Origin: Enhydrobacter aerosaccus
Lineage (GTDB): Bacteria; Pseudomonadota; Alphaproteobacteria; Reyranellales; Reyranellaceae
DNA: 64,000 bases
Assembly (NCBI RefSeq): GCF_900167455.1
Contig: NZ_FUWJ01000007.1
Span: 124,001 to 188,000, forward strand
Direction of reading: 5' to 3'
Shown: positions 1 to 64,000 of the stretch, in pieces
How positions within the stretch are numbered: the stretch's first letter is position 1
How the letters are laid out: every line of letters begins with the position of its first letter
Program-made: the position numbers and the translations under genes
The notes under the pieces: model-generated
The model's input: the letters and a program-made list of their open reading frames with translations, nothing else
Databases searched by the model: none
What the model was told of the DNA's origin: nothing

Positions 1-67
1 CGGGCAGCAGGTTACATGGAAAATTTGTCCATCTCGCCGCACCCCCAGAGCGTCATCCGACCCGACG

Positions 68-346
68 TCACTCGGACCTCTCTTGGGAAACCCGGTGCGT
101 CGCCCTCAGCCGGTAGGCGACAGCGCCGTAGGTCGCGACGCAGTAGGGAACGAGGAAAGTCAACGCCAGCTTCGTGAAGTCGAGGTGTCCCGTGCCCATC
201 AATGCATCCCCCTGGTTGATCAGGTTCAGGATGCTGCCGACGACCGCTGCCACGGCGAATGACCGACGCGGGACACCATCGCCGACGCAGAAATGCCAAA
301 TAAGGCCGAGCCGAGGCATAAGTGGCTGACGTCGCTGCTCAACCAT
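68..346 (-). CDS. NrtS-like small membrane protein
   Basis: A 92-residue protein with two predicted membrane segments. Residues 28-80 carry the signature of the NrtS (nitrate/nitrite transporter accessory) family: V-V-G-S-I-L-N-L-I-N-Q-G-D-A-L, then a conserved V-P-Y-C-V-A-T-Y-G-A-V. The family is known only as a small inner-membrane protein associated with nitrate assimilation genes; its biochemical role is weakly established. The start overlaps the stop of the anti-sigma gene by 8 nt, so it is translated as the third gene of the sigma/anti-sigma operon. An internal ATG at residue 10 would remove the hydrophilic head and is an alternative start. The pairing with a stress sigma factor rather than nitrate genes is notable. 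Confidence 0.75.
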   Translation of the reverse strand: MVEQRRQPLMPRLGLIWHFCVGDGVPRRSFAVAAVVGSILNLINQGDALMGTGHLDFTKLALTFLVPYCVATYGAVAYRLRATHRVSQERSE

Positions 347-995
347 CCCGGGAGTGGCGCCATCTTACCAGCCGCGGGCCAAGCAGGGCGCTCACGGCGG
401 TCAGCAGGGCGACACTTCCGACCTGCCACACGATGACCATCACGCGAGCATCTTGTTGATGGAACAAACGAAGGCCGAAGTCGGCCAGCGCGGCGGCGGC
501 AAGGCCGCCCAGCCCGACCGAAAGCACGGGCGCAAGCGGAGCACGGCGATGGAGCATCAGCGCCATGGCTGCCCCCGGGACCAAGCCGATCATGATGATG
601 CCCGGCAGACAGGCCCAGTCTGACCGCAATATCAGCCCGCCCGGACCGGACTCCATCTCGTGCAGGCAACCGGCGCCGAGGGTACCGAGCCAGATCAGCA
701 AAGGCAGGACCGGAACCCAACGCTCCCAATGAGGGCGTCCTGGCACACCGGCGCAGAGCGCAGCCATAGCTGCCGTAACCGCCACCATCAGAGCCGCTGC
801 TTCTTCGAGCATCCAACCTGGCTCAGCGAGCTTAAGGGCCAAGTCCGGCCGAAGGCCCATCTGCATCACGACGAAGGCAACCCACGGAGCTGAGAGCGCA
901 AGCCAAATGATCAACCCAATCACCGGCGGCTTCAGCCGACGGACCGGAGTCCTGACGTCTGCGGCCAATGCATTGATGAGGTCTTCCGTCTTCAT
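339..995 (-). CDS. nrsF: NrsF-type anti-sigma factor (DUF1109)
   Basis: A 218-residue protein with a short cytoplasmic head (about 1-22) followed by six hydrophobic segments, the architecture of the DUF1109/NrsF family. In Caulobacter, NrsF holds the ECF factor SigF at the membrane and senses stress through conserved cysteines; here Cys81, Cys110 and Cys129 are candidate sensors. It starts 2 nt after the sigma factor stop, so the pair is translationally coupled. Family membership rests on topology, length and the operon partner. The many GTAACC-N16-CGAA promoters in the window agree with an ECF16/NrsF system. Confidence 0.85.
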   Translation of the reverse strand: MKTEDLINALAADVRTPVRRLKPPVIGLIIWLALSAPWVAFVVMQMGLRPDLALKLAEPGWMLEEAAALMVAVTAAMAALCAGVPGRPHWERWVPVLPLLIWLGTLGAGCLHEMESGPGGLILRSDWACLPGIIMIGLVPGAAMALMLHRRAPLAPVLSVGLGGLAAAALADFGLRLFHQQDARVMVIVWQVGSVALLTAVSALLGPRLVRWRHSRDG

Positions 996-997
996 GG

Positions 998-1558
998 TCA
1001 GTGCTTTTTGAGGCCAAGGCGCAGGGCCTTCATGGCCCGATGCATCGACGTCTTTAGCGCCGCGACCGACATTCCGCTGACCGCCGAGGCCTCTTTGAGT
1101 GACATCTCCTTGATCCTCAACAGTTCTACGGCCTTCCGTTGGCCGTGCGGGAGGTCTGCAAGCGCCCGCGACAACATTTCAGAATCCGCCATTTGATCTA
1201 CTGGTTCCTTCGTTTCATCGCTTGAAATGGTTTCAGGCAGAATCTCGACGGCTACTTCGCCTCTCGAGCGTCGCACTTGCCGGCGCTGGGCATCGGCTAG
1301 CCGGTTTCGCGCGATGGCCGACAACCAGGGCAGGAACGGCCGCCCCGGATCGTAGGTATGGCGAACCTGATGCAGCGACAGCAGCACATCCTGGACGATG
1401 TCCTCGACGTCTTCCGAGCCCGTCCACCGCCCCGAGACCATACGCCGGACAAGCGGCGACGCCGCCGTCAGCAACCGCGCGTAGGCGGCCGCATCGCCCT
1501 CCTGCGACAGGCGCATGAGTGTCGCCAGTTCGGATACGTCTGTTCGAGTATCGGCCAC
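998..1558 (-). CDS. sigF: ECF sigma factor, SigF/ECF16-like
   Basis: An ECF sigma-70 factor. Region 2 contains E-D-V-E-D-I-V-Q-D-V-L-L and the -10 recognition stretch R-P-F-L-P-W-L-S-A-I-A-R-N-R; region 4 near the C-terminus contains M-S-V-A-A-L-K-T-S-M-H-R-A. It is followed immediately by nrsF, which defines the ECF16-type pair. The open frame extends upstream to an ATG at 1639, but the extra 27 residues are Arg/Gly-rich and unlike the family, so I prefer the GTG at 1558; an AAGGAGGT at about 1598 fits neither start well, so the start is uncertain. It should direct transcription from GTAACC-N16-CGAA promoters, of which five exact copies are in this window. I see no such promoter in front of the sigma gene itself. 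Confidence 0.88.
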   Translation of the reverse strand: MADTRTDVSELATLMRLSQEGDAAAYARLLTAASPLVRRMVSGRWTGSEDVEDIVQDVLLSLHQVRHTYDPGRPFLPWLSAIARNRLADAQRRQVRRSRGEVAVEILPETISSDETKEPVDQMADSEMLSRALADLPHGQRKAVELLRIKEMSLKEASAVSGMSVAALKTSMHRAMKALRLGLKKH

Positions 1559-1832
1559 AGCGAATCGTAACGGCCGTCTGTACCGGCCGCTACCTCCTTG
1601 TGGTAAGCCTCTACGCTTCTTGAATGAAACTGGCAGCACGCATTCCGGCGGTGCCGGATTGTCGAAGATCAGTTGAGTTCCGGCAGACCGATCCCGGCTT
1701 GTCTCAATGTCTTTTCGAGGGTCGGCGTTTGACGAACGGCCGCGCCAGCCTCATGGGTCAATCGGCTTGATCCGCTCGACAATCGGCCGCACCAGCCCTT
1801 GGTCGCCGTCCGGAATCGCCCTGCATTTTTTG

Positions 1833-1858
1833 GTAACCTTTGACTTCCCCCGAGCGAA
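1833..1858 (+). promoter_or_regulatory. SigF-type promoter for the AhpD selenoprotein operon
   Basis: An exact GTAACC-N16-CGAA (GTAACC at 1833-1838, CGAA at 1855-1858), the -35/-10 pattern known for Caulobacter SigF. It lies about 75 nt upstream of the preferred GTG start at 1932. Because it sits inside the longer open frame that begins at 1707, it argues that the true start is downstream. Confidence 0.85.
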
Positions 1859-1931
1859 TGGTGAAGCGGTGGCATTTGCTCGATGCATGCCAGAGGCGGA
1901 CGATATTGTTCGAAGCGACGGGAGGGGAGCC

Positions 1932-3053
1932 GTGGAGATACATGCGGGAATACCGACGGCCGAGATCGAGATTCGCCCTGACTTGTCCCATGTCCTCGAT
2001 GCCGCCTGGGCCAGGATCGGCGCACCGGGGACCTGGTGGAACGCTGCCGAACGTGTCGCCATTGCCGCAGAGACGCGGCAGGCCGTGCACTGCGACTTCT
2101 GCCGCGCGCGTCGAGAGGCAGTCTCGGCCTCCATGGTGTCCGGACGGCACGACAACGCCGTGGGCCTGCCGTCGCCTGCGATCGAAGCGATCCATCGCAT
2201 TCGCACCGATCCCGGCCGGCTTGGGCGCGGCTGGTACGATTCGGTCATAACGGCGGGTCTGTCGGAAGAGTGCTATGTCGAGATGGTGTCGGTAATTGCA
2301 GTCGTGGTCGCGAACGACACGTTTCGGCGAGCCGCCGGCTTGCCGGCTCTTGCCCTGCCACGTGCACTCCCGGGCGAGGCCACGCGCCGCCGTCCGGCCG
2401 GGGCCAAGCCTGGCCTGGCCTGGATGCCGACGCTCGCGCCTGAGGACAGGACAGCCGATGACCCGGATCTTTATCAAGACCATCCCGGGCCGCGACAGCG
2501 CGGCGGCGGCAACGTGCACCGAGCGCTCAGCCTCGTGCCGGACTCGATGCTTCACTGGTGGGACATGTTCGAGATCATGTACCTGCCGGCCGCCGCGATG
2601 CGCGATTTCACCCGTGAATATCGCGCCATATCGCACGCCCAGATCGAGATGCTGGCCGCCAGGGTCGCCGCCCTCAACCAGTGTATCTATTGAACGGCCA
2701 GCCATGCGGCCCTGCTCCGTGCGAGCGGCAAACACGGCGAGGCGCAATACGGCTTCGCGGGAATCGTCGACGGCACGACACACACCGGCGTCGTTCGGGA
2801 AAAGGAACTGCTCGCCTTCGCCGACGCCGCATTTGCTGAAAATGCAAAGTCGCTCGCTGCGGCGCGCGAGGCGCTCGTCCACGCATTGGGCGTCGCCGCC
2901 ATGGTCGATGCAGCGGCCGTCATTGCCGGCTTCGATGGCATCACCCGGATCGCCGATGCGACGGGCATTCCGCTCGAACCACCCAAGGCGGAGCAGACCG
3001 CGGACCTCCGGGCGACATTGCAGCTCGACGCGTTCCAATCCGCGAAGTGGTGA
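1932..3053 (+). CDS. AhpD-like selenoprotein with CxxU active site
   Basis: Predicted 373-residue carboxymuconolactone-decarboxylase/AhpD-like protein read through an in-frame UGA at 2691-2693. The frame continues for 119 more sense codons. Around the UGA it reads C251-I-Y-U254-T-A-S-H258, which aligns with the AhpD active site C-x-x-C-x-x-x-H, so the UGA sits on the reactive second cysteine. An earlier C-D-F-C lies near residue 55. The GTG start is chosen for the strong GGAGGGGAG upstream and for the SigF promoter at 1833. A SECIS-like hairpin follows the UGA at 2709-2729. The next gene is a Cys-type AhpD paralogue and the one after a HAD hydrolase, probably one operon. Expected role: thiol/selenol peroxidase or disulfide reductase chemistry in the cytoplasm. 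The alternative, a gene cut by a nonsense mutation, is unlikely given the exact catalytic position and intact downstream frame. Confidence 0.85.
2691..2729 (+). promoter_or_regulatory. UGA (Sec) codon and SECIS-like hairpin
   Basis: After the UGA at 2691-2693, positions 2709-2711 (GCC) pair with 2727-2729 (GGC), a CU bulge follows at 2712-2713, then GCTC 2714-2717 pairs with GAGC 2723-2726 around the loop CGTGC. A bulged U and a GU in the apical loop are the two hallmarks of bacterial SECIS elements bound by SelB. Folded by eye only. Confidence 0.65.
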
Positions 3054-3094
3054 CGTCGAGCCGTCCAGGCGGTAACCCTCATGGAGATTATTTT

Positions 3095-3712
3095 ATGACA
3101 GTGAGCGATCGAAGCTGCAGCACGGCCCACATTGCCCCGTTGGAGGACGCCGAACTGGTGAGTGTCCACGACGTCATCGATCTTGCGCGAAAGTTCAGCG
3201 GCTACGTGCCGACCAGCATGCGCATCATGGCCCGCAAGCCCGCGCTCCTGCGCGCGTTCAGCGCCCTTATCAGCGCCGTGATGCGGGAACCCGGGGAGAT
3301 CCCGGCGGACCTGAAATGGCTGATCGCTCACTCGGTGAGCGCCAGCGCGGGATGTCGCTACTGCCAAGCGCATACCGCCGCCAATTCAGCCAAGGCCGGG
3401 CTTCCCGTGGCGAAGATCGAGGCGCTAATGGAATACGAGTCCAGTGCGCTCTATTCGGCGGGAGAGCGGGCGGTCATCGCCCTTGCACTGGCCGCGGGCC
3501 GGGTTCCGAACGAGACGACGCGCGCACATTTCGACACCTTGCGGGCGCATTTCAGCGAAGGCGGCATCGTCGAGGTCGTCGCGGTGATTTCTTTGTTCGG
3601 TTGGCTCAACAGGTGGAACGACACCTTCGCCAGCGATCTGGAGCAGAGCCCAATGGAATTCGCCAAGGCCCATCTTGGCGCATCGGGTTGGTCGCCCGGA
3701 AAGCACGGCTAG
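3095..3712 (+). CDS. AhpD-like carboxymuconolactone decarboxylase family protein
   Basis: A 205-residue protein with the AhpD active-site signature C-R-Y-C-Q-A-H-T (C-x-x-C-x-x-H) around residue 85 and the usual helical surroundings (A-x-x-A-G-L-P-x-x-K-I-E-A-L). It is the ordinary cysteine counterpart of the selenoprotein just upstream. The ATG at 3095 is preferred over an upstream GTG because of the ATGGAGA ribosome-binding region. The gap to the selenoprotein stop is 41 nt and to the HAD gene 76 nt, so the three genes probably share the SigF-type promoter at 1833. Expected to act on peroxides or organic disulfides; the substrate is unknown. Confidence 0.85.
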   Translation: MTVSDRSCSTAHIAPLEDAELVSVHDVIDLARKFSGYVPTSMRIMARKPALLRAFSALISAVMREPGEIPADLKWLIAHSVSASAGCRYCQAHTAANSAKAGLPVAKIEALMEYESSALYSAGERAVIALALAAGRVPNETTRAHFDTLRAHFSEGGIVEVVAVISLFGWLNRWNDTFASDLEQSPMEFAKAHLGASGWSPGKHG

Positions 3713-3788
3713 TCGGGCGGCCGACGCGCCGGAACAGGACGGTCCTCTTTCGACTCTTGCAAGCGATCAGCAGCGAGGTTTCTTCGTC

Positions 3789-4487
3789 ATGACAGGAACG
3801 CACGATGACAGGCTGACCGGGATTCGCGCCTGTGTATTTGATGCCTATGGCACTTTGTTCGACTTCGCGTCGGCGGCCGCTGGTTGCGCGGACGTCCTGG
3901 GCGACAAGACAAGCGCGCTGACCGCCTTGTGGCGCGACAAGCAGCTCCAGTACACTTGGCTGCGCACGCTTCAGGGTGCCCACGCCGACTTCTGGAGAGT
4001 GACGCGGGACGCGCTTGAGTATGCGCTGGACGCTCTCGACCTGCGCGACGCTGCCCTGCCGGACAGGCTCATGTCACTTTATTTGAATCTGCAGGCCTTT
4101 CCGGAGGTGCCCGAGACGCTTCGCAGGCTCAAGGCCGCCGGCATCAAGGCAGCAATCCTGTCCAACGGAACGCCGAAGATGCTCGATGCCGTGGTGTCAA
4201 ACGCCGGTCTGGGCGACCTGTTCGATCACGTGATCTCGGTCGAAGCCGTGGGAGTATTCAAGACCGATCCAAGAGTCTATCAGCTGGCCGTCGATTGGCT
4301 GGGCGTGGCGCCTCGGGAGATAGCATTTCAGTCGTCCAATGCCTGGGATGCCTATGCCGCGTCCGCCTTCGGCATGCGCGTGGTGTGGTGCAATCGATAT
4401 GGGCAGCGGCCCGAGCGCTTGCCCGGAAAACCCGACCAACAGGTGCGCACGCTTGCCGAACTCATCCCGATCCTCGGCCTGTCATAG
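3789..4487 (+). CDS. HAD-family haloacid dehalogenase type II-like hydrolase
   Basis: 232 residues with all HAD motifs: motif I F-D-A-Y-G-T-L-F with nucleophile Asp18, motif II L-S-N-G-T, the lysine in F-K-T-D-P-R-V-Y, and the type II haloacid dehalogenase signature F-Q-S-S-N-A-W-D-A near residue 183. Such enzymes hydrolyse (S)-2-haloacids through an aspartyl-ester intermediate, though many family members have other substrates. The ATG at 3789 places motif I at the standard distance from the N-terminus. It is the last gene of the putative selenoprotein operon; the next gene is convergent. Confidence 0.87.
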   Translation: MTGTHDDRLTGIRACVFDAYGTLFDFASAAAGCADVLGDKTSALTALWRDKQLQYTWLRTLQGAHADFWRVTRDALEYALDALDLRDAALPDRLMSLYLNLQAFPEVPETLRRLKAAGIKAAILSNGTPKMLDAVVSNAGLGDLFDHVISVEAVGVFKTDPRVYQLAVDWLGVAPREIAFQSSNAWDAYAASAFGMRVVWCNRYGQRPERLPGKPDQQVRTLAELIPILGLS

Positions 4488-4503
4488 CGGGCAAGACACT
4501 CGC

Positions 4504-5304
4504 TCAATGAGCGAACGTGGCAATCATTCCGGCCTCAACCCAGCCGCGCAACAGCGCGGCTGCGCGGGCCGGTGATTGCTCCTCGCCGACATGCGGCGCC
4601 AGCGCTTGGCAGAGATCGGGGAAGGGCCGTCCCTCGACCATTGCGGTAAGCATGGCTGCTTCGTCCGGCTCCATCGAGCGGAACTGCGTGGTGCGCTCGG
4701 GCCGCCAGATCACCCATGCCACTGAGTCCGATGTAGCGCCGACCTCTAGGTTGCCCGGCTCTACTTCTTCGCGTTTCTGCCAGCCCTGCGGCACTTCGTA
4801 CGAAAGCGAGAGCCGGCGCAGGGAGGGCAGGGGGTTGAAGGCGAGCGTCTCCCACGCTTCCGCGGGCAGTGCCACAAGTTGTTCCGCAGCAAGCGGCTCG
4901 GCATCCGGCGCATCGAACGCTTCGCCCAGCGTCCATTCGAAACGCGCCATCTCCGCGGCTGCCGGCGACTTGATGTAGGGCTCCGTGCTCGCCAGAAAGT
5001 CCGCGAGATGCCGGCCGAACCAGCGCACCGAGCGATAGCGTGACGGATGGGCGGCAATATAGGCGCGCGCCATGTGATCGAAATCGGCCGGGCCGGCCAT
5101 CGCCATCAGGCCCGGATAGTCCGCCGTGAGCACCTCAATCAAGCGCCATGCGTAAGCATCGCGATAGACGCCCAGCAGGGTAAGCCGGTCGGTCTTGCGT
5201 GTGTCGCGCACCGCACCAGAGAAGGAATCACTGGTGATTAGCAGATAGTCTTGAAAGGCGCGCTGCAGGCCTGCAAGCGAGCCGGTGTTCGCGCTCATAT
5301 TCAT
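4504..5304 (-). CDS. bufC: BufC, DUF2063 partner of the bufferin maturase
   Basis: 266 residues. The N-terminal half (L-A-G-L-Q-R-A-F-Q-D-Y-L-L ... V-Y-R-D-A-Y-A-W-R-L-I-E-V-L) is a DUF2063 domain, as in the recognition partners (MbnC, BufC) of MNIO/DUF692 enzymes; the C-terminal half is a small PqqD-like domain. The ATG at 5304 overlaps the bufB stop (ATGA), so BufB and BufC are co-translated, as expected for a heterodimeric RiPP maturase. It should help BufB bind the BufA2 precursor. It is the last gene of the operon. Confidence 0.87.
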   Translation of the reverse strand: MNMSANTGSLAGLQRAFQDYLLITSDSFSGAVRDTRKTDRLTLLGVYRDAYAWRLIEVLTADYPGLMAMAGPADFDHMARAYIAAHPSRYRSVRWFGRHLADFLASTEPYIKSPAAAEMARFEWTLGEAFDAPDAEPLAAEQLVALPAEAWETLAFNPLPSLRRLSLSYEVPQGWQKREEVEPGNLEVGATSDSVAWVIWRPERTTQFRSMEPDEAAMLTAMVEGRPFPDLCQALAPHVGEEQSPARAAALLRGWVEAGMIATFAH

Positions 5305-6134
5305 GCCGCCTGCCTCGTCGCCTCGGCGGCGATTCGACGGGCGATGTCGAGCTCGGCGACCAGCTCGAGGTAGGGCGGGATGTCGGCATCGCGCTCGATC
5401 ATAGTCGGCACGCCGGGGAAGAGCCGTACCGCCTCGGCGTAGAGGTCCCACACGTCGGCGATGATCGGATGATCGTGCGTGTCGATGATGTGCGTGCCTT
5501 TGTTGAGGTGCCCGGCGAGATGGAACTGCCGCACTCGCGCCCGCGGTATGGCGCGAAGGTAGGTGAGTGCATCAAACTCGTGATTGAAAGCGCTGACATA
5601 GACATTGTTGACGTCGAGCAGGACCTCGCAGTCGGCGCGACGGGTGAGCTCGGCGATGAAGTCCCACTCCGTGAGCTCGGAGGCGGCGTAGGTTACATAG
5701 CTCGACGCGTTCTCCAGCACCAGCCGCCGGTCGAGATAGTCCTGCACGCGCTTCACGCGCTCGGCGACATGGTCGAGCGCCTCCTCGGTGTAGGGAAGAG
5801 GCAACAGGTCGTGCATGTTGAGCCCACGCAGCCCCGTGAAGCAGAGATGGTCGGAGACCCACATCGGCTGCACGCGTTCGATTAGGCCCTTGAGGTCCTC
5901 GAGATAGCGCATGTCCAAGGGATCGGTCGAGCCGATCGACAGCGAGACGCCATGCAACGCCATCGGGTAGTCGCGCCGGATACGGTCGAGCCAGTAGAGC
6001 GGGGCGCCGCCCGGCACCATGTAGTTTTCGCTGATCGCCTCGAACCAGCTCACCTTGCCGGGGTTCGCGATGATGTCCTCGTAGTGGTCCGTGCGCAGCC
6101 CGAGGCCAAAATCGATGACGCTTTTCATGGTCAA
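5301..6134 (-). CDS. bufB: BufB, MNIO (DUF692) multinuclear iron oxidase
   Basis: 277 residues of the DUF692/MNIO family, TIM-barrel enzymes with a di- or tri-iron centre that oxidise cysteines of ribosomal precursor peptides. Conserved metal-ligand segments are visible: L-H-G-V-S-L-S, W-V-S-D-H-L-C-F, D-V-N-N-V-Y-V-S-A-F-N-H, Q-F-H-L-A-G-H and D-T-H-D-H-P. In the bufferin pathway the product is thought to turn cysteines of BufA into copper-binding thio-oxazoles. It lies 72 nt after bufA2 and overlaps bufC, so bufA2-bufB-bufC form one operon behind the SigF-type promoter at 6484-6509. Confidence 0.92.
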   Translation of the reverse strand: MTMKSVIDFGLGLRTDHYEDIIANPGKVSWFEAISENYMVPGGAPLYWLDRIRRDYPMALHGVSLSIGSTDPLDMRYLEDLKGLIERVQPMWVSDHLCFTGLRGLNMHDLLPLPYTEEALDHVAERVKRVQDYLDRRLVLENASSYVTYAASELTEWDFIAELTRRADCEVLLDVNNVYVSAFNHEFDALTYLRAIPRARVRQFHLAGHLNKGTHIIDTHDHPIIADVWDLYAEAVRLFPGVPTMIERDADIPPYLELVAELDIARRIAAEATRQAA

Positions 6135-6206
6135 CCAACCACCCTCAAAAGACGGCGGGCATCGCCGATTGCTCGGGACACCCGCGCGCCTCCCGGTCCT
6201 GTGTCC

Positions 6207-6440
6207 TTACATGACCTTTCCACCCGCGGCGGCGCAGGCCTTGGCATCGGCCGTTTCGGCCCAGCCCTGCCCCTTGCAGGCGTTCTGGCCCTTGGCGGGC
6301 GACTGGCCGCCCTTGCAGGCGCTTTGGCCCTTGCAGGCATTGGCGCCCAGGCACTTCACGCCCTCAGCATGCGCCGCGGTGGCGAGCGTGCCGGCAGCGA
6401 AGATGGACGCGGCTGTGATCAAGAAAGTACGCTTGTTCAT
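6207..6440 (-). CDS. bufA: BufA2-type bufferin precursor
   Basis: A 77-residue precursor of a ribosomally made copper-binding peptide. Residues 1-25 form a Sec signal peptide ending A-H-A; the mature part begins E-G-V-K-C-L-G and contains repeated C-K-G-Q units with cysteines at 30, 36, 42, 55 and 69, the pattern of periplasmic BufA2 metallophores. BufB/BufC encoded directly downstream would modify these cysteines. The ATG follows GAGGATCCTCCTG-like sequence on the opposite reading and a purine-rich AGGATC leader. An exact SigF-type promoter ends about 43 nt upstream. Role: periplasmic copper sequestration; the exact modified residues cannot be read from sequence. Confidence 0.9.
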   Translation of the reverse strand: MNKRTFLITAASIFAAGTLATAAHAEGVKCLGANACKGQSACKGGQSPAKGQNACKGQGWAETADAKACAAAGGKVM

Positions 6441-6483
6441 GAGGATCCTCCTGGTTGCGCGAGCGCGAGCTCGCTTCCTGCTA

Positions 6484-6509
6484 TTCGGACGGGGTGGCTC
6501 GAAGGTTAC
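6484..6509 (-). promoter_or_regulatory. SigF-type promoter for bufA2-bufB-bufC
   Basis: On the minus strand GTAACC (6509-6504), 16 nt, CGAA (6487-6484): an exact match to the SigF motif. It is placed to give a leader of roughly 35-40 nt before the bufA2 ATG at 6440. Confidence 0.88.
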
Positions 6510-6611
6510 GGTGCACCCGGGAAGTTTCGCTCGAGCGATGCCAAGTCCGATCGCTCACGAGATAGAGCACGCGCCATGTCGCACTACAGACCGGGGCTTG
6601 TCGTTGCTCCG

Positions 6612-6657
6612 AAAAAGGAAGGCGCCGTCGGGGTAGTGGGGGCAACCCGACGGCGCC
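6612..6657 (-). terminator. Rho-independent terminator after doxX/bufD
   Basis: Positions 6621-6632 (GGCGCCGTCGGG) and 6646-6657 (CCCGACGGCGCC) form a perfect 12-bp stem with a 13-nt loop. On the minus strand it is followed by TTCCTTTTTC. It separates doxX from bufA2 within the 317-nt gap, which also carries the bufA2 promoter, so the two are independent transcripts. Confidence 0.8.
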
Positions 6658-6757
6658 AGCGGCCCAGTGCGGTCGGGGGACGTGCTGAGCCGATTTAAAC
6701 GCCGGACTTTTGTGCGCTGCTCAAGTCTTCAAGACCTCATCAGCTGCCGGCTGTGTG

Positions 6758-7234
6758 TCACGCGCCATAGTCCGAGGCCGGCCGGTCGCCGCGGAATTTC
6801 TTCAGGATCAGATGGTCGAACGAAACCGGGCCGGGACCGGCGATACCGAGCCAGGCAAACATCACGAAGTAGGAAACCTCTTCGAAGCCCAGCAGGGTTT
6901 CGAGCGAATCGACGTCGGCCCATTTTGCCGAGATGATGGCGACAAGCATGATCGCCATCATGGGCACCGACATGAATCGGGTGAGCAGCCCAAGCAGCAG
7001 GAACAGGCCGCCCAGGAACTCCATCGCCGAGACGAACGGCGTGAGCACCTCGGGGAAAGGAATACCCCATCCCCTGAAGTTCTCGATCATGCGTGGCAGT
7101 ACCTGCAGTTTCTCCCAGCCGCTCCACAGGAACACCCAGCCAACGACGATGCGGGCCGCAAGAGGTGCCAACCACGTGAAGTAGCTCGCGAAGACCCTCG
7201 ACCAATCATAGAAGATCGTTATCAAACTGTTCAT
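6758..7234 (-). CDS. DoxX family membrane protein (BufD-like)
   Basis: 158 residues with four predicted membrane helices and the DoxX signature (A-R-I-V-V-G-W-V-F-L-W-S-G-W-E-K, E-F-L-G-G-L-F-L-L-L-G-L-L-T-R). DoxX proteins commonly accompany bufferin clusters as bufD; their function is not settled, with redox or quinone-linked roles proposed. Start taken at the ATG 7234 (M-N-S-L-I-T-I-F-Y), 39 nt after the SigF-type promoter at 7273-7298; an upstream in-frame ATG at 7273 would overlap that promoter. A strong terminator follows, so it is a single-gene transcript. Confidence 0.87.
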   Translation of the reverse strand: MNSLITIFYDWSRVFASYFTWLAPLAARIVVGWVFLWSGWEKLQVLPRMIENFRGWGIPFPEVLTPFVSAMEFLGGLFLLLGLLTRFMSVPMMAIMLVAIISAKWADVDSLETLLGFEEVSYFVMFAWLGIAGPGPVSFDHLILKKFRGDRPASDYGA

Positions 7235-7272
7235 TGGGTAGGCCTCACGAGCATTGCGCCTGCCTCTCCACA

Positions 7273-7298
7273 TTCGTGCGGACCATCGTCAAGGTTAC
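7273..7298 (-). promoter_or_regulatory. SigF-type promoter for doxX/bufD
   Basis: Exact GTAACC-N16-CGAA on the minus strand (GTAACC 7298-7293, CGAA 7276-7273), about 39 nt upstream of the doxX ATG. Confidence 0.88.
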
Positions 7299-7438
7299 AG
7301 GGCAGGACAGAGATCTTTGTCCCTGTCCGCCTGTCTTCGATGTCGAGAAGGCGAGCGGGAAGAGAGCGCCGAAGTCGGCATACCCGCCCGAGTCCGATGT
7401 TCTTCCCCAAGACTCCGAAACCGATCGTCTCTCACCCA

Positions 7439-7927
7439 TCAGGCGCCGGACGTTCTGCGTTTCTCGTAGAAGCCGATCAGCGACACCATGTCGGCGGGCT
7501 CAACTCTGCCGATCGGCCCGGAACTGTAGGTCGACGAAACCACCTTGCCGTCAGCCCCGACGATGAATTCCGCGGGCTGGGCGAAGTTGCGCGTGGCTTC
7601 CCACCAGGCACCAATCGCGTCGGCCGTTTGGCGCGTAACGCCCCACGCCAGCGGATAGGTCAAGGACAACGACGCCGCCAGTTCGCGCGTCTTGTCTTCG
7701 GGATCCACGCTGGCGGCGATAACGCTCGCGTCCAGTTCCTTCAGCTTGTCGAGGTTACTTTGCAGGCCGGCCAACTGCCGGCGGCAGTAGGGTCACCAAT
7801 GTCCTCGATAGAACAGGGCGATGCGATACCGCCCGTCCAGCTCGCTGGGAAAGCAAACCGACTTCCCGCCGACAAGCGTCAAGGAGAGTTCTGGAAAAGT
7901 GTCGCCAGCGTTCAGTCGGTTTGCCAT
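7439..7927 (-). CDS. Peroxiredoxin-like selenoprotein with UxxC active site
   Basis: Predicted 162-residue thioredoxin-fold peroxiredoxin (AhpC/TSA type) read through an in-frame UGA at 7795-7793. The active site reads F-Y-R-G-H-W-U45-P-Y-C48-R-R-Q-L, matching the common F-Y-R-G-x-W-C-P-Y-C-R-x-Q-L with Sec at the first, peroxidatic cysteine. The remainder is an intact thioredoxin fold (V-I-A-A-S-V-D, A-E-F-I-V-G-A-D-G-K-V). Start at ATG 7927 after TTGGGAGAATG; an open frame extends upstream but is not family-like. A 6-bp GC hairpin with loop AGTTG follows the UGA. Role: peroxide or disulfide reduction. I find no SigF promoter upstream. A nonsense mutation is the alternative but is disfavoured by the exact catalytic position. 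Confidence 0.87.
7766..7795 (-). promoter_or_regulatory. UGA (Sec) codon and SECIS-like hairpin
   Basis: Downstream of the UGA (7795-7793), GCCGGC (7782-7777) pairs with GCCGGC (7771-7766) around the loop AGTTG, which contains the GU expected in a bacterial SECIS apical loop. The loop starts 17 nt after the UGA, within the usual distance. Folded by eye. Confidence 0.65.
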
Positions 7928-8123
7928 GTCATTCTCCCAAGTCATGCCCCACCGTTGGCAGCATTGCCGAATTCCTCGGACGGTTGCGAAACGCAGGCCC
8001 TTCCGATGAACACAAGGATGGGGATCGCGCGACATGGTTGACGGCAGCGGCACAAATGTTCAAGTCGTGATTGAAGGCCGACGGCGAGTGCGAGCTAAAT
8101 TCTTCCGGTCGGCGCGGCGGTCG

Positions 8124-8149
8124 TAACCTTTTGTCTGCTTCGAGCGAAA
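8124..8149 (+). promoter_or_regulatory. SigF-type promoter for the patatin gene
   Basis: Exact GTAACC (8124-8129), N16, CGAA (8146-8149), on the plus strand upstream of the patatin ATG at 8281. It supports a start downstream of the open frame that begins at 8071. Confidence 0.87.
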
Positions 8150-8280
8150 GAGAATCGGGGAGGCGTGCCACCACTGTCTCAGGAATTCGATATCTCGGTG
8201 ATGGTCGCGGAGTCTTAGAACCGCAGCAGCATGATTCGGGGCCGGATAGGATGACCGATATCGGAGGAGAAGAGAGCCAA

Positions 8281-9435
8281 ATGCATCCAGCGGCGGAAGC
8301 CGTCGCAAGCGAGCACGCGGATGAACGACCAGCCGCTCGCTTGGGTCAGGTCGCGCTCGTGTTGCAGGGCGGCGGTGCGCTGGGCGCCTATCAGGTCGGC
8401 GTCCTCCGCGCTCTCGAAGAAGCAGGATACTTGCCAGACTGGTTTGCGGGGACGTCGATCGGCGCCATCAACGCGGCGATCATGGCAGGGAACGCGCCTG
8501 AGCAGCGGCTCATCAGGCTCGGGAAGTTCTGGAACGGCATTTCCCGCATCGTTCCCTGGGGAGCGCCAGCCCAAGGGCCCCTTCGGCGCGCCTTCAACGC
8601 GTGGAGTGCCTGGCAGACTGCAGCTTTTGGTCAACCGGGGTTCTTTCGCTGGCGCGCGCCGGCTCCGTGGTTCCCGTCGCCAGATATCTCGGCGCTCAGC
8701 TATTACGTCGCCGATGCGCTGGGTCAGAAGCTCAAGGAGATCATCGACCTCGACCGCATCAACAGCGGCTCGGTGAGGCTCAGCCTCGGGGCGGTGAAGC
8801 TCACATCCGGACAGCAGATCTACTTCGACAGCCGAACCCAACGGATCGGTTACGAACATATCATGGCGAGCGCCGCGCTTCCTCCTGCCTTTCCGCCGGT
8901 CGAGATCGACGGGGAGTGGTATTGGGACGGCGGTATCGTGTCGAATACACCGCTCGACGTCGTCATCGATCAACGGCCCCGGCGCAGCACACTGTGTTTC
9001 ATGGTCGATCTATTCGATGCCGAGGGGCCACTGCCACACACGATCGAGGACGTCAAAGCGCGCTACAAGGACATCGTCTATGCGAGTCGGTCGGGCCGCC
9101 GCATCGAGGCCCACCGCGCAAAGCACGATCTCCGCCGCGCGGTAATGGCGCTATGGGAGGCTCTGCCGCCGGAGCGGCAAAAGGATCCCCACCTCAACGC
9201 CTTGGCGGAACTCGGCTGCACCACGACCATGCACATCGTGCGCCTCGTGCACCACACCGAGCCAGAGGAGCTCTCGAGCAAGGATTACGACTTTTCCGAG
9301 ATCGCAATCGGAGAGCGAATAGCCGCCGGCTACCGCGATGCCAAAGCGATGCTGGAGAAAGAGCCGTGGCTCGATCCCGTCCCGCCCGACATCGGCGTCG
9401 TGATTCATGAATTGCCGACAAGAGAGCTGCGCTAG
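8281..9435 (+). CDS. Patatin-like phospholipase with DUF3734 tail
   Basis: 384 residues. The N-terminal patatin domain has the oxyanion-hole motif G30-G-G-A-L-G-A-Y, the nucleophile elbow G-T-S59-I-G, and catalytic Asp216 in W-D-G-G. The C-terminal part (from about residue 235) matches the DUF3734 extension of bacterial patatins. Such proteins are cytoplasmic acyl hydrolases acting on phospholipid-type esters. The ATG at 8281 has GGAGGAGAAGAGAG upstream; an ATG at 8251 is a less likely start. The gene is alone, convergent with the MFS gene, and lies behind an exact SigF-type promoter. Confidence 0.9.
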   Translation: MHPAAEAVASEHADERPAARLGQVALVLQGGGALGAYQVGVLRALEEAGYLPDWFAGTSIGAINAAIMAGNAPEQRLIRLGKFWNGISRIVPWGAPAQGPLRRAFNAWSAWQTAAFGQPGFFRWRAPAPWFPSPDISALSYYVADALGQKLKEIIDLDRINSGSVRLSLGAVKLTSGQQIYFDSRTQRIGYEHIMASAALPPAFPPVEIDGEWYWDGGIVSNTPLDVVIDQRPRRSTLCFMVDLFDAEGPLPHTIEDVKARYKDIVYASRSGRRIEAHRAKHDLRRAVMALWEALPPERQKDPHLNALAELGCTTTMHIVRLVHHTEPEELSSKDYDFSEIAIGERIAAGYRDAKAMLEKEPWLDPVPPDIGVVIHELPTRELR

Positions 9436-9528
9436 CAGCCAGTGAGGGTCGGTGCTTCGTTTTCGCGGCACAACCAAAGGCAAGTTCCGGTTTGGGCGTC
9501 GAAACCGCTCAATGTTTTCAGAAACCGC

Positions 9529-10920
9529 CTAGTCAGCTGCGAGCCCTTCGAGCGGTCGGTTCTTGCCTTCGGTACCCCAGATCGTCCAGGGGATCATTGC
9601 CACGACTCCGATAAGCCAGAAGGACGCGAGGAGCCCAAATGCGGCGGCTATCGTCATGTGGTGCGCCACACCAACAAGCAGCGGTGGCGATATGGCGGCG
9701 CCGATCCGCCCGAACCCGACGGAGAAGCCGATCCCCGTGGCCCGCATGCGTGTCGGGAAGAGTTCTGAAAAGGTCGGATAGGCCGCGATCCAGCTCCCGG
9801 TCGCACAGAGATTGGCCAAGGTGAAGGCGACGAGAACGCCGGCCGTGCTTTCGGTAAGCGTCGCACTGCCTAAAGCGATCATGGACGCAGCCGCAAGGAG
9901 GTAAAAAACGGTGACCGTGATCTTGCGTCCGGCCTTGTCGAGGATGGCGGCAGCAATGAGGCCGCCGAAAGCAGCGCCGAGATTGCCGATGATGAAAAAC
10001 CACGGAACCATCTCGTCGCCCACGTGAAGGTGGGGCAGCACAACCAAGGGCAGAAGCGCGAAGAGTCCGTAGTAACCGGCTGCCTCCGAGAAATCGAGCA
10101 GGCAGCCGAGCGCCAGCCTGCCAAAGTGACGGCCGGCGAGCTCGCGCAGTTGAGCGATGAAGCCGAGAGTTCTCGCGGCGGGCTTCTCAGCCGGCAAAAG
10201 CGCAGTGACGCTCTCTCCGGCGATCTCAGCTGACACGGCCGCGGCTGCTTCGTGGTGTCCGTGCGCGGCAAGCCAATGCGGCGATTCAGGCAGTGCCTTG
10301 CGGGCCCAGATGCTGAAGAGTGCGATAACCGCCCCAAGCGCGAAAGCGAATCGCCAGCCGATCGATGCCGGCAACACGTTGATGAAGTAGAGCGTCAAGA
10401 GTCCGGCCAGGATCGAGCCAAGCGGCCAGAAATTCATCACGATGGCTCCTGCGCGGCCGCGATGGCGGGCTGGGATCAGTTCGCCAATGGCGGCATTTAC
10501 TGCCGAGTACTCCGCACCGACACCGATTGCGGTAAGGAAGCGGAAGACCACAAAGAAATAGTATCCGGGTGACAGGGCGGACAACACGGTGAAGCCCGAA
10601 TAAACCAGCAGCGTCAGAAGGAAAAGTCGTCGGCGGCCGAAGCGATCAGCGCAATACCCGAATAGCAGCGCGCCGACCAGGATGCCGACGAGCCAGGCCG
10701 AGACAAGCAGGGAAGTCTGCTCTGCCGTCGTATGCCACAATTTCTGCAACACACCGAGGACGCTTCCCACAATGTTGACCTCAAAGGCGTCCAGCATCCA
10801 GCCGAGCCCGAGCACGAGCGTGATGCGCGTATGGATCGGCCGCCAAGGCAAACGGTCCAGTACCGACAAGGCGGGCGAAGCCGCTGCATGCCCCTGATTG
10901 AAATTATCGCTGATCTTCAT
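9529..10920 (-). CDS. MFS transporter, metabolite:H+ symporter type
   Basis: 463 residues with about 12 membrane helices and MFS signatures: G-Y-C-A-D-R-F-G-R-R-R between helices 2 and 3, and the corresponding D-K-A-G-R-K in the second half. The sequence resembles sugar/aromatic-acid:H+ symporters (F-L-T-A-I-G-V-G-A-E-Y, F-P-T-R-M-R-A-T-G). The substrate cannot be told. It is monocistronic, with a near-exact SigF promoter (GTAACT-N16-CGAA) 52 nt upstream of the ATG, so it probably belongs to the same stress regulon. Confidence 0.87.
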   Translation of the reverse strand: MKISDNFNQGHAAASPALSVLDRLPWRPIHTRITLVLGLGWMLDAFEVNIVGSVLGVLQKLWHTTAEQTSLLVSAWLVGILVGALLFGYCADRFGRRRLFLLTLLVYSGFTVLSALSPGYYFFVVFRFLTAIGVGAEYSAVNAAIGELIPARHRGRAGAIVMNFWPLGSILAGLLTLYFINVLPASIGWRFAFALGAVIALFSIWARKALPESPHWLAAHGHHEAAAAVSAEIAGESVTALLPAEKPAARTLGFIAQLRELAGRHFGRLALGCLLDFSEAAGYYGLFALLPLVVLPHLHVGDEMVPWFFIIGNLGAAFGGLIAAAILDKAGRKITVTVFYLLAAASMIALGSATLTESTAGVLVAFTLANLCATGSWIAAYPTFSELFPTRMRATGIGFSVGFGRIGAAISPPLLVGVAHHMTIAAAFGLLASFWLIGVVAMIPWTIWGTEGKNRPLEGLAAD

Positions 10921-10971
10921 GGGCAGTCTCGGATCCGTGATGGCGTTAAATCTCTGGGGCTTGCGTCCTTA

Positions 10972-10997
10972 TTCGTCACCACACGTTGCAAAGTTAC
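10972..10997 (-). promoter_or_regulatory. Probable SigF-type promoter for the MFS gene
   Basis: Minus strand GTAACT (10997-10992), 16 nt, CGAA (10975-10972): one base off the GTAACC motif with exact spacing, correctly oriented and placed before the MFS start at 10920. Confidence 0.65.
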
Positions 10998-11098
10998 CGA
11001 TCCGGCCGAATCGTCGCGGCCATGAAACCTTTCTGCCCTGTCCAACGAATCAGCTTAGAGAAATCACGTTACCAGGGTTGGTTCGAGTGTCGGTGATC

Positions 11099-12964
11099 AT
11101 GCACGGCGACGTCCGCCTCGAAGAGACAGCCAGAACAGCGGCAATGAGGGCAGGGAAGGGGGCGTTTTCGCTGCTTGCGGCGGCAAGCCCTGTGCTCGTG
11201 TTCGGCGGTTGCTACAGCAACCTCGAAGCGACCCAGGCCCTTCGCGCTAAGGCCGCGCGACTGGGCATCAGGCCCGAGCACACGATCTGCACTGGCGACG
11301 TCGTCGCCTATTGCGCCGATGCGCGGGAAACCGTGGCGCTCATTCGCGACTGGGGCATTCACGTGGTGAAGGGCAACTGCGAGGAATCGCTCGGGTCGCA
11401 GAAAGACGATTGCGGCTGTGGCTTCGCCGACGGCACGGCGTGCGACCAACTGTCCGCCGCCTGGTACGCCCATGCCAATGCGGAAATTACCGACGAGCAG
11501 CGGGAATGGATGAGGACGCTGCCGCGGCGGATCGACCTCCTGCTGGGCGGCCGTCGCGTGGCGGTCGTGCATGGATCGGTCGACAGCATCAATCGCTTCG
11601 TCTTCGCCTCCACACCCTGGTCCGAGAAGGAGCGGCAAATCGCACTCGCGGCTTGCGATGGGGTTATCGGCGGCCATTGCGGCATTCCCTTCACCCACGC
11701 TGTCGAAGGCAAGCTTTGGCACAATGCGGGGGCGATCGGTATCCCGGCGAACGACGGCACGCCCAGAGGTTGGTACAGCCTCCTCATTCCGACCGACGGC
11801 GGCATCCAGATTCGCACCGAGGCGCTCGACTACGACGCCCCGTCCGCTGCGGCCAAGGTGCGTAGGCGCGGCCTTCCCGAGGGATACGCCGCTGCGCTGG
11901 AGACGGGACTGTGGCCGAGTTGCGATGTGTTGCCGGCTGCGGAACTGCGCGTGCGGGGGCGGGCGATACCCGCGGGCGCCACGATTTGGAACGGCGCCTC
12001 CGCCTCCTGGCCGGCAATGGTCGTGGAGGCCCATCCAGCGGGCGTGAAGTTCGGTGATCCCGAGATCACACTCTCCCGCGAAAGGCGCGCGAGCGTGCAG
12101 CTCAAGACGCTCGAGACCCTCTGGTTCAACACCGGCACCCTCTGCAATCTTGCGTGCGAGAATTGCTATATCGAATCGACTCCGAAGAACGATCGCCTGG
12201 TGTATCTGACCCGAGCGGAAGTGAGGCGGTTTCTCGCAGAGGCCGCGGGCCGCGATCCCCGACCGGTCGAGATCGGGTTCACCGGCGGCGAGCCATTCAT
12301 GAATCCCGACATCCTGGGCATGATCGAAGACAGTCTCGCCGGCGGTTTCACGGTGCTTGTGCTGACGAACGCCATGCGCCCCATGCAGCGACATCTTAAG
12401 CCGCTGCGCGATCTCAACCGACGCTTCCCAGGTCAGCTCGCGCTCCGGGTGTCATTGGATCACTATGACCAAGAAGGCCACGAGCAGCTGAGGGGATCCT
12501 TTACGTGGGAGAAGACAATCGAAGGTCTGCTATGGCTTGCAGGGAACGGCTTTGACCTATCCGTTGCCGGCCGCACGGTGTGGCGAGAGCCCGAAGCGGC
12601 AACGCGTGCTGGCTACCGCGCCTTGTTCACCGAGCTCGGGGTCGCCATCGATGCCGAGGATCCCCTTCGTCTGGTGCTCTTCCCCGAGATGACTGCGAAC
12701 GATGACGTTCCCGAGATCACCGAGCAGTGCTGGGGCACTCTTGGGAAGAGCCCGGAGGCCGTCATGTGCGCCAACTCCCGCATGGTCGTGAAGCGCAAAG
12801 GCGCGGATCAGCCGTGCGTCGTCTCCTGCACGTTGCTGCCTTATGACAGCGCCTTCGAGCTTGGCGCGACGCTCGCTGATGCGGCCCGGCCGGTGAAACT
12901 CAATCACCGCTATTGCGCCCAATTTTGCGTCCTTGGCGGCGCGTCTTGCAGCGCCCACCGGTGA
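11099..12964 (+). CDS. Metallophosphoesterase-like/radical SAM fusion protein
   Basis: 621 residues. Residues about 25-265 resemble the metallophosphoesterase fold (I-C-T-G-D-V-V-A-Y-C, V-V-K-G-N-C-E-E, V-V-H-G-S-V), but key ligands differ: the usual D-x-H is G-C-Y-S-N and the usual G-N-H is G-N-C. A Cys-rich insert D-C-G-C-G-F-A-D-G-T-A-C follows. From about residue 340 there is a radical SAM domain with C-N-L-A-C-E-N-C-Y (C-x3-C-x2-C) and G-F-T-G-G-E-P-F. The C-terminus is again Cys-rich (Y-C-A-Q-F-C-V-L-G-G-A-S-C). The ATG at 11099 is preferred, though the open frame starts at 10898 inside the divergent MFS promoter. The substrate is unknown; a neighbouring five-gene redox operon starts 93 nt downstream. 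Confidence 0.8.
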   Translation: MHGDVRLEETARTAAMRAGKGAFSLLAAASPVLVFGGCYSNLEATQALRAKAARLGIRPEHTICTGDVVAYCADARETVALIRDWGIHVVKGNCEESLGSQKDDCGCGFADGTACDQLSAAWYAHANAEITDEQREWMRTLPRRIDLLLGGRRVAVVHGSVDSINRFVFASTPWSEKERQIALAACDGVIGGHCGIPFTHAVEGKLWHNAGAIGIPANDGTPRGWYSLLIPTDGGIQIRTEALDYDAPSAAAKVRRRGLPEGYAAALETGLWPSCDVLPAAELRVRGRAIPAGATIWNGASASWPAMVVEAHPAGVKFGDPEITLSRERRASVQLKTLETLWFNTGTLCNLACENCYIESTPKNDRLVYLTRAEVRRFLAEAAGRDPRPVEIGFTGGEPFMNPDILGMIEDSLAGGFTVLVLTNAMRPMQRHLKPLRDLNRRFPGQLALRVSLDHYDQEGHEQLRGSFTWEKTIEGLLWLAGNGFDLSVAGRTVWREPEAATRAGYRALFTELGVAIDAEDPLRLVLFPEMTANDDVPEITEQCWGTLGKSPEAVMCANSRMVVKRKGADQPCVVSCTLLPYDSAFELGATLADAARPVKLNHRYCAQFCVLGGASCSAHR

Positions 12965-13057
12965 GCCCCGCGATTTCGGGCGACCGGCAGCGGGTCCGCG
13001 CGCCAAGTGCCTCCGACAGGAGCCGCAACGCACTAATTATTGAGGAGTGCTGAGTCC

Positions 13058-14488
13058 GTGGGCAGCCAGATCCTCGAAGGCGATATATGCGTAGTGGGCG
13101 GCGGGTCGGCCGGCCTGTCGGTGGCTGCCGGCGCGACGCAGATGGGAGCGCGAACGATCCTGATCGAAGCTGGCCGCATGGGAGGCGAATGCCTCAATAG
13201 CGGCTGCGTTCCCTCGAAATCATTGCTTGCCTGCGCCAAGGCAGCAAAGGTCGTTCGAGAAGCAGCCCGATACGGATTGAGCGTGTCCGAACCGCGCGTC
13301 GACTTCTCGCTTGTTCACGACTATGTCCAGCGAGTCATCCGCGCGATCGCACCGCACGATTCGGTTGAGCGTTTCACCGCGCTCGGCTGCACTGTCGTGA
13401 AGGGATATGCCCATTTTATCGACGATCGGACGGTCGAAGCGGCCGGCCGGCATATACGGGCCCGGCGCTTCGTCATTGCGACCGGCAGCCGACCTGCGAT
13501 TCCGCCGATCCCGGGTCTGGATACTGTTCCCTACTTCACGAACGAGACGCTCTTCGACAACACTTGCCTCCCCGACCACCTCATCATCGTTGGCGCGGGT
13601 CCCATCGGGTGCGAAATGGCGCAGGCACACCGAAGGTTGGGTTCGAAGGTGACGGTCCTCGACCTTGGACCGATGCTCCCCAAAGACGATCCCGAAGCCG
13701 CCGCGGTCGTGCGCCGGACCTTGACCGTCGAGGGTGTGGCACTGATCGAGAACGTAAAGATCGTGCGGATCGAGCAACGCGATCGAGGCGTGAGGGTGAT
13801 CGTCCACGAAGCAGGAAATGAAAACGCTATCGACGGCTCGCACTTGCTCGTCGCGGCCGGCCGCATACCCAATTTCGACGACCTCGACCTCAAGACTGCG
13901 GGGGTCCGCTTCGGCGCCAAAGGCATCGACGTCGACCGACGTCTCAGGACCACCAATCGACGGATCTACGCAGCAGGCGACGTTGTCGGCGGCTACCAGT
14001 TCACCCATGTTGCGGCTTATCACGCAGGCATCATCCTGCGTAACGCCCTATTCCGGTTTCCGGCCAAGACCGACCTTCGCGCGCTCCCCTGGGTGACCTA
14101 CACCGACCCGGAGCTTGCCCAAGTCGGCATGACGGAGGCGGAGGCTCGGCACGCTCTCGGAACAGGCTTCCGTGTGCTGCGTGCCGACTTCACCGAGAGC
14201 GACCGGGCGCAGACCGAGGGAGCGACCGACGGCTTCGTCAAGGCAATCGTCTCACGGCGAGGTTACGTGGTTGGCGCAACGATCGTGGGCCAGCGGGCCG
14301 GCGAGCTATTGATGCCATGGGCGCTGGCAATCGCGCAGCGATCGCGCATAGGCAGCCTTACCGGCATAATTGCCGCCTATCCGACGCTCAGCGAGCTCAG
14401 CAAGCGCGCGGCCGGCACCTTCTACGCGCCGATGCTCTTCAGCCGGCGAACCCGGGCTGTCGTCCGATTTTTGGGAATGTTCGGTTGA
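13058..14488 (+). CDS. MerA-like FAD-dependent disulfide oxidoreductase
   Basis: 476 residues, class I pyridine nucleotide-disulfide oxidoreductase with FAD motif G-G-G-S-A-G at residues 14-19, redox-active pair C45-L-N-S-G-C50-V-P-S-K, NAD(P) motif G-A-G-P-I-G, and A-A-G-D-V near residue 310. It lacks the mercuric-reductase C-terminal Cys pair, so it is probably not MerA; the terminal helix (F-Y-A-P-M-L-F-S) is the type seen beside TVP38 proteins. The GTG at 13058 is preferred, with GAGGAG upstream. Its stop overlaps the next gene (TTGA), making it the head of a five-gene operon. Confidence 0.87.
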   Translation: MGSQILEGDICVVGGGSAGLSVAAGATQMGARTILIEAGRMGGECLNSGCVPSKSLLACAKAAKVVREAARYGLSVSEPRVDFSLVHDYVQRVIRAIAPHDSVERFTALGCTVVKGYAHFIDDRTVEAAGRHIRARRFVIATGSRPAIPPIPGLDTVPYFTNETLFDNTCLPDHLIIVGAGPIGCEMAQAHRRLGSKVTVLDLGPMLPKDDPEAAAVVRRTLTVEGVALIENVKIVRIEQRDRGVRVIVHEAGNENAIDGSHLLVAAGRIPNFDDLDLKTAGVRFGAKGIDVDRRLRTTNRRIYAAGDVVGGYQFTHVAAYHAGIILRNALFRFPAKTDLRALPWVTYTDPELAQVGMTEAEARHALGTGFRVLRADFTESDRAQTEGATDGFVKAIVSRRGYVVGATIVGQRAGELLMPWALAIAQRSRIGSLTGIIAAYPTLSELSKRAAGTFYAPMLFSRRTRAVVRFLGMFG

Positions 14489-15195
14489 GCAATTCAGTCA
14501 CCTTGAAGAAAATGGTGCCGCTACTGGTCGTCGCGGCCCTCTTCATCGCCTTCTTTGCTCTGGGCTTCGATCACTACCTGACCCTGGACAGCCTTCACGA
14601 CAACGAAGCCGGGCTTCGCGCTCTTGTTGCCCGCCGTCCGCTACTGTCCGCTGCGGCGTTTATCTTGACCTATACAATTGCCGTCGGACTGTCGCTGCCA
14701 GGCGGAGCGATCTTGACCATGACCGGAGGCTTTCTCTTCGGTCTTTGGATCGGAGCGGGGCTCAGTGTGGCAGGCGCCACGTCAGGTGCCATCGTCATCT
14801 TCTTGGTCGCGCGCCTGGCTGTCGGCGACCTGCTTCGGGCGAGAGCCGGTCCCTTCATGGCGCGCATGGCAGAAGGATTCGAGAAGAACGCCTTCAACTA
14901 CCTTCTGCTCTTGCGCTTGGTACCTGTGTTCCCGTTCTGGGTGGTGAACCTTGTTCCGGCCTTGTTGGGGATGAACACCAGATCCTATGTTGCCGCGACG
15001 GCGATCGGGATCATCCCGGCTACCCTGGCCTTTGCGGCCGTCGGAGATGGATTGGGATTGTATTTCAGCGCTGGATCGCGGGTCCCGCTGAGCGAGGTCT
15101 TCACTCCAGAAATGATCTCTCTGCGGCTCGGTCTGGCTCTCTTAGCGCTACTGCCGATGGTCGCCCGGTGGGCAATGAGGCGGTGGCGGCGATGA
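14485..15195 (+). CDS. TVP38/TMEM64 family membrane protein
   Basis: 236 residues with about six hydrophobic segments and the SNARE-associated/DedA-like core (G-L-S-L-P-G-G-A-I-L-T-M-T-G-G-F-L-F-G, L-L-L-L-R-L-V-P-V-F-P-F-W-V-V-N). TVP38 proteins are inner-membrane proteins related to DedA scramblases; the cargo is unknown. The TTG at 14485 overlaps the preceding stop; an ATG at 14512 is an alternative. Its end overlaps the glycosyltransferase start (ATGA). TVP38 proteins often sit next to MerA-like flavoproteins and the two transferases found here. Confidence 0.87.
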   Translation: MSNSVTLKKMVPLLVVAALFIAFFALGFDHYLTLDSLHDNEAGLRALVARRPLLSAAAFILTYTIAVGLSLPGGAILTMTGGFLFGLWIGAGLSVAGATSGAIVIFLVARLAVGDLLRARAGPFMARMAEGFEKNAFNYLLLLRLVPVFPFWVVNLVPALLGMNTRSYVAATAIGIIPATLAFAAVGDGLGLYFSAGSRVPLSEVFTPEMISLRLGLALLALLPMVARWAMRRWRR

Positions 15196-15857
15196 GCCTC
15201 TCCGTGGTCATCCCGACTCTCAATGCCGCAGACCGGCTGAGAGGGACGCTGCAGGCCCTCGGCGTTGTCGACGACCTCGTCGTGGTCGACGGCGCCTCGA
15301 CCGACGACACTATCGAGGTAGCAAAAGCTTTCGCCGCTCGCGTAGTCGCAGCGCCTGCGGGCCGCGGCCATCAGCTCATGGCAGGTGCGGCCGTGGCGAG
15401 GGGGCCGTGGCTGCTGTTCCTGCACGCCGACACCCAATTGGCTCCGGGCTGGCGCGCCGAGGTAGATAAATTCGTGGCCGAGCCCTGCAATTCGGCGAGG
15501 GCCGCGGTTTTTCGCTTCGCGCTCGACGACAGATCATGGCAAGCGCGGCTCCTCGAAAAAGCCGTCTCCTGGCGTGTCCGGATCTTCGGCTTGCCCTACG
15601 GCGATCAGGGTCTGCTCATCCGTCGCGACTTCTATCGGTCGTTAGGCGGGTTTCCGGCGTGGCCGCTGATGGAGGATGTTCACCTGGTCCGCCGGATCGG
15701 CCGCAATCGGCTGACCATTCTTCCGGCGGCGGCTCATACCTCCGCCGAGCGCTGGCGCCGAGGCGGCTGGATCAGGCGTACTCTGCGGAACTTCGCTTGC
15801 CTGTCGCTGTATTTCCTGGGTGTTCCGCCTCGGCTCATCTTCAAGGTTTATGACTGA
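15192..15857 (+). CDS. Glycosyltransferase, rSAM/selenodomain-associated type 2 (TIGR04283-like)
   Basis: 221 residues of the GT-A family 2 fold. M-S-L-S-V-V-I-P-T-L-N-A starts the Rossmann core, V-V-D-G-A-S-T-D-D-T binds the nucleotide sugar, F-L-H-A-D-T is the D-x-D-like motif, and G-L-P-Y-G-D-Q-G and M-E-D-V complete the acceptor side. These match the group catalogued as 'rSAM/selenodomain-associated transferase 2', linked to arsenosugar-type clusters. It overlaps the genes before it and is followed 2 nt later by the type 1 partner. The acceptor is unknown. Confidence 0.85.
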   Translation: MSLSVVIPTLNAADRLRGTLQALGVVDDLVVVDGASTDDTIEVAKAFAARVVAAPAGRGHQLMAGAAVARGPWLLFLHADTQLAPGWRAEVDKFVAEPCNSARAAVFRFALDDRSWQARLLEKAVSWRVRIFGLPYGDQGLLIRRDFYRSLGGFPAWPLMEDVHLVRRIGRNRLTILPAAAHTSAERWRRGGWIRRTLRNFACLSLYFLGVPPRLIFKVYD

Positions 15858-15859
15858 CG

Positions 15860-16453
15860 ATGCACCGGCTGCAACATCTCGTGATCTTCTCGAGATATCC
15901 CCAACTTGGGGCGGGAAAGCGGCGGCTCGCCAAGGACATCGGAGCCGTTGGCGCGCTTCGCTTCCAACGACTGATGGTTTCGCGGATCGTGCGGCGCCTG
16001 GCTCACGACAGGCGATGGACGACCTGGCTCGGAATCACCCCGGACCGATCGGGACCCTGGCCGCGCGGCCTTCCTACCATACCGCAAGGCCGCGGCGACC
16101 TCGGGCAGCGAATGGTATCCGTTGCTAGAAAGCTGCCGCCTGGACCTGTCGTCATCGTGGGCAGCGACATTCCAGGCATCTCACCGGCTGACATTTCCGA
16201 CGCTTTCCGAGTGTTGGGCGCAAATGACGCGGTGTTCGGGCCGGCCACCGACGGCGGCTACTGGCTTGTCGGCCTGCGCCGTCGCCCGCACTTCATCGAT
16301 CCCTTCGCGAACGTCCGCTGGTCGAGCAAGCACGCCCTTGCCGACACCGTGGCGAACCTCGCCGGCAAGGAGGTTGCTATGCTGCGCGCGCTTTGCGATG
16401 TCGACGACGGCGCCTCCTGGCACCGTCATATTTCGAGAGAGGTTCCGCCATGA
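15860..16453 (+). CDS. Glycosyltransferase, rSAM/selenodomain-associated type 1 (DUF2064)
   Basis: 197 residues with the DUF2064 nucleotidyl/glycosyltransferase-like core: F-S-R-Y-P-Q-L-G-A-G-K-R-R-L, V-G-S-D-I-P-G-I, and G-P-A-T-D-G-G-Y-W-L-V-G-L. This matches 'rSAM/selenodomain-associated transferase 1' (TIGR04282), the regular partner of the type 2 enzyme immediately upstream. It starts 2 nt after that gene and overlaps the AhpD-like gene by ATGA. It probably acts with its neighbour on one small molecule, not defined here. Confidence 0.85.
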   Translation: MHRLQHLVIFSRYPQLGAGKRRLAKDIGAVGALRFQRLMVSRIVRRLAHDRRWTTWLGITPDRSGPWPRGLPTIPQGRGDLGQRMVSVARKLPPGPVVIVGSDIPGISPADISDAFRVLGANDAVFGPATDGGYWLVGLRRRPHFIDPFANVRWSSKHALADTVANLAGKEVAMLRALCDVDDGASWHRHISREVPP

Positions 16454-17010
16454 CCGCGGTAACGGCCAAGCCGCTCGGAAGTTATCCTTGGTTCATCCGC
16501 CTGTTCTTCTGGAAACAGCGACGAACCTATGGGCGCGTTCTCGAGCCGGGCCTCCTGTGGGGCCGCTCGCCATGGGTCTTCGCAAGCGTCGCCGTGCTGT
16601 ACGGCGCCCTCGATCGACGCACGTCGCCGCTTGCGCCGGCGCTGCGCTCGCTGGTTACCGTGCGTGTCTCGCAGATCAATCACTGTGCGTTCTGCGTTGA
16701 TATCAATTCCGCGACGCTCGCTAAACGTGGCGTCCCTCTCGAGAAGATCGACGCCCTCTCCGCCTGGCGGGACAGCTCCGCCTTCGACAGCGAGGAGCGG
16801 CTGGCGCTCGAATACGCCGAAGCCATGACGCTCAATCGGGTCGATGACCATCTCAGGTCAAGCCTGAAAGCGCACTGGAACGAGGACACGATTGTGGAGC
16901 TAACGGGTCTCATCGCTTTTCAGAACCTCTCCTCGAAGTTCAATGCGGCGCTTGACGTTCCTGCCCAAGGATTCTGTCGCCTGCCCCAAGCGACCACTGC
17001 TCCAATATAG
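16450..17010 (+). CDS. AhpD-like carboxymuconolactone decarboxylase family protein
   Basis: 186 residues with the C-A-F-C-V-D-I-N redox motif (C-x-x-C-x-x-x-N, the usual His replaced) around residue 79 and the L-A-K-R-G-V-P-L-E-K-I-D-A-L helix. Third AhpD-like gene in 17 kb. It overlaps the previous stop by ATGA and ends the five-gene operon. Similar peroxidase-like proteins accompany arsenosugar-type operons, which fits the transferase neighbours; the substrate is unknown. Confidence 0.85.
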   Translation: MTAVTAKPLGSYPWFIRLFFWKQRRTYGRVLEPGLLWGRSPWVFASVAVLYGALDRRTSPLAPALRSLVTVRVSQINHCAFCVDINSATLAKRGVPLEKIDALSAWRDSSAFDSEERLALEYAEAMTLNRVDDHLRSSLKAHWNEDTIVELTGLIAFQNLSSKFNAALDVPAQGFCRLPQATTAPI

Positions 17011-17114
17011 AGCGACTCAACGGAGATCTCGCGCCACCATCAAGGCTGCTAAACGCCCTAGGCGGGTATTCCCATATTTGATGAAGCGACAGCGAAGAAT
17101 ACTTCGCGATGGCC

Positions 17115-17140
17115 GTAACCTATCTGGCACGGGGAGCGAA
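17115..17140 (+). promoter_or_regulatory. SigF-type promoter for the adenylate cyclase gene
   Basis: Exact GTAACC (17115-17120), N16, CGAA (17137-17140). It lies inside the extended open frame of the cyclase, so the real start must be downstream. Confidence 0.85.
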
Positions 17141-17189
17141 TCTTCAAGTAAGCGGAGGACACCTACCCGTCTTCGGCAAGGAGGTCGCC

Positions 17190-18641
17190 ATTCCCGCAAC
17201 TCGCGCAGGATCATCGATCGTCAGCCCGGTTGGCGGCGGCCTGCTGAAGCGCGCAGCGGCGAGGGTTGCCGACCTCGCCTTGGACAAGCAGACGAAAGCC
17301 ACTCTCTCGGAGCGAGTCCGCCGTCGCATCGAGCAAGAGCAGGCTGAGAGCGAAATCATTATTGGCTGGATCCAGGCGGGGGCAATCGTCTTCTTCGGCG
17401 CGCTCTACGCGATCTCCCCGAAGGCCTTCCCGCCAGGGACGCGGTTTGAACCCGTGCCCTGGACGCTTGCGATCTACGCGGTGTTCACGGCTGTACGTCT
17501 CGTCCTCGCCTATCGAGGGCGCTTGAGCGACGGCTTCGTCACGATCTCGACCGTTGTCGACGTTGCCGTTCTCATGATCGCGATCTGGAGCTTCCACCTT
17601 CAGTACCAGGCGCCGCCCGCGCTTTACCTCAAAGCGCCGACGCTCATGTATGTCTTCATCTTCATCGCCCTGCGAACGCTAAGGTTCGAGCCCCGCTACG
17701 TGCTGATTGCCGGCGGGTGCGGCGCGGCCGGATGGCTTGTGCTGGTTCTCCTCGCGACGGTGGGGTCGAGCGGCACGGCACCGACTTTCACGCACAGCTA
17801 TGTCGACTACGCAACGTCGTACCGGATCCTTCGCGGTGCGGAGATCGACAAGATCGTTTCGATCGTAATGGTCACTGCCATCCTCGGTCTTTCGCTGGTC
17901 CGCGCCCGCAAGCTTCTGGTCAATTCCGTCGCGGACGCCATAGCGGCAACCGATCTGGCCCGCTTCTTTGCGCCGGAGGTAGCGGCACGGCTCCGCCGCG
18001 GCGAGGTCGATCCGGCTGCCGGCCAAGGGGTACGTCGCGAGGCAGGAATTCTGGCGATCGACATGCGCGGCTTCACGGCGCTGTCCCATCGCATGTCACC
18101 GACAGATCTTATTGCTCTTCTAGGGGAATACCACTCGCGCTTGGTGCCCATCATTCAACGCCATCGCGGCAGTGTCGACAAATACCTGGGCGACGGAATA
18201 CTCGCGAGCTTTGGTGCCGTCGCACCGACTCCGACTTACGCCGCTGATCTTTGTCGTGCCATCGAACAGCTGATGGTGACCGCAGAGCATTGGCGATTGG
18301 AGCGCCAGACACGCGGGCTGCCCACGCCTGCTATCGGCATGGCAGGCGCGACGGGCGAGGTGGTCTTCGGCATCGTGGGCGACGAATCCAGGCTTGAGTA
18401 CACGGTGGTCGGCGAGGTCGTGAACATCGCCGCCAAGCTTGAGAAACTGACAAAACACGAAGGGGTTCCAACGCTGTTGACGCACGAAGCCTATGCGCTC
18501 GCGTTAGCACAGGGATATCGGCCACAAGCCAAACTCGAGGAGCAACGAGCGCGATCGATTGAGGGAGTGGCTCACCAGGTGGACCTGATCGCGGTCGTGA
18601 CAGGAGCGTCGCAGCCGAACAACAACGGGCCGCGATCATGA
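17190..18641 (+). CDS. Membrane-bound class III adenylate/guanylate cyclase
   Basis: About 483 residues. Five or six hydrophobic segments (roughly residues 60-260) precede a class III cyclase domain with the metal-binding D-M-R-G-F-T-A-L-S, Y-L-G-D-G-I-L-A-S-F-G, and V-V-G-E-V-V-N-I-A-A-K-L-E. It should make cAMP or cGMP at the inner membrane. The open frame begins with ATG at 17109, but that overlaps an exact SigF promoter. Downstream the best initiation context is an ATT at 17190 preceded by a perfect AAGGAGGT; no in-frame ATG or GTG exists in this stretch. ATT starts are rare, so the start is uncertain. A degraded duplicate lies at 19990-20838. Confidence 0.8.
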   Translation: MPATRAGSSIVSPVGGGLLKRAAARVADLALDKQTKATLSERVRRRIEQEQAESEIIIGWIQAGAIVFFGALYAISPKAFPPGTRFEPVPWTLAIYAVFTAVRLVLAYRGRLSDGFVTISTVVDVAVLMIAIWSFHLQYQAPPALYLKAPTLMYVFIFIALRTLRFEPRYVLIAGGCGAAGWLVLVLLATVGSSGTAPTFTHSYVDYATSYRILRGAEIDKIVSIVMVTAILGLSLVRARKLLVNSVADAIAATDLARFFAPEVAARLRRGEVDPAAGQGVRREAGILAIDMRGFTALSHRMSPTDLIALLGEYHSRLVPIIQRHRGSVDKYLGDGILASFGAVAPTPTYAADLCRAIEQLMVTAEHWRLERQTRGLPTPAIGMAGATGEVVFGIVGDESRLEYTVVGEVVNIAAKLEKLTKHEGVPTLLTHEAYALALAQGYRPQAKLEEQRARSIEGVAHQVDLIAVVTGASQPNNNGPRS

Positions 18642-18800
18642 CGGTGTAGAAGGGGAATAGTGTGTCGCATTCGCGAAAAGCGGCAATGAGGGATAGCGAC
18701 CAAAGCAGAACAGACGGCGGACCTGCGCACAGAGCTGAAAATTGACGAGTCCGAGGCCGCGAAAAGGTAGCCGTTTAGGCGGTCGTCAGGGCGGCACAGT

Positions 18801-19280
18801 CTATTTCTTCGAATGGCGCTTTCCCTGGCCGATGGAGGCGCCTGCCAATGGGAACGTTCGCGCATCGTATAAAGTATCGATGATCGGGCAGCGGGGAACC
18901 TCTCCGCCGCTGCACCGTGAGATCATGGCCTCCAGGACCCTCTTGAGCCGCCTCAGATCGGAAATCTTCCGATCGACTTCGTGCACATGTTCGATTGCCA
19001 AATGTTCGACCTGCTCGCAGGTATATTTGCCGCCGTCCACGAAACGCAGCAGTTCGCGAACCTCGTCTAGCGTGAAGCCAAGATCCCGGCTGCGCCGAAT
19101 GAAGCTGAGGCGCTTTACTAGATCGGGGCCGTAGAGACGGTGCCCACCCTCGCTGCGCGGGGCCGGCGGCAACATGCCGATCTGCTCATAGTACCGGATC
19201 GTCTCGATGTTGCAGCCAGTGCGGGCGGCGAGGGCGCCTCGGGTCAATGACTTGCCGTCCTTTATTGCAGTACTCGCCAA
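18801..19280 (-). CDS. merR: MerR-family regulator, Hg-type
   Basis: About 159 residues. A winged HTH (L-T-R-G-A-L-A-A-R-T-G-C-N-I-E-T-I-R-Y-Y-E-Q-I-G) is followed by a dimer helix and three cysteines placed as in mercuric MerR: Y-T-C-E-Q, S-R-C-S-G-G and R-C-P-I-I. These correspond to the three Hg(II) ligands of classic MerR. The TTG at 19280 is favoured by GGAGG upstream. A MerR-like dyad lies just upstream (19295-19309). The likely target, merT-merP-merA, lies 4 kb away and carries a similar dyad, so this looks like a mer module that has been rearranged. Confidence 0.85.
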   Translation of the reverse strand: MASTAIKDGKSLTRGALAARTGCNIETIRYYEQIGMLPPAPRSEGGHRLYGPDLVKRLSFIRRSRDLGFTLDEVRELLRFVDGGKYTCEQVEHLAIEHVHEVDRKISDLRRLKRVLEAMISRCSGGEVPRCPIIDTLYDARTFPLAGASIGQGKRHSKK

Positions 19281-19294
19281 GTGCCGCCTCCGAC

Positions 19295-19309
19295 CTGTAG
19301 CTCTCACAG
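19295..19309 (-). promoter_or_regulatory. MerR-type operator upstream of merR
   Basis: CTGTAGCTCTCACAG has CTGT/ACAG half-sites spaced exactly as in CTGTAGTGGCTACAG of the merT promoter (23104-23118). Suggests autoregulation. Confidence 0.55.
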
Positions 19310-19396
19310 TTTATGTGGCGATTTCGCGCGGGACTGCAAGATGCTGCGCGCTCGCGCCGGCGGTATGGACTGCGCGAACCTTGTCAGCCGCAGCCC

Positions 19397-19789
19397 TCAA
19401 CACCACTCACGGGCATAATCGAGGTCCGAGCACTCAGCCACCTCATCACTGCTCAAGGCGCTGGGAAGTGCTATGTTTGTCGAATGAGCGGTTTGGGAGG
19501 TCAGAAACCTGGCTGCTCGACTTGAGTGCGGACCATTGATGGCCTCAATTGTCAGAATGGCTGCGATGAGCAACAACGCCAGCAACCAGCTAACAACAAG
19601 GTCGCGCCAGAAGGCATCGTCGCCGTGGGTCCTAAAGTCGCGATGTCGGTCGCCTGCTCGTTTAGTTGCAAGCTGTCCAGAGGCCTGGAACGACCCGATT
19701 GTCCGTAGAGTTCGGCCGGAAAGACCACGCAGATGCTCCAGCCATGAGCCGAAGCCGTGCCCGTGAGAGATGTCGTAGTAGAATGCCAT
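19397..19789 (-). CDS. Hypothetical one-helix membrane protein
   Basis: An open frame of about 130 residues beginning M-A-F-Y-Y-D-I-S-H-G-H-G-F. It has one clear membrane segment (V-V-S-W-L-L-A-L-L-L-I-A-A-I-L-T-I) near residue 70 and is otherwise low in recognisable features. I do not recognise a family. It occupies most of the gap between merR and the cyclase pseudogene. It may be a chance frame. Confidence 0.3.
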   Translation of the reverse strand: MAFYYDISHGHGFGSWLEHLRGLSGRTLRTIGSFQASGQLATKRAGDRHRDFRTHGDDAFWRDLVVSWLLALLLIAAILTIEAINGPHSSRAARFLTSQTAHSTNIALPSALSSDEVAECSDLDYAREWC

Positions 19790-19963
19790 GAAACACCTGC
19801 CCTGCCGTTCGTGGCGAAAGACCTGAACGCTTTCGTCCAATTGGCGCTGATCGCGGACTTGGGGGCTGTGGCACTACAGGTTCAAGGCTCTGATCGAAGC
19901 CAGTGGTTACTTCAATGGAATGTGATTGTTGCGGAGTACTCGACAAAAAATATCGCGAGGCTC

Positions 19964-19989
19964 GTAACTTGTCCGGGATCGGGAGCGAA
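19964..19989 (+). promoter_or_regulatory. Relic SigF-type promoter before the cyclase pseudogene
   Basis: GTAACT (19964-19969), N16, CGAA (19986-19989): one mismatch from the motif. The spacer (TGTCCGGGATCGGGAG) resembles that of the intact cyclase promoter, so it was duplicated together with the gene. Confidence 0.6.
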
Positions 19990-20838
19990 TACCAACAGGG
20001 ATGAGTCGAGGCCGCGCGTCCCGTCTCCGAGCGTGTGCGCCGTCGTATCGAACAACAACAAGCCAAGAGTGAGGTCATCATCGCCTGGGTACAGGCAGCC
20101 GCCGTCGTCTTCTTTGCGGTCGTCTACGCGATTTCCCCCAAGGCCTTGCCGCCGAAAACACGCTTTGAAGCCGTCCCTTGGACGCTCGCGATTTACGCCG
20201 GGTTCACGAGCATGCGCCTCGTTCTCGCCTACCACGGGCGCTTGAGTGACCGCTTCGTCACGTTCTCGACCGTAATCGACGTCACTGTTCTGATCGTCAC
20301 GATATGGAGCTTTCACCTTCAGTATCAGGCGCCACCGGCGCTCTATCTCAAGGCGCCGACGCTCATGTACGTCTTCATCGTGATAGCATTACGAACGCTC
20401 CGGTTTGAGCCCGCCACGTACTGATCGCCGGCGGCTGCGGCGCCGCCGGCTGGCTTGCGCTCGTTCTCTTTGCAACAATGGGGTCGGGGGACAGGGGGCC
20501 GATCTACACGCACAGCTACGTCAAACCGCAGTCACGCTGCCGAACTTTGTCGTGCTATTGAGCAGTTGACGGTGACGGCGCAGCGCTCGCGATCGGAGCG
20601 TCAGACGCTCGGGCTACCCACGCCGAATATCGGCATGGCCGGTGCGACTGAGGAAGTCGTTTGTGGCATAGTGGGCGACGAGACCAGGCTTGAATATGCG
20701 GTGGTCGGCGAGGTCGTGAACATCGCCGCCAAGCTTGAGAAGCTTACGAAACGGGACGGCGCTCATGGTTCGAGAAGCGACCCGCGCGCTCAGTCGAAGG
20801 CATCGCGGACGCGCAGAATCTCGTTGCGCTCTCGATGA
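19990..20838 (+). pseudogene. Degraded duplicate of the membrane adenylate cyclase
   Basis: Two pieces align closely with the intact cyclase at 17190-18641. The first (20017-20424) covers the membrane region from S-E-R-V-R-R-R-I-E-Q to L-R-F-E-P. There one base is missing (GAGCCCGCCAC against GAGCCCCGCTAC) and the frame closes at a TGA. After a short further match an internal deletion removes the entire metal-binding half of the cyclase domain. The match resumes at A-A-E-L-C-R-A-I-E-Q and runs to L-T-K-R-D-G, ending in shifted frame. It cannot make an active cyclase. Confidence 0.85.
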
Positions 20839-20912
20839 CACGCCCTTCATCCAGTCGGACCACCCGTTCCAGGCTGCCAACATCTCTGGCGTTGGCGTTC
20901 GAAATTCGTAGG

Positions 20913-21614
20913 TTAAGAAAGCGAACTTCTTCTCCGCGTGTCTTTCTTCTTGACCGAAGATCGCGCAGTCAACTCGAACATGCTTGGCAGCGCCCGCACT
21001 GCGTGAAGCGATCCTTCGACGCGCGCCAGCCTTTTGGACACCGCCTGCTCGAGTGGCAGCTGGGTCGAGAGAATGAGTAACAGCGTGTCGAAGTGGGTTT
21101 CGATGGTGGCACTGGCCGCGCCGTCCCCGCGAGCGAGCGTCGTGCCATGAGGGCCACCTTGCACGAGGAAGCTAGCGGACTTGCTGCCTTGGGTCACACG
21201 TAGCGCGATCGTGCGCGCCGGCGTCGGCGTCTGGCGGGCAATCGCCTCAAGGGCGAGCAGCACCCAGTCGGGCTCGAAGGTGTCGTCCGGACGCTGCGGG
21301 AAGAGAAAGTGGCCGCCCCAGCGGATGAGCTCGCGGATCGCAGGCTTCAGCGTCAGTCCGACGGGCGTCAACTCGTAGGTCTGGGCGTTGAAGGGCGCGG
21401 GAAGGGTGGCGCGCCGCACGACGCCGCTCCCGATCAAGGCATTCAGTCGACCGGTCAGAACCGTCGGGCTGACGCCGCTCAATCGCTCGACGAGGTCGCC
21501 GAAGCGTTTGGGGCCGAGCAGCAGCTCGCGTACGATGAGCAGCGTCCAGCGCTCGCCGACGATCTCGGCAGCTCGGGCAAGGGCACAGAATTGAGGATAA
21601 TGGGTTTGCGTCAC
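20913..21614 (-). CDS. HxlR-family transcriptional regulator
   Basis: 233 residues. The N-terminal HxlR winged helix is clear (A-L-A-R-A-A-E-I-V-G-E-R-W-T-L-L-I-V-R-E-L-L-L-G-P-K-R-F-G-D-L), followed by an SCP2-like C-terminal domain. The GTG at 21614 overlaps the stop of the membrane gene (GTGA), so GST, membrane protein and regulator form one operon that is probably autoregulated through the dyad at 22649-22671. Upstream in-frame codons exist but lie in the neighbouring gene. HxlR proteins usually respond to electrophiles or aldehydes, which fits a GST neighbour. Confidence 0.87.
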   Translation of the reverse strand: MTQTHYPQFCALARAAEIVGERWTLLIVRELLLGPKRFGDLVERLSGVSPTVLTGRLNALIGSGVVRRATLPAPFNAQTYELTPVGLTLKPAIRELIRWGGHFLFPQRPDDTFEPDWVLLALEAIARQTPTPARTIALRVTQGSKSASFLVQGGPHGTTLARGDGAASATIETHFDTLLLILSTQLPLEQAVSKRLARVEGSLHAVRALPSMFELTARSSVKKKDTRRRSSLS

Positions 21615-22009
21615 CTGCGATGGGCCAAGGCGATCAATGGGCCGACGACGATGAACTGAACGAGCGTGAAGCCGGTCTCCAACGTCAGATAGAGCGGCAC
21701 CGATGTCATCACGTTCTTGGCGGCGACCGCCAGCGTCGTGAACGACCACGACAGCAGGCCGATCGCCAGCCCGTAGAGCAGGCCGTTCCTCAGGACTGAC
21801 TGACGTTTCGCGAAGACGCGAGGATAGACCCAGGAGAAGAGCACGCCCTGGACCAGCATCGACAACAGACCGAGCGGCACGATGACGTCGTCGCGATACA
21901 TCGCGAGCGCATGGTAGGACGGCGCGAAGACCGTCAGGTGCCAGGGATAGGCGATGACGAAGGTCGGCACGACGTAGGCGACGACGCCGAGCCCGAAGGC
22001 ACGCGACAT
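21611..22009 (-). CDS. Conserved four-helix membrane protein
   Basis: 132 residues from the ATG at 22009 (M-S-R-A-F-G-L-G-V-V-A-Y-V-V-P), with four predicted membrane helices. The pattern (Y-P-W-H-L-T-V-F ... M-L-V-Q-G-V-L-F-S-W-V-Y-P-R ... Y-G-L-A-I-G) is that of a small uncharacterised membrane family, perhaps DUF1761-like; I am not sure of the family. An ATG at 22030 would overlap the GST stop. It is co-transcribed with GST and HxlR. Confidence 0.75.
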   Translation of the reverse strand: MSRAFGLGVVAYVVPTFVIAYPWHLTVFAPSYHALAMYRDDVIVPLGLLSMLVQGVLFSWVYPRVFAKRQSVLRNGLLYGLAIGLLSWSFTTLAVAAKNVMTSVPLYLTLETGFTLVQFIVVGPLIALAHRR

Positions 22010-22019
22010 TCCGGCGTCC

Positions 22020-22646
22020 TCAGGCCGCAACCTTGCGCCCGGCGTAGTACGCCTTGACGGCCGGATGTTCCTTCACGCGGTCATGGTGCTCGACGAGCCG
22101 CGGGGCGACGCGGTCGGGCAGATCGACCGGCACGTGATCGAGCCGTCCGGATCTCAGATGGCTGATCCAGACGAAGACCTTGAGATCCGCGACGGTGAGC
22201 CGGCCGTCGGCGAAGTACTGGCCGCCATGCGCGACGAGGCGGAGCTGCAGGCGATCGAGTGAAAAAGCGAGCGGCCCAGCCGCCAAGCTCTCGCGTTGTG
22301 CCTTCTTTTCGGCCGCCGGCAGGGACATGGTGCTCCATACCCTGGTGGCGACTTCCTCGACGGCGTCCATTGCTTCGTCGCAGAGTGCCGCCTGCCAGGC
22401 ATCGTCCGGATAGAGCCCGGCGAGCTTGCCGACGTAGCGGTTGATGCCGTTGGACTGCGCCACTGTCTGGCCGTCCAGCTCGAGCACGGGCAGAGCGCCG
22501 AATGGCGTGTCGGCCTTGCGGTCCGGCCAGTCGGCGAACTTCACGCGATCATCCGCGAACGGCACCCCACCGATGACCATGGCCAACCGCGCAGCCTCGC
22601 CGCGTGCGCCGTCGATATCGAAATAGACGAGCTTCAGTTTGTTCAT
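22020..22646 (-). CDS. Glutathione S-transferase
   Basis: 208 residues. The thioredoxin-like N-terminal domain has the sigma/alpha-class pattern K-L-V-Y-F-D-I-D-G-A-R-G-E-A-A-R-L, then F-G-A-L-P-V-L-E-L-D-G and Q-S-N-G-I-N-R-Y-V-G-K, the glutathione-binding segment; the C-terminal domain is helical with V-A-D-L-K-V-F. Catalyses conjugation or reduction with glutathione in the cytoplasm. It is first in the operon with the membrane protein and HxlR regulator, directly behind a perfect 8+8 operator dyad. Confidence 0.9.
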   Translation of the reverse strand: MNKLKLVYFDIDGARGEAARLAMVIGGVPFADDRVKFADWPDRKADTPFGALPVLELDGQTVAQSNGINRYVGKLAGLYPDDAWQAALCDEAMDAVEEVATRVWSTMSLPAAEKKAQRESLAAGPLAFSLDRLQLRLVAHGGQYFADGRLTVADLKVFVWISHLRSGRLDHVPVDLPDRVAPRLVEHHDRVKEHPAVKAYYAGRKVAA

Positions 22647-22648
22647 GG

Positions 22649-22671
22649 TATACTCCTAAAAGCGGAGTATA
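22649..22671. promoter_or_regulatory. Palindromic operator between GST and tfoX-like genes
   Basis: TATACTCC (22649-22656), 7 nt, GGAGTATA (22664-22671) is a perfect inverted repeat in the 55-nt divergent gap, with another CGGAGT half-site at 22684. The probable binding site of the HxlR protein encoded in the same operon. Confidence 0.7.
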
Positions 22672-22701
22672 TAATCCATAAAACGGAGTCAAGCTCATCT
22701 C

Positions 22702-23028
22702 ATGCCCCATGATCCGCACTTGGCCGACCGCATGCGCGCGGCGCTGGCGCGCCGCAAGGGCATCAGCGAACGCGCGATGTTCGGCGGCATCTGCTGGATG
22801 CTGAACGGCAACATGCTGTGCGGCGTGGAGGTCGGCCGCTTCATGTTTCGGGTCGGCAAGGAGCTGGAGGCTAAGGCGCTGGCGAAGCCCGGCGCGTCGC
22901 CCATTGTCTTTACTGGGCGACGGATGGGCGGCCTCGTTTGGGTCGACGAAGCGGCCTGCCGAGGTCGTGCGCTCGCAGGCTGGATTAAGCTTGCCTCACG
23001 TTTTGTCGCCACGTTGCCAACGAAATAA
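22702..23028 (+). CDS. TfoX N-terminal domain protein
   Basis: 108 residues matching the stand-alone TfoX/Sxy N-terminal domain (R-A-M-F-G-G-I-C-W-M-L-N-G-N-M-L-C-G-V). Divergent from the GST operon and sharing its operator. The role of such short TfoX proteins is unknown; a direct link to competence should not be assumed. The C-terminus (F-V-A-T-L-P-T-K) is intact. Confidence 0.85.
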   Translation: MPHDPHLADRMRAALARRKGISERAMFGGICWMLNGNMLCGVEVGRFMFRVGKELEAKALAKPGASPIVFTGRRMGGLVWVDEAACRGRALAGWIKLASRFVATLPTK

Positions 23029-23097
23029 GGGCGCCAACGACGAACAGACCAGTCACGGTCTTCATGGCCCGCTCACGGTTTTGTGCAATGGGCCCAC

Positions 23098-23128
23098 TTG
23101 AACCTGTAGTGGCTACAGACCCTACATT
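23098..23128 (+). promoter_or_regulatory. MerR-controlled merTPA promoter
   Basis: TTGAAC (-35, 23098-23103) and TACATT (-10, 23123-23128) are 19 bp apart, the abnormal spacing typical of MerR-activated promoters. The spacer holds the perfect dyad CTGTAGTGGCTACAG (23104-23118). Confidence 0.85.
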
Positions 23129-23159
23129 TGCGTCCAGGCCAATACAGGGCAAGACGTCA

Positions 23160-23576
23160 ATGACCATCCAAGCCGAAGACCAAGGACTGCAAAGCGCCGA
23201 TCTGTCATCGCGCTCCAAATTCGGTGACAAGGCGACGCTCTTGTCAGTTGGCGGCATTCTGGCGGCGCTGGGAGCCGCGAGCTGCTGCGTCGTGCCATTC
23301 GGGCTGTTCTTCGCTGGCGTGAGCGGCGCCTGGATCGGCAACCTCACGGCCCTCAAGCCTTATCAGCCTCTGTTCGTCGCCCTTGCCGTCGGCTGCCTCG
23401 CCGCAGGGTTCTACTTCGTCTATCGCAAGCCCAAAACTGCCCAGTGCGCGGAGGGTTCCTACTGCGCTCGGCCGTCATCGCATAGCGTGAGCAAGATTGG
23501 CCTGTGGATCGCGACTGTCCTCATCGTCGTCGCTGTAGGCTTCCCTTACCTGGCTCGCTTCCTTTTAGACGCCTAG
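23160..23576 (+). CDS. merT: Mercuric transport protein MerT
   Basis: 138 residues with three membrane helices. The vicinal cysteines A-S-C-C-V-V-P-F in the first helix and a second Cys pair in the loop (A-Q-C-A-E-G-S-Y-C) are the Hg(II)-relay residues of MerT. Brings Hg(II) from periplasmic MerP across the inner membrane to MerA. The ATG at 23160 lies 32 nt after the -10 of the MerR promoter. First gene of merT-merP-merA-merB'. Confidence 0.92.
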   Translation: MTIQAEDQGLQSADLSSRSKFGDKATLLSVGGILAALGAASCCVVPFGLFFAGVSGAWIGNLTALKPYQPLFVALAVGCLAAGFYFVYRKPKTAQCAEGSYCARPSSHSVSKIGLWIATVLIVVAVGFPYLARFLLDA

Positions 23577-23594
23577 TCCAATCGGAGACCTTCC

Positions 23595-23882
23595 ATGAAG
23601 AGTCTTTCAATCGCTGCGCTAGCCGCAACGGCCCTGTCGGCAAATATGGCTGCTGCCGCCGAGCGAACCGTCACGCTCGACGTCGCCAACGCCACATGCG
23701 AGCTCTGCGGCCCGATCGTCAAGCGCGCCCTCAATCGCGTACCAGGCGTGCTCGATGTGCAGATCACGCAAAAGGAGGAGTCGGCCCTTGCCAAGGTACG
23801 CTTCGACGACAGCCGCGCGAGCACAGCGGCTCTCATCACGGCCACGACCAATGCAGGCTACCCCTCACACGTCGAACAGTAA
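23595..23882 (+). CDS. merP: Periplasmic mercury-binding protein MerP
   Basis: 95 residues. A signal peptide (1-21, ending A-A-A-A) precedes a ferredoxin-like heavy-metal-associated domain with N-A-T-C-E-L-C-G-P-I-V. The C-x-x-C is conserved, though the usual M-T-C is replaced by A-T-C. It scavenges Hg(II) in the periplasm and hands it to MerT. It starts 18 nt after merT with GGAGACC upstream. Confidence 0.92.
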   Translation: MKSLSIAALAATALSANMAAAAERTVTLDVANATCELCGPIVKRALNRVPGVLDVQITQKEESALAKVRFDDSRASTAALITATTNAGYPSHVEQ

Positions 23883-23900
23883 AATGAGAAGGGGGGCACC

Positions 23901-25340
23901 ATGAGCGACTGCTGCGCCCCAGGCGTAAGGAATGCAAATGGCCGCTACGATCTTGTGGTCGTGGGCGCTGGCTCGGCTGGATTCTCGGCGGCGATCGCAG
24001 CTGCGGAAGAGGGCGCTCAGGTCGCGCTTGTCGGACACGGCACGATCGGCGGGACTTGCGTCAATGTCGGCTGCGTACCGTCGAAGACGCTTATTCGAGC
24101 GACGGAAGCGGTGCATCAGGCGAATATCGCATCCGAACGCTTCGCAGGCGTCGAAGGCCACGGCCGCGTATCGAATTGGTCACGGGTGGCGGCGCAGAAA
24201 GACGACCTTGTTTCCGGACTACGACAGACGAAGTACATCGATTTGTTGCCGGAATACAACAACGTCACTTACAATGAATGCGCCGCGAGACTTGTCGACG
24301 GCGGCGTCGACGCTGACGGGAAGCTGCTTAAGTCTGACCGCATTGTCATCGCCACTGGAGCGCGGCCCAGCGTTCCAGTGATCTCCGGGATCGAAACCGT
24401 CGATTTTCTCGACAGTACGTCGGCGCTTGCGCTCACCGAGCTACCGCGCTCGATGATCGTACTTGGCAGCGGCTATGTAGGAGCAGAACTCGCGCAGATG
24501 TTCGCCCGGGCGGGCGTGGCCGTGACACTCATCTTTCGCAGCCGTCTCCTACCCGAAGCAGAACCCGAAATCGGCGAGGCGTTGACGCGCTATCTGGCGG
24601 CCGAGGGGATCCAGATCGTCAGTGGTGTGGCCTATCGATCGGTGGACAGGACCGACGCCGGTGGTGTGGTAGTCGCTTACTCCCGAGGCGGACACCCGGA
24701 AGCGATCACTGCTGATCGTCTTCTCATTGCCACCGGCCGTACGCCGAACACCGAGGGCCTGGGCTTGAGCGAAATGGGCGTGGGGCAGGAGCCTTCTGGC
24801 GCAATTATCGTCGATGATCGCATGCGCACCTCGCGAGCAGGCGTCTATGCGGCCGGCGACGTGACGGGCCGGGATCAGTTCGTCTACATGGCGGCCTACG
24901 GCGCCAAGCTCGCGGCCAGGAATGCCCTGAACGGCAACAGCCTACGTTACGACAGCGCTGCCATGCCCGCCGTCGTGTTTACCGATCCGCAGGTTGCCAG
25001 CGTCGGGCTCACGGAGGCGCGAGCGCGCGCTCTGGGCCACGATGTGCGGATGTCGGTGCTCAGCCTCGACAACGTTCCGCGCGCCCTTGCCGCACGCGAC
25101 ACGCGCGGCCTCATCAAGCTGGTGGCCGATGGGAGAACCCGGAAGTTCCTAGGTGCGCATATTCTCGCGCCGGAAGGGGCCGACAGCATCCAGACGGCGG
25201 CGCTGGCGATCCGGGGTGGGCTGACGATCGACGATCTTGCCGACACGATCTTCCCCTATTTGACCACAGTCGAAGGTCTGAAGCTCGCGGCCCAGACATT
25301 CGACCGCGATGTCAAGAAGCTGTCCTGCTGTGCCGGATAG
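23901..25340 (+). CDS. merA: Mercuric reductase MerA
   Basis: 479 residues, the short form without an N-terminal heavy-metal domain, though it begins M-S-D-C-C. FAD motif G-A-G-S-A-G, redox pair C53-V-N-V-G-C58-V-P-S-K, NADPH motif G-S-G-Y-V-G-A-E, and the C-terminal vicinal Cys pair K-K-L-S-C-C-A-G that captures Hg(II) are all present. Reduces Hg(II) to volatile Hg(0) with NADPH in the cytoplasm. It starts 18 nt after merP; its stop overlaps the start of the merB remnant. Confidence 0.95.
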   Translation: MSDCCAPGVRNANGRYDLVVVGAGSAGFSAAIAAAEEGAQVALVGHGTIGGTCVNVGCVPSKTLIRATEAVHQANIASERFAGVEGHGRVSNWSRVAAQKDDLVSGLRQTKYIDLLPEYNNVTYNECAARLVDGGVDADGKLLKSDRIVIATGARPSVPVISGIETVDFLDSTSALALTELPRSMIVLGSGYVGAELAQMFARAGVAVTLIFRSRLLPEAEPEIGEALTRYLAAEGIQIVSGVAYRSVDRTDAGGVVVAYSRGGHPEAITADRLLIATGRTPNTEGLGLSEMGVGQEPSGAIIVDDRMRTSRAGVYAAGDVTGRDQFVYMAAYGAKLAARNALNGNSLRYDSAAMPAVVFTDPQVASVGLTEARARALGHDVRMSVLSLDNVPRALAARDTRGLIKLVADGRTRKFLGAHILAPEGADSIQTAALAIRGGLTIDDLADTIFPYLTTVEGLKLAAQTFDRDVKKLSCCAG

Positions 25341-25989
25341 CGCCACCGAAATCAGGCCGGGCATCTTCCGCCCGGATTGGTCCGCGATCGGGAAGCCTGC
25401 AGCCCGCCATGCCCTGGCGGGACGCATCGCTGCACGTGCCGGGCTCCTGGACCGATGGTCAGGCAAGCTCGGCGCGGACTAGGATCTCGTTTCGCGGGCG
25501 ACATTGCTGCTCTATGCAGACTTCGGGCGGGCGCCACAGAACGCCGACCTCGTAACCAAGACCGGCCTCCCGGCGGCCAGCGTGCCTGCCCTGCTCGATG
25601 AATTGGAAGCGCGCGACCTTCTCGAGCTCGACCGCGAGTCAGGACAAGTTCGCCTGGCTTATCCGTTCACGCAAGCAAGGACCGAGCACCAAGTCGATCT
25701 CAATGGGCGGACGCTTTATGCCCTCTGCGCTATCGATGCACTCGGAGCCGGCGCGATGTATGGCGTCGACACCGCTATTCAATCGCAGTGCCGTCACTGC
25801 GGTCAGGCCATTCGGCTAAGGACCACCAGGGCAGGCCTGCGCTGGAAATCGTCGAGCCGCTGGGGAGCGTCGTTTGGTATGACTTCGCCTACGATGGCAG
25901 CGCTTCCACTTCGTGCTGTCCTTCTATTGCCTTCTTTCGCTCAGACGATCATCTGGAGCAATGGCAAGTATGTTCGGCGTCAGGGCCGT
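25330..25989 (+). pseudogene. Broken merB-like organomercurial lyase gene
   Basis: The frame opens with a GTG at 25330 overlapping the merA stop and runs I-R-P-G-I-F-R-P-D-W. It hits a TAG at 25480-25482 after K-L-G-A-D, and continues in frame with a HTH-like part (L-V-T-K-T-G-L-P-A-A-S-V) and the MerB core G-R-T-L-Y-A-L-C-A-I-D-A-L-G, S-Q-C-R-H-C-G. A frameshift near 25825 moves the rest (V-V-W-Y-D-F-A-Y, S-C-C-P-S-I-A-F-F) to another frame. The IS3 element begins right after D-H-L-E-Q-W. Two lesions plus the insertion make it non-functional. Confidence 0.8.
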
Positions 25990-26055
25990 TGTTACGGATT
26001 TAGGGTCTTGAGGAACTGAGGATTTCCGGCTCATCGTCACCGTGAGGGGACCGAG

Positions 26056-26430
26056 ATGAGAGAGAAATCCACGACGGCCAAGTCGCCGTCTGAACGGCTT
26101 GTGAAGACCATCCGCCGGGCGACCCGCAAGCACTATTCAGCCGAAGAGAAGATCCGGATTGTGCTGGACGGCCTGCGGGGCGAGTCGAGCATTGCCGAGC
26201 TGTGCCGCCGCGAGGGGATCGCGGAGGGACTTTATTACAGCTGGTCGAAGGAGTTCCTGGAAGCCGGCAAGCGCCGGCTGGCGGGTGACACGGCGCGGGC
26301 GGCGACGAGCAGCGAGGTGACCGACCTGCGCCGTGAAGCGCGGGCCCTGAAGGAGGTTGTGGCCGAGCAGGCGCTTGAGCTGCGTCTGCTGAAAAAAAGC
26401 ATGATCGCGGATGGGGGAGACGGGGAATGA
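26056..26430 (+). CDS. IS3-family transposase OrfA
   Basis: 124 residues: a helix-turn-helix (Y-S-A-E-E-K-I-R-I-V-L-D-G-L-R-G-E-S-S-I) followed by a coiled coil ending L-R-L-L-K-K-S. It binds the IS ends. Close to the 3' end, A AAA AAG at 26392-26399 is a canonical -1 slippery heptamer, and the -1 frame is open into orfB, so a fused OrfAB transposase can be made. OrfA also overlaps OrfB by ATGA. Confidence 0.93.
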   Translation: MREKSTTAKSPSERLVKTIRRATRKHYSAEEKIRIVLDGLRGESSIAELCRREGIAEGLYYSWSKEFLEAGKRRLAGDTARAATSSEVTDLRREARALKEVVAEQALELRLLKKSMIADGGDGE

Positions 26431-27407
26431 GATACCCCGGCTCCGAGAAGCTGGAGATCATCCGCCTGGTCGAGCAATCGCATCAGCCGGTTCGGCGAAC
26501 CCTGGCCATGCTCGGTATCCTGCCGATGACGTTCTATCGCTGGTATGCCCGCCTGCAGACGGGCGGGCCCGAGGCACTGGAAGACAAGCCGTCCCGGCCC
26601 CGGCGGGTATGGAACAAGATCCCGCAGGAGGTCCGGGAACAGATCGTCGAACTGGCGCTGGACGAGCCGGAGCTCTCCCCGCGGGAGGTGGCGACGCGCT
26701 TCACCGATGTGATGAAGTACTTTGTATCTGAGGCATCGGTTTATCGGCTGCTCAAGGCGCACGACCTGATCACCAGTCCGGCCTTCATCGTCGTCAAGGC
26801 GGCCGATCAGTTCAAGGACAAGACGACGGCGCCGAACCAGCTATGGCAGACCGACTTCACCTACCTGAAGGCGATCGGTTGGGGCTGGTTCTACCTGTCG
26901 ACAATCCTCGACGACTTCTCCCGTTACATCATCGCCTGGAAGCTGTGCACGACGATGAAAGCCGAGGATGTAACCGACACACTGGAGCTGGCGCTCACAG
27001 CATCAGGCTGCGAGAGCGCCCAGGTTGCCCGTCGGCCACGTCTGCTAAGCGATAACGGTTCCTCGTACATCGCCGGCGATCTGGCGGAATGGCTCGAGGA
27101 CCGCGGCATCAGGCACATCCGGGGCGCACCCTTCCATCCCCAAACTCAGGGCAAGATCGAACGCTGGCACCAGACGCTGAAGAACCGCATCCTGCTCGAG
27201 AACTACTATCTGCCCGGCGATCTCGAGGCCCAGATCAACGCCTTCGTCGATCACTACAATCACCAGCGTTACCACGAGGCCATCGCCAATCTAACACCGG
27301 CCGACGTCTACTTCGGGCGCGGCCAAACCATCCTATTGGAACGAGAAAGGATCAAACGACAGACCATCCAACGCAGACGCTTGAACCACCGTGCAATCGC
27401 CGCTTAA
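26427..27407 (+). CDS. IS3-family transposase OrfB (DDE)
   Basis: 326 residues with an rve integrase core. The DDE residues are visible in W-Q-T-D-F-T-Y-L, L-S-D-N-G-S-S-Y and G-K-I-E-R-W-H-Q-T-L-K. N-terminal HTH_29-like segment (T-L-A-M-L-G-I-L-P-M-T-F-Y-R-W-Y). The lesion-free frame suggests recent arrival. Confidence 0.94.
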   Translation: MRYPGSEKLEIIRLVEQSHQPVRRTLAMLGILPMTFYRWYARLQTGGPEALEDKPSRPRRVWNKIPQEVREQIVELALDEPELSPREVATRFTDVMKYFVSEASVYRLLKAHDLITSPAFIVVKAADQFKDKTTAPNQLWQTDFTYLKAIGWGWFYLSTILDDFSRYIIAWKLCTTMKAEDVTDTLELALTASGCESAQVARRPRLLSDNGSSYIAGDLAEWLEDRGIRHIRGAPFHPQTQGKIERWHQTLKNRILLENYYLPGDLEAQINAFVDHYNHQRYHEAIANLTPADVYFGRGQTILLERERIKRQTIQRRRLNHRAIAA

Positions 27408-27535
27408 CATCAATCAGCAGATGCGCAGGACCCTCTCTTCTAAATAGACCCCAGCCGTAACAATTTATCTGACGACGGACAGCATTTGTCGCTACTTGCA
27501 AGGGCGTCATAGGGGAGATTCTGAATCGCCTGCGC

Positions 27536-28246
27536 TCATCCTTCTGCCTCCTGATCGAGGCGGCCATCGCGCAAGTGAAAGATGCGGTCGAAGCGATCGA
27601 AGATCTTCTCGTCATGCGTGACGGCAATGATGGCCGCCTGCTGCTCGACGGCGAGCTTGCGCAACAGGTCCATGACGATGCCGGCACGCTTCGAATCAAG
27701 CGCCGCAGTCGGCTCGTCGGCCAGAATGATGCGTGGCCGGTTGGCGAGTGCCCGCGCAATGGCAACACGCTGTGCTTCTCCACCCGAGAGCTTGGCTGGA
27801 AAAGCGGTCTTGCGGTGACCAACCTCGAGATAGTCGAGCAGTTCGACGGCTCGCCGGTGGGCCACTCTGGTGTTCGCGCCGGCGAGACTTAGCACGACGG
27901 CCACGTTGTCGGTGGCATCGAGGAACGGCAGAAGGTTGTGGAACTGAAAGATGAACCCGATCTTGTCGAGCCTCAGTCTTCGCAAATCAGAACGGAGCCA
28001 CCTGCCATCGTAGACGACATCGCCGTCGAGCTGCATCCAGCCGCTAGACGGTGCGAGAACGCAGCCTATGGTATTGAGGAGAGTGGTCTTGCCCGAACCC
28101 GATGGCCCGAGCAATGCCACCACTTGGCGGGGGAAGACCTCAAGCGACACGTCCTTTAGCGCATCGACGCGCGTCTCGCCCTCGCCAAAATGCTTCGAGA
28201 CGTTGCGTAGTCTGACCAGCGGCTCTTGCGGGACGCTCTCGACCAT
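27536..28246 (-). CDS. ABC transporter ATP-binding protein (MacB/DevA type)
   Basis: 236 residues. Walker A G-P-S-G-S-G-K-T, Q-loop F-Q-F-H-N-L-L-P, signature L-S-G-G-E-A-Q-R, Walker B I-I-L-A-D-E-P-T and H-loop V-T-H-D are all present. It powers the permease encoded 2 nt upstream. With the HlyD-type adaptor and TetR regulator it forms a four-gene operon (tetR-hlyD-permease-ATPase), the layout of tripartite DevBCA/MacAB exporters; no outer-membrane factor is nearby. The substrate is unknown. Confidence 0.93.
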   Translation of the reverse strand: MVESVPQEPLVRLRNVSKHFGEGETRVDALKDVSLEVFPRQVVALLGPSGSGKTTLLNTIGCVLAPSSGWMQLDGDVVYDGRWLRSDLRRLRLDKIGFIFQFHNLLPFLDATDNVAVVLSLAGANTRVAHRRAVELLDYLEVGHRKTAFPAKLSGGEAQRVAIARALANRPRIILADEPTAALDSKRAGIVMDLLRKLAVEQQAAIIAVTHDEKIFDRFDRIFHLRDGRLDQEAEG

Positions 28247-28248
28247 GC

Positions 28249-29382
28249 TCAGCCCCCGAGCGCAATGGCGGGGTCGACGCGCAATGCCGCGCGCACGCCC
28301 AGTCCGCTCGAGAAGAGGCAGACGAGGAAAACGACGGCCGCCAGCACGAATATATTGTCCGGTTCGAGAACGACACGCCGGGGAAAGTAGTCCTTGACGT
28401 TCAGGATCAGCGTTGCGCCGATCGTGAAGCCGATCAGGCCGAGCGCCAGCGCCTGCTGCACGATCATTCCAATGATCGTGCGATCCGGCGCACCGATGAG
28501 CTTCAAGGTGGCGATCTGCTTGAGCTTTTCCATGGTCATCGTATAGATGATCAGCGCGATGATAACGGCCGAGACGACAAGCAACAGCGAAGTGAAGAGA
28601 CCGATCTGGCGCCGCGCCCGATCGACGAGGGACTTGGTCAGGATGCCCTCCTGCCCCTCCTGCGTGATCGCGGAGAGATGCTTCCAGCGGTTGACCGCCT
28701 CGGCAACACTCTCCGGCGTTGCGTTCGGCAGCAACCGCGCCACGACGGCGTTGACGGTATCCAGGTTGGTTCTTGCCGTGCCGCGCGCGAGCTGCTGTCG
28801 CGCGGCGGGCGGGGCCAAGTCGAACTGCAGCTTTTGCGCATCCAGCAGCGAAATGTAAACAGCAGGATCGCCACCCGAGTTTACCTGCTGCTCGGTCAGG
28901 CCGATGACTGTGAATGTCTCGCGTCCCAGCTGAAGTCGGTCACCGAGCGCCAATCCCGCGCTGAGGTCGGCTACGAGTTCAAAATGGCTGGCTGCAAGGC
29001 CGCGCCCGGCGACCAGGCGCGGCGGCCCGCCGAGCCTGCCAGGCTCGTAGCCGATGACGTAGAGGCGCAGCTTGCCCGACATGTGCTCAGTTTCGACGGT
29101 CTGGTAGGTAATGCTGCCGGCTTGGGCGACACCACCGAGTCGGGCGATCGCTTCCCGCGTGTCGCCCGGAATGCGAGAAGCTTCGGCGAATGGCCCCCGG
29201 GTGCCGGATTCGACAACCCATAGGTCGACTGCTGGCGCGCGCGCGATCGTAAGCGCTTCGATGACTAGGCCGCGGTAGATGCCGATCATGGCCAGCACCA
29301 CTCCGAGCAGCAGGCCAAGGCCTGCGCAGGTCAACAGAAAGCGCCCGAGGCTATGGCGGACATCGCGGTAGGCGAGGTTCAT
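28249..29382 (-). CDS. MacB/DevC-type ABC permease
   Basis: 377 residues: one N-terminal helix, a large periplasmic domain (about 45-255), and three C-terminal helices, the MacB/FtsX layout (K-L-K-Q-I-A-T-L-K-L-I-G-A). It starts within the last codons of the adaptor gene (ATGA overlap) and is followed 2 nt later by the ATPase. It resembles DevC, which acts mechanotransmissively rather than by classic transport. The substrate is unknown. Confidence 0.9.
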   Translation of the reverse strand: MNLAYRDVRHSLGRFLLTCAGLGLLLGVVLAMIGIYRGLVIEALTIARAPAVDLWVVESGTRGPFAEASRIPGDTREAIARLGGVAQAGSITYQTVETEHMSGKLRLYVIGYEPGRLGGPPRLVAGRGLAASHFELVADLSAGLALGDRLQLGRETFTVIGLTEQQVNSGGDPAVYISLLDAQKLQFDLAPPAARQQLARGTARTNLDTVNAVVARLLPNATPESVAEAVNRWKHLSAITQEGQEGILTKSLVDRARRQIGLFTSLLLVVSAVIIALIIYTMTMEKLKQIATLKLIGAPDRTIIGMIVQQALALGLIGFTIGATLILNVKDYFPRRVVLEPDNIFVLAAVVFLVCLFSSGLGVRAALRVDPAIALGG

Positions 29383-30542
29383 TTGCCGGTCTCCGCGATG
29401 ACGCGTGCCGCGCGGCCTCCGCGAAAGCCCGCGCCAGGTGCAGCGACGATCTTGGCATGGTCGGGCAGGCCGCCCACAACCTCGAGTCGCGCATCCTCGG
29501 TGCGATATCGGAAGATGAGCACGCGACGTTCCAGTAGTCCGTTCTCGACTGTCCAGACCGTGCCGGTGGTCCCATCGAAGCCCCGGACGGCCGCCTCCGG
29601 CACGAGCAGCGCATGATCGAGATTGGCCACGGTGATAAGCACCTCGGCCTGCTCACCGAGATGGAACTGCGGCGGACACTGTCCGCATTTGACATAGACA
29701 CGCCGTTCCTCGTTGACGCGATCACTTTCGATGCCAATGCGGACCACTTTCGCCTCGAAGCGCTGCTGCGGCAGCGAGCGCAAACGCACGATTGCCGGCT
29801 GGCCCTCCGCGATCGGCCCGGCGCGCGCTTCGTCGATGTAGGCCAGTCCCCATACCGTCTCGGGGGCGACCAGAGTGAAGATCGGATCGCCCGGCTTTAT
29901 GACGGTGCCGAGCTCCTTGTGCCGCTCAACGACCATGGCGTCGAAGGGAGCGATCAACACATATTGCGCGAGGAGCGCCTCTTCCACCTGGAGCTGTGCG
30001 CGCGCGTCCGCCAGGAAGGCATTGGCAACCTCCGCCTCTGCGAGCGCTACCGTGAGATCCGCCTTGGCGACACCCTCGTCGCGCTGCGTTTCTTCCGCAG
30101 TTTGCTCGGAGACGACCTTGCGGTCGGCAAGCTGCTGCACGCGTCGATTGGTAGCCTGCTTTTGGGCAAAGACGGCGCGCGCCTTGGCGATGTTGGCGTC
30201 CACCTTCGTGAGACCTGCCTCGGCACTGAGCACGATGGCCTTCGCCCGTACGACCTTGGCCTCTTGAGCGGAGGCGTGAAGCCGTGCGAGGACGTCGCCC
30301 TTCTTTACGATGTCGCCATGATCGGCCCGTAACTCGACGATCGCCGCGCCGATCTCGAAGCCGATCTTTGAAACAATGCGCGCTTCGACAGTGCCGAGGC
30401 CGAAGACGCGCACCGGTACGTGCTGCTCGGGGGCTACGACCGTCACCGAGACGGGACGCATGTGGAGAAAGAGGCCAACAGAGGCTGCGCTCGCCGCCAG
30501 GACGATGGCCACAGAAAGATAGGACAGCAGGCGCTTGTTCAC
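29379..30542 (-). CDS. HlyD/DevB-type periplasmic adaptor subunit
   Basis: 387 residues. Membrane anchor at the N-terminus (L-L-S-Y-L-S-V-A-I-V-L-A-A-S), a lipoyl half (A-D-H-G-D-I-V-K-K-G-D-V-L-A-R-L), a long coiled-coil hairpin (about 90-190), the second lipoyl half (Y-V-L-I-A-P-F-D-A-M-V), and a beta-barrel. The GTG at 30542 overlaps the tetR stop (GTGA) and has GGAGGCCCAG upstream. It links the inner-membrane pump to an outer-membrane channel encoded elsewhere. Confidence 0.92.
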   Translation of the reverse strand: MNKRLLSYLSVAIVLAASAASVGLFLHMRPVSVTVVAPEQHVPVRVFGLGTVEARIVSKIGFEIGAAIVELRADHGDIVKKGDVLARLHASAQEAKVVRAKAIVLSAEAGLTKVDANIAKARAVFAQKQATNRRVQQLADRKVVSEQTAEETQRDEGVAKADLTVALAEAEVANAFLADARAQLQVEEALLAQYVLIAPFDAMVVERHKELGTVIKPGDPIFTLVAPETVWGLAYIDEARAGPIAEGQPAIVRLRSLPQQRFEAKVVRIGIESDRVNEERRVYVKCGQCPPQFHLGEQAEVLITVANLDHALLVPEAAVRGFDGTTGTVWTVENGLLERRVLIFRYRTEDARLEVVGGLPDHAKIVAAPGAGFRGGRAARVIAETGK

Positions 30543-31174
30543 CTGGGCCTCCTGTTTCGCGTCGTAGTCGCCGGCAGGGGGGCGAACCCGCGCAACTGGA
30601 TGTCCAGCAGACGGCCTCCCTCTTTGGCCAGGCCGAATGCCCGCCCGCTCAGAGACCACCGTAGAGCCAATCCTTGGATCAAGCCGATGATGAGCAAGGC
30701 AGCATCGTCGGGGTCGAGATCATCGCGGAACTCTCCGACGTCGCGCGCCTGGGCGATGCATCGGGCCACCAAGCCGCCAAAGCGCCGCATGAGCCCAAAC
30801 AGGGCCTTCCGGAGAGCCACATTCCTCGAATGCAGTTCTCGCGAAAATAGGATGGCGGGGATCGCCGGCGTGGACTGGATCAAGCGCAATTGCACGGCGA
30901 CAAGACAGCGCAGCCGCTGCGCCGGCGTGCCGTTACACTGGGCCGCTTCGGCCCAGCCCGCTTCCATTGTCTTGCCGATGTAGTCGGTGATCGCATCCCA
31001 CAGATCCTGCTTCGTCGCGAAATGCCGAAAGATGGCCGGCTGTGTAAGGCCCACGTTCCGGGCCACCGTTGCCGTCGTGAGGCGGTCGGGGCCCAACTCG
31101 CCCGCCAGGCGAAGGCTCGCCTGCACGATTTCCAGCCTCCGGGCCTCGGCAGACTTCCTGATGCGCATGGCCAA
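30539..31174 (-). CDS. TetR-family regulator of the efflux operon
   Basis: 211 residues. The N-terminal HTH (R-L-T-T-A-T-V-A-R-N-V-G-L-T-Q-P-A-I-F-R-H-F-A-T-K-Q-D-L-W-D-A-I) is typical TetR; the ligand domain is helical with a C-terminal pattern of the TetR_C class. It is the first gene of the exporter operon and directly follows an imperfect palindrome, so autoregulation and ligand-induced derepression are likely. The inducer is unknown. Confidence 0.92.
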   Translation of the reverse strand: MAMRIRKSAEARRLEIVQASLRLAGELGPDRLTTATVARNVGLTQPAIFRHFATKQDLWDAITDYIGKTMEAGWAEAAQCNGTPAQRLRCLVAVQLRLIQSTPAIPAILFSRELHSRNVALRKALFGLMRRFGGLVARCIAQARDVGEFRDDLDPDDAALLIIGLIQGLALRWSLSGRAFGLAKEGGRLLDIQLRGFAPLPATTTRNRRPR

Positions 31175-31178
31175 TTTC

Positions 31179-31202
31179 AGTAGTGAGTTATTGGTAACTA
31201 AC
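31179..31202. promoter_or_regulatory. Putative TetR operator
   Basis: TAGTGAGTTATTGGTAACTAACTA is an imperfect palindrome (TAGT-GAGTTA against TAACTA-ACTA) ending a few bases before the tetR ATG. Confidence 0.6.
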
Positions 31203-31264
31203 TAGGAATGCGCCAAACGGGCGTCAAGGGGATGGATCGTAAGCCGTAAAGACCTTGCGGACAT

Positions 31265-31372
31265 TCACGGCCCGCGATGTGCGCCGCGCTCGCGAGCATC
31301 GATGAGGACCGTCGGCTCGTCAGCCATCAGCTTCGACAAATCGTGTGGGGACATCAGAACGTGGCCGCTCAT
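31265..31372 (-). pseudogene. Rhodanese N-terminal fragment
   Basis: A 35-codon frame reading M-S-P-H-D-L-S-K-L-M-A-D-E-P-T-V-L-I-D-A-R-E, the beginning of a rhodanese domain, then running out of homology and stopping. The catalytic Cys half is absent. The rest of the gap 31203-31582 shows only an FNR-like site (31422-31435). Confidence 0.5.
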
Positions 31373-31421
31373 GGTAATTTCCCCGAAGGCAAAACGATGC
31401 GACCACGGCTGTTAGCGGACA

Positions 31422-31435
31422 TTGATGCAGGTCAA
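31422..31435. promoter_or_regulatory. FNR/FixK-type box upstream of cyclase gene
   Basis: TTGATGCAGGTCAA fits TTGA-N6-TCAA exactly. It lies 148 nt before the second cyclase gene. Suggests oxygen-responsive control by a Crp/Fnr-family protein; not proven. Confidence 0.5.
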
Positions 31436-31582
31436 GGCCGCGGCTTGGGTGTCTCGCTCATTCTTTTCTAAACTGGGTCGCGCAGTCGGTCGTCAACCGG
31501 GTAATCACAGCGCCAGTTGGCGTGGTGGGCTGATGATTTGCCAAGAGCTGCCGCGCCTTTGCCCGATTACTGGTAGGGGAGC

Positions 31583-32863
31583 ATGGCCGAGCAGAAAACC
31601 AGCGTGAGCCAGCCCCGCGAGGCGCCACGGCGTGTCCCGCTACCCGCTGGCTTGGTCACCATTGCCGATCACACCAGTTTGCCGCCGCCGGCCGACGGCC
31701 TGTCGCTTTCCGACTGGTTGATCGAAAAAGCGAGCCGCCGCACGCAGCTCTATGAAGTGATCGATGAGCTTTGCTGGCGTCTCATCGATGCCGGCGTTCC
31801 GATCTGGCGATCGACTCTCCATCTCGCCACGCTCCACCCGCAGCTGCGCGCCTATGCCGTCCGATGGTGGCATGACGCCGGCCTTGTGGAGGAGCTATCC
31901 GTCCTTCACGGCATGGAGGAGACCGGCGCTTATCGCAATAGCCCGGTACCTCTGGTCATGGAGCGGGGTGAAATCGTGCATCGACGCCTGGGTGACGCGG
32001 AGGCACTTGAATTTCCCGTCCTGGCGGAGCTCCGCGCCCGTGGCGGTACGGACTATATCGCCATGCCGGTGACCTTTTCGAATGGCCGCCATCAGTGTCT
32101 GACCTTCGCGACCGATCGGGCGGACGGGTTCACCGATACCCACGTTGCACGACTTACCGAACTCAGTCGGCTCCTCGCTCTCGTCCTGGAACTCCACGCC
32201 ACAAAGCGCATGGCGCGTGACCTTCTCGGAATCTACCTCGGGCGCGAAGCGGGCTCTCGCGTTCTCGACGGTGCTATCCGCCGCGGCATGACCGAGCGAA
32301 TTGAAGCGGCGATTCTGGTTGCCGACATGCGTGGTTTCAGCGCCCTATCGCGAACGCTCGGCGGCGAGCAGACTATCACTTTGCTCGACGAGTTCTTCGC
32401 CGCCGTTGTTGAACCTATCCAGGCACGCGGCGGAGAAGTCCTGAAATTCGTCGGCGACGGCCTCATAGCAGTCTTTCCGCTTGCAACGAGCCGAAACCTT
32501 GAAGTTGCGGTGCATCACGGCCTGGATGCTGCGCGCGCCGCTCTTGTAGCCATTGACCGGCTGAACGCAGAACGCGCCAAGGCCGGGCTATCGTCGATCG
32601 GCATCGGTATTGCGCTGCATGTCGGTGAGGTTCTCTTCGGGAACGTTGGCGCACCCGACCGCCTAGACTTCACGGCGATTGGCTCGGCGCTGAATTTCAC
32701 AACCCATCTCGAGGCGCTCAACAAGTCATTGGGAAGCCGGCTCGTGGCTTCCCGCGAATTCGCGATCCACTGCGCCGAAGAACTGACCTCTTTCGGATCG
32801 CACGTCCTGCCAGATTCGCTCGATAGTTTCGAGGTCTTTGGGCTTCGAGGCCGCTCGAAATAG
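31583..32863 (+). CDS. Class III adenylate/guanylate cyclase, soluble type
   Basis: 426 residues without membrane helices. The N-terminal half (about 45-205) is a conserved sensory region common in rhizobial cyclases (L-Y-E-V-I-D-E-L-C-W-R-L ... G-G-T-D-Y-I-A-M-P). The C-terminal cyclase domain has V-A-D-M-R-G-F-S-A-L-S-R, F-V-G-D-G-L-I-A-V-F and V-L-F-G-N-V-G-A. It makes a cyclic nucleotide in the cytoplasm, signal unknown. The ATG at 31583 follows GGGGAGC. It differs in architecture from the SigF-promoted membrane cyclase at 17 kb. Confidence 0.9.
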   Translation: MAEQKTSVSQPREAPRRVPLPAGLVTIADHTSLPPPADGLSLSDWLIEKASRRTQLYEVIDELCWRLIDAGVPIWRSTLHLATLHPQLRAYAVRWWHDAGLVEELSVLHGMEETGAYRNSPVPLVMERGEIVHRRLGDAEALEFPVLAELRARGGTDYIAMPVTFSNGRHQCLTFATDRADGFTDTHVARLTELSRLLALVLELHATKRMARDLLGIYLGREAGSRVLDGAIRRGMTERIEAAILVADMRGFSALSRTLGGEQTITLLDEFFAAVVEPIQARGGEVLKFVGDGLIAVFPLATSRNLEVAVHHGLDAARAALVAIDRLNAERAKAGLSSIGIGIALHVGEVLFGNVGAPDRLDFTAIGSALNFTTHLEALNKSLGSRLVASREFAIHCAEELTSFGSHVLPDSLDSFEVFGLRGRSK

Positions 32864-32942
32864 GGGTACTTGCATGACGAGCAGGGCCCTTGTCGTTCCC
32901 TTTCTGCGCAGTACGCGCGTGCTCGGCTGACATCGCCGTCCT

Positions 32943-33322
32943 TCACGCGAACGACCGGCGCCCAGTCTCCAGTGCGAGCCCCGCCAGCAGTCGCAATGGC
33001 TCGTCGTGCAGTGCCTCGGCCTCTGTATCTCGGGGAGCGGCCAACTCGACCACCTCTTCGTACTGGCTGTTCGGCAAGGTGGTGCGGCCGTCTTCGTCGA
33101 TGACGGTGCCAGGCTCATAGACGTCCTATGGATCGCACGCGTGTGTCCCATGTCGACCTGCACGGGTAGCTTCTGGGCCACATACGGAAGAACCGCTTGG
33201 TCACCCAGTCGGCGCTCGGCAAGGGCATCGGCCAGCGGCATCGACATCTTCGTGGCGAGCTCTTGCCTGTCCATGCTGGCGATCTCGAGCAGGACGGCCC
33301 GAGGATCGCGGTACTCCTCCAT
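32943..33322 (-). pseudogene. Unrecognised degraded coding sequence
   Basis: In the 620-nt gap between the cyclase and osmC, a minus-strand frame starts M-E-E-Y-R-D-P-R-A-V-L-L-E-I-A and reads plausibly to V-D-M-G-H-T-R-A-I. The plausible continuation (Y-E-P-G-T-V-I-D-E-D-G-R-T-T-L-P-N-S-Q-Y) lies in another frame and ends at 32943. It looks like one frameshifted gene; I do not recognise the family. Confidence 0.3.
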
Positions 33323-33397
33323 CAGGCGGCTGACTGTTTACGCCTTGGAAGGACGTTCGCGTGCGGTCTGTCGGCAGCCCGAGGTGCGGCAATCAAT

Positions 33398-33411
33398 TTG
33401 AGGGAGATCAA
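33398..33411. promoter_or_regulatory. FNR/FixK-type box upstream of osmC
   Basis: TTGAGGGAGATCAA fits TTGA-N6-TCAA exactly, 71 nt before the OsmC ATG, a position suited to activation. Confidence 0.5.
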
Positions 33412-33482
33412 GGCGACACCCCTTCGGTCCATCGACACTTGGCTTCGCCGATAGCCGTCAGGCCCTTGGCAGGAGTAAGGCA

Positions 33483-33932
33483 ATGAGCGATCAGGTATCG
33501 GTCACTATCACCCGACAGGAGAAGTACCGCTTCATTGTCGATTTCGGCCTGGGAACAACGCCGGCAGTGGCCGACGAACCGCCGCCGCTCGGCGATGGAG
33601 CGGGCCCGTCGCCGGTGCAGCTGCTGGCCGCCGCCGTCGCCAATTGTCTTAGCGCCAGCCTGTTGTTTGCCTGCGGCAAATTCAAAGAGGATCCGGGCAC
33701 CCTGAAAGCGACCGCGCTCTGCCGGATCGGGCGAAATGACGAGAACCGCCTGCGGATCATCGCCCTCGACGTAAACATGACCCTGGGCGTCGCACCCGAA
33801 GCGCTCGGCCATCTCGACCGTGCGCTGGCGCAGTTCCAAGACTTCTGCACCGTGTCCAAGAGCGTCGAGGCAGGGATGCCCTTCAAGGTCACGGTGGCGG
33901 CGCCGGACGGGCGCATCCTGAAGGCGGCGTGA
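33483..33932 (+). CDS. OsmC family protein
   Basis: 149 residues with the two conserved cysteines of OsmC/Ohr peroxidases in A-V-A-N-C-L-S-A-S-L-L-F-A and Q-D-F-C-T-V-S-K-S-V. Such proteins reduce organic hydroperoxides with lipoylated or other thiols. The ATG at 33483 has a GGAGTAAGG leader. It overlaps the next gene's open frame; an FNR-like box precedes it. Confidence 0.88.
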   Translation: MSDQVSVTITRQEKYRFIVDFGLGTTPAVADEPPPLGDGAGPSPVQLLAAAVANCLSASLLFACGKFKEDPGTLKATALCRIGRNDENRLRIIALDVNMTLGVAPEALGHLDRALAQFQDFCTVSKSVEAGMPFKVTVAAPDGRILKAA

Positions 33933-33952
33933 CCCCGCAGGACAGCCCGACC

Positions 33953-34846
33953 ATGTGTGAGCTGTTCTGTCTCTCCAGTTGCCTGCCGACCCGCGCGACC
34001 TTTTCGCTAAAGGCCTTTGCCGCCCATGGCGCGCCGGGTGGCCGGAATGTCGACGGCTGGGGGCTCGCCTTTCACGACGGCCGCGACGTTCGGCTCTACA
34101 AGGAGCCCGAGCCGGCGACCGACAGCTCGTGGCTGGGCTTCATCCAGGGGCGGCACCTGCCGACTCGAATCCTGATCTCGCATATTCGGCATGCCTTGGG
34201 CGGCGGCGTCACCCTGGCCAATACCCAGCCCTTTGTGCGCGAGTTGGGCGGCCGCGCCCACGCCTTCGCGCACAACGGCTTCCTGAATGGCATCCAGGGA
34301 GAAGTTGGCCGATCCAGCGCCCGGTTTCGGCCCGTCGGCGAGACCGACTCGGAGATGGCCTTCTGCCTCTTGCTGGAGCGCTTCTCTCGCCTTTGGGAGA
34401 ACGGCAGTACTCCCGCTCTTCCTCTCAGGCTGGCTGTGCTCGCCAAGTTTGCCGAAGACATGCGGGCGCTCGGACCGGCCAATTTCCTGTACAGCGACGG
34501 CGACTTCATCTTTGGCCACGGGCATCGCCGGACCCAGGCGAACGGTACCATCGAGCCGCCGGGCTTGTGGTGCCTGCAACGTGAGTGCGCGGTGGACCCC
34601 GGGGCGATGGCATCGGCGGGCGTCAACGTCGAGCCGGGCGGGGAGACGCAGCGCATTGCATTGCTGGCCAGCGTGCCGCTTAGCAGCGAGCGGTGGTGCC
34701 CGCTCGGCGAGGGTGAGATCGTCGTGCTGGCTGACGGTCGGGTCATTTCGAGCGGCCTGCCCTCGTCACGCAGCCAGACACATATGGCCGGGATCACCAG
34801 CACGATGAGCGCGGTCGATGACCCGATGCTTACTCCACCCGCGTGA
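33953..34846 (+). CDS. Class II glutamine amidotransferase (YafJ-like)
   Basis: 297 residues from ATG 33953, beginning M-C-E-L-F-C-L so that Cys2 becomes the N-terminal nucleophile after Met removal. The Ntn-hydrolase features G-W-G-L-A-F, H-I-R-H-A and A-F-A-H-N-G are in place, with no synthetase domain, as in the YafJ/GATase_4 group. A longer frame from 33929 would bury the catalytic Cys, so it is rejected. It hydrolyses glutamine or a gamma-glutamyl compound; the partner is unknown. It starts 20 nt after osmC. Confidence 0.87.
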   Translation: MCELFCLSSCLPTRATFSLKAFAAHGAPGGRNVDGWGLAFHDGRDVRLYKEPEPATDSSWLGFIQGRHLPTRILISHIRHALGGGVTLANTQPFVRELGGRAHAFAHNGFLNGIQGEVGRSSARFRPVGETDSEMAFCLLLERFSRLWENGSTPALPLRLAVLAKFAEDMRALGPANFLYSDGDFIFGHGHRRTQANGTIEPPGLWCLQRECAVDPGAMASAGVNVEPGGETQRIALLASVPLSSERWCPLGEGEIVVLADGRVISSGLPSSRSQTHMAGITSTMSAVDDPMLTPPA

Positions 34847-35460
34847 ACTCAGACTTCTTCACGAGTTCGCCCCACCGTCTTGTGTCGGACGTCAAGAGCT
34901 CGGCGAACTCGCTCGTCGTCGACCCCGCGACCTCGAGCGATTGCCTCGCGAGCCCTGCCTTGATCGCGTCGGTTTGGAGGACCTGGCAAACCATCGTGTT
35001 CAGCCTCGCGACGATGTCGGTGGGTGTCCGCGCGGGAACGAGAATGCCGAACCAAATGAGTCCTTCGAGCGCAGGGTAGCCCGCTTCCCGCACTGTCTGG
35101 ACGTCCGCAAGCAGGGAGCTGCGCTTCGGAGCCGTCGTGGCCAGGACTCTCAGGCTTCTGCTTCGGATCGGACCGAGGACGGCGGCAAGCGTGAAGACGG
35201 CTGCCGGAAGCTGGCCAGCCAGGAGGAGGTCCTGAATGGCGGCCGCCCCGCCCTTGTAGGGCAGGTGGACAAGCTCAACACCGCCTCCCGCGCCAGACCC
35301 GATCCAAGGAAGTGCGGCAGTGTTCCCGCCCCGGGCGAGCCGAACGTGGCGAGCTTCGGGTTTACCCGGCACCAGCCGATGGCGGTGATTCGGCCGACCG
35401 CGGCCGAGCCGGACTTCACGGCGGACCCTGTATGCTATGAGCAGCTGTTCGTTGAAGCGT
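34830..35460 (-). pseudogene. Truncated TctC/Bug-type solute-binding protein gene
   Basis: The C-terminal two thirds of a tripartite tricarboxylate receptor is legible: V-E-L-V-H-L-P-Y-K-G-G-A-A-A-I-Q-D-L-L, A-T-T-A-P-K-R-S, G-Y-P-A-L-E-G-L-I-W-F-G. Further upstream the match (N-P-K-L-A-T-F-G-S-P-G-A-G-T-L-P-H-F) is in another frame, showing a frameshift near 35300. No signal peptide or intact N-terminus is found, and no TctAB genes are adjacent. Not functional. Confidence 0.75.
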
Positions 35461-35837
35461 TCCGCGCGATCGGTGCGGCGGTTCCCCCGCGTCGTGACCA
35501 GCGAGTCCCTCAATCTAAGGTACGGGCTCCTGGCGACCGGCCGGTTCATTACCCTGATTCCGGGCTCGGCCCTGTACTATGGGCCGCAACGCCCGCCCAT
35601 CAAGGTCTTGCCGATCGACATGTCGCGGTGGTCGTTGCCGCTCAGTGTCGTGACGCTCAAAGGCCGCGGCCTCAGTTCCATCGGCCGACTCTTCATCAAC
35701 AGCCTGCATGACCCGGCAAAGCCCTGGAGAAGGGCAGGGGGCGCCTTCCTCTAGGGACGCTCGACTCGTCCCTGCCAAGCTATGACCACAACGCGTGACA
35801 ACGGATCGCGCGAGGCGCTCTGTAGCCGCTTATGCGG

Positions 35838-36207
35838 TCACTGCTGATCGAGCGGATAGCCCGCCGCCCGCCAAGCTGTCATCGAGCCCCAGCACACCGA
35901 GACGTCGGGCCCCCCATTCGCTTCAGCGCCGCCGCCACCACCAGCACTCGGCGTCCCGAGGCACAGTAGGTCACGACTGGCCCCGGAGAAATCTCGCCGG
36001 GCACGCGCCTCGATCCTAGATGGGCCGCGCACCGGGTATGAGCCCCTCGGCAACCTCGTCGCGCGAGCGCACGTCAATCAGCTGCAGCGGCGCGCCCGCC
36101 TCGACAACGCGCTTCAAGGCGTGCACGTCGAGGCCCGGCGGCCACCGGGCGAGCCGCGTCGCCCGCGCTCGCCTGCGCGTCGACACAAGGAAGTGGATGT
36201 TGGCCAA
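35838..36207 (-). pseudogene. Frameshifted rhodanese-domain gene
   Basis: The first part reads L-D-V-H-A-L-K-R-V-V-E-A-G-A-P-L-Q-L-I-D-V-R-S-R-D-E-V-A in one frame and stops. The second half (V-V-T-Y-C-A-S-G-R-R-V, then M-T-A-W-R-A-A-G-Y-P) lies in other frames. The Y-C-A-S-G-R-R segment is the catalytic loop. At least two frameshifts, so a pseudogene. The stretch 35461-35837 shows no recognisable gene. Confidence 0.65.
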
Positions 36208-36400
36208 GATGCTGCCGAAGGTCTACGGCGAACAGGCTGACGGCCGAGGTGAAGACGCCGGTCGACGAGGAGATGTCCTCCAACGATCTGGCGCGCGAGC
36301 TCGCCTTCGCGCTGACGCTGGAGATGAGAAACGGCAAGAACGGGAGTCACAAAGGGACCAATAGGAGGGGCCCGACGAGCAACGAAACGAGTGCGCCTCG
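36140..36400 (+). pseudogene. Possible phage terminase small-subunit remnant
   Basis: L-R-V-D-T-R-K-W-M-L-A-K-M-L-P-K-V-Y-G resembles the C-terminal region of small terminase subunits. It continues in a shifted frame with L-A-R-E-L-A-F-A-L-T-L-E. No other phage gene is nearby. Weak call. Confidence 0.3.
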
Positions 36401-36424
36401 CGCGCGCGTATTGCGCGAGAACGT

Positions 36425-36877
36425 TTACCTCGCACGGACCGTCAACACCCGTCGAAGCTCCACGCGGTCAGTCTGTTTCCTGAGGCGGCGGCCGAGCACA
36501 ATGTGGATCGGTACGGCGAGCACGGCGCCGAAGCCGGTGGCGATGTGCACCAGCCGGGCCCAGGCCTGGGTCTCCTCGCCGCCATAGTAGAGCAGCAACG
36601 CCGAGCCGATCAGGAGGGCAAGCGTAACGACGGCGGCAAAACCGCTGATCAGATGACGTCTGTAGCGCCAGCCCGCGACCACATGCAGCGGCAGGAGCGA
36701 ACCGAAGGCGACGGCCGAGAGGTAGGCGGTGACGCCATGGGCCACGAGCAGCCAGTGCAGCAGATCGTCCGGCGCACGGTCCATCACATCGTGCAGCGCG
36801 AACCACAGCACGCCGGAGACGCCGACCAGGCCGAGGGCCGCAATCACGAGTTGGCGGTGCCATTTGCCGAGCCGCAC
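36425..36877 (-). CDS. Four-helix cytochrome b-like membrane protein
   Basis: 150 residues with four membrane helices and histidines at helix positions (L-L-H-W-L-L-V-A-H-G-V, L-L-P-L-H-V-V-A-G-W, L-V-H-I-A-T-G-F, P-I-H-I-V-L-G-R), the pattern of a small di-heme cytochrome b561/DUF4405-like protein. It is last in an operon with ApbE, an FMN-binding protein and an outer-membrane barrel, 12 nt after apbE. Likely carries electrons across the inner membrane to the flavinylated protein. Confidence 0.75.
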   Translation of the reverse strand: MRLGKWHRQLVIAALGLVGVSGVLWFALHDVMDRAPDDLLHWLLVAHGVTAYLSAVAFGSLLPLHVVAGWRYRRHLISGFAAVVTLALLIGSALLLYYGGEETQAWARLVHIATGFGAVLAVPIHIVLGRRLRKQTDRVELRRVLTVRAR

Positions 36878-36889
36878 GACCGCCCCCGC

Positions 36890-37696
36890 TCAAGCCGTGG
36901 CGAGGAGAGGCGGGGGCACCCACACCGTAGCGCCGAAACGCGCGAGCCAGGGCGCTTCGGTTCGGCCGGTCTGCGCCACGACCTTGGTGAGGGCGTCGGC
37001 CACGATGCAGCGCGGCGCGATCACTGACCAGATCCTGCCGTCGCGGATCGGCTGCCGGGTCGTGACGTCGATCGCGCCGTCGGTGGCCGACGTGGCGATC
37101 GCCCCGTTCGTGAGAAAGCCCGCGAGCCGCAGACCGCGCGGATCGGACGGAGTCCTTACATGGACGGCTTGCGGCGCATCGCCCATGACGCGCAGATCCC
37201 CGCCGGCGTTGACCGAGGCGCGCCGCGCCCCGGCCGCGCGCAAGATTGCGATGGCGCGATCGACCGCAAAGCCCTTGGCGATGCCGCCGAAGTCGAGGGC
37301 GATCCGGCGCGTGAGGCGCACCGCGCCGTCGCGTGCAATTCCGACATCGGCGAGCGAGCCCGACGCGGCACCCTCGAAGGCGTGGCCATCGACCAGGCCA
37401 TGGCGGCCAAGCTCGTGGCCCAGCGCACAGTCGAACAGGCCGTCGGTTGCGGCGCGGATCAGCAAGGCCCAGCGCAGCGTCTTGAGCGTCCAGGGATGGA
37501 CCGTCACGGGCGCGCGCCAGGCGTCGTGATTGATCCGCGAGAGGTCACTGTCCGGCCGGTGCACGCTCATCAGACGATGCACCAGCTCGACCGCGGCGAA
37601 GCCGCGCTCGATCACTGAGGCAGCGCGGCTTGCCTCGACATCCTCGACGCCGATCTCGACCCAGGTCCCGAGCAGCGGGCGCAGGCGCTTCATCAT
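36890..37696 (-). CDS. apbE: ApbE-type FAD:protein FMN transferase
   Basis: 268 residues with the ApbE core: L-L-G-T-W-V-E-I-G-V at the start, L-M-S-V-H-R-P-D-S-D-L-S-R-I-N, A-L-D-F-G-G-I-A-K-G-F-A-V-D and the C-terminal metal site S-A-T-D. Attaches FMN covalently to a Thr/Ser in target proteins. The target is probably encoded directly upstream, overlapping by ATGA at 37693-37696. I see no cleavable signal peptide, so the site of action is uncertain. Confidence 0.9.
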   Translation of the reverse strand: MMKRLRPLLGTWVEIGVEDVEASRAASVIERGFAAVELVHRLMSVHRPDSDLSRINHDAWRAPVTVHPWTLKTLRWALLIRAATDGLFDCALGHELGRHGLVDGHAFEGAASGSLADVGIARDGAVRLTRRIALDFGGIAKGFAVDRAIAILRAAGARRASVNAGGDLRVMGDAPQAVHVRTPSDPRGLRLAGFLTNGAIATSATDGAIDVTTRQPIRDGRIWSVIAPRCIVADALTKVVAQTGRTEAPWLARFGATVWVPPPLLATA

Positions 37697-38217
37697 CTGC
37701 CCTTCAGCACCAGGTCGTACATGGCCAGAACGCGCCTTACGCCGTCGGTGATGTGCTTCGACGAAAGCGTGGCGCCGCTGATGTTCCTGATGTCGCTGCC
37801 GAACTTGAGCGATGAGCTTGCCGTCTTGCCGACGAACTGCTGGCGCCACGACGGGTCACGCACCTCGTAGCCGTAGGATTCGTTGTACTCCATGATCTCG
37901 ATGCTGCGCACCGCGCCGTCGGCGCCGATAGCGACGGCGTATTTGATGTGCTCGTGCTTGCCCACGACCTCGTCGATCACGAACCAGCCGCCGGTCGAGG
38001 CGCGCCAGACCCTGCTGGGATCGAAGGGCTCGTGCACGCCGGAACGGTCGTACATGGCGCGGCGGTCGGCGTCGGAAAGCTGCGCCGGCGCCGGGCTGAA
38101 GCTCGCGCCGGGGAACATCTTCTGCTGCGCCTGCTCGGTCGTGAAGTAGATCGTCGCATGCGCCGGCACCGTGATGATCACGGCGGCGGGCGCGGCGAGA
38201 AGGGGCATCCAGCGCAC
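37693..38217 (-). CDS. FMN-binding domain protein, flavinylation target
   Basis: About 174 residues. A hydrophobic N-terminal segment (M-P-L-L-A-A-P-A-A-V-I-I-T-V-P-A-H-A) acts as signal peptide; the C-terminal FMN_bind domain carries N-I-S-G-A-T-L-S-S-K-H-I-T, the S-G-A-T-x-S/T flavinylation motif where ApbE would attach FMN. The GTG at 38217 is chosen since the longer frame runs into the upstream gene. Predicted periplasmic one-electron carrier between the cytochrome-b-like protein and an external acceptor. Confidence 0.87.
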   Translation of the reverse strand: MRWMPLLAAPAAVIITVPAHATIYFTTEQAQQKMFPGASFSPAPAQLSDADRRAMYDRSGVHEPFDPSRVWRASTGGWFVIDEVVGKHEHIKYAVAIGADGAVRSIEIMEYNESYGYEVRDPSWRQQFVGKTASSSLKFGSDIRNISGATLSSKHITDGVRRVLAMYDLVLKGR

Positions 38218-38218
38218 G

Positions 38219-39145
38219 CTAGTACCGCTCGTGTCGCTTGTCGCCGCCGAACGGGAAGCCGATGCGCAGCATGAACTCGTCGCTTGCATGCTCATTGCCG
38301 AAGATCTGGCCGTTGACCACGACCGACCGCTGGTCGTCGTTGAAGGCTGCCACGATCGGCAGCTGATGGCGCCAGCCGAGGGTCGCCCACCACTTCTCGG
38401 CAGAGTAGTGGATCGTCGGTCCCAGGAAGTAGGCCGAGTGCTCGGGCTCGTTCAGGAGCTGGCCGGTGAACTCGCGGTGATTGCGGAATTCGACGCCGGC
38501 CGCCCAGTTGTCGGTGAAGCGATAGGAGGCACCGACGATGAGGTCGAGGACGCTGGCAAATTCCGTGGCGCCGCTCCGCCATTCCTGCTCGGTCTCGAAG
38601 ACGATGTTGGCGGCGAGCACGAGCCGGTCGTCGATAAAGTTCTTCTGGAGAAGAAGCTTCCATTCGAGCTCGTAGCCATACGGTCCGATCGCCGGCTCGA
38701 AGTAGAGGCCAAGCCCCCAGCCGTCGGTGTAGGGGTTCATGAAGCGGACGATGTTCTCGAACGATATGCTCTTGAACCGGAAGGACGAGTAAGGCGCCGA
38801 GAGGTCGGAGCTGGGATCGATGTTCGTGCCGGGCCCGCCGGTCGTGCCGTCGACGCCGTTGCGGAAGGCATAGGCGTATTCGGTGTTGACGTAGAGGCCG
38901 ACCTGGAACCACGGCTTGAAGCCGTACTCGAGTTCGCTGCGGTTGGTCAGGAAGTAATAGTTGCCCTGGCTTTGTCCGGTCTGCAGCCATTCCCATTGCT
39001 CGAACTGCCAGGTGCCCTGCGGCTGCAGATCCAGCGTGTAGATGAAGGCGAACGGCCCTTCGCCCGCCCGCGCAGCGGGCGCTGTCATCGACAACGCCAA
39101 CGCCCCGGCAAACAATGATTTCATCAGCCTTGATCCAATATTCAC
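38219..39145 (-). CDS. Outer-membrane beta-barrel protein, DUF6662-like
   Basis: 308 residues. A signal peptide ends A-A-R-A-G near residue 28; the rest alternates aromatic/hydrophobic strands (L-E-Y-G-F-K-P-W-F-Q-V-G-L-Y-V-N, L-G-L-Y-F-E-P-A-I-G) typical of a small barrel and ends in an arginine-tyrosine. First gene of the flavinylation operon, so it may place the redox chain in contact with an extracellular substrate such as iron. Start is a GTG at 39145; an ATG at 39124 is possible. A Fur-like AT-rich stretch lies 70-95 nt upstream. Confidence 0.8.
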   Translation of the reverse strand: MNIGSRLMKSLFAGALALSMTAPAARAGEGPFAFIYTLDLQPQGTWQFEQWEWLQTGQSQGNYYFLTNRSELEYGFKPWFQVGLYVNTEYAYAFRNGVDGTTGGPGTNIDPSSDLSAPYSSFRFKSISFENIVRFMNPYTDGWGLGLYFEPAIGPYGYELEWKLLLQKNFIDDRLVLAANIVFETEQEWRSGATEFASVLDLIVGASYRFTDNWAAGVEFRNHREFTGQLLNEPEHSAYFLGPTIHYSAEKWWATLGWRHQLPIVAAFNDDQRSVVVNGQIFGNEHASDEFMLRIGFPFGGDKRHERY

Positions 39146-39217
39146 TGATGGTCCCCGGTTCTTTTTCTGTGCACTGGGTCTTCAGATGCACTGGAGGATT
39201 GCTTTTAAGAGTGATTC

Positions 39218-39240
39218 GCAATTATTGTCAATGAGAATGC
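39218..39240. promoter_or_regulatory. Possible Fur/Irr-like iron box
   Basis: GCAATTATTGTCAATGAGAATG is AT-rich with the TGAGAAT half-site seen in alphaproteobacterial Fur-type boxes, upstream of the barrel/flavinylation operon. Weak: the second half-site is poor. The remainder of 39241-39760 holds no gene I can support. Confidence 0.3.
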
Positions 39241-39760
39241 GTCGCAGTCGCCTCGCAAACGCGATGCAAGCGCGTCCAAGCGAACCGCGTGTCGCGGTAT
39301 GGGGGACAGCGGAGTGGATCGCCCCAACAGATCACCGAGGCTTTCCCCTGGGGATCAGGCGCTCCGATACGTCATTCGCGACAGAGGTGCCTCTATGGCC
39401 GCGCTGTTACGCGACGTCTTGCGGCCACGGGCATCCAGGATCGGCCAACGGCGCCCCGCTCACCCTGGAAAATGGACAAATCGAACGGATAACCGGCTCG
39501 ATTCGAGGAGACTGGCTGGATCATGGCGTGATCTTGGGCAAAGCGCAGCTGCGCCGGGACTATTTACAACAAACTCAGAATTCACTGATCTTTGATCAAG
39601 GACACGCCGCTCCATCGCATCATCGAGCGCCTCGGCACTGTTACATCGCACCCGATCCTTGGCGGTCTTCAGCATCAATATGGTCGAATCCAATATTCGG
39701 TACACACAGGTTCTTGGTGGGGACACCGATCCGCTTCATCTTTGCGCCAAGGCGCAAAGA

Positions 39761-40120
39761 CTATTTTTGTACCCATCTGCCGTCCTCGGCCTGGATCCAT
39801 GAGCCGGCAGGCAAACGGCGGAAAATCTCGGCCGCATAAAGGCGACCGACAGCGTCCACTGGCGCGTTGGTGGCGGCGGCCCGCTGGGCGTAGAGGGCGC
39901 GCCGCTCCGCATTCACATGGTCGACGAGTGCCCGAACATCGGCCGGCGCCGCCCCGCGGATGGCGGCATAGCCATCGAAACGTTCGCCGACGAGACCGGC
40001 CGCACGCGGCCCGTCGAGCACCCGGGCCGATTGTGCCTCGGCCCCTAGCGACGGAGCGATAAAGGCGACGAACCCACCAAGTAGCAGGCGCCTAGAAAAT
40101 CGGCTTGTTCCGGACGTCAT
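39761..40120 (-). CDS. ydbL: YdbL-like DUF1318 protein
   Basis: 119 residues with a signal peptide (R-R-L-L-L-G-G-F-V-A-F-I-A-P-S-L-G-A-E-A) and the DUF1318 pattern G-L-V-G-E-R-F-D-G-Y-A-A-I, V-N-A-E-R-R-A-L-Y, A-E-I-F-R-R-L-P-A-G-S-W-I-Q. It is the periplasmic third member of ydbH-ynbE-ydbL, which in Enterobacteria assists phospholipid transport to the outer membrane. It overlaps ynbE by 29 nt. Confidence 0.87.
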   Translation of the reverse strand: MTSGTSRFSRRLLLGGFVAFIAPSLGAEAQSARVLDGPRAAGLVGERFDGYAAIRGAAPADVRALVDHVNAERRALYAQRAAATNAPVDAVGRLYAAEIFRRLPAGSWIQAEDGRWVQK

Positions 40121-40295
40121 TGGTCGCCTCCTTCTCGACGCGCAGGCGCACGTCGGCATCGAGTTTGATATTGAGGTTGATGGTGATCGGCTCTTTTGGC
40201 GCGACGACCTCCACCTTGGGCGTACAGGCCGCGGCGACGCTGCCCGCAAGCAGCGCCGCCAGCGGTCGGCGTAAATGGGAACTGCCAGGTCTCAT
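40092..40295 (-). CDS. ynbE: YnbE-like lipoprotein
   Basis: 67 residues: lipobox V-A-A-A-C with Cys24, then P-K-V-E-V-V-A-P-K-E-P-I-T-I-N-L-N-I-K-L-D-A-D-V, the YnbE signature. Outer-membrane lipoprotein thought to oligomerise with the C-terminus of YdbH to complete a lipid bridge. It starts 4 nt after ydbH. Confidence 0.9.
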   Translation of the reverse strand: MRPGSSHLRRPLAALLAGSVAAACTPKVEVVAPKEPITINLNIKLDADVRLRVEKEATNDVRNKPIF

Positions 40296-40299
40296 GCTC

Positions 40300-42333
40300 T
40301 CAACGCTCCTTACCGCGCAGCAGTTGATGGGCGACAGTCACGCTGCGCAACGCGATCTCGGTCAGTCGGTCGAAATTGCTCTCGAGCTTGATGTTGAAGT
40401 TGAACTTCTGGCCCTGGAGGACCGCCGGGTTGCTACCCTGAAGGCGCAACATGACCGAGCCGTCGCCGTTTTTGGCCTGTGCCAATTCGATCGCGAGGGT
40501 GTCGTAGTAGAAGTTGTTCAGGGCCAACGTTGCCTGGCGGACGGTTTCGTTGCTTCCACCCAATTGTTCCGTCAGCCACCGGTTGGAGATGCGGAGGATG
40601 CCGGGAGTAGAAGCAGTCAGGCGGCTGTCATCGATGCGCAGCTTGCCATTGCTCACGTGCAGCCCAACCGTTCCGTCGAGGCGGCCTGTTCCGGCGACGC
40701 CCTCGATGTTCAGCAATCCAAGCACGCGCTCGAGATTGACCGCAGAAAAACGCAGTGCCGTATCGATCGCCGGATGGGCGGGATCGATGGTGAAAGGCGA
40801 AGCCGAGATCTTGCCATCGGCGAATTCGGAGGCAAGCGCCTCGACGATGATTGCGGGTTTGGTCTGAAGCTGAAACTGAAGCGTCAACGCGCTCACCGGC
40901 AGGCCGCCCGGCTGGAGCAAGGCCTTCACGATCTGATGCGGCGGCGTCGACGGTGGCACCAGGCCGGACAGACGGATCTCGGCATCGATGCTGCTTACTT
41001 TGGCATTGTCGGTATCGAAGGCGATGTCCTCCAACCGGACCAGCAGATCGGGCACGATTGTCGAGCCATTCCAGTGCACCGTGCCCTTCGCGCTCGCCTG
41101 ACCGTCGATCGGCGGCAGTGTCATTCCCAGTCCGGGCAGCAAGTCCTTCGGCTGTTTACTGCCCCGATGGAACTTCATTGTCTTGACCTGAACGTCGGAG
41201 TTGCCGCTGCTGGCATTGAAGTCGTGTGCGCCGGTGGCGACGATTTCCAGGACGGACTCATGCGGACCGCTCATCTTCGCCGCGAGATCGAACTTCACCG
41301 AGCCACTGGCGTAGCCGGCCTTTCCGACCACACGGAGCGGCGCGGCAAGGGAGGGGGTGACGGCGGTGATGCTGGCATCGCTCACGACGATAGAGTCGAA
41401 GTCCGCTGGGGTCTGTGCCCCAGTAGCCGAGACAGAAGGTAACCGCAGTAGTCCGCTCAGGTGGAATTCGCCGGAAACGTCGACCACTTTGGCATTTCCA
41501 GTATCGAATCCAACGCGGTCGAGATGCACCACCAAGTCAGGAGAGATGGTCGAGCGGGTCCACTGCACCGTACCCGCGGCGCTTGCCTGGCCATCCATCG
41601 GCGGCAGCGTTGTGCCGAGTGCCGGCAAGAGGTCCTTCGGCTGTGTGCCGTCCCGATTGAACTTCTTCGTTTTGATGGTGACGTTGGCCGCACCGCTGCC
41701 GGCAACGATGTCGTGCTTGCCGGCGGCCACGATCTCCACGGTCGATGGGTGCTGGCCGCTCGTGGTTGCAATGCCATCGAACTCGAAAGTCGGGCCAGTG
41801 ACGACGGCCCGGCCGACCAGGCGGATCGGCTCCGGAAGATCGGGAATGGCAGTTTCGATTTCGGCGTCGCTCAATACCAGCAACCCGACACCCGCTGCGT
41901 CCGGCGTGCCGGAAGTCGATGCAACGGGCAACGCATGGCCGCCTATGGTGATCTGTCCACGGTCGATCGCGATCTTGGCGCGCATGCCCTGGATCTCGAT
42001 CTTTTCCACCCTCCCATCGAAAAGGTCGCCTGGCCGGAACGTGAACTCGATGGAAGACGCCCGGACTGCACCGCCATAGAGGCCGATATCCCTGGCATGG
42101 GCGGACGAGAGCCCGATCCGATCGATCGTCAGCCGAACCGGTCCAACGCCGCGCTGCTCCAGTGCCCGCGTTGCCGCGGCAGTCAGCACTTCGGAACGAC
42201 GATCCCAGGTCACGATGCCAACGGCGACCAGGCCCGCAAGGAGCACAAGCACCAGTACGCGCCAGCGTGAGAGCCGTCGGGCGCGTGGGGCTTGGGGTGA
42301 TAGGGCGGAAGTCTCCAGCCGATTCGATTGCAT
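40300..42333 (-). CDS. ydbH: YdbH-type AsmA-like intermembrane lipid transport protein
   Basis: 677 residues. One N-terminal membrane anchor (V-L-V-L-V-L-L-A-G-L-V-A-V-G) precedes a long beta-rich periplasmic part and the conserved C-terminal YdbH domain (R-F-S-A-V-N-L-E-R-V-L-G-L-L, L-D-G-T-V-G-L). With YnbE and YdbL it forms a bridge for phospholipids between the membranes. The middle contains a tandem duplication of about 155 residues: K-K-F-N-R-D-G-T-Q-P-K-D-L-L-P and K-F-H-R-G-S-K-Q-P-K-D-L-L-P are equivalent points. It leads the operon. Confidence 0.87.
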   Translation of the reverse strand: MQSNRLETSALSPQAPRARRLSRWRVLVLVLLAGLVAVGIVTWDRRSEVLTAAATRALEQRGVGPVRLTIDRIGLSSAHARDIGLYGGAVRASSIEFTFRPGDLFDGRVEKIEIQGMRAKIAIDRGQITIGGHALPVASTSGTPDAAGVGLLVLSDAEIETAIPDLPEPIRLVGRAVVTGPTFEFDGIATTSGQHPSTVEIVAAGKHDIVAGSGAANVTIKTKKFNRDGTQPKDLLPALGTTLPPMDGQASAAGTVQWTRSTISPDLVVHLDRVGFDTGNAKVVDVSGEFHLSGLLRLPSVSATGAQTPADFDSIVVSDASITAVTPSLAAPLRVVGKAGYASGSVKFDLAAKMSGPHESVLEIVATGAHDFNASSGNSDVQVKTMKFHRGSKQPKDLLPGLGMTLPPIDGQASAKGTVHWNGSTIVPDLLVRLEDIAFDTDNAKVSSIDAEIRLSGLVPPSTPPHQIVKALLQPGGLPVSALTLQFQLQTKPAIIVEALASEFADGKISASPFTIDPAHPAIDTALRFSAVNLERVLGLLNIEGVAGTGRLDGTVGLHVSNGKLRIDDSRLTASTPGILRISNRWLTEQLGGSNETVRQATLALNNFYYDTLAIELAQAKNGDGSVMLRLQGSNPAVLQGQKFNFNIKLESNFDRLTEIALRSVTVAHQLLRGKER

Positions 42334-42461
42334 CCTATTTCATGAATAGATCAGGTAGTTACCCGTGTGGGAAAGGCGAACTTCGTCCCGGCGATTGATT
42401 GACAGCATGGTAGGTCGGATAGCCCACGCGAATAATCATTTACCGATACATCCATGCTGCT

Positions 42462-42475
42462 TTGACGCAGGTCAA
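42462..42475. promoter_or_regulatory. FNR/FixK-type palindrome
   Basis: TTGACGCAGGTCAA is a perfect TTGAC-N4-GTCAA palindrome between ydbH (divergent) and a transposase remnant. It may control ydbH or a lost gene. Confidence 0.5.
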
Positions 42476-42538
42476 TCGTTGTACTGAAAATGCAATTCGA
42501 CGTCGACGCATGGAGGAGACAGCGTAAGATGGCTACTT

Positions 42539-42660
42539 GATGGCCGACCTGCTCCAGCTTGCTTTCGCTGTTATCGCTTGGCTGTTAAAGTTGAGAGCCC
42601 AGCTGGAGGCTGAGAACCTGGTCCTACGGCAGTAGATCGGCGTGCGTCGCCGGCGAATGG
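42539..42660 (+). pseudogene. N-terminal remnant of an integrase-type transposase
   Basis: M-A-D-L-L-Q-L-A-F-A-V-I-A-W-L-L-K-L-R-A reads like the start of common IS3-like integrases, followed by Q-L-E-A-E-N-L-V-L-R-Q, a TAG, then R-R-R-R-M. The body is missing. Confidence 0.5.
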
Positions 42661-42863
42661 ACACCCTATGATGCCGATGCCCCTCAGGAATCCTGCTGAC
42701 AGTGCTGACGGTTCTGACAGTTCGCCGCTCCTCGGCAGGCTGGTCTAGATCAGCAAAGTGGCCGTGATCCAATGAGATGCCCGAACGTTCCCGGCAAGGA
42801 ACCTGCTCCATTGGGCCGTCGTTTCGATCTGGCGACTGCTTTGTATTGCGGAGGAGGCCTTCC

Positions 42864-43178
42864 ATGTCTCTCGCTTCGCTGACAAACCGTCTGCTGACGG
42901 CCTTGGTGCTTGTCATCCCTGTCGCGGCCTGTGACGTGTTCCAAGGCAAGCAGAACGTTACTGAATATGCCGACGATTCCACCATCACCAACACCATTCG
43001 GGCCAGGTTCGTCGAAGACTCGGTGGTTCATATACTCGATATCGGCGTGACCACGCTGAACGGCAATGTTCGACTGACAGGCCAAGTGAATTCAGATCGC
43101 GAACGGCAGCGCGCGGTGCAAATCGCCCAACGGGTCAAGGGCGTGCGCAGCGTCAACAACGAGATCGCCATACGATGA
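42864..43178 (+). CDS. BON-domain lipoprotein
   Basis: 104 residues. Lipobox V-I-P-V-A-A-C with Cys23, then one BON domain (D-D-S-T-I-T-N-T-I-R-A-R-F, L-N-G-N-V-R-L-T-G-Q-V, V-K-G-V-R-S-V-N-N-E-I). BON domains bind phospholipid and occur in envelope-stress proteins such as OsmY. ATG at 42864 with GGAGGCC upstream; an in-frame ATG at 42777 is not lipoprotein-like. Confidence 0.88.
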   Translation: MSLASLTNRLLTALVLVIPVAACDVFQGKQNVTEYADDSTITNTIRARFVEDSVVHILDIGVTTLNGNVRLTGQVNSDRERQRAVQIAQRVKGVRSVNNEIAIR

Positions 43179-43414
43179 CCTTCGGGCGGCACCAAGCCCG
43201 ATCAGCGCCACCGGGCGCACGGGCTGACAACCTGACGCGGGCAGCCGCTCGCCACAGGATAGCTGCGTCCGAGGAGGGCCAAGACAGCGAGAACGCCGCC
43301 CTCAACCTCAAGTCCGGCGCATAATCGCAACCACCTCCCGACGAAAATCAGCCGATACGACGCCATTATCGGAGTGCCGCCGGCTGGGGGACTAGGTCAG
43401 ACCTTCCCTAGGCC

Positions 43415-43650
43415 TGCTGCATAACCAGCAGGTCGACGCGGCCCTGATGGAGGTTTTTCTCTCCGGGACGGAAACCTGTGAGCATGTCGCAACAGTGCTC
43501 AAGGAGCAGGCGGTGCCGTTCATCCTCATGACGGGTTACGAGCGCGCATCTAATTCCAGTTGCGGTGCGCAACCAGTCGTATATAGCGAAGCCGCTGATG
43601 CCGGAGGAGCTGCTGGAAGGTCTTGCACTGTTGCTGGCTTATAGTGCAGG
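43415..43650 (+). pseudogene. Response-regulator receiver remnant
   Basis: L-K-E-Q-A-V-P-F-I-L-M-T-G-Y-E-R-A is the C-terminal half of a stand-alone receiver. After a frameshift it ends I-A-K-P-L-M-P-E-E-L-L-E-G-L-A-L-L-L-A. The phosphoacceptor half is missing. Flanking stretches 43179-43414 and 43651-43881 show nothing else. Confidence 0.6.
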
Positions 43651-43881
43651 CGCATCACATCGTCAGCGATAGGCTGACGAGGAAGATGACGTTGTCTTCC
43701 TTAAGGTCGCTCGAAGTGATCCGATAGCCGGCTACCTTTGGGAGCACTGAATACCGTGCTGGCGGCTCACGCTTTTCTGCGGCGTCGGCGGCTTCGTCCC
43801 CATGGCGGCCGCGACCTTGCACTATGCCTATCTTGAGGCGGAGCGACGGTCATTGCCGCGCTGGCTTAGCGGCGAGGTCCG

Positions 43882-44639
43882 CTACGCTCCACGACCCAAC
43901 TCGGCGGAAACCCGCGTTGCGAGTGCGCGCAACATACTGTCAGCCACATCGCCGACGATGACATAGGCATAGTGCCCGTCACTCCACGAGAGCAGATTGA
44001 CCTCGCTGTGATGGTCGATGCGCTGCGGCTGCGGCGCACCCACCAGGGCCGTAAAGCAGATGCCGAGCGGCATCGTGCCAGCGCGCGCGTAAAGGAGCTG
44101 GGCGACTGATTGACCGTTCACCACGAGCACCCGCCCGCCGGTGAAGTCGAAGCCAGTCGAGAACAGGTCTGGCACAGCGAATTCGCGCCCAGTGCGCTCT
44201 TTGATCCACGCCTCGAGGTCGTTGATGCGGCTGGCGGGAATCTCGACGAGATGCGCAGTATCGCGGGCGTAGATCGGATGATATTGCGCGATATCAGTGA
44301 GCAGCGCTTCATACGCCGAGTCCGGCCGGGCGCCGATGCCGTATCCGGCCGCGAAACTGAAGACGCCCAGCAAGAGTGAAGCGGCAAGCGCGAACACCAG
44401 ACGCCGGCGCACCGGCAATTTCGGGTGATCCCTCTGGATCGTCGCGACGAGCTTTGGTGGAACGTCGCGTAGAACGGTTCGGCGCATGCGGCGCGCAGCA
44501 GCACCGCCGTCTCGCGGTAGATCCTGAGCTGCCGCTGGGCGCGCGGATCGGTGTCGAGCACCCGCTCGACCTCGGCTGCCTCTTCGGTCCCGAGCTCGCC
44601 GTCGGCATAGGCCATGAGCTGCAGTTCCATATCGGTCAT
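43882..44639 (-). pseudogene. Frameshifted membrane anti-sigma factor
   Basis: The N-terminus (M-T-D-M-E-L-Q-L-M-A-Y-A-D-G-E-L-G-T-E-E-A) is an anti-sigma zinc-finger-like domain. Near 44465 the frame changes: E-P-F-Y-A-T-F-H-Q continues wrongly, whereas P-P-K-L-V-A-T-I-Q-R-D-H-P-K, a membrane helix (L-V-F-A-L-A-A-S-L-L-L-G-V) and a long periplasmic domain follow in another frame. One missing base explains it. An adjacent sigma remnant is also broken, so genuine decay is more likely than a sequencing slip. Confidence 0.75.
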
Positions 44640-44641
44640 TG

Positions 44642-44800
44642 TTACCGCCCCAGGCGCAGCACGGTGCCGTTGCCAGCCGACCGCTCGCCCAATTTTTCAT
44701 TCAGTGCCTGGCGACCTCGCGCCAGGCGGCTCATGACGGTTCCGACGGCAATCCCGAGCACGCCGGCCGCCTCCTTGTAACTGAGACCGTCGACGGTACT
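44642..44800 (-). pseudogene. 3' remnant of an ECF sigma factor
   Basis: Only region 4 survives: L-S-Y-K-E-A-A-G-V-L-G-I-A-V-G-T-V-M-S-R-L-A-R-G-R, ending L-R-L-G-R at a TAA just before the anti-sigma start. Regions 2 and 3 are missing, cut at the junction with the uppS-like gene. Confidence 0.75.
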
Positions 44801-45509
44801 TGTCCTCGTGTGCCCCGGCTCCGCCGATGATTGAACGGAGCGCTACTGCATCAGACGGCGCCGCATGAGCAATGGCGACGGGGAGCGCCCGGGCGATCGG
44901 GAGCGACGGAATGGATAACACCTCCTATCAACGACAGAGGCTTCGGGATCGACCGGCCGCCGAGACGAGCACTTTGCCCGCGCGCCTTGGATGGCATGAG
45001 TCCAGCGAGGCACTCTGGCGTGGTTGGGCGGGCCTTGCAGCTCATCCGCTTTATCGGCTTTATCAACACTGGCTCCTTCGCCAGGTTCAATCTATGCCGG
45101 CGCCGCGCCATATCGGCATCATTCTCGACGGCAACCGGCGGAACGGGGCGCGACTCGGCCTCCATGATCCGCGCCAAATCTATGATTTGGGAGCGCGTAA
45201 ACTTGACGACGTGCTGGACGGGTGCGCCGAGCTGGCCATCCCTGCTGTCACCCTCTGGGTGTTCTCGACCGACAACCTGGAGCGTCCGGCCGATCAGGTC
45301 TCGGGGATCCTGGCGGCCACGGAAGCCAAGCTAAGGGCCCTCGCGCATGATCCGCAAATCCATCGCCAGCGGGTACGCGTGCAGGCGATCGGCAAGCTCG
45401 AGTTGTTGCCCAGTTCTCTGGTCGCGGCGATTCGCGCAGCCCGGGAAGCGACTGCAAACTACGATGGGATGATCCTGACGATCGCGGTGGCCTATGGTAA
45501 GCGTCGTTC

Positions 45510-46534
<1,025 letters not shown>

Positions 46535-46653
46535 TCTCCCCCTAAGTGTTGTCACGGAAGGTTGCTCTTTCGCTCGGATCGAGCGACGATTGTAGAGGGA
46601 GGCGACCAGAACCCGGCAATGAGCCCGGAGTGGTCGTATTGGGGACGGCAAAG

Positions 46654-48189
46654 ATGGTCAGTTGGACGGGTGATGACGCGCCGGCCTTAAGGCGCGAACG
46701 TCAGGCGAATGCCGAGCGTTTTTTCCCATTGGAGACTGGTGCGACCTCTCCCGGCAATTTCCGAGCGAGCGATGTCGCTCTGACGGAAAGGCACGACTTC
46801 GAACGCCAGGGTATTCTGCACGCCATCAAAGAGAGTGGCTGGTGTCGCTGGATGCTGTTTGCCCTTTTGTTGATCGCGAGCGGTTGGGGACCGATCGAGA
46901 CGGTACTCGACAAGGCCGGGCATTTTGCTGAAGTAAGGACGTCGGGCTGGGAACCGACGAATGTCTGGCTGAAGAGCAGTGAGTGCGCCCAACGACAGCG
47001 CGTCTGGCTCGCTCTTTGCCGCGATGACGGCACATTGGTTGCGATCACGCAATCGGCCCTGGGCGACGACCTTGGTCACGCCCTTCTGCTGGATTTGTGG
47101 GCGATCGCGAGCGACACGCCGGCCTCGCTTGTCGATGTCGCCCATTTGAACATCGGCCTGAACATCCTGGGCTTTGTCGTGCTGGCAAGCTTCCTGTTCG
47201 CCACCGGCTCATATATTGCAGCGATTGCGCTCATCATCCTTGGTCCGACCATCTACTTCGGATGGATCGGTGTCTCCCCGCATTGGAGCTTCATCGGCAT
47301 CACCAGCATCGCAGCCCTTCTTCCGATGGCGATCCTGGCGAGGGAATGCCGCTTCCTGTCACGCAGGCTCGGCATTGCGTATGTCGCCCTCGGCATCTTC
47401 GGGCTTGCCATCGCGATGCTCGTTCGAGAGGCGGTTGGAGTGATGGGTATCGTGACGACCCTTGTCACGATCATGCTCGTCGTGGCCCGCCGTCGATGCA
47501 AAGGTCTCCAATATCGCCATCTGCTGGTCGTCGGCCTCTTGGCCTTCCTTTCGCCCGTTGCCCCGCGAATTGCTCCCGCAGCCCGGGACGTCTTCTTCAC
47601 CGTTCAGCCATCGGGACGCATGGGCAGGCACGGTTTCTCGGACATTCTCTATATGGGCCTGGGAGCGGTTCCGAACTCGCTGGGGATTTCGTACGCCGAC
47701 GACGTGGCGAAAAGAGCCGCCGAGCGGATCGATCCCAGGGTCGTCTATTGCTCCGGGAGATACTTCAAGATCATGTGGCGACTCTACTTCCACACGGTCG
47801 CGAGCCAACCCGCCGAGGTCATGCGCATCTACCTCGAAAAGGCCAAGCGCATTCTTGCCGACCGGATTCTCGACTCGGCGCCGCCATTGGCCGTCGTCCT
47901 GTCGTCGGCGCTTTCTCTCTTCCTTGCGGCGACAGCGCTTGGGCTGTGGTCTCGCATTGGCTATTCCCAAGGCCTTCTGCTGGGAGGCGCTGCCCTCGTG
48001 ATCATTTGCCTGTTCATCGTCCAGGCCATTCTCGCCACGCCGGACCGCCTCTATTCGATGCCAATGGGGCCCGCCCTGCTGATGCTGACAGGCGTGTCGG
48101 CGGAGTTCGTTGCTCGATCGGCATTGCTCCTCCGAGCGGCAGAAGTCCGGCAATCGAGCCGCCAATCATCGCCTGATGGCAAGGAGTAG
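46654..48189 (+). CDS. Hypothetical polytopic membrane protein
   Basis: About 511 residues with roughly ten membrane helices and a long loop after the first (about 70-125, containing two cysteines). A second soluble stretch (about 305-375) includes G-R-M-G-R-H-G-F-S-D-I-L-Y. The layout recalls membrane glycosyltransferase or O-antigen-type proteins, but I recognise no motif and give no function. ATG at 46654; the frame is open from 46546. It is isolated between IS21 and IS630 remnants, so it may be a transferred cargo gene. Confidence 0.7.
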   Translation: MVSWTGDDAPALRRERQANAERFFPLETGATSPGNFRASDVALTERHDFERQGILHAIKESGWCRWMLFALLLIASGWGPIETVLDKAGHFAEVRTSGWEPTNVWLKSSECAQRQRVWLALCRDDGTLVAITQSALGDDLGHALLLDLWAIASDTPASLVDVAHLNIGLNILGFVVLASFLFATGSYIAAIALIILGPTIYFGWIGVSPHWSFIGITSIAALLPMAILARECRFLSRRLGIAYVALGIFGLAIAMLVREAVGVMGIVTTLVTIMLVVARRRCKGLQYRHLLVVGLLAFLSPVAPRIAPAARDVFFTVQPSGRMGRHGFSDILYMGLGAVPNSLGISYADDVAKRAAERIDPRVVYCSGRYFKIMWRLYFHTVASQPAEVMRIYLEKAKRILADRILDSAPPLAVVLSSALSLFLAATALGLWSRIGYSQGLLLGGAALVIICLFIVQAILATPDRLYSMPMGPALLMLTGVSAEFVARSALLLRAAEVRQSSRQSSPDGKE

Positions 48190-48308
48190 CGACGATGGCC
48201 GAGGGGTAGCCATCGCAAACCGAAGTTTCATACGTTTGGCTTGGCTCGCAAAAATAACACCAGAGTTGGAGCGAATGTTCGTGGGACACTTGCCGCCGAA
48301 GGGAACGT

Positions 48309-49247
48309 AGCGCTGACCTTCGGGAACGTGTCCAAGCCGCGGTCACTGGCGGGCAGTCTCGGCGTGCCGCAGCTCGCCATTACGATGTCAGCGCCAGCTT
48401 TGCAGTGAAGCTGGCCGATCGGGTGTCGCGGACGGGATCAGCAGAGCCGGCGCGGCAAGGCCGCCCTCCCGGCGGCGGGAAGCTGGCGCGGCATCTGGGA
48501 CTTCTGCTCGCGGGTCGCCGCCGAGCCGGACATCACGATGCCGGAGCTGGCTGCCAAATTGCTGGCCGAGAGAGCTGTGACGGCGCATCCGGCCTCGCTG
48601 TCGCGGGTGCTGTTGCAGGCTGGCCTGTCGTTCAAAAAAACTCTGCTGGCCTCGGAAGTCGAGCGCGAGGACGTGCGCCAGGCGCTTGACGAATGGAAAG
48701 TGCACCGCCAGCCACGCATGCGCGAGGCAATGCATCGACTGGTCTTCCTCGACGAAACTGGCACGACGACCAAGTTGATCCGGCTGCGCGGCCGGGCGCG
48801 CCGCGGCACCCGATTGAAGGCCGATGCGCCGTTCGGACACTGGGCGACCCAGACCTTCATCGCCGGGCTGCGGTGCGATGGTTTGACCGCGCCCTGGGTG
48901 ATCGACCATCCCATGAACCGCGAGACCTTCGATACCTATGTCCAGACCCAACTCGCTCCGACACTCCAGCAGGGCGATGTGGTGATCCTCGACAATCTGC
49001 CCAGTCACAAGAGCGCAAAGGACGAGGCTATCCTCAAGCAACGCGGCGCCTGGTTCCTCTTCCTGCCGCCCTATAGCCCAGATCTCAATCCGATCGAGAT
49101 GGCCTTCGCCAAGCTCAAGGCCCATCTCCGACGTATCGGCGCCCGGATCATCGCGCTCTCTGAAAAGCCATCGGCGACGTCTGCGCCCTGTACTCCGAGC
49201 AGGAGCGCTGGAACTACTTCAAAGACGCTGGCTATGCGTCCGATTAA
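48309..49247 (+). pseudogene. Frameshifted IS630-family transposase
   Basis: Segments in three frames join to an IS630 transposase: D-L-R-E-R-V-Q-A-A-V-T-G-G-Q-S-R-R-A-A-A (HTH), then T-M-P-E-L-A-A-K-L-L-A and the DDE core (V-F-L-D-E-T-G, V-V-I-L-D-N-L-P-S-H-K, L-P-P-Y-S-P-D-L-N-P-I-E), then V-C-A-L-Y-S-E-Q-E-R-W-N-Y-F at the end. Two frameshifts disable it. After the second, the frame runs on into istB. Confidence 0.85.
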
Positions 49248-49348
49248 TCGCTCGACGCTCAAAGTCCTTCTCCAACTGAACGCCCTGGCGCCGGGCCTTC
49301 GGCACGCGGTTACTCGGAATGACAACTGCAACCGCTTCAACCTCAAGC

Positions 49349-50103
49349 GATGGGATCTGCTCACCGCCGAGGTCAGCGAGAAGCAGGCGCGTTCGATCCG
49401 ATACCAGCTCACCATCGCCAAGCTGCCCCTGGCAAAGGACCTCGACGACTTCCTGTTCGCCGGCACCCCGATCAACGAGACGCTGGTGCGCGATCTTGCA
49501 GGCGCGGACTTCCTCGCTCAGCAGCGCAACGCCGTGCTGATCGGCGGGACCGGCACCGGCAAGACCCACCTCGCCATCGCCATGGCCCGAAGCTGCATCC
49601 GCGGCGGCGCCCGAGGCCGCTTCTACAACGTCGTCGATCTCGTCAATCGCCTCGAGACCGAGGCCCGCAGCGGCCGCCAGGGCCGATTGGCCGATCATCT
49701 GACCCGCATGGACTTCATCGTGCTGGACGAACTCGGCTACCTGCCATTCGCCCAAGCCGGCGGCCAGCCAGCTCCTGTTCCCCCTCGTCAGCCGGCTCTA
49801 CGAGCGGACCTCGATCATCGTCACCACCAACCTCGCCTTCGGCGAATGGCCGACCGTCTTCGGCGACGCCAAGATGACCACCGCGCTGCTCGATCGCCTG
49901 ACCCATCACTGCGACATCGTCGAGACCGGCAACGACAGCTGGCGCTTCAAGAGCCGAGATGAGGACCTGCCGGAAAGCCGCGCTCGCGCCGCCTCCGCAA
50001 CCCCGACCGGCTCCGTCGGCGCGAGCGCTACCACCAAACCCCGCCGAACAAGGGGGTCAACATTGGACGCCGATCCGGGGTCAAAGTTGAACGCCGATTG
50101 ACA
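49349..50103 (+). mobile_element. Second IS21-family right half with frameshifted istB
   Basis: istB begins N-terminally truncated (N-L-K-R-W-D-L-L-T-A-E, then A-R-S-I-R-Y-Q-L-T-I-A-K-L-P-L). The P-loop G-G-T-G-T-G-K-T and [10 protein letters not shown] follow; a frameshift near 49765 moves [16 protein letters not shown] to another frame, ending at 50101. Terminal direct repeats GGGTCAACATTGGACGCCGAT (50054-50074) and GGGTCAAAGTTGAACGCCGAT (50078-50098) close it at about 50103. Confidence 0.8.
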
Positions 50104-50111
50104 CCTAGCGG

Positions 50112-50588
50112 TTAGCTATGCGGCGGCAGCGCGATCCGGGCATCCCTCAGCGCTCCTTCCAGCGCGCTGATGTCGCTCGCGTCCCCGGCCCGGCACTTGG
50201 CCGCGGCGACGTTGGCAGCCGCGTTGGCCGACTGCATACCGCCGCTCTTGCCGCCCTTGTTCAGGTACTGGTCGTAGCGCGCGACGAGCTCGTTGCAATA
50301 CTGAAGACTGGTCGGCGCGGAGGCCTGCTGCGTGCCAGGGGTCTGGCCGGTTGAGCACGGAACGCCGACATAGGCCATCTTGTCGGTGGACCACGTCTCG
50401 GGCCCGCAGTTGCTCGCCGACGACGTGCCACCCTGGCCCCCGGGGCACGGAACACCGACGTAGGTCATCTTATCGGTGGACCAGGCCTCCGGCCCGCATT
50501 TGCTCGTCGAGGATGCGGCGCTCTGGGCGTGGGCCAATGAGGCCATCCCTGCAAAGAGAATTCCTGTCAGTATGAGTGTACGAGTCAT
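50112..50588 (-). CDS. Secreted repeat protein of unknown function
   Basis: 158 residues. A signal peptide (1-22, ends H-A-Q) is followed by two near-identical units, C-G-P-E-A-W-S-T-D-K-M-T-Y-V-G-V-P-C (31-48) and C-G-P-E-T-W-S-T-D-K-M-A-Y-V-G-V-P-C (61-78), each bounded by cysteines, then a helical C-terminal region (Y-C-N-E-L-V-A-R-Y-D-Q-Y, C-R-A-G). Predicted periplasmic or exported, with disulfides. I do not recognise the family. Confidence 0.8.
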   Translation of the reverse strand: MTRTLILTGILFAGMASLAHAQSAASSTSKCGPEAWSTDKMTYVGVPCPGGQGGTSSASNCGPETWSTDKMAYVGVPCSTGQTPGTQQASAPTSLQYCNELVARYDQYLNKGGKSGGMQSANAAANVAAAKCRAGDASDISALEGALRDARIALPPHS

Positions 50589-50843
50589 GGTGGAGATCCC
50601 TTTCTACTCCCCCTAGTCTCCTCCATTGAGCGCTTCCCGCCTGACGATGTCCTGACCCTGTGCTGACACTAGCCTGACACTGGCGATTTTTTTTCGAATT
50701 CAAACTCAGCCCTTCAGTTCCTCGCGCAGCATCTCGAGTTCCCAGCCATTCCGTCTCGGCGGCCTCCGAGCTCGGCCTGGACAGCCCCTGAAGGCAGGCG
50801 ACAGTCAGTCTGGCGTAAGCGAAGTCCCCTAGACTCCAACCGA

Positions 50844-51044
50844 ATGAAGGACGCTCAAAGATCATCGAGAATTGTCGTGTCTCCGGCCATGCTCAAAGCG
50901 GGGGCCGATGCACTCGGCCAACATCGTTCCCTCGACGACTACGCGCTCGTTGCGGAGATTTACCGAGCAATGGTGCGGGCGGCGCTTCGCACAGAACGTT
51001 CCGCGCGACCACCTCACCTTCTGCACGAGCGAGACGAAGAGTAG
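50844..51044 (+). CDS. Hypothetical small protein
   Basis: A 66-codon frame beginning M-K-D-A-Q-R-S-S-R-I-V-V-S-P-A-M-L-K-A-G-A-D-A, plausible as a small soluble protein. A second plausible stretch (L-P-N-W-L-Y-S-K-P-R-P-V-Q-F, V-E-I-G-G-R-V-Y-V-F-R-G) lies in another frame to 51234, so this may be one frameshifted gene. Not recognised. Confidence 0.3.
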   Translation: MKDAQRSSRIVVSPAMLKAGADALGQHRSLDDYALVAEIYRAMVRAALRTERSARPPHLLHERDEE

Positions 51045-51249
51045 TCGCGTGCTGCCGAACTGGCTCTACTCAAAGCCGCGTCCGGTGCAATTCCCACTTT
51101 GGCTTTTGGCGGGCGATATCGTCGAGATCGGTGGTCGTGTCTATGTCTTCAGGGGTTTGATCCGCCGTTTCAAGCGGCTAGACGATCTACATCGCCACTT
51201 CCAATTCTACAATCCGCGCGAGAGCGAGCAATGAGATGCGGCCTGTACA

Positions 51250-51421
51250 TGTTCCCGAAAAGAGGGTGCTGGTCGGCGGGATCGCCCTCGCGGAACAAGT
51301 ACTGGCCGGCCTCGAAGCGGACGTTCCTGGCGCAGCCGCAGACCAGCTTGCAATAGACCTCGTCCAATCCGGCAAAGAAGCGATGCTCGCTCACGATTTG
51401 CTCGAGGGGCCTAACCTTCAT
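51250..51421 (-). pseudogene. 5' fragment of a Crp-like regulator in a hydrogenase operon
   Basis: ATG at 51421 overlaps the stop of the iron-sulfur gene and reads [19 protein letters not shown], then F-E-A-G-Q-Y-L-F-R-E-G-D-P-A-D, the start of a cyclic-nucleotide-binding domain. Homology ends after about 55 codons. In group 3 hydrogenase operons a similar protein sits at this place, followed by the hydrogenase subunits; none of these remains. Confidence 0.65.
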
Positions 51422-52553
51422 GTTGCCCTCCTTTGGCCGATTCGCTCTCGCGGATTGCCGACACCTCCTCCGTGATGTCGATGCCCACGGGGCACCAGGT
51501 GACGCATCGGCCGCAGCCGACGCAGCCCGAACTCCCGAACTGGTCGATCCAGGAGGCAAGCTTGTGAGTCATCCATTGCCGGTAACGCGAGCGCGCGCTG
51601 GCGCGGACGCTGCCGCCATGGATGTAGGAGAAATCCATCGTGAAGCACGAATCCCAGCGCCGGCTGTGGCTGGTCGTTTCACCGGCGAGGTCGCTCGACT
51701 CCTCGACCGAGGTACAGAAGCAGGTCGGACAGGCCATGGTGCAGTTGCCGCAGGTCAGGCAGCGAGCGGCAACATCGTCCCAGCGCGGATGATCGAGATT
51801 GCGCATGAGCAGGTCGCGCAAGTCGTCCGAGCGCATCGTTCGGCCCATCGTTGCGGCCGTCCGGGCCAGGACTGCCCTCGACTCCTCGATCTCCTCCGTG
51901 GTTGCAGGTCGCTGAGGCAGCTGCGCGAGCACATCGCGACCGGGTGCGGAAGCGGCCTCGGCAATGAACCTGCGCTGCCCGTCCACGACGATCTCAGTCA
52001 ACGCGATATCGAACCCCGCTTCGACCGTCGGCCCGGTCTTCATCGATACGCAGAAGCAGATCCCGCCCGCCGCACTGCAATTCAGCGCCACGATGAACGC
52101 GCCATCCCGTCTTGCGCGATAGTGCGGATCGACGTATCGCCCGCCAAGCAGGACCCGGTCCTGGATCGCGATGGCGTGCAGTTCGCAGGCGCGCACCCCA
52201 ATGAAGGCGAAGCACTCATTGGACGGGAGCTCGGGAAGGATCCGCGCACCTTCTCCGTCGCGCACGGCCTGCCACAGGCGTTGCACCGGCTGGTGAAGGA
52301 ACCTCTTCCAGCTCTGCGGTCCCACGGCATAGCCAAAGAGCGCGTCGTCTTCGCGCCGCACCAGGCGATAGTGGCCGCCCGCCTGCTCGTCGGTCCAGCC
52401 TCGTGGCAGTTCCGACAATTGAGCTATGTCGTCATAGACGATTGCCTTGTCGCGCAACGTCGGTCCTACGACGCGGAATCCTCGGCCTCTGAGTTCATCC
52501 AGGAGGCCCTGCAGCGCGTCGACCGTCAACGTTACCTTGTCGGTCCTTTCCAT
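51411..52553 (-). CDS. 4Fe-4S dicluster protein, hydrogenase/AsrA beta-subunit type
   Basis: About 380 residues. The N-terminal part resembles the beta subunit of sulfhydrogenases and AsrA ([10 protein letters not shown]). The C-terminal part has two cluster motifs, [12 protein letters not shown] and [15 protein letters not shown]. It should pass electrons between a flavoprotein partner and a hydrogenase or sulfite-reductase core. Start ATG 52553; one at 52574 is possible. The downstream genes are lost after a Crp fragment, so it may now be an orphan. Confidence 0.8.
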
Positions 52554-52755
52554 GGGAACACGTTCCGCACGCATATAAGAAGCTTAGCGCCCACCGGCAC
52601 GATGGTCAGCCGCTCTCTCGATCCTTCGAGTTAGCGCTCCGACGCCTATGGGGGGTGTCGCACGCGTACGCGAGGTCGCCAAGATCCAACGAGCGAACTA
52701 ATCTTGCGCGCGTCTGCTCCGACGTCTGCGCCCATGGGCCGTTCAATCGCTGGCC

Positions 52756-54207
52756 TCATCTACATCTCGCCATATCGATATACAGACTTGCGTATGTAGC
52801 GGCACTGGCGTCCCAGCTAAAATCTTGTGACATCGCTTGTTCTTGCAGCCGTCGCCAAGTCAGCGAGTCGTGATAGATACACATCGCGCGCAGCGCCGCG
52901 TTGAGTAGTGCGGCCTGATCCGCCTCCTCGAAGGAAAATCCTGTCGCCTCGCGGCGTTTCAAGGTCTCGGCCGTTGTGTCGATGACAGTGTCGGCCAGCC
53001 CGCCGGTGCGCCGTACCACGGGGAGCGTCCCGTATCGCAGCGCATAGAGCTGCGTCAGCCCGCAGGGCTCGAAACGCGCCGGGGCAAGCAGGATATCGGC
53101 GCCAGCCTGGAGCCGGTGCGCCATACTTTCTTCGAACGAGAGATTGATTGAGACTTGCCGCGGATAACGGCGGCCGGCGTCAGCAAGCGCTGCCTCGAGC
53201 GAGGGATCGCCTTCTCCGAGCAAGGCGAACTGTGCGCCTGCTTCGATAAGCGTTGGAATGGCCTCGGCCACCACATCCGCCATCTTCTGCTGTGTGATGC
53301 GGCTGCAAAAGCCGATCAGCGGACACGTCCTGTTGCTCTCGAGACCGAATTCTTTTTGTATGGCTTCTTTGCAGATCCGCTTGCCGGATAAATTGTGTTG
53401 CCCGTACGGATTGGCCAGATATCCATCTTCCGCCGGATTCCATTCATCTGTGTCGATGCCGTTCAGGATTCCCGACAGGTCGCCGGCACGTTCCCGCAGG
53501 AGTCCATCCATTCCGCAGCCGAATTCGTGCGTCAGAATTTCCTGAGCATAGGTCGGGCTCACAGTGGTGATGCGATCGCTATACCGGATCGCGGCCTTCA
53601 TGAAGGATATTTGATCATAGAATTCGATGCCGGCCGGCGTGAACAGGCTTTGCGGCACACCCACTTTGGGGAGGAGATGCTTGGGGAAGTTCCCCTGGAA
53701 CGCGAGGTTGTGGATTGTGAACACTGTGGCGGGCCGCGGCTTGGGCTTCAACGAAAGCAACAAGGGTAACAGGCCAGCGTGCCAATCATTGGCATGCACA
53801 ACGTGAGGGACCCAGTTGCCCACCAGACCTTCTGCAATAAGGCTCGCGGCATGGGCGAAATAGGCGAAGCGCTCGGCATTGTCGATCCAGTCTGCGCCGT
53901 TTTCATCCTGGTAAAGGCCGCCCGTGCGACTGAACAGCGAGGGCGCGTCAATCAGCAGTGTCGGCACCGAAGAGCCCGGAACGCGACCCGAAAGGACCGC
54001 TCCGCCACTGATCCCGAGAAGTGGAGGCAATTGTGCGATTGTATGGATGTCTTGTAATGCAGCCTTTGCCTGTGAATAAGCAGGCAGGACGACACAGACA
54101 TCCACACCCAGCCCATGCAGCGAGGCGGCCAGGCCGCGAGACACATCTCCCAGTCCACCAGACTTAGCCAATGGGTGCAGCTCTGATGTCACAAATAGTA
54201 TGCGCAT
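52756..54207 (-). CDS. glgA: Glycogen synthase GlgA
   Basis: 483 residues, GT-B fold family 5. The N-terminal K-S-G-G-L-G-D-V-S-R binds ADP-glucose; the C-terminal half has G-F-C-S-R-I-T-Q-Q-K and P-A-R-F-E-P-C-G-L-T-Q-L, with the E-x7-E type motif. It extends alpha-1,4-glucan from ADP-glucose. No other glg gene is adjacent. It is divergent from the N-ATPase operon across a 331-nt gap holding an FNR-like site. Confidence 0.93.
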   Translation of the reverse strand: MRILFVTSELHPLAKSGGLGDVSRGLAASLHGLGVDVCVVLPAYSQAKAALQDIHTIAQLPPLLGISGGAVLSGRVPGSSVPTLLIDAPSLFSRTGGLYQDENGADWIDNAERFAYFAHAASLIAEGLVGNWVPHVVHANDWHAGLLPLLLSLKPKPRPATVFTIHNLAFQGNFPKHLLPKVGVPQSLFTPAGIEFYDQISFMKAAIRYSDRITTVSPTYAQEILTHEFGCGMDGLLRERAGDLSGILNGIDTDEWNPAEDGYLANPYGQHNLSGKRICKEAIQKEFGLESNRTCPLIGFCSRITQQKMADVVAEAIPTLIEAGAQFALLGEGDPSLEAALADAGRRYPRQVSINLSFEESMAHRLQAGADILLAPARFEPCGLTQLYALRYGTLPVVRRTGGLADTVIDTTAETLKRREATGFSFEEADQAALLNAALRAMCIYHDSLTWRRLQEQAMSQDFSWDASAATYASLYIDMARCR

Positions 54208-54262
54208 CCGCCGGGCGCTCCTGCTCGCCCAGTGATGCTACTGACCGGCCGTTGACGTCGGT

Positions 54263-54276
54263 TTGATCTGGATCAG
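54263..54276. promoter_or_regulatory. FNR-like box between glgA and the N-ATPase operon
   Basis: TTGATCTGGATCAG matches TTGAT-N4-ATCAA with one mismatch. A 7-bp inverted repeat (GAGCTGT at 54288-54294, ACAGCTC at 54303-54309) lies next to it. The rest of 54208-54538 shows no gene. Confidence 0.45.
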
Positions 54277-54394
54277 GTGTTGTGCGGGAGCTGTGAGTGG
54301 AAACAGCTCTTGGCGAGTGGAACTGGCAGACATCCGAGACGTCGCGGAGCGCCGACAGCAAAGCCGCGGTAAACAAACGATATTTGATCTATGA

Positions 54395-56375
<1,981 letters not shown>

Positions 56376-56379
<4 letters not shown>

Positions 56380-56681
56380 GCATGACTGCGGGCGCTTCCG
56401 GTCCCAGACCGCCACATGACGAAGAGATGGCAGCCGCGGCGCGCCGCCAGAGCAAACGGCGCCAGCATTGGCTCACGGAAGGCGAGCCATCCATCGCGCG
56501 CTTCGTCGGGCAGATCGGTGTGCTCGGATGGATCGTGGTTGCGCCCATTCTGATCGGCCTGTTCGCCGGCCGATGGCTCGACCACAGGTTCGGAACCGGC
56601 ATTTTCTGGAGTGCGCCCCTGCTGCTGGTGGGCGTGGTGATCGGCAGCTTCTCGGCCTGGAAGTGGATAAAGAGGCAATGA
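56376..56681 (+). CDS. atpQ: N-ATPase AtpQ (AtpI/AtpZ-like) subunit
   Basis: 101 residues: basic head (R-R-Q-S-K-R-R-Q-H-W) and two membrane helices (L-G-W-I-V-V-A-P-I-L-I-G-L-F-A-G; F-W-S-A-P-L-L-L-V-G-V-V-I-G). Matches AtpQ of N-ATPases, related to AtpI/AtpZ, probably helping c-ring assembly. Overlaps both neighbours. Confidence 0.85.
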
Positions 56682-56950
56682 CGGCGCATCTTCCCTTTCT
56701 GTTGGCGTGGTTCATCGCCGGGGCGATCCTCGGCACCCTGCATTGGATGTCACTGCGCTGGAGCATCGGGCTGTTTGCCGCCGGGCGATCCGTACTGTTG
56801 CCCTTCCTAACTCAATTGGCACGTTTCGCCTCGATCGGCGCTGCCCTCACTTTCGCCGCCGTCCATCAAGGCGCCTACGCGCTCCTGGCTTCGGCGGGCG
56901 GCGTTCTGGCCGCGCGCGCAGTGGCCCTTCGTCGGGCAGCGAGGACCTGA
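56678..56950 (+). CDS. atpR: N-ATPase AtpR subunit
   Basis: 90 residues with three hydrophobic segments, occupying the place of AtpR, a small membrane protein unique to N-ATPases whose polar helix residues (L-R-W-S-I, L-A-R-F-A-S) are thought to interact with the c-ring. Start overlaps the atpQ stop, and its TGA shares a base with the atpB ATG. Confidence 0.85.
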
Positions 56951-57642
56951 TGGGCTCGCCCCTCGCCACGAAGGTCGTGTTCACGCTGGGACCGGTCACG
57001 GTCACCGAGCCCGTTGTTGTGACCTGGGGACTGATGGTGCTCTTGACGCTCGCCGGTATCCTGATCCGGCCTCGCCTTTCGATCATCCCGTCGCGCAGCC
57101 AGGCGGCGCTGGAGGCAATAGTCGTGGCCATGCAGGATCTGATTCGGGACACGATGCGGAGATCTCCCGAACCTTACCTGACGCTCCTTGGCACGATCTT
57201 CATTTTCATCCTGCTGGCCAACTGGTCGTCCGTGGTGCCCGGCATCGAGCCTCCGACGGCGCATATCGAGACCGATGCTGCACTGGCCGTTATCGTCTTC
57301 GTTGCCGTCATCTACTTCGGCATCCGTGCCCGCGGACTGGCCGCCTATCTCCGGACGTTTGCCGAGCCGACGTTGCTGATGGTGCCTTTGAACATCATCG
57401 AGACCTTTACCCGAACTTTTTCGCTCATCGTGCGCCTGTTCGGGAACGTCATGAGCGGTGTCTTCATCGTCGGCATTATTCTCTCGCTGGCCGGTCTGCT
57501 GGTGCCCATACCATTGATGGCACTCGATCTGCTGACCGGCGCGGTTCAGGCCTACATCTTCACGGTGCTGGCCATGGTCTTCATTGGCGGGGCGGTCGGC
57601 GAGACTCGTTCCGCCGATGGCAAGCAAGGAGACGCAGCATGA
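56950..57642 (+). CDS. atpB: N-ATPase a subunit AtpB
   Basis: 230 residues, five or six membrane helices. The essential arginine lies in [13 protein letters not shown], the a-subunit signature, and the last helix has [12 protein letters not shown]. Forms the ion half-channels against the c-ring. Overlaps atpE. Confidence 0.92.
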
Positions 57643-57884
57643 ATTGGTTGGAGATCGTCAGCATCGCCGCGGCGGCCATAGCCGTCTCGTTCGGCGCCAT
57701 CGGCCCCGCCTTGGCGGAAGGACGCGCGGTCGCCGCGGCGATGGACGCCATCGCGCGACAGCCCGAGGCCGCCGGCACGATTTCGCGCACGCTGTTCGTG
57801 GGCCTCGCCATGATCGAGACGATGGCGATCTACTGTCTCGTGGTCGCTCTTCTCGTCCTGTTTGCCAATCCGTTCATTCGCTAG
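57639..57884 (+). CDS. atpE: N-ATPase c subunit AtpE with Na+-type ligands
   Basis: 81 residues, two membrane helices joined by the loop A-R-Q-P-E. Helix 1 has G-P-A-L-A-E-G-R, helix 2 has [11 protein letters not shown]. The glutamate in helix 1 plus Glu-Thr in helix 2 correspond to the Na+-binding set reported for N-ATPases, so Na+ coupling is predicted. ATGA overlap with atpB. Confidence 0.92.
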
Positions 57885-57888
57885 GGCA

Positions 57889-58624
57889 ATGCATATCGAT
57901 TGGTGGACGCTGGCTCTTCAGACCGTCAACGTCCTCATCCTGGTCTGGATCCTCGGTCGGTTCTTCTTCCGTCCCGTGACGGCGATCGTCGCCAAGCGGC
58001 AGGAGGCGGCGAAGAAGCTGCTGTCGGACGCCTCGTCGATTCGGCATCAGGCGGAGGAGGCGCGATCGCAAGCGGACAAGGCGCGCGCCGAGTTGGACGC
58101 GCAGCGGCTGCGATTCCTCGATCAGTCGCGACAGGAAGCGATGGCCGAGAAGGCCCGCCTGCTCGATGAAGCCTCCCGCGACCTGGCGAAGATGCGCGAG
58201 GCGGCCGCCGCCGCCGCCGAGCGCGACCGCGTTGCGTGCGACAGCGCGATGATGCGGCATGCGGGCGAATTGTCACTCGAGATCGCGCGGCGCCTGCTGT
58301 CGCGTGTGCCGCCCGACATGGCCTTGCAGACTTTCGCCGAGGAGCTCTGTCGGGAAGTGCGGTCCCTGCCGGATTCGTCGCGTGCCGGCCTTATATCGAT
58401 GTCGAAGCCCGGCGGAACGATCGAGGTATTGACCGCGACCGACTTGTCCGACGAACAGAAGCAATACCTGCGTCGCAAGCTCGTGGAAGCGCTCGGCGCC
58501 GAGGTGCCCATGACCTTCCGGCGGGACGAGACCTTGATGGTGGGATTGGAACTGCGCGGTCCCACGACGGTCGTGCGCAACAGCTGGCGTTCCGACCTCG
58601 AACGCATTCGCGAGGAGCTCACTG

Positions 58625-58650
<26 letters not shown>
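57889..58650 (+). CDS. atpF: N-ATPase b subunit AtpF
   Basis: 253 residues, longer than usual b subunits. One N-terminal membrane helix ([21 protein letters not shown]) leads into a long Ala/Glu/Arg coiled coil (about 40-130); the C-terminal 100 residues resemble the delta subunit ([13 protein letters not shown]), as in N-ATPases, which lack a separate delta gene. It overlaps atpA by 26 nt. Confidence 0.9.
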
Positions 58651-60180
<1,530 letters not shown>

Positions 60181-60181
<1 letters not shown>

Positions 60182-61044
60182 TGGCGGAGCGCCTGTCCGA
60201 CCTCAGCGCGCAGATCGAGAGCGTCCGTCAGTTGGAGGCGGTCGTTACGGCCATGCGCGGCATCGCCGCCTCGCGGGCCCAAAGCGGGCGCACGCTTCTG
60301 CCGGGCATCGACGCTTATGCCTGGGTCGTCTCGCGGGCGATCGGTGCGGCCCTGAACCTGATACCGGGCGAGGGCGACGGTTCGCCGTCGCCGCCCGACC
60401 GGGCCAAGCGCCGGAGCCTCGTGTTGTTCTGTGCCGAGCAGGGGTTTGTCGGCGCCTTCAGCGAGCGCGTGCTCGACCGGGCCACCGGCGTCCCTCCGGA
60501 GACGACCCTCCTGCTGGTGGGGACGCGGGGAGCCATGCTGGCCCGGGAAAGGGCGATGGCGCCGGCCTGGACGTCGCCGATGGCGACCAGCGCAGCCGCC
60601 GTTCCGCACCTCGCGAGCCGCCTTGCCGAAACGCTCTATGCCCGCATTTCGAACGACGGTCTCGCCTTCGTCGACATGGTCTATTCGCGGACTGCCGCGT
60701 CGGGCGGCATCGAGATCGAGCGCCGCTCGCTGCTGCCGCTCGACTTCGGCCAGTTCAGGCGTCCCATCGAGCGCAGGATTCCGCTGACCAATCTCGCTCC
60801 GTCGCGCCTGCTCGCGCGCCTGGCTTCGGAGTATGTGTTTGCCCAGCTTTGTCAGGCCGCCATGCTGGCGTTCGAGGCCGAGAATGAAGCGCGCATGCTG
60901 GCGATGGGCGCGGCGCGCACGAACATCGATGCCAAGCTCGACACGCTGCACCGGCGCGAGCGACAGTACCGTCAGCAGGAAATCACGGCCGAGATCCTGG
61001 AACTGGCAACCGGAGCCGACGCTTTGATGCGAGGTCGAAAGTAA
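60181..61044 (+). CDS. atpG: N-ATPase gamma subunit AtpG
   Basis: 287 residues. The N-terminal helix (L-S-A-Q-I-E-S-V-R-Q-L-E-A-V-V-T-A-M-R-G-I-A) and C-terminal helix (N-E-A-R-M-L-A-M-G-A-A-R-T-N-I, R-Q-Q-E-I-T-A-E-I-L-E) form the rotor shaft; the middle is diverged as usual in N-ATPases. Last gene of the operon, followed by a terminator at 61134. Confidence 0.92.
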
Positions 61045-61133
61045 GCCGATTGAGCGCCAGCACCGAGATCGCGGACGACGCTGGTGGCTTCCAGGGAGGC
61101 CGGGAAAGTTCCGGCGCCGGCAGGGGATTGCAT

Positions 61134-61151
61134 CGGCTTCGGCCGTTTTTT
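61134..61151 (+). terminator. Terminator of the N-ATPase operon
   Basis: CGGC-TTCG-GCCG (61134-61145), a four-pair stem with a UUCG tetraloop, followed directly by TTTTTT. About 90 nt after the atpG stop. Confidence 0.8.
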
Positions 61152-62392
61152 CATTGCTGGCGGCTTTCCTTCATGACGGCGGCGACGACGGCGCCCGACG
61201 CGAAGGTCAGCAAGCCGATGGCGCCGATCGCCGAGGCGGCGCCGAAAAGGTCGGTGATGATGCCCGCCGACAGCGCGCCGATCGCGTAGCCGAGGTCGCG
61301 CCAGAAGCGGTAGACGCTGAGCGAGAGCGCCCGCCACGAGGGGTGCGAAGCATCGGACACCGAGGCGATCAGGGTCGGATAGACCATCGCCGTGCCCAGC
61401 CCCAGCAGCACGCTGGCAGCGAACCACCACCAGAAGGTCGCGGTGAGCGCGGTGAGGAAGAGGCCGGCCGCCTGCACCCACATGCCGCCGACGATCAGGC
61501 CCCTGCGGCCCCAGCGGTCGCTGAGCGGTCCGGTGATCGTCTGCAGCACGCCCCACACGGCGGGATAGACCGCCTTCAGGATGCCGATCTTCTCGACGCC
61601 GAGGCCGAAGCCCGCGAAGAACAGCGGGAAAATGCCCCAGCTCATGCCGTCGTTGAGGTTGTTGACCAGGCCGGCCTGCGAGGCGGCGAACAGGTTGCGG
61701 TCGCCGAACGAGGCGCGATGGAAGATCTGCCAGAAGCGCAGCGCCTCGGTGGCCGCCGCGTGCCCCGCCGTCTCGAGCCTGACATGGTGACGCGTGTCAC
61801 GCACCAGCAGGAGTGAAAGGCCGAGCCCCAATACCGCATAGGCGATGCCGAGATAGAACGGCTCGGGACGCAGGCCGTAGCGCTGGGCAAGATAGCCGGT
61901 CAGGAAGGCGGTCAACCCGACGGAGAGGTAGCCCGCGAACTCGTTGAGGCCGACCGCCAGTCCGCGCGACTTCGGCCCGACCAGGTCGACCTTCATGATC
62001 ACCGTCATCGACCAGGCGAAGCCCTGGTTGATGCCGAGCAGGGCGTTGGCCGCCACCACCCAGCCCCAGCTCGGCGCCCAGCCGATCATGAACGGCACCG
62101 GCAGGCCGACCAGCCAGCCCAGGATCAGCATGTGCTTGCGGCCGTAGATGTCGGCGAAGTGCCCCGACACCAGATTAGCCAGTGCCTTGACGACGCCGAA
62201 GCTCACGATGAAAGAGACGACGATGGTGGTCGAGGCGATCTTGAATTCCTCGGCGCCGATCAGCGGCACCACCGTGCGCTCAAGCCCGACCATGCCGCCA
62301 ACGAAGGCGTTGACCAGCACCAGCAGGGAGAATTGCCGCCAGTTCTCGCGCAAGCCGAGCCGCACGCCCCGAGAGTCGGCGGGCGCCGTCAT
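61151..62392 (-). CDS. MFS transporter
   Basis: 413 residues with 12 predicted helices and MFS motifs G-H-F-A-D-I-Y-G-R-K and L-S-D-R-W-G-R-R-G. The opening R-E-N-W-R-Q-F-S-L-L-V-L-V-N-A-F-V-G-G-M-V-G-L-E-R is typical of a family found beside ArsR/metallo-beta-lactamase genes. The ATG at 62392 overlaps the methyltransferase stop (ATGA). The substrate is unknown; operon context suggests sulfur or metalloid stress. Confidence 0.87.
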   Translation of the reverse strand: MTAPADSRGVRLGLRENWRQFSLLVLVNAFVGGMVGLERTVVPLIGAEEFKIASTTIVVSFIVSFGVVKALANLVSGHFADIYGRKHMLILGWLVGLPVPFMIGWAPSWGWVVAANALLGINQGFAWSMTVIMKVDLVGPKSRGLAVGLNEFAGYLSVGLTAFLTGYLAQRYGLRPEPFYLGIAYAVLGLGLSLLLVRDTRHHVRLETAGHAAATEALRFWQIFHRASFGDRNLFAASQAGLVNNLNDGMSWGIFPLFFAGFGLGVEKIGILKAVYPAVWGVLQTITGPLSDRWGRRGLIVGGMWVQAAGLFLTALTATFWWWFAASVLLGLGTAMVYPTLIASVSDASHPSWRALSLSVYRFWRDLGYAIGALSAGIITDLFGAASAIGAIGLLTFASGAVVAAVMKESRQQ

Positions 62393-63090
62393 GGCTTCTC
62401 CGCACGCAGTGCCAGGAAGGCGGCGCCGAAGGTGCCGAGACGTCCGAACCACCGGTCGAACGGTGCCATCACGCGCGCGAGCCAGCCGATCCGCGGATAG
62501 TAGACGGCGCCGCGCAGCGCCGTGACCCTGAGGCCCGCCTGCTCGGCGAGCGCGCGCAGTTCGCCCGGGGTGCGGAAGCGGGCCGCCTTCCAGGTGCGCG
62601 ACCCCAGCCATCCCCGCACGCGACGCTGGGCGGCCCACAGGCTCCATCGACCGAGCTCGCCGAGAACGAGCCGGCCGCCCGGCCGCAGCACCCGCGCCAT
62701 CTCGCGAAAGGCACCGGTGGCATCCGGCAGGAAGCAGAGGACGGTGATCGAGGCGACGACGTCGAAGCTGGCGTCGGGGAAAGGGAGCCCCTCGAGCCTG
62801 CCCTCGGTGAACGTCGCCTTGACGCCTGCATCAGCCACGCGTTTTTGCGCGGCGAGCAGCATCGCCGGATCGGGATCGACGCCCGTCACCTCGGCACCCT
62901 TTGCCGCCATTGTAGCGACCAGCGCGCCGTCGCCGCAGCCGGCGTCGAGAAGGCGCACGCCCGAGACGTCGCCCGCCAGGTCGAGGACTGCGCGCAACTC
63001 GATCGCTTCGGTGAGCGCGCCGAGCGATTGCGCCCGCCAGGCTTCGTAGGCCTTCGGTCCGATGGTCGTCGGTGCACCGCTCGCGTTCAT
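62389..63090 (-). CDS. Class I SAM-dependent methyltransferase
   Basis: 233 residues. Motif I L-L-D-A-G-C-G-D-G-A-L near residue 48, acidic loop G-V-D-P-D, and the methyltransf_11 pattern F-D-V-V-A-S-I-T-V-L and R-V-L-R-P-G-G-R-L-V-L-G. Resembles quinone/small-molecule methylases; the substrate is unknown. It lies 14 nt after the metallo-beta-lactamase gene and overlaps the MFS gene. Confidence 0.87.
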   Translation of the reverse strand: MNASGAPTTIGPKAYEAWRAQSLGALTEAIELRAVLDLAGDVSGVRLLDAGCGDGALVATMAAKGAEVTGVDPDPAMLLAAQKRVADAGVKATFTEGRLEGLPFPDASFDVVASITVLCFLPDATGAFREMARVLRPGGRLVLGELGRWSLWAAQRRVRGWLGSRTWKAARFRTPGELRALAEQAGLRVTALRGAVYYPRIGWLARVMAPFDRWFGRLGTFGAAFLALRAEKP

Positions 63091-63104
63091 GCCCTGGTAC
63101 CGGG

Positions 63105-63839
63105 CTATGCGGCGAGCAGCCCCGCATTGATCCCGCGCAAACGCGCTGCCTGCGGCGGCGGGGCGGGAATGTCCTCGAGCATCAAGCGCACGAACGCCGC
63201 CTCGTCGTCGATGCGGAACGCCGCGTTGTGGCGCCGCTCGAAGCCGACGGTCGAGGCAGGCTTGCCGCTCAGCCGCCGCCCGCACACCGAGCCGGAATAG
63301 GCGCCGGGCAGCACCTCGACGTAATCCGGCAGCGCCTTCAGGCGCTGCAGGCTCTTGAACAGAATCCGCGCACCCTCGTCGGCCGCCGAGGCGAGCTCGG
63401 TGCGTCCGACATCGCCCACCATCAGCGTATGGCCGGTGAGGACGAACCATGGCTCCTCGGCGCGGGTGTGATCGGTCACCAGCAGGCAGAGGTGCTCGGG
63501 CGTATGGCCGGGCGTGTGGAGGACCTCGGCGGTGACGTTGCCGAGCGGCAGCACGTCGCCGTGGTGCACGCCGCGGAACGGCACGGACGCATCGGCCCCG
63601 GCGAACATCGCGTACTCGGCACCCGCCGCGTCGGCGAGCCGACGGCCGGCCGACAGATGATCGGCATGCAGGTGGGTGTCGACGACGTAGAGGATCTTCA
63701 TGCCGGTGGCGTCCGCGGCGGCGAGGTAGGGCTTGACGTCGCCCAGCGGATCGACGACCGCAGCCGACGCCTTGCCGCCGCAACCGAACAGATAGGAGAT
63801 CGCCACCGGATCGGCGTGGAGGAACGGGCGCAGGATCAT
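63105..63839 (-). CDS. Metallo-beta-lactamase-fold protein, persulfide dioxygenase-like
   Basis: 244 residues. Metal motif T-H-L-H-A-D-H, then H-T-P-G-H-T-P-E-H and V-G-D-V-G-R-T-E-L, as in ETHE1/Blh persulfide dioxygenases that oxidise glutathione persulfide in the cytoplasm. It is divergent from an ArsR gene, the layout of BigR-Blh sulfide/biofilm operons. First gene of an operon with the methyltransferase and MFS carrier. The final identification as a dioxygenase is inferred. Confidence 0.88.
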   Translation of the reverse strand: MILRPFLHADPVAISYLFGCGGKASAAVVDPLGDVKPYLAAADATGMKILYVVDTHLHADHLSAGRRLADAAGAEYAMFAGADASVPFRGVHHGDVLPLGNVTAEVLHTPGHTPEHLCLLVTDHTRAEEPWFVLTGHTLMVGDVGRTELASAADEGARILFKSLQRLKALPDYVEVLPGAYSGSVCGRRLSGKPASTVGFERRHNAAFRIDDEAAFVRLMLEDIPAPPPQAARLRGINAGLLAA

Positions 63840-63865
63840 GGGGTGTCTCCCTGAAATCGACCACT

Positions 63866-63895
63866 GACATCACTTAATTTATTGATTGAATGATT
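63866..63895. promoter_or_regulatory. AT-rich ArsR/BigR operator region
   Basis: ATTTATTGATTGAATGATT and flanking bases form an AT-rich island in the 78-nt divergent gap, the expected place for an ArsR-family operator. No clean palindrome by eye. Confidence 0.4.
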
Positions 63896-63917
63896 CCGGA
63901 CCACTAGGCTTCTGTCA

Positions 63918-64000
63918 ATGAGCCGCGCCAAACTTCAGGTCTTTGAGCAATTTGCCGAATTGGCACGCGTCCTGGGCCACGCACACCGACTCGAACTGCT
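63918..64000 (+). CDS. ArsR-family regulator, partial at window edge
   Basis: Only the first 27 codons are present: M-S-R-A-K-L-Q-V-F-E-Q-F-A-E-L-A-R-V-L-G, then H-A-H-R-L-E-L-L, the N-terminal helix of an ArsR HTH. Divergent from the persulfide-dioxygenase-like operon, which it likely represses, perhaps in response to sulfide or persulfide as BigR does. Confidence 0.8.
   Translation, partial: MSRAKLQVFEQFAELARVLGHAHRLEL

Follow-up and report, generated by a model that had tools for sequence, protein, structure and literature searches.

Does the in-frame TGA at positions 2691–2693 of the window (the whole 64,000-nucleotide stretch of DNA that was analysed) end a gene, or is it read as selenocysteine (Sec) inside a longer one? 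A preliminary description, made by eye, had proposed the latter for a plus-strand AhpD-related gene at 1932–3053, with Sec in place of the second Cys of an AhpD-type active site. We took up this proposal with family models, surveys of related genomes, a search for the Sec insertion machinery and an analysis of codon constraint around the UGA.

The read-through frame and its family

Translation reproduced the proposed frame, which runs from a GTG start at 1932 to a TGA stop at 3051–3053, together with the C-I-Y-U-T-A-S-H motif around the UGA and the 119 sense codons that lie 3' of it. With TGA taken as Sec, positions 1932–3050 give 373 residues including a single Sec at residue 254, and a purine-rich Shine-Dalgarno-like stretch, GGGAGGGGAG, is found at 1920–1929, upstream of the GTG. 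The read-through product matched the model NF041238, "alkylhydroperoxidase-related (seleno)protein", over all of its length (positions 1–357 of 357) with 445.6 bits (E-value 1.4e-133), the curated cut-off being 175 bits. The CMD domain PF02627 was also recognized (24.1 bits, just over the Pfam gathering cut-off of 23); in contrast, the score was 12.9 bits against TIGR00777 (AhpD sensu stricto; cut-off 191.95) and 42.1 bits against TIGR01926 (cut-off 81.8), which places the protein in an AhpD-related family rather than in AhpD proper. When solved structures were searched with a profile built from 34 relatives, the matches were confined to the C-terminal half, to 6k40 (3.3e-14), 3c1l, 2pfx, 2oyo and 2prr, with M. 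tuberculosis AhpD (1gu9) as a weak match. An AlphaFold2 model built on four sequences only, the window protein and three relatives, had a pLDDT of 37. The label "AhpD-like" is to be read loosely: AhpD/CMD proteins are matched by the C-terminal half only, with the Glu, the CxxU and the His in register, and the whole protein is twice the length of AhpD and has a second CxxC in its N-terminal half.

This family was first reported in 2005 from the Sargasso Sea selenoproteome, as "hypothetical protein 1" with a CxxU motif (PMC1088965), and a 2026 review lists it as an AhpD-related protein with CxxU under NF041238 (PMC13188914). The window protein is therefore a further, ordinary member of a family already described, not a new one. 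The expectation that annotation would lose the gene at the UGA needs correcting accordingly, as the family is already modelled as a selenoprotein and software using NF041238 is equipped to recognize it.

Conservation of the TGA among relatives

Within the order, 29 matches above the NF041238 cut-off (28 plus the window gene) were found in 21 of 76 genomes, and an even sampling of the class (385 genomes) yielded 48 such matches (47 plus the window gene, which is counted in both sets) in 27 genomes; every one of these matches, 29/29 and 48/48, contains exactly one in-frame TGA. In the 51 distinct sequences that we inspected in detail the TGA is at the Sec codon itself in all cases, and no Cys-containing member occurred among the 29 order and 48 class matches. 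The preliminary description had named relatives with neither Cys nor Sec at this position as grounds for abandoning the reading, and none of the 51 is of that kind. A model match continuous across the UGA and one in-frame TGA in every above-cut-off relative put the read-through frame far beyond chance. PMC1088965 counts Cys homologs of "hypothetical protein 1"; our phylum-wide sample of 398 genomes produced no further member at an E-value of 1e-25, so these homologs were not encountered, and a plasmid search returned no relatives. Two apparently broken copies were seen, of which one is split across frames and one is partial with two TGAs (G025:C73:7244-8288 and G027:C546:38503-38997).

Selenocysteine machinery

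Since absence of the Sec genes had been the other stated ground for rejection, we searched the host genome (G000; 6.77 Mb in 30 contigs) and found all four. The genes selA (578 bits) and selB (457 bits) and the tRNA-Sec gene selC, with anticodon TCA by ARAGORN, are consecutive on contig C23, and selD (435 bits) is on contig C15, apart from this cluster; the three protein matches and the tRNA are all above cut-off. The selenoprotein gene is not near selA in this genome, which has no second NF041238 member above cut-off; the closest named relatives found are two Reyranella MAGs (74–77% identity).

In the class sample selA was present in 27/27 carriers of the family vs 29/358 non-carriers (Fisher p 3e-26, with genomes treated as phylogenetically independent). 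Within the order the association is uninformative because selA is nearly universal there (69/76 genomes); four of the 21 order carriers (G006, G016, G032 and G042) had no selA match, and all four are draft assemblies of 140 to 770 contigs. In eight genomes (G049, G082, G165, G197, G259, G300, G352 and G429) selA is 2.1–4.5 kb from the NF041238 gene. The latter is on the strand opposite selA in these eight, and the closer cases are consistent with a site just beyond selB.

A SECIS-like hairpin and codon constraint

Sec insertion in bacteria is modelled with a hairpin that has a loop of 3–9 nt, a stem of 4–16 bp, a G at loop position 1 or 2, a distance of 16–37 nt from the UGA and a minimum free energy (MFE) of -7.5 kcal/mol or less (PMC13188914). 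The plus-strand hairpin at 2714–2726 (stem GCUC/GAGC, apical loop CGUGC) lies 24 nt after the UGA, has a 5-nt loop with G second, and can be extended from 4 to 6 bp (2712–2728), all within these ranges. As to energy it is borderline: the 17-nt, 6-bp hairpin alone has -6.8 kcal/mol, slightly above the threshold, which is reached only with flanking sequence (-8.9 kcal/mol for 2709–2730). The preliminary description had pointed to a hairpin with a GU-containing loop and a bulged U; the hairpin and its loop stand, while the bulged U falls outside the conserved core. An Rfam scan of the window at the gathering threshold gave no match.

As the MFE of the local 55 nt is no better than that of shuffled sequence (z 0.45), support for the hairpin comes from conservation and not from energy. 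The stem pairs hardly vary and, apart from one exchange of C-G to A-U at the innermost pair, are too conserved for covariation to be informative, and so we turned to constraint on synonymous codons, scored over 175 codon columns with a z that treats sequences as independent and hence ranks columns rather than giving probabilities (mean 1.3, standard deviation 2.4). The highest score was that of codon UGA+11 (AGC in 48/51, z 12.3), followed by +3 (z 9.1), +8 (z 8.8) and +2 (z 8.2). At UGA+8 the codon is CTC in 50/50 Leu, vs a background of 26%; at UGA+9 Arg is encoded by CGT or CGG in 50/50 sequences and never by CGC, which accounts for 42% of the Arg codons of these genes, more than any other; and at UGA+10 the third base is G in 51/51 across six different amino acids. 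This codon-level constraint is the strongest evidence for the SECIS-like element. Codons UGA+2 and UGA+3 (2697–2702), upstream of and outside the hairpin, are constrained as well (ACC in 41/42 Thr and AGC in 38/44 Ser), perhaps as a lower SECIS stem. The divergent members L085, L086 and L087 retain only the CUC/GAG core of the stem.

Catalytic residues and proposed mechanism

The AhpD-type catalytic residues of the protein, E239-x11-C251-x2-U254-x3-H258 (2646–2705, plus strand), are invariant in 34/34 aligned relatives. In M. tuberculosis AhpD the proton relay consists of Glu118, Cys130, His132, Cys133 and His137 (PMC3141380), and the spacing of E239, C251, U254 and H258 equals that of its Glu118, Cys130, Cys133 and His137. 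The N-terminal CxxC (C54-D-F-C57; 2091–2102, plus strand), the sole unusual feature of this selenoprotein, is kept in 31/34 aligned relatives. The remaining three (L085–L087) have a short deletion over it, and as they lack it yet keep the CxxU it is probably accessory.

In the reading that we favor, SelB and Sec-tRNA(Sec) decode the UGA by means of the in-frame hairpin, and Sec254 would take the place that Cys133, the second Cys of the motif, has in M. tuberculosis AhpD. The E239/H258 proton relay would activate Sec254, which could then attack a peroxide or disulfide substrate; C251 would resolve it as a selenenylsulfide, to be reduced in turn by a thiol reductant, and C54/C57 may relay electrons or bind metal. 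By analogy, then, the activity would be that of an AhpD-type peroxidase or disulfide reductase. If C54/C57 and the CxxU acted together within the single chain as a two-site redox relay, the protein would be a self-contained Sec-based AhpD variant with an internal electron donor and not a plain Cys-to-Sec swap; we regard such a relay as rather unlikely.

Gene neighborhood

Downstream, 41 nt after the selenoprotein stop codon, lies a Cys-type AhpD-like (peroxidase-related) gene with the motif CRYCQAHT (3095–3712, plus strand; PF02627 37.3 bits, TIGR01926 67.5 bits and below cut-off), a possible operon partner, and after it a haloacid dehalogenase type II gene (3792–4487). A role of the AhpD-like gene as a fixed partner found no support, as we detected it near the selenoprotein gene in only one compared relative, and there on the opposite strand, most loci having been compared with only about 1.5 kb of flank. 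At one locus, L054, homologs of both the Cys-type AhpD-like and the haloacid dehalogenase genes lie downstream on the opposite strand. Further along, on the minus strand (4504–6134), is a bufferin-type maturation pair comprising a BufB-like maturase of the MNIO family (377 bits, above cut-off) and an HvfC-like protein (34.7 bits, below cut-off).

The region 339–1639 (minus strand), which runs divergently to the selenoprotein gene, encodes a sigma-70 (ECF-like) factor, a possible regulator of the selenoprotein, and an adjacent membrane-protein-like product, possibly the anti-sigma factor of the former. Relatives of both are also near the selenoprotein gene at L054 and L026, and a relative of the membrane-protein-like gene is near it at L056.

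Weighing the alternatives

One alternative takes the UGA for the stop that it is in the standard code, with the downstream half a decayed or separately translated ORF; the unexceptional local folding energy would suit this. Against it, conservation at the protein level continues through the UGA in all relatives, none of which has TAA, TAG or a sense codon in place of the TGA. H258 and the remaining AhpD core are encoded 3' of this codon, and codon constraint rises just beyond it; we consider an ordinary stop very improbable. A sequencing error or a point mutation of a Cys codon (TGC/TGT) in one genome would require a single base change, and other AhpD-like proteins do have Cys here, but the in-frame TGA recurs in every above-cut-off relative from 21 order and 27 class-sample genomes, at the exact position in all 51 distinct sequences, leaving this explanation a negligible chance. 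The selenoprotein reading, with Sec in place of the second Cys of the AhpD-type site, has behind it the family model, the complete Sec machinery, the universal TGA, the co-occurrence with selA and the codon constraint, and on this predictive evidence we put the probability of a genuine NF041238 selenoprotein, as to both Sec insertion and family membership, at roughly 0.93.

Instead of a peroxidase, the selenoprotein may be a Sec disulfide/thiol oxidoreductase or, like AhpD, a redox adaptor that serves an AhpC-type protein; the N-terminal CxxC would then be the exchange partner or a metal site. Retention of that CxxC in nearly all aligned relatives points this way, as does the role of AhpD as the adaptor that completes the AhpC/AhpD system (PMC3141380). 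The residues of the AhpD proton relay are just as compatible with a peroxidase, however, and the immediately neighboring genes that we examined did not include an ahpC. A non-peroxidase role keeps a lesser, still appreciable, chance, and we lean mildly towards a peroxidase over other thiol-redox activities.

The by-eye call of a recoded UGA is confirmed by this analysis, which also fixes its anatomy, i.e., the UGA, the SECIS-like hairpin and the catalytic residues. The comparative work adds that TGA is universal in the family across the sampled Alphaproteobacteria, that selA is occasionally close by, and that the second CxxC is near-invariant, none of which we found stated in the family literature. 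The prediction of the family goes back to 2005, and we found no experimentally tested function for it in the literature.

Comparison with known systems

Compared with NF041238 itself (AhpD_rel_CFYUT), the window protein has a full-length match, the same CxxU and the C-x-[YF]-U-T pattern, and differs in having CIYUT rather than CFYUT; it is otherwise a typical member. With M. tuberculosis AhpD (1gu9, 1knc) it shares the E-x11-C-x2-C/U-x3-H arrangement and, in its C-terminal half, probably the all-helical CMD fold; in contrast, it has Sec for Cys133, Tyr253 at the position of His132 (likewise Tyr50 in P. aeruginosa PA0269; PMC3141380), and twice the length, with a CxxC of its own in the additional N-terminal half. 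The peroxidase-related enzymes of TIGR01926 (6k40, 3c1l, 2pfx, 2oyo and 2prr), the best solved-structure matches to the C-terminal half, differ in having Cys rather than Sec and a single domain of ~190 residues. Finally, PMC1088965 sets down as separate families its other selenoproteins of AhpD-like (COG2128) and CMD-domain type, in which a CxxU likewise lies within an AhpD or a CMD domain.
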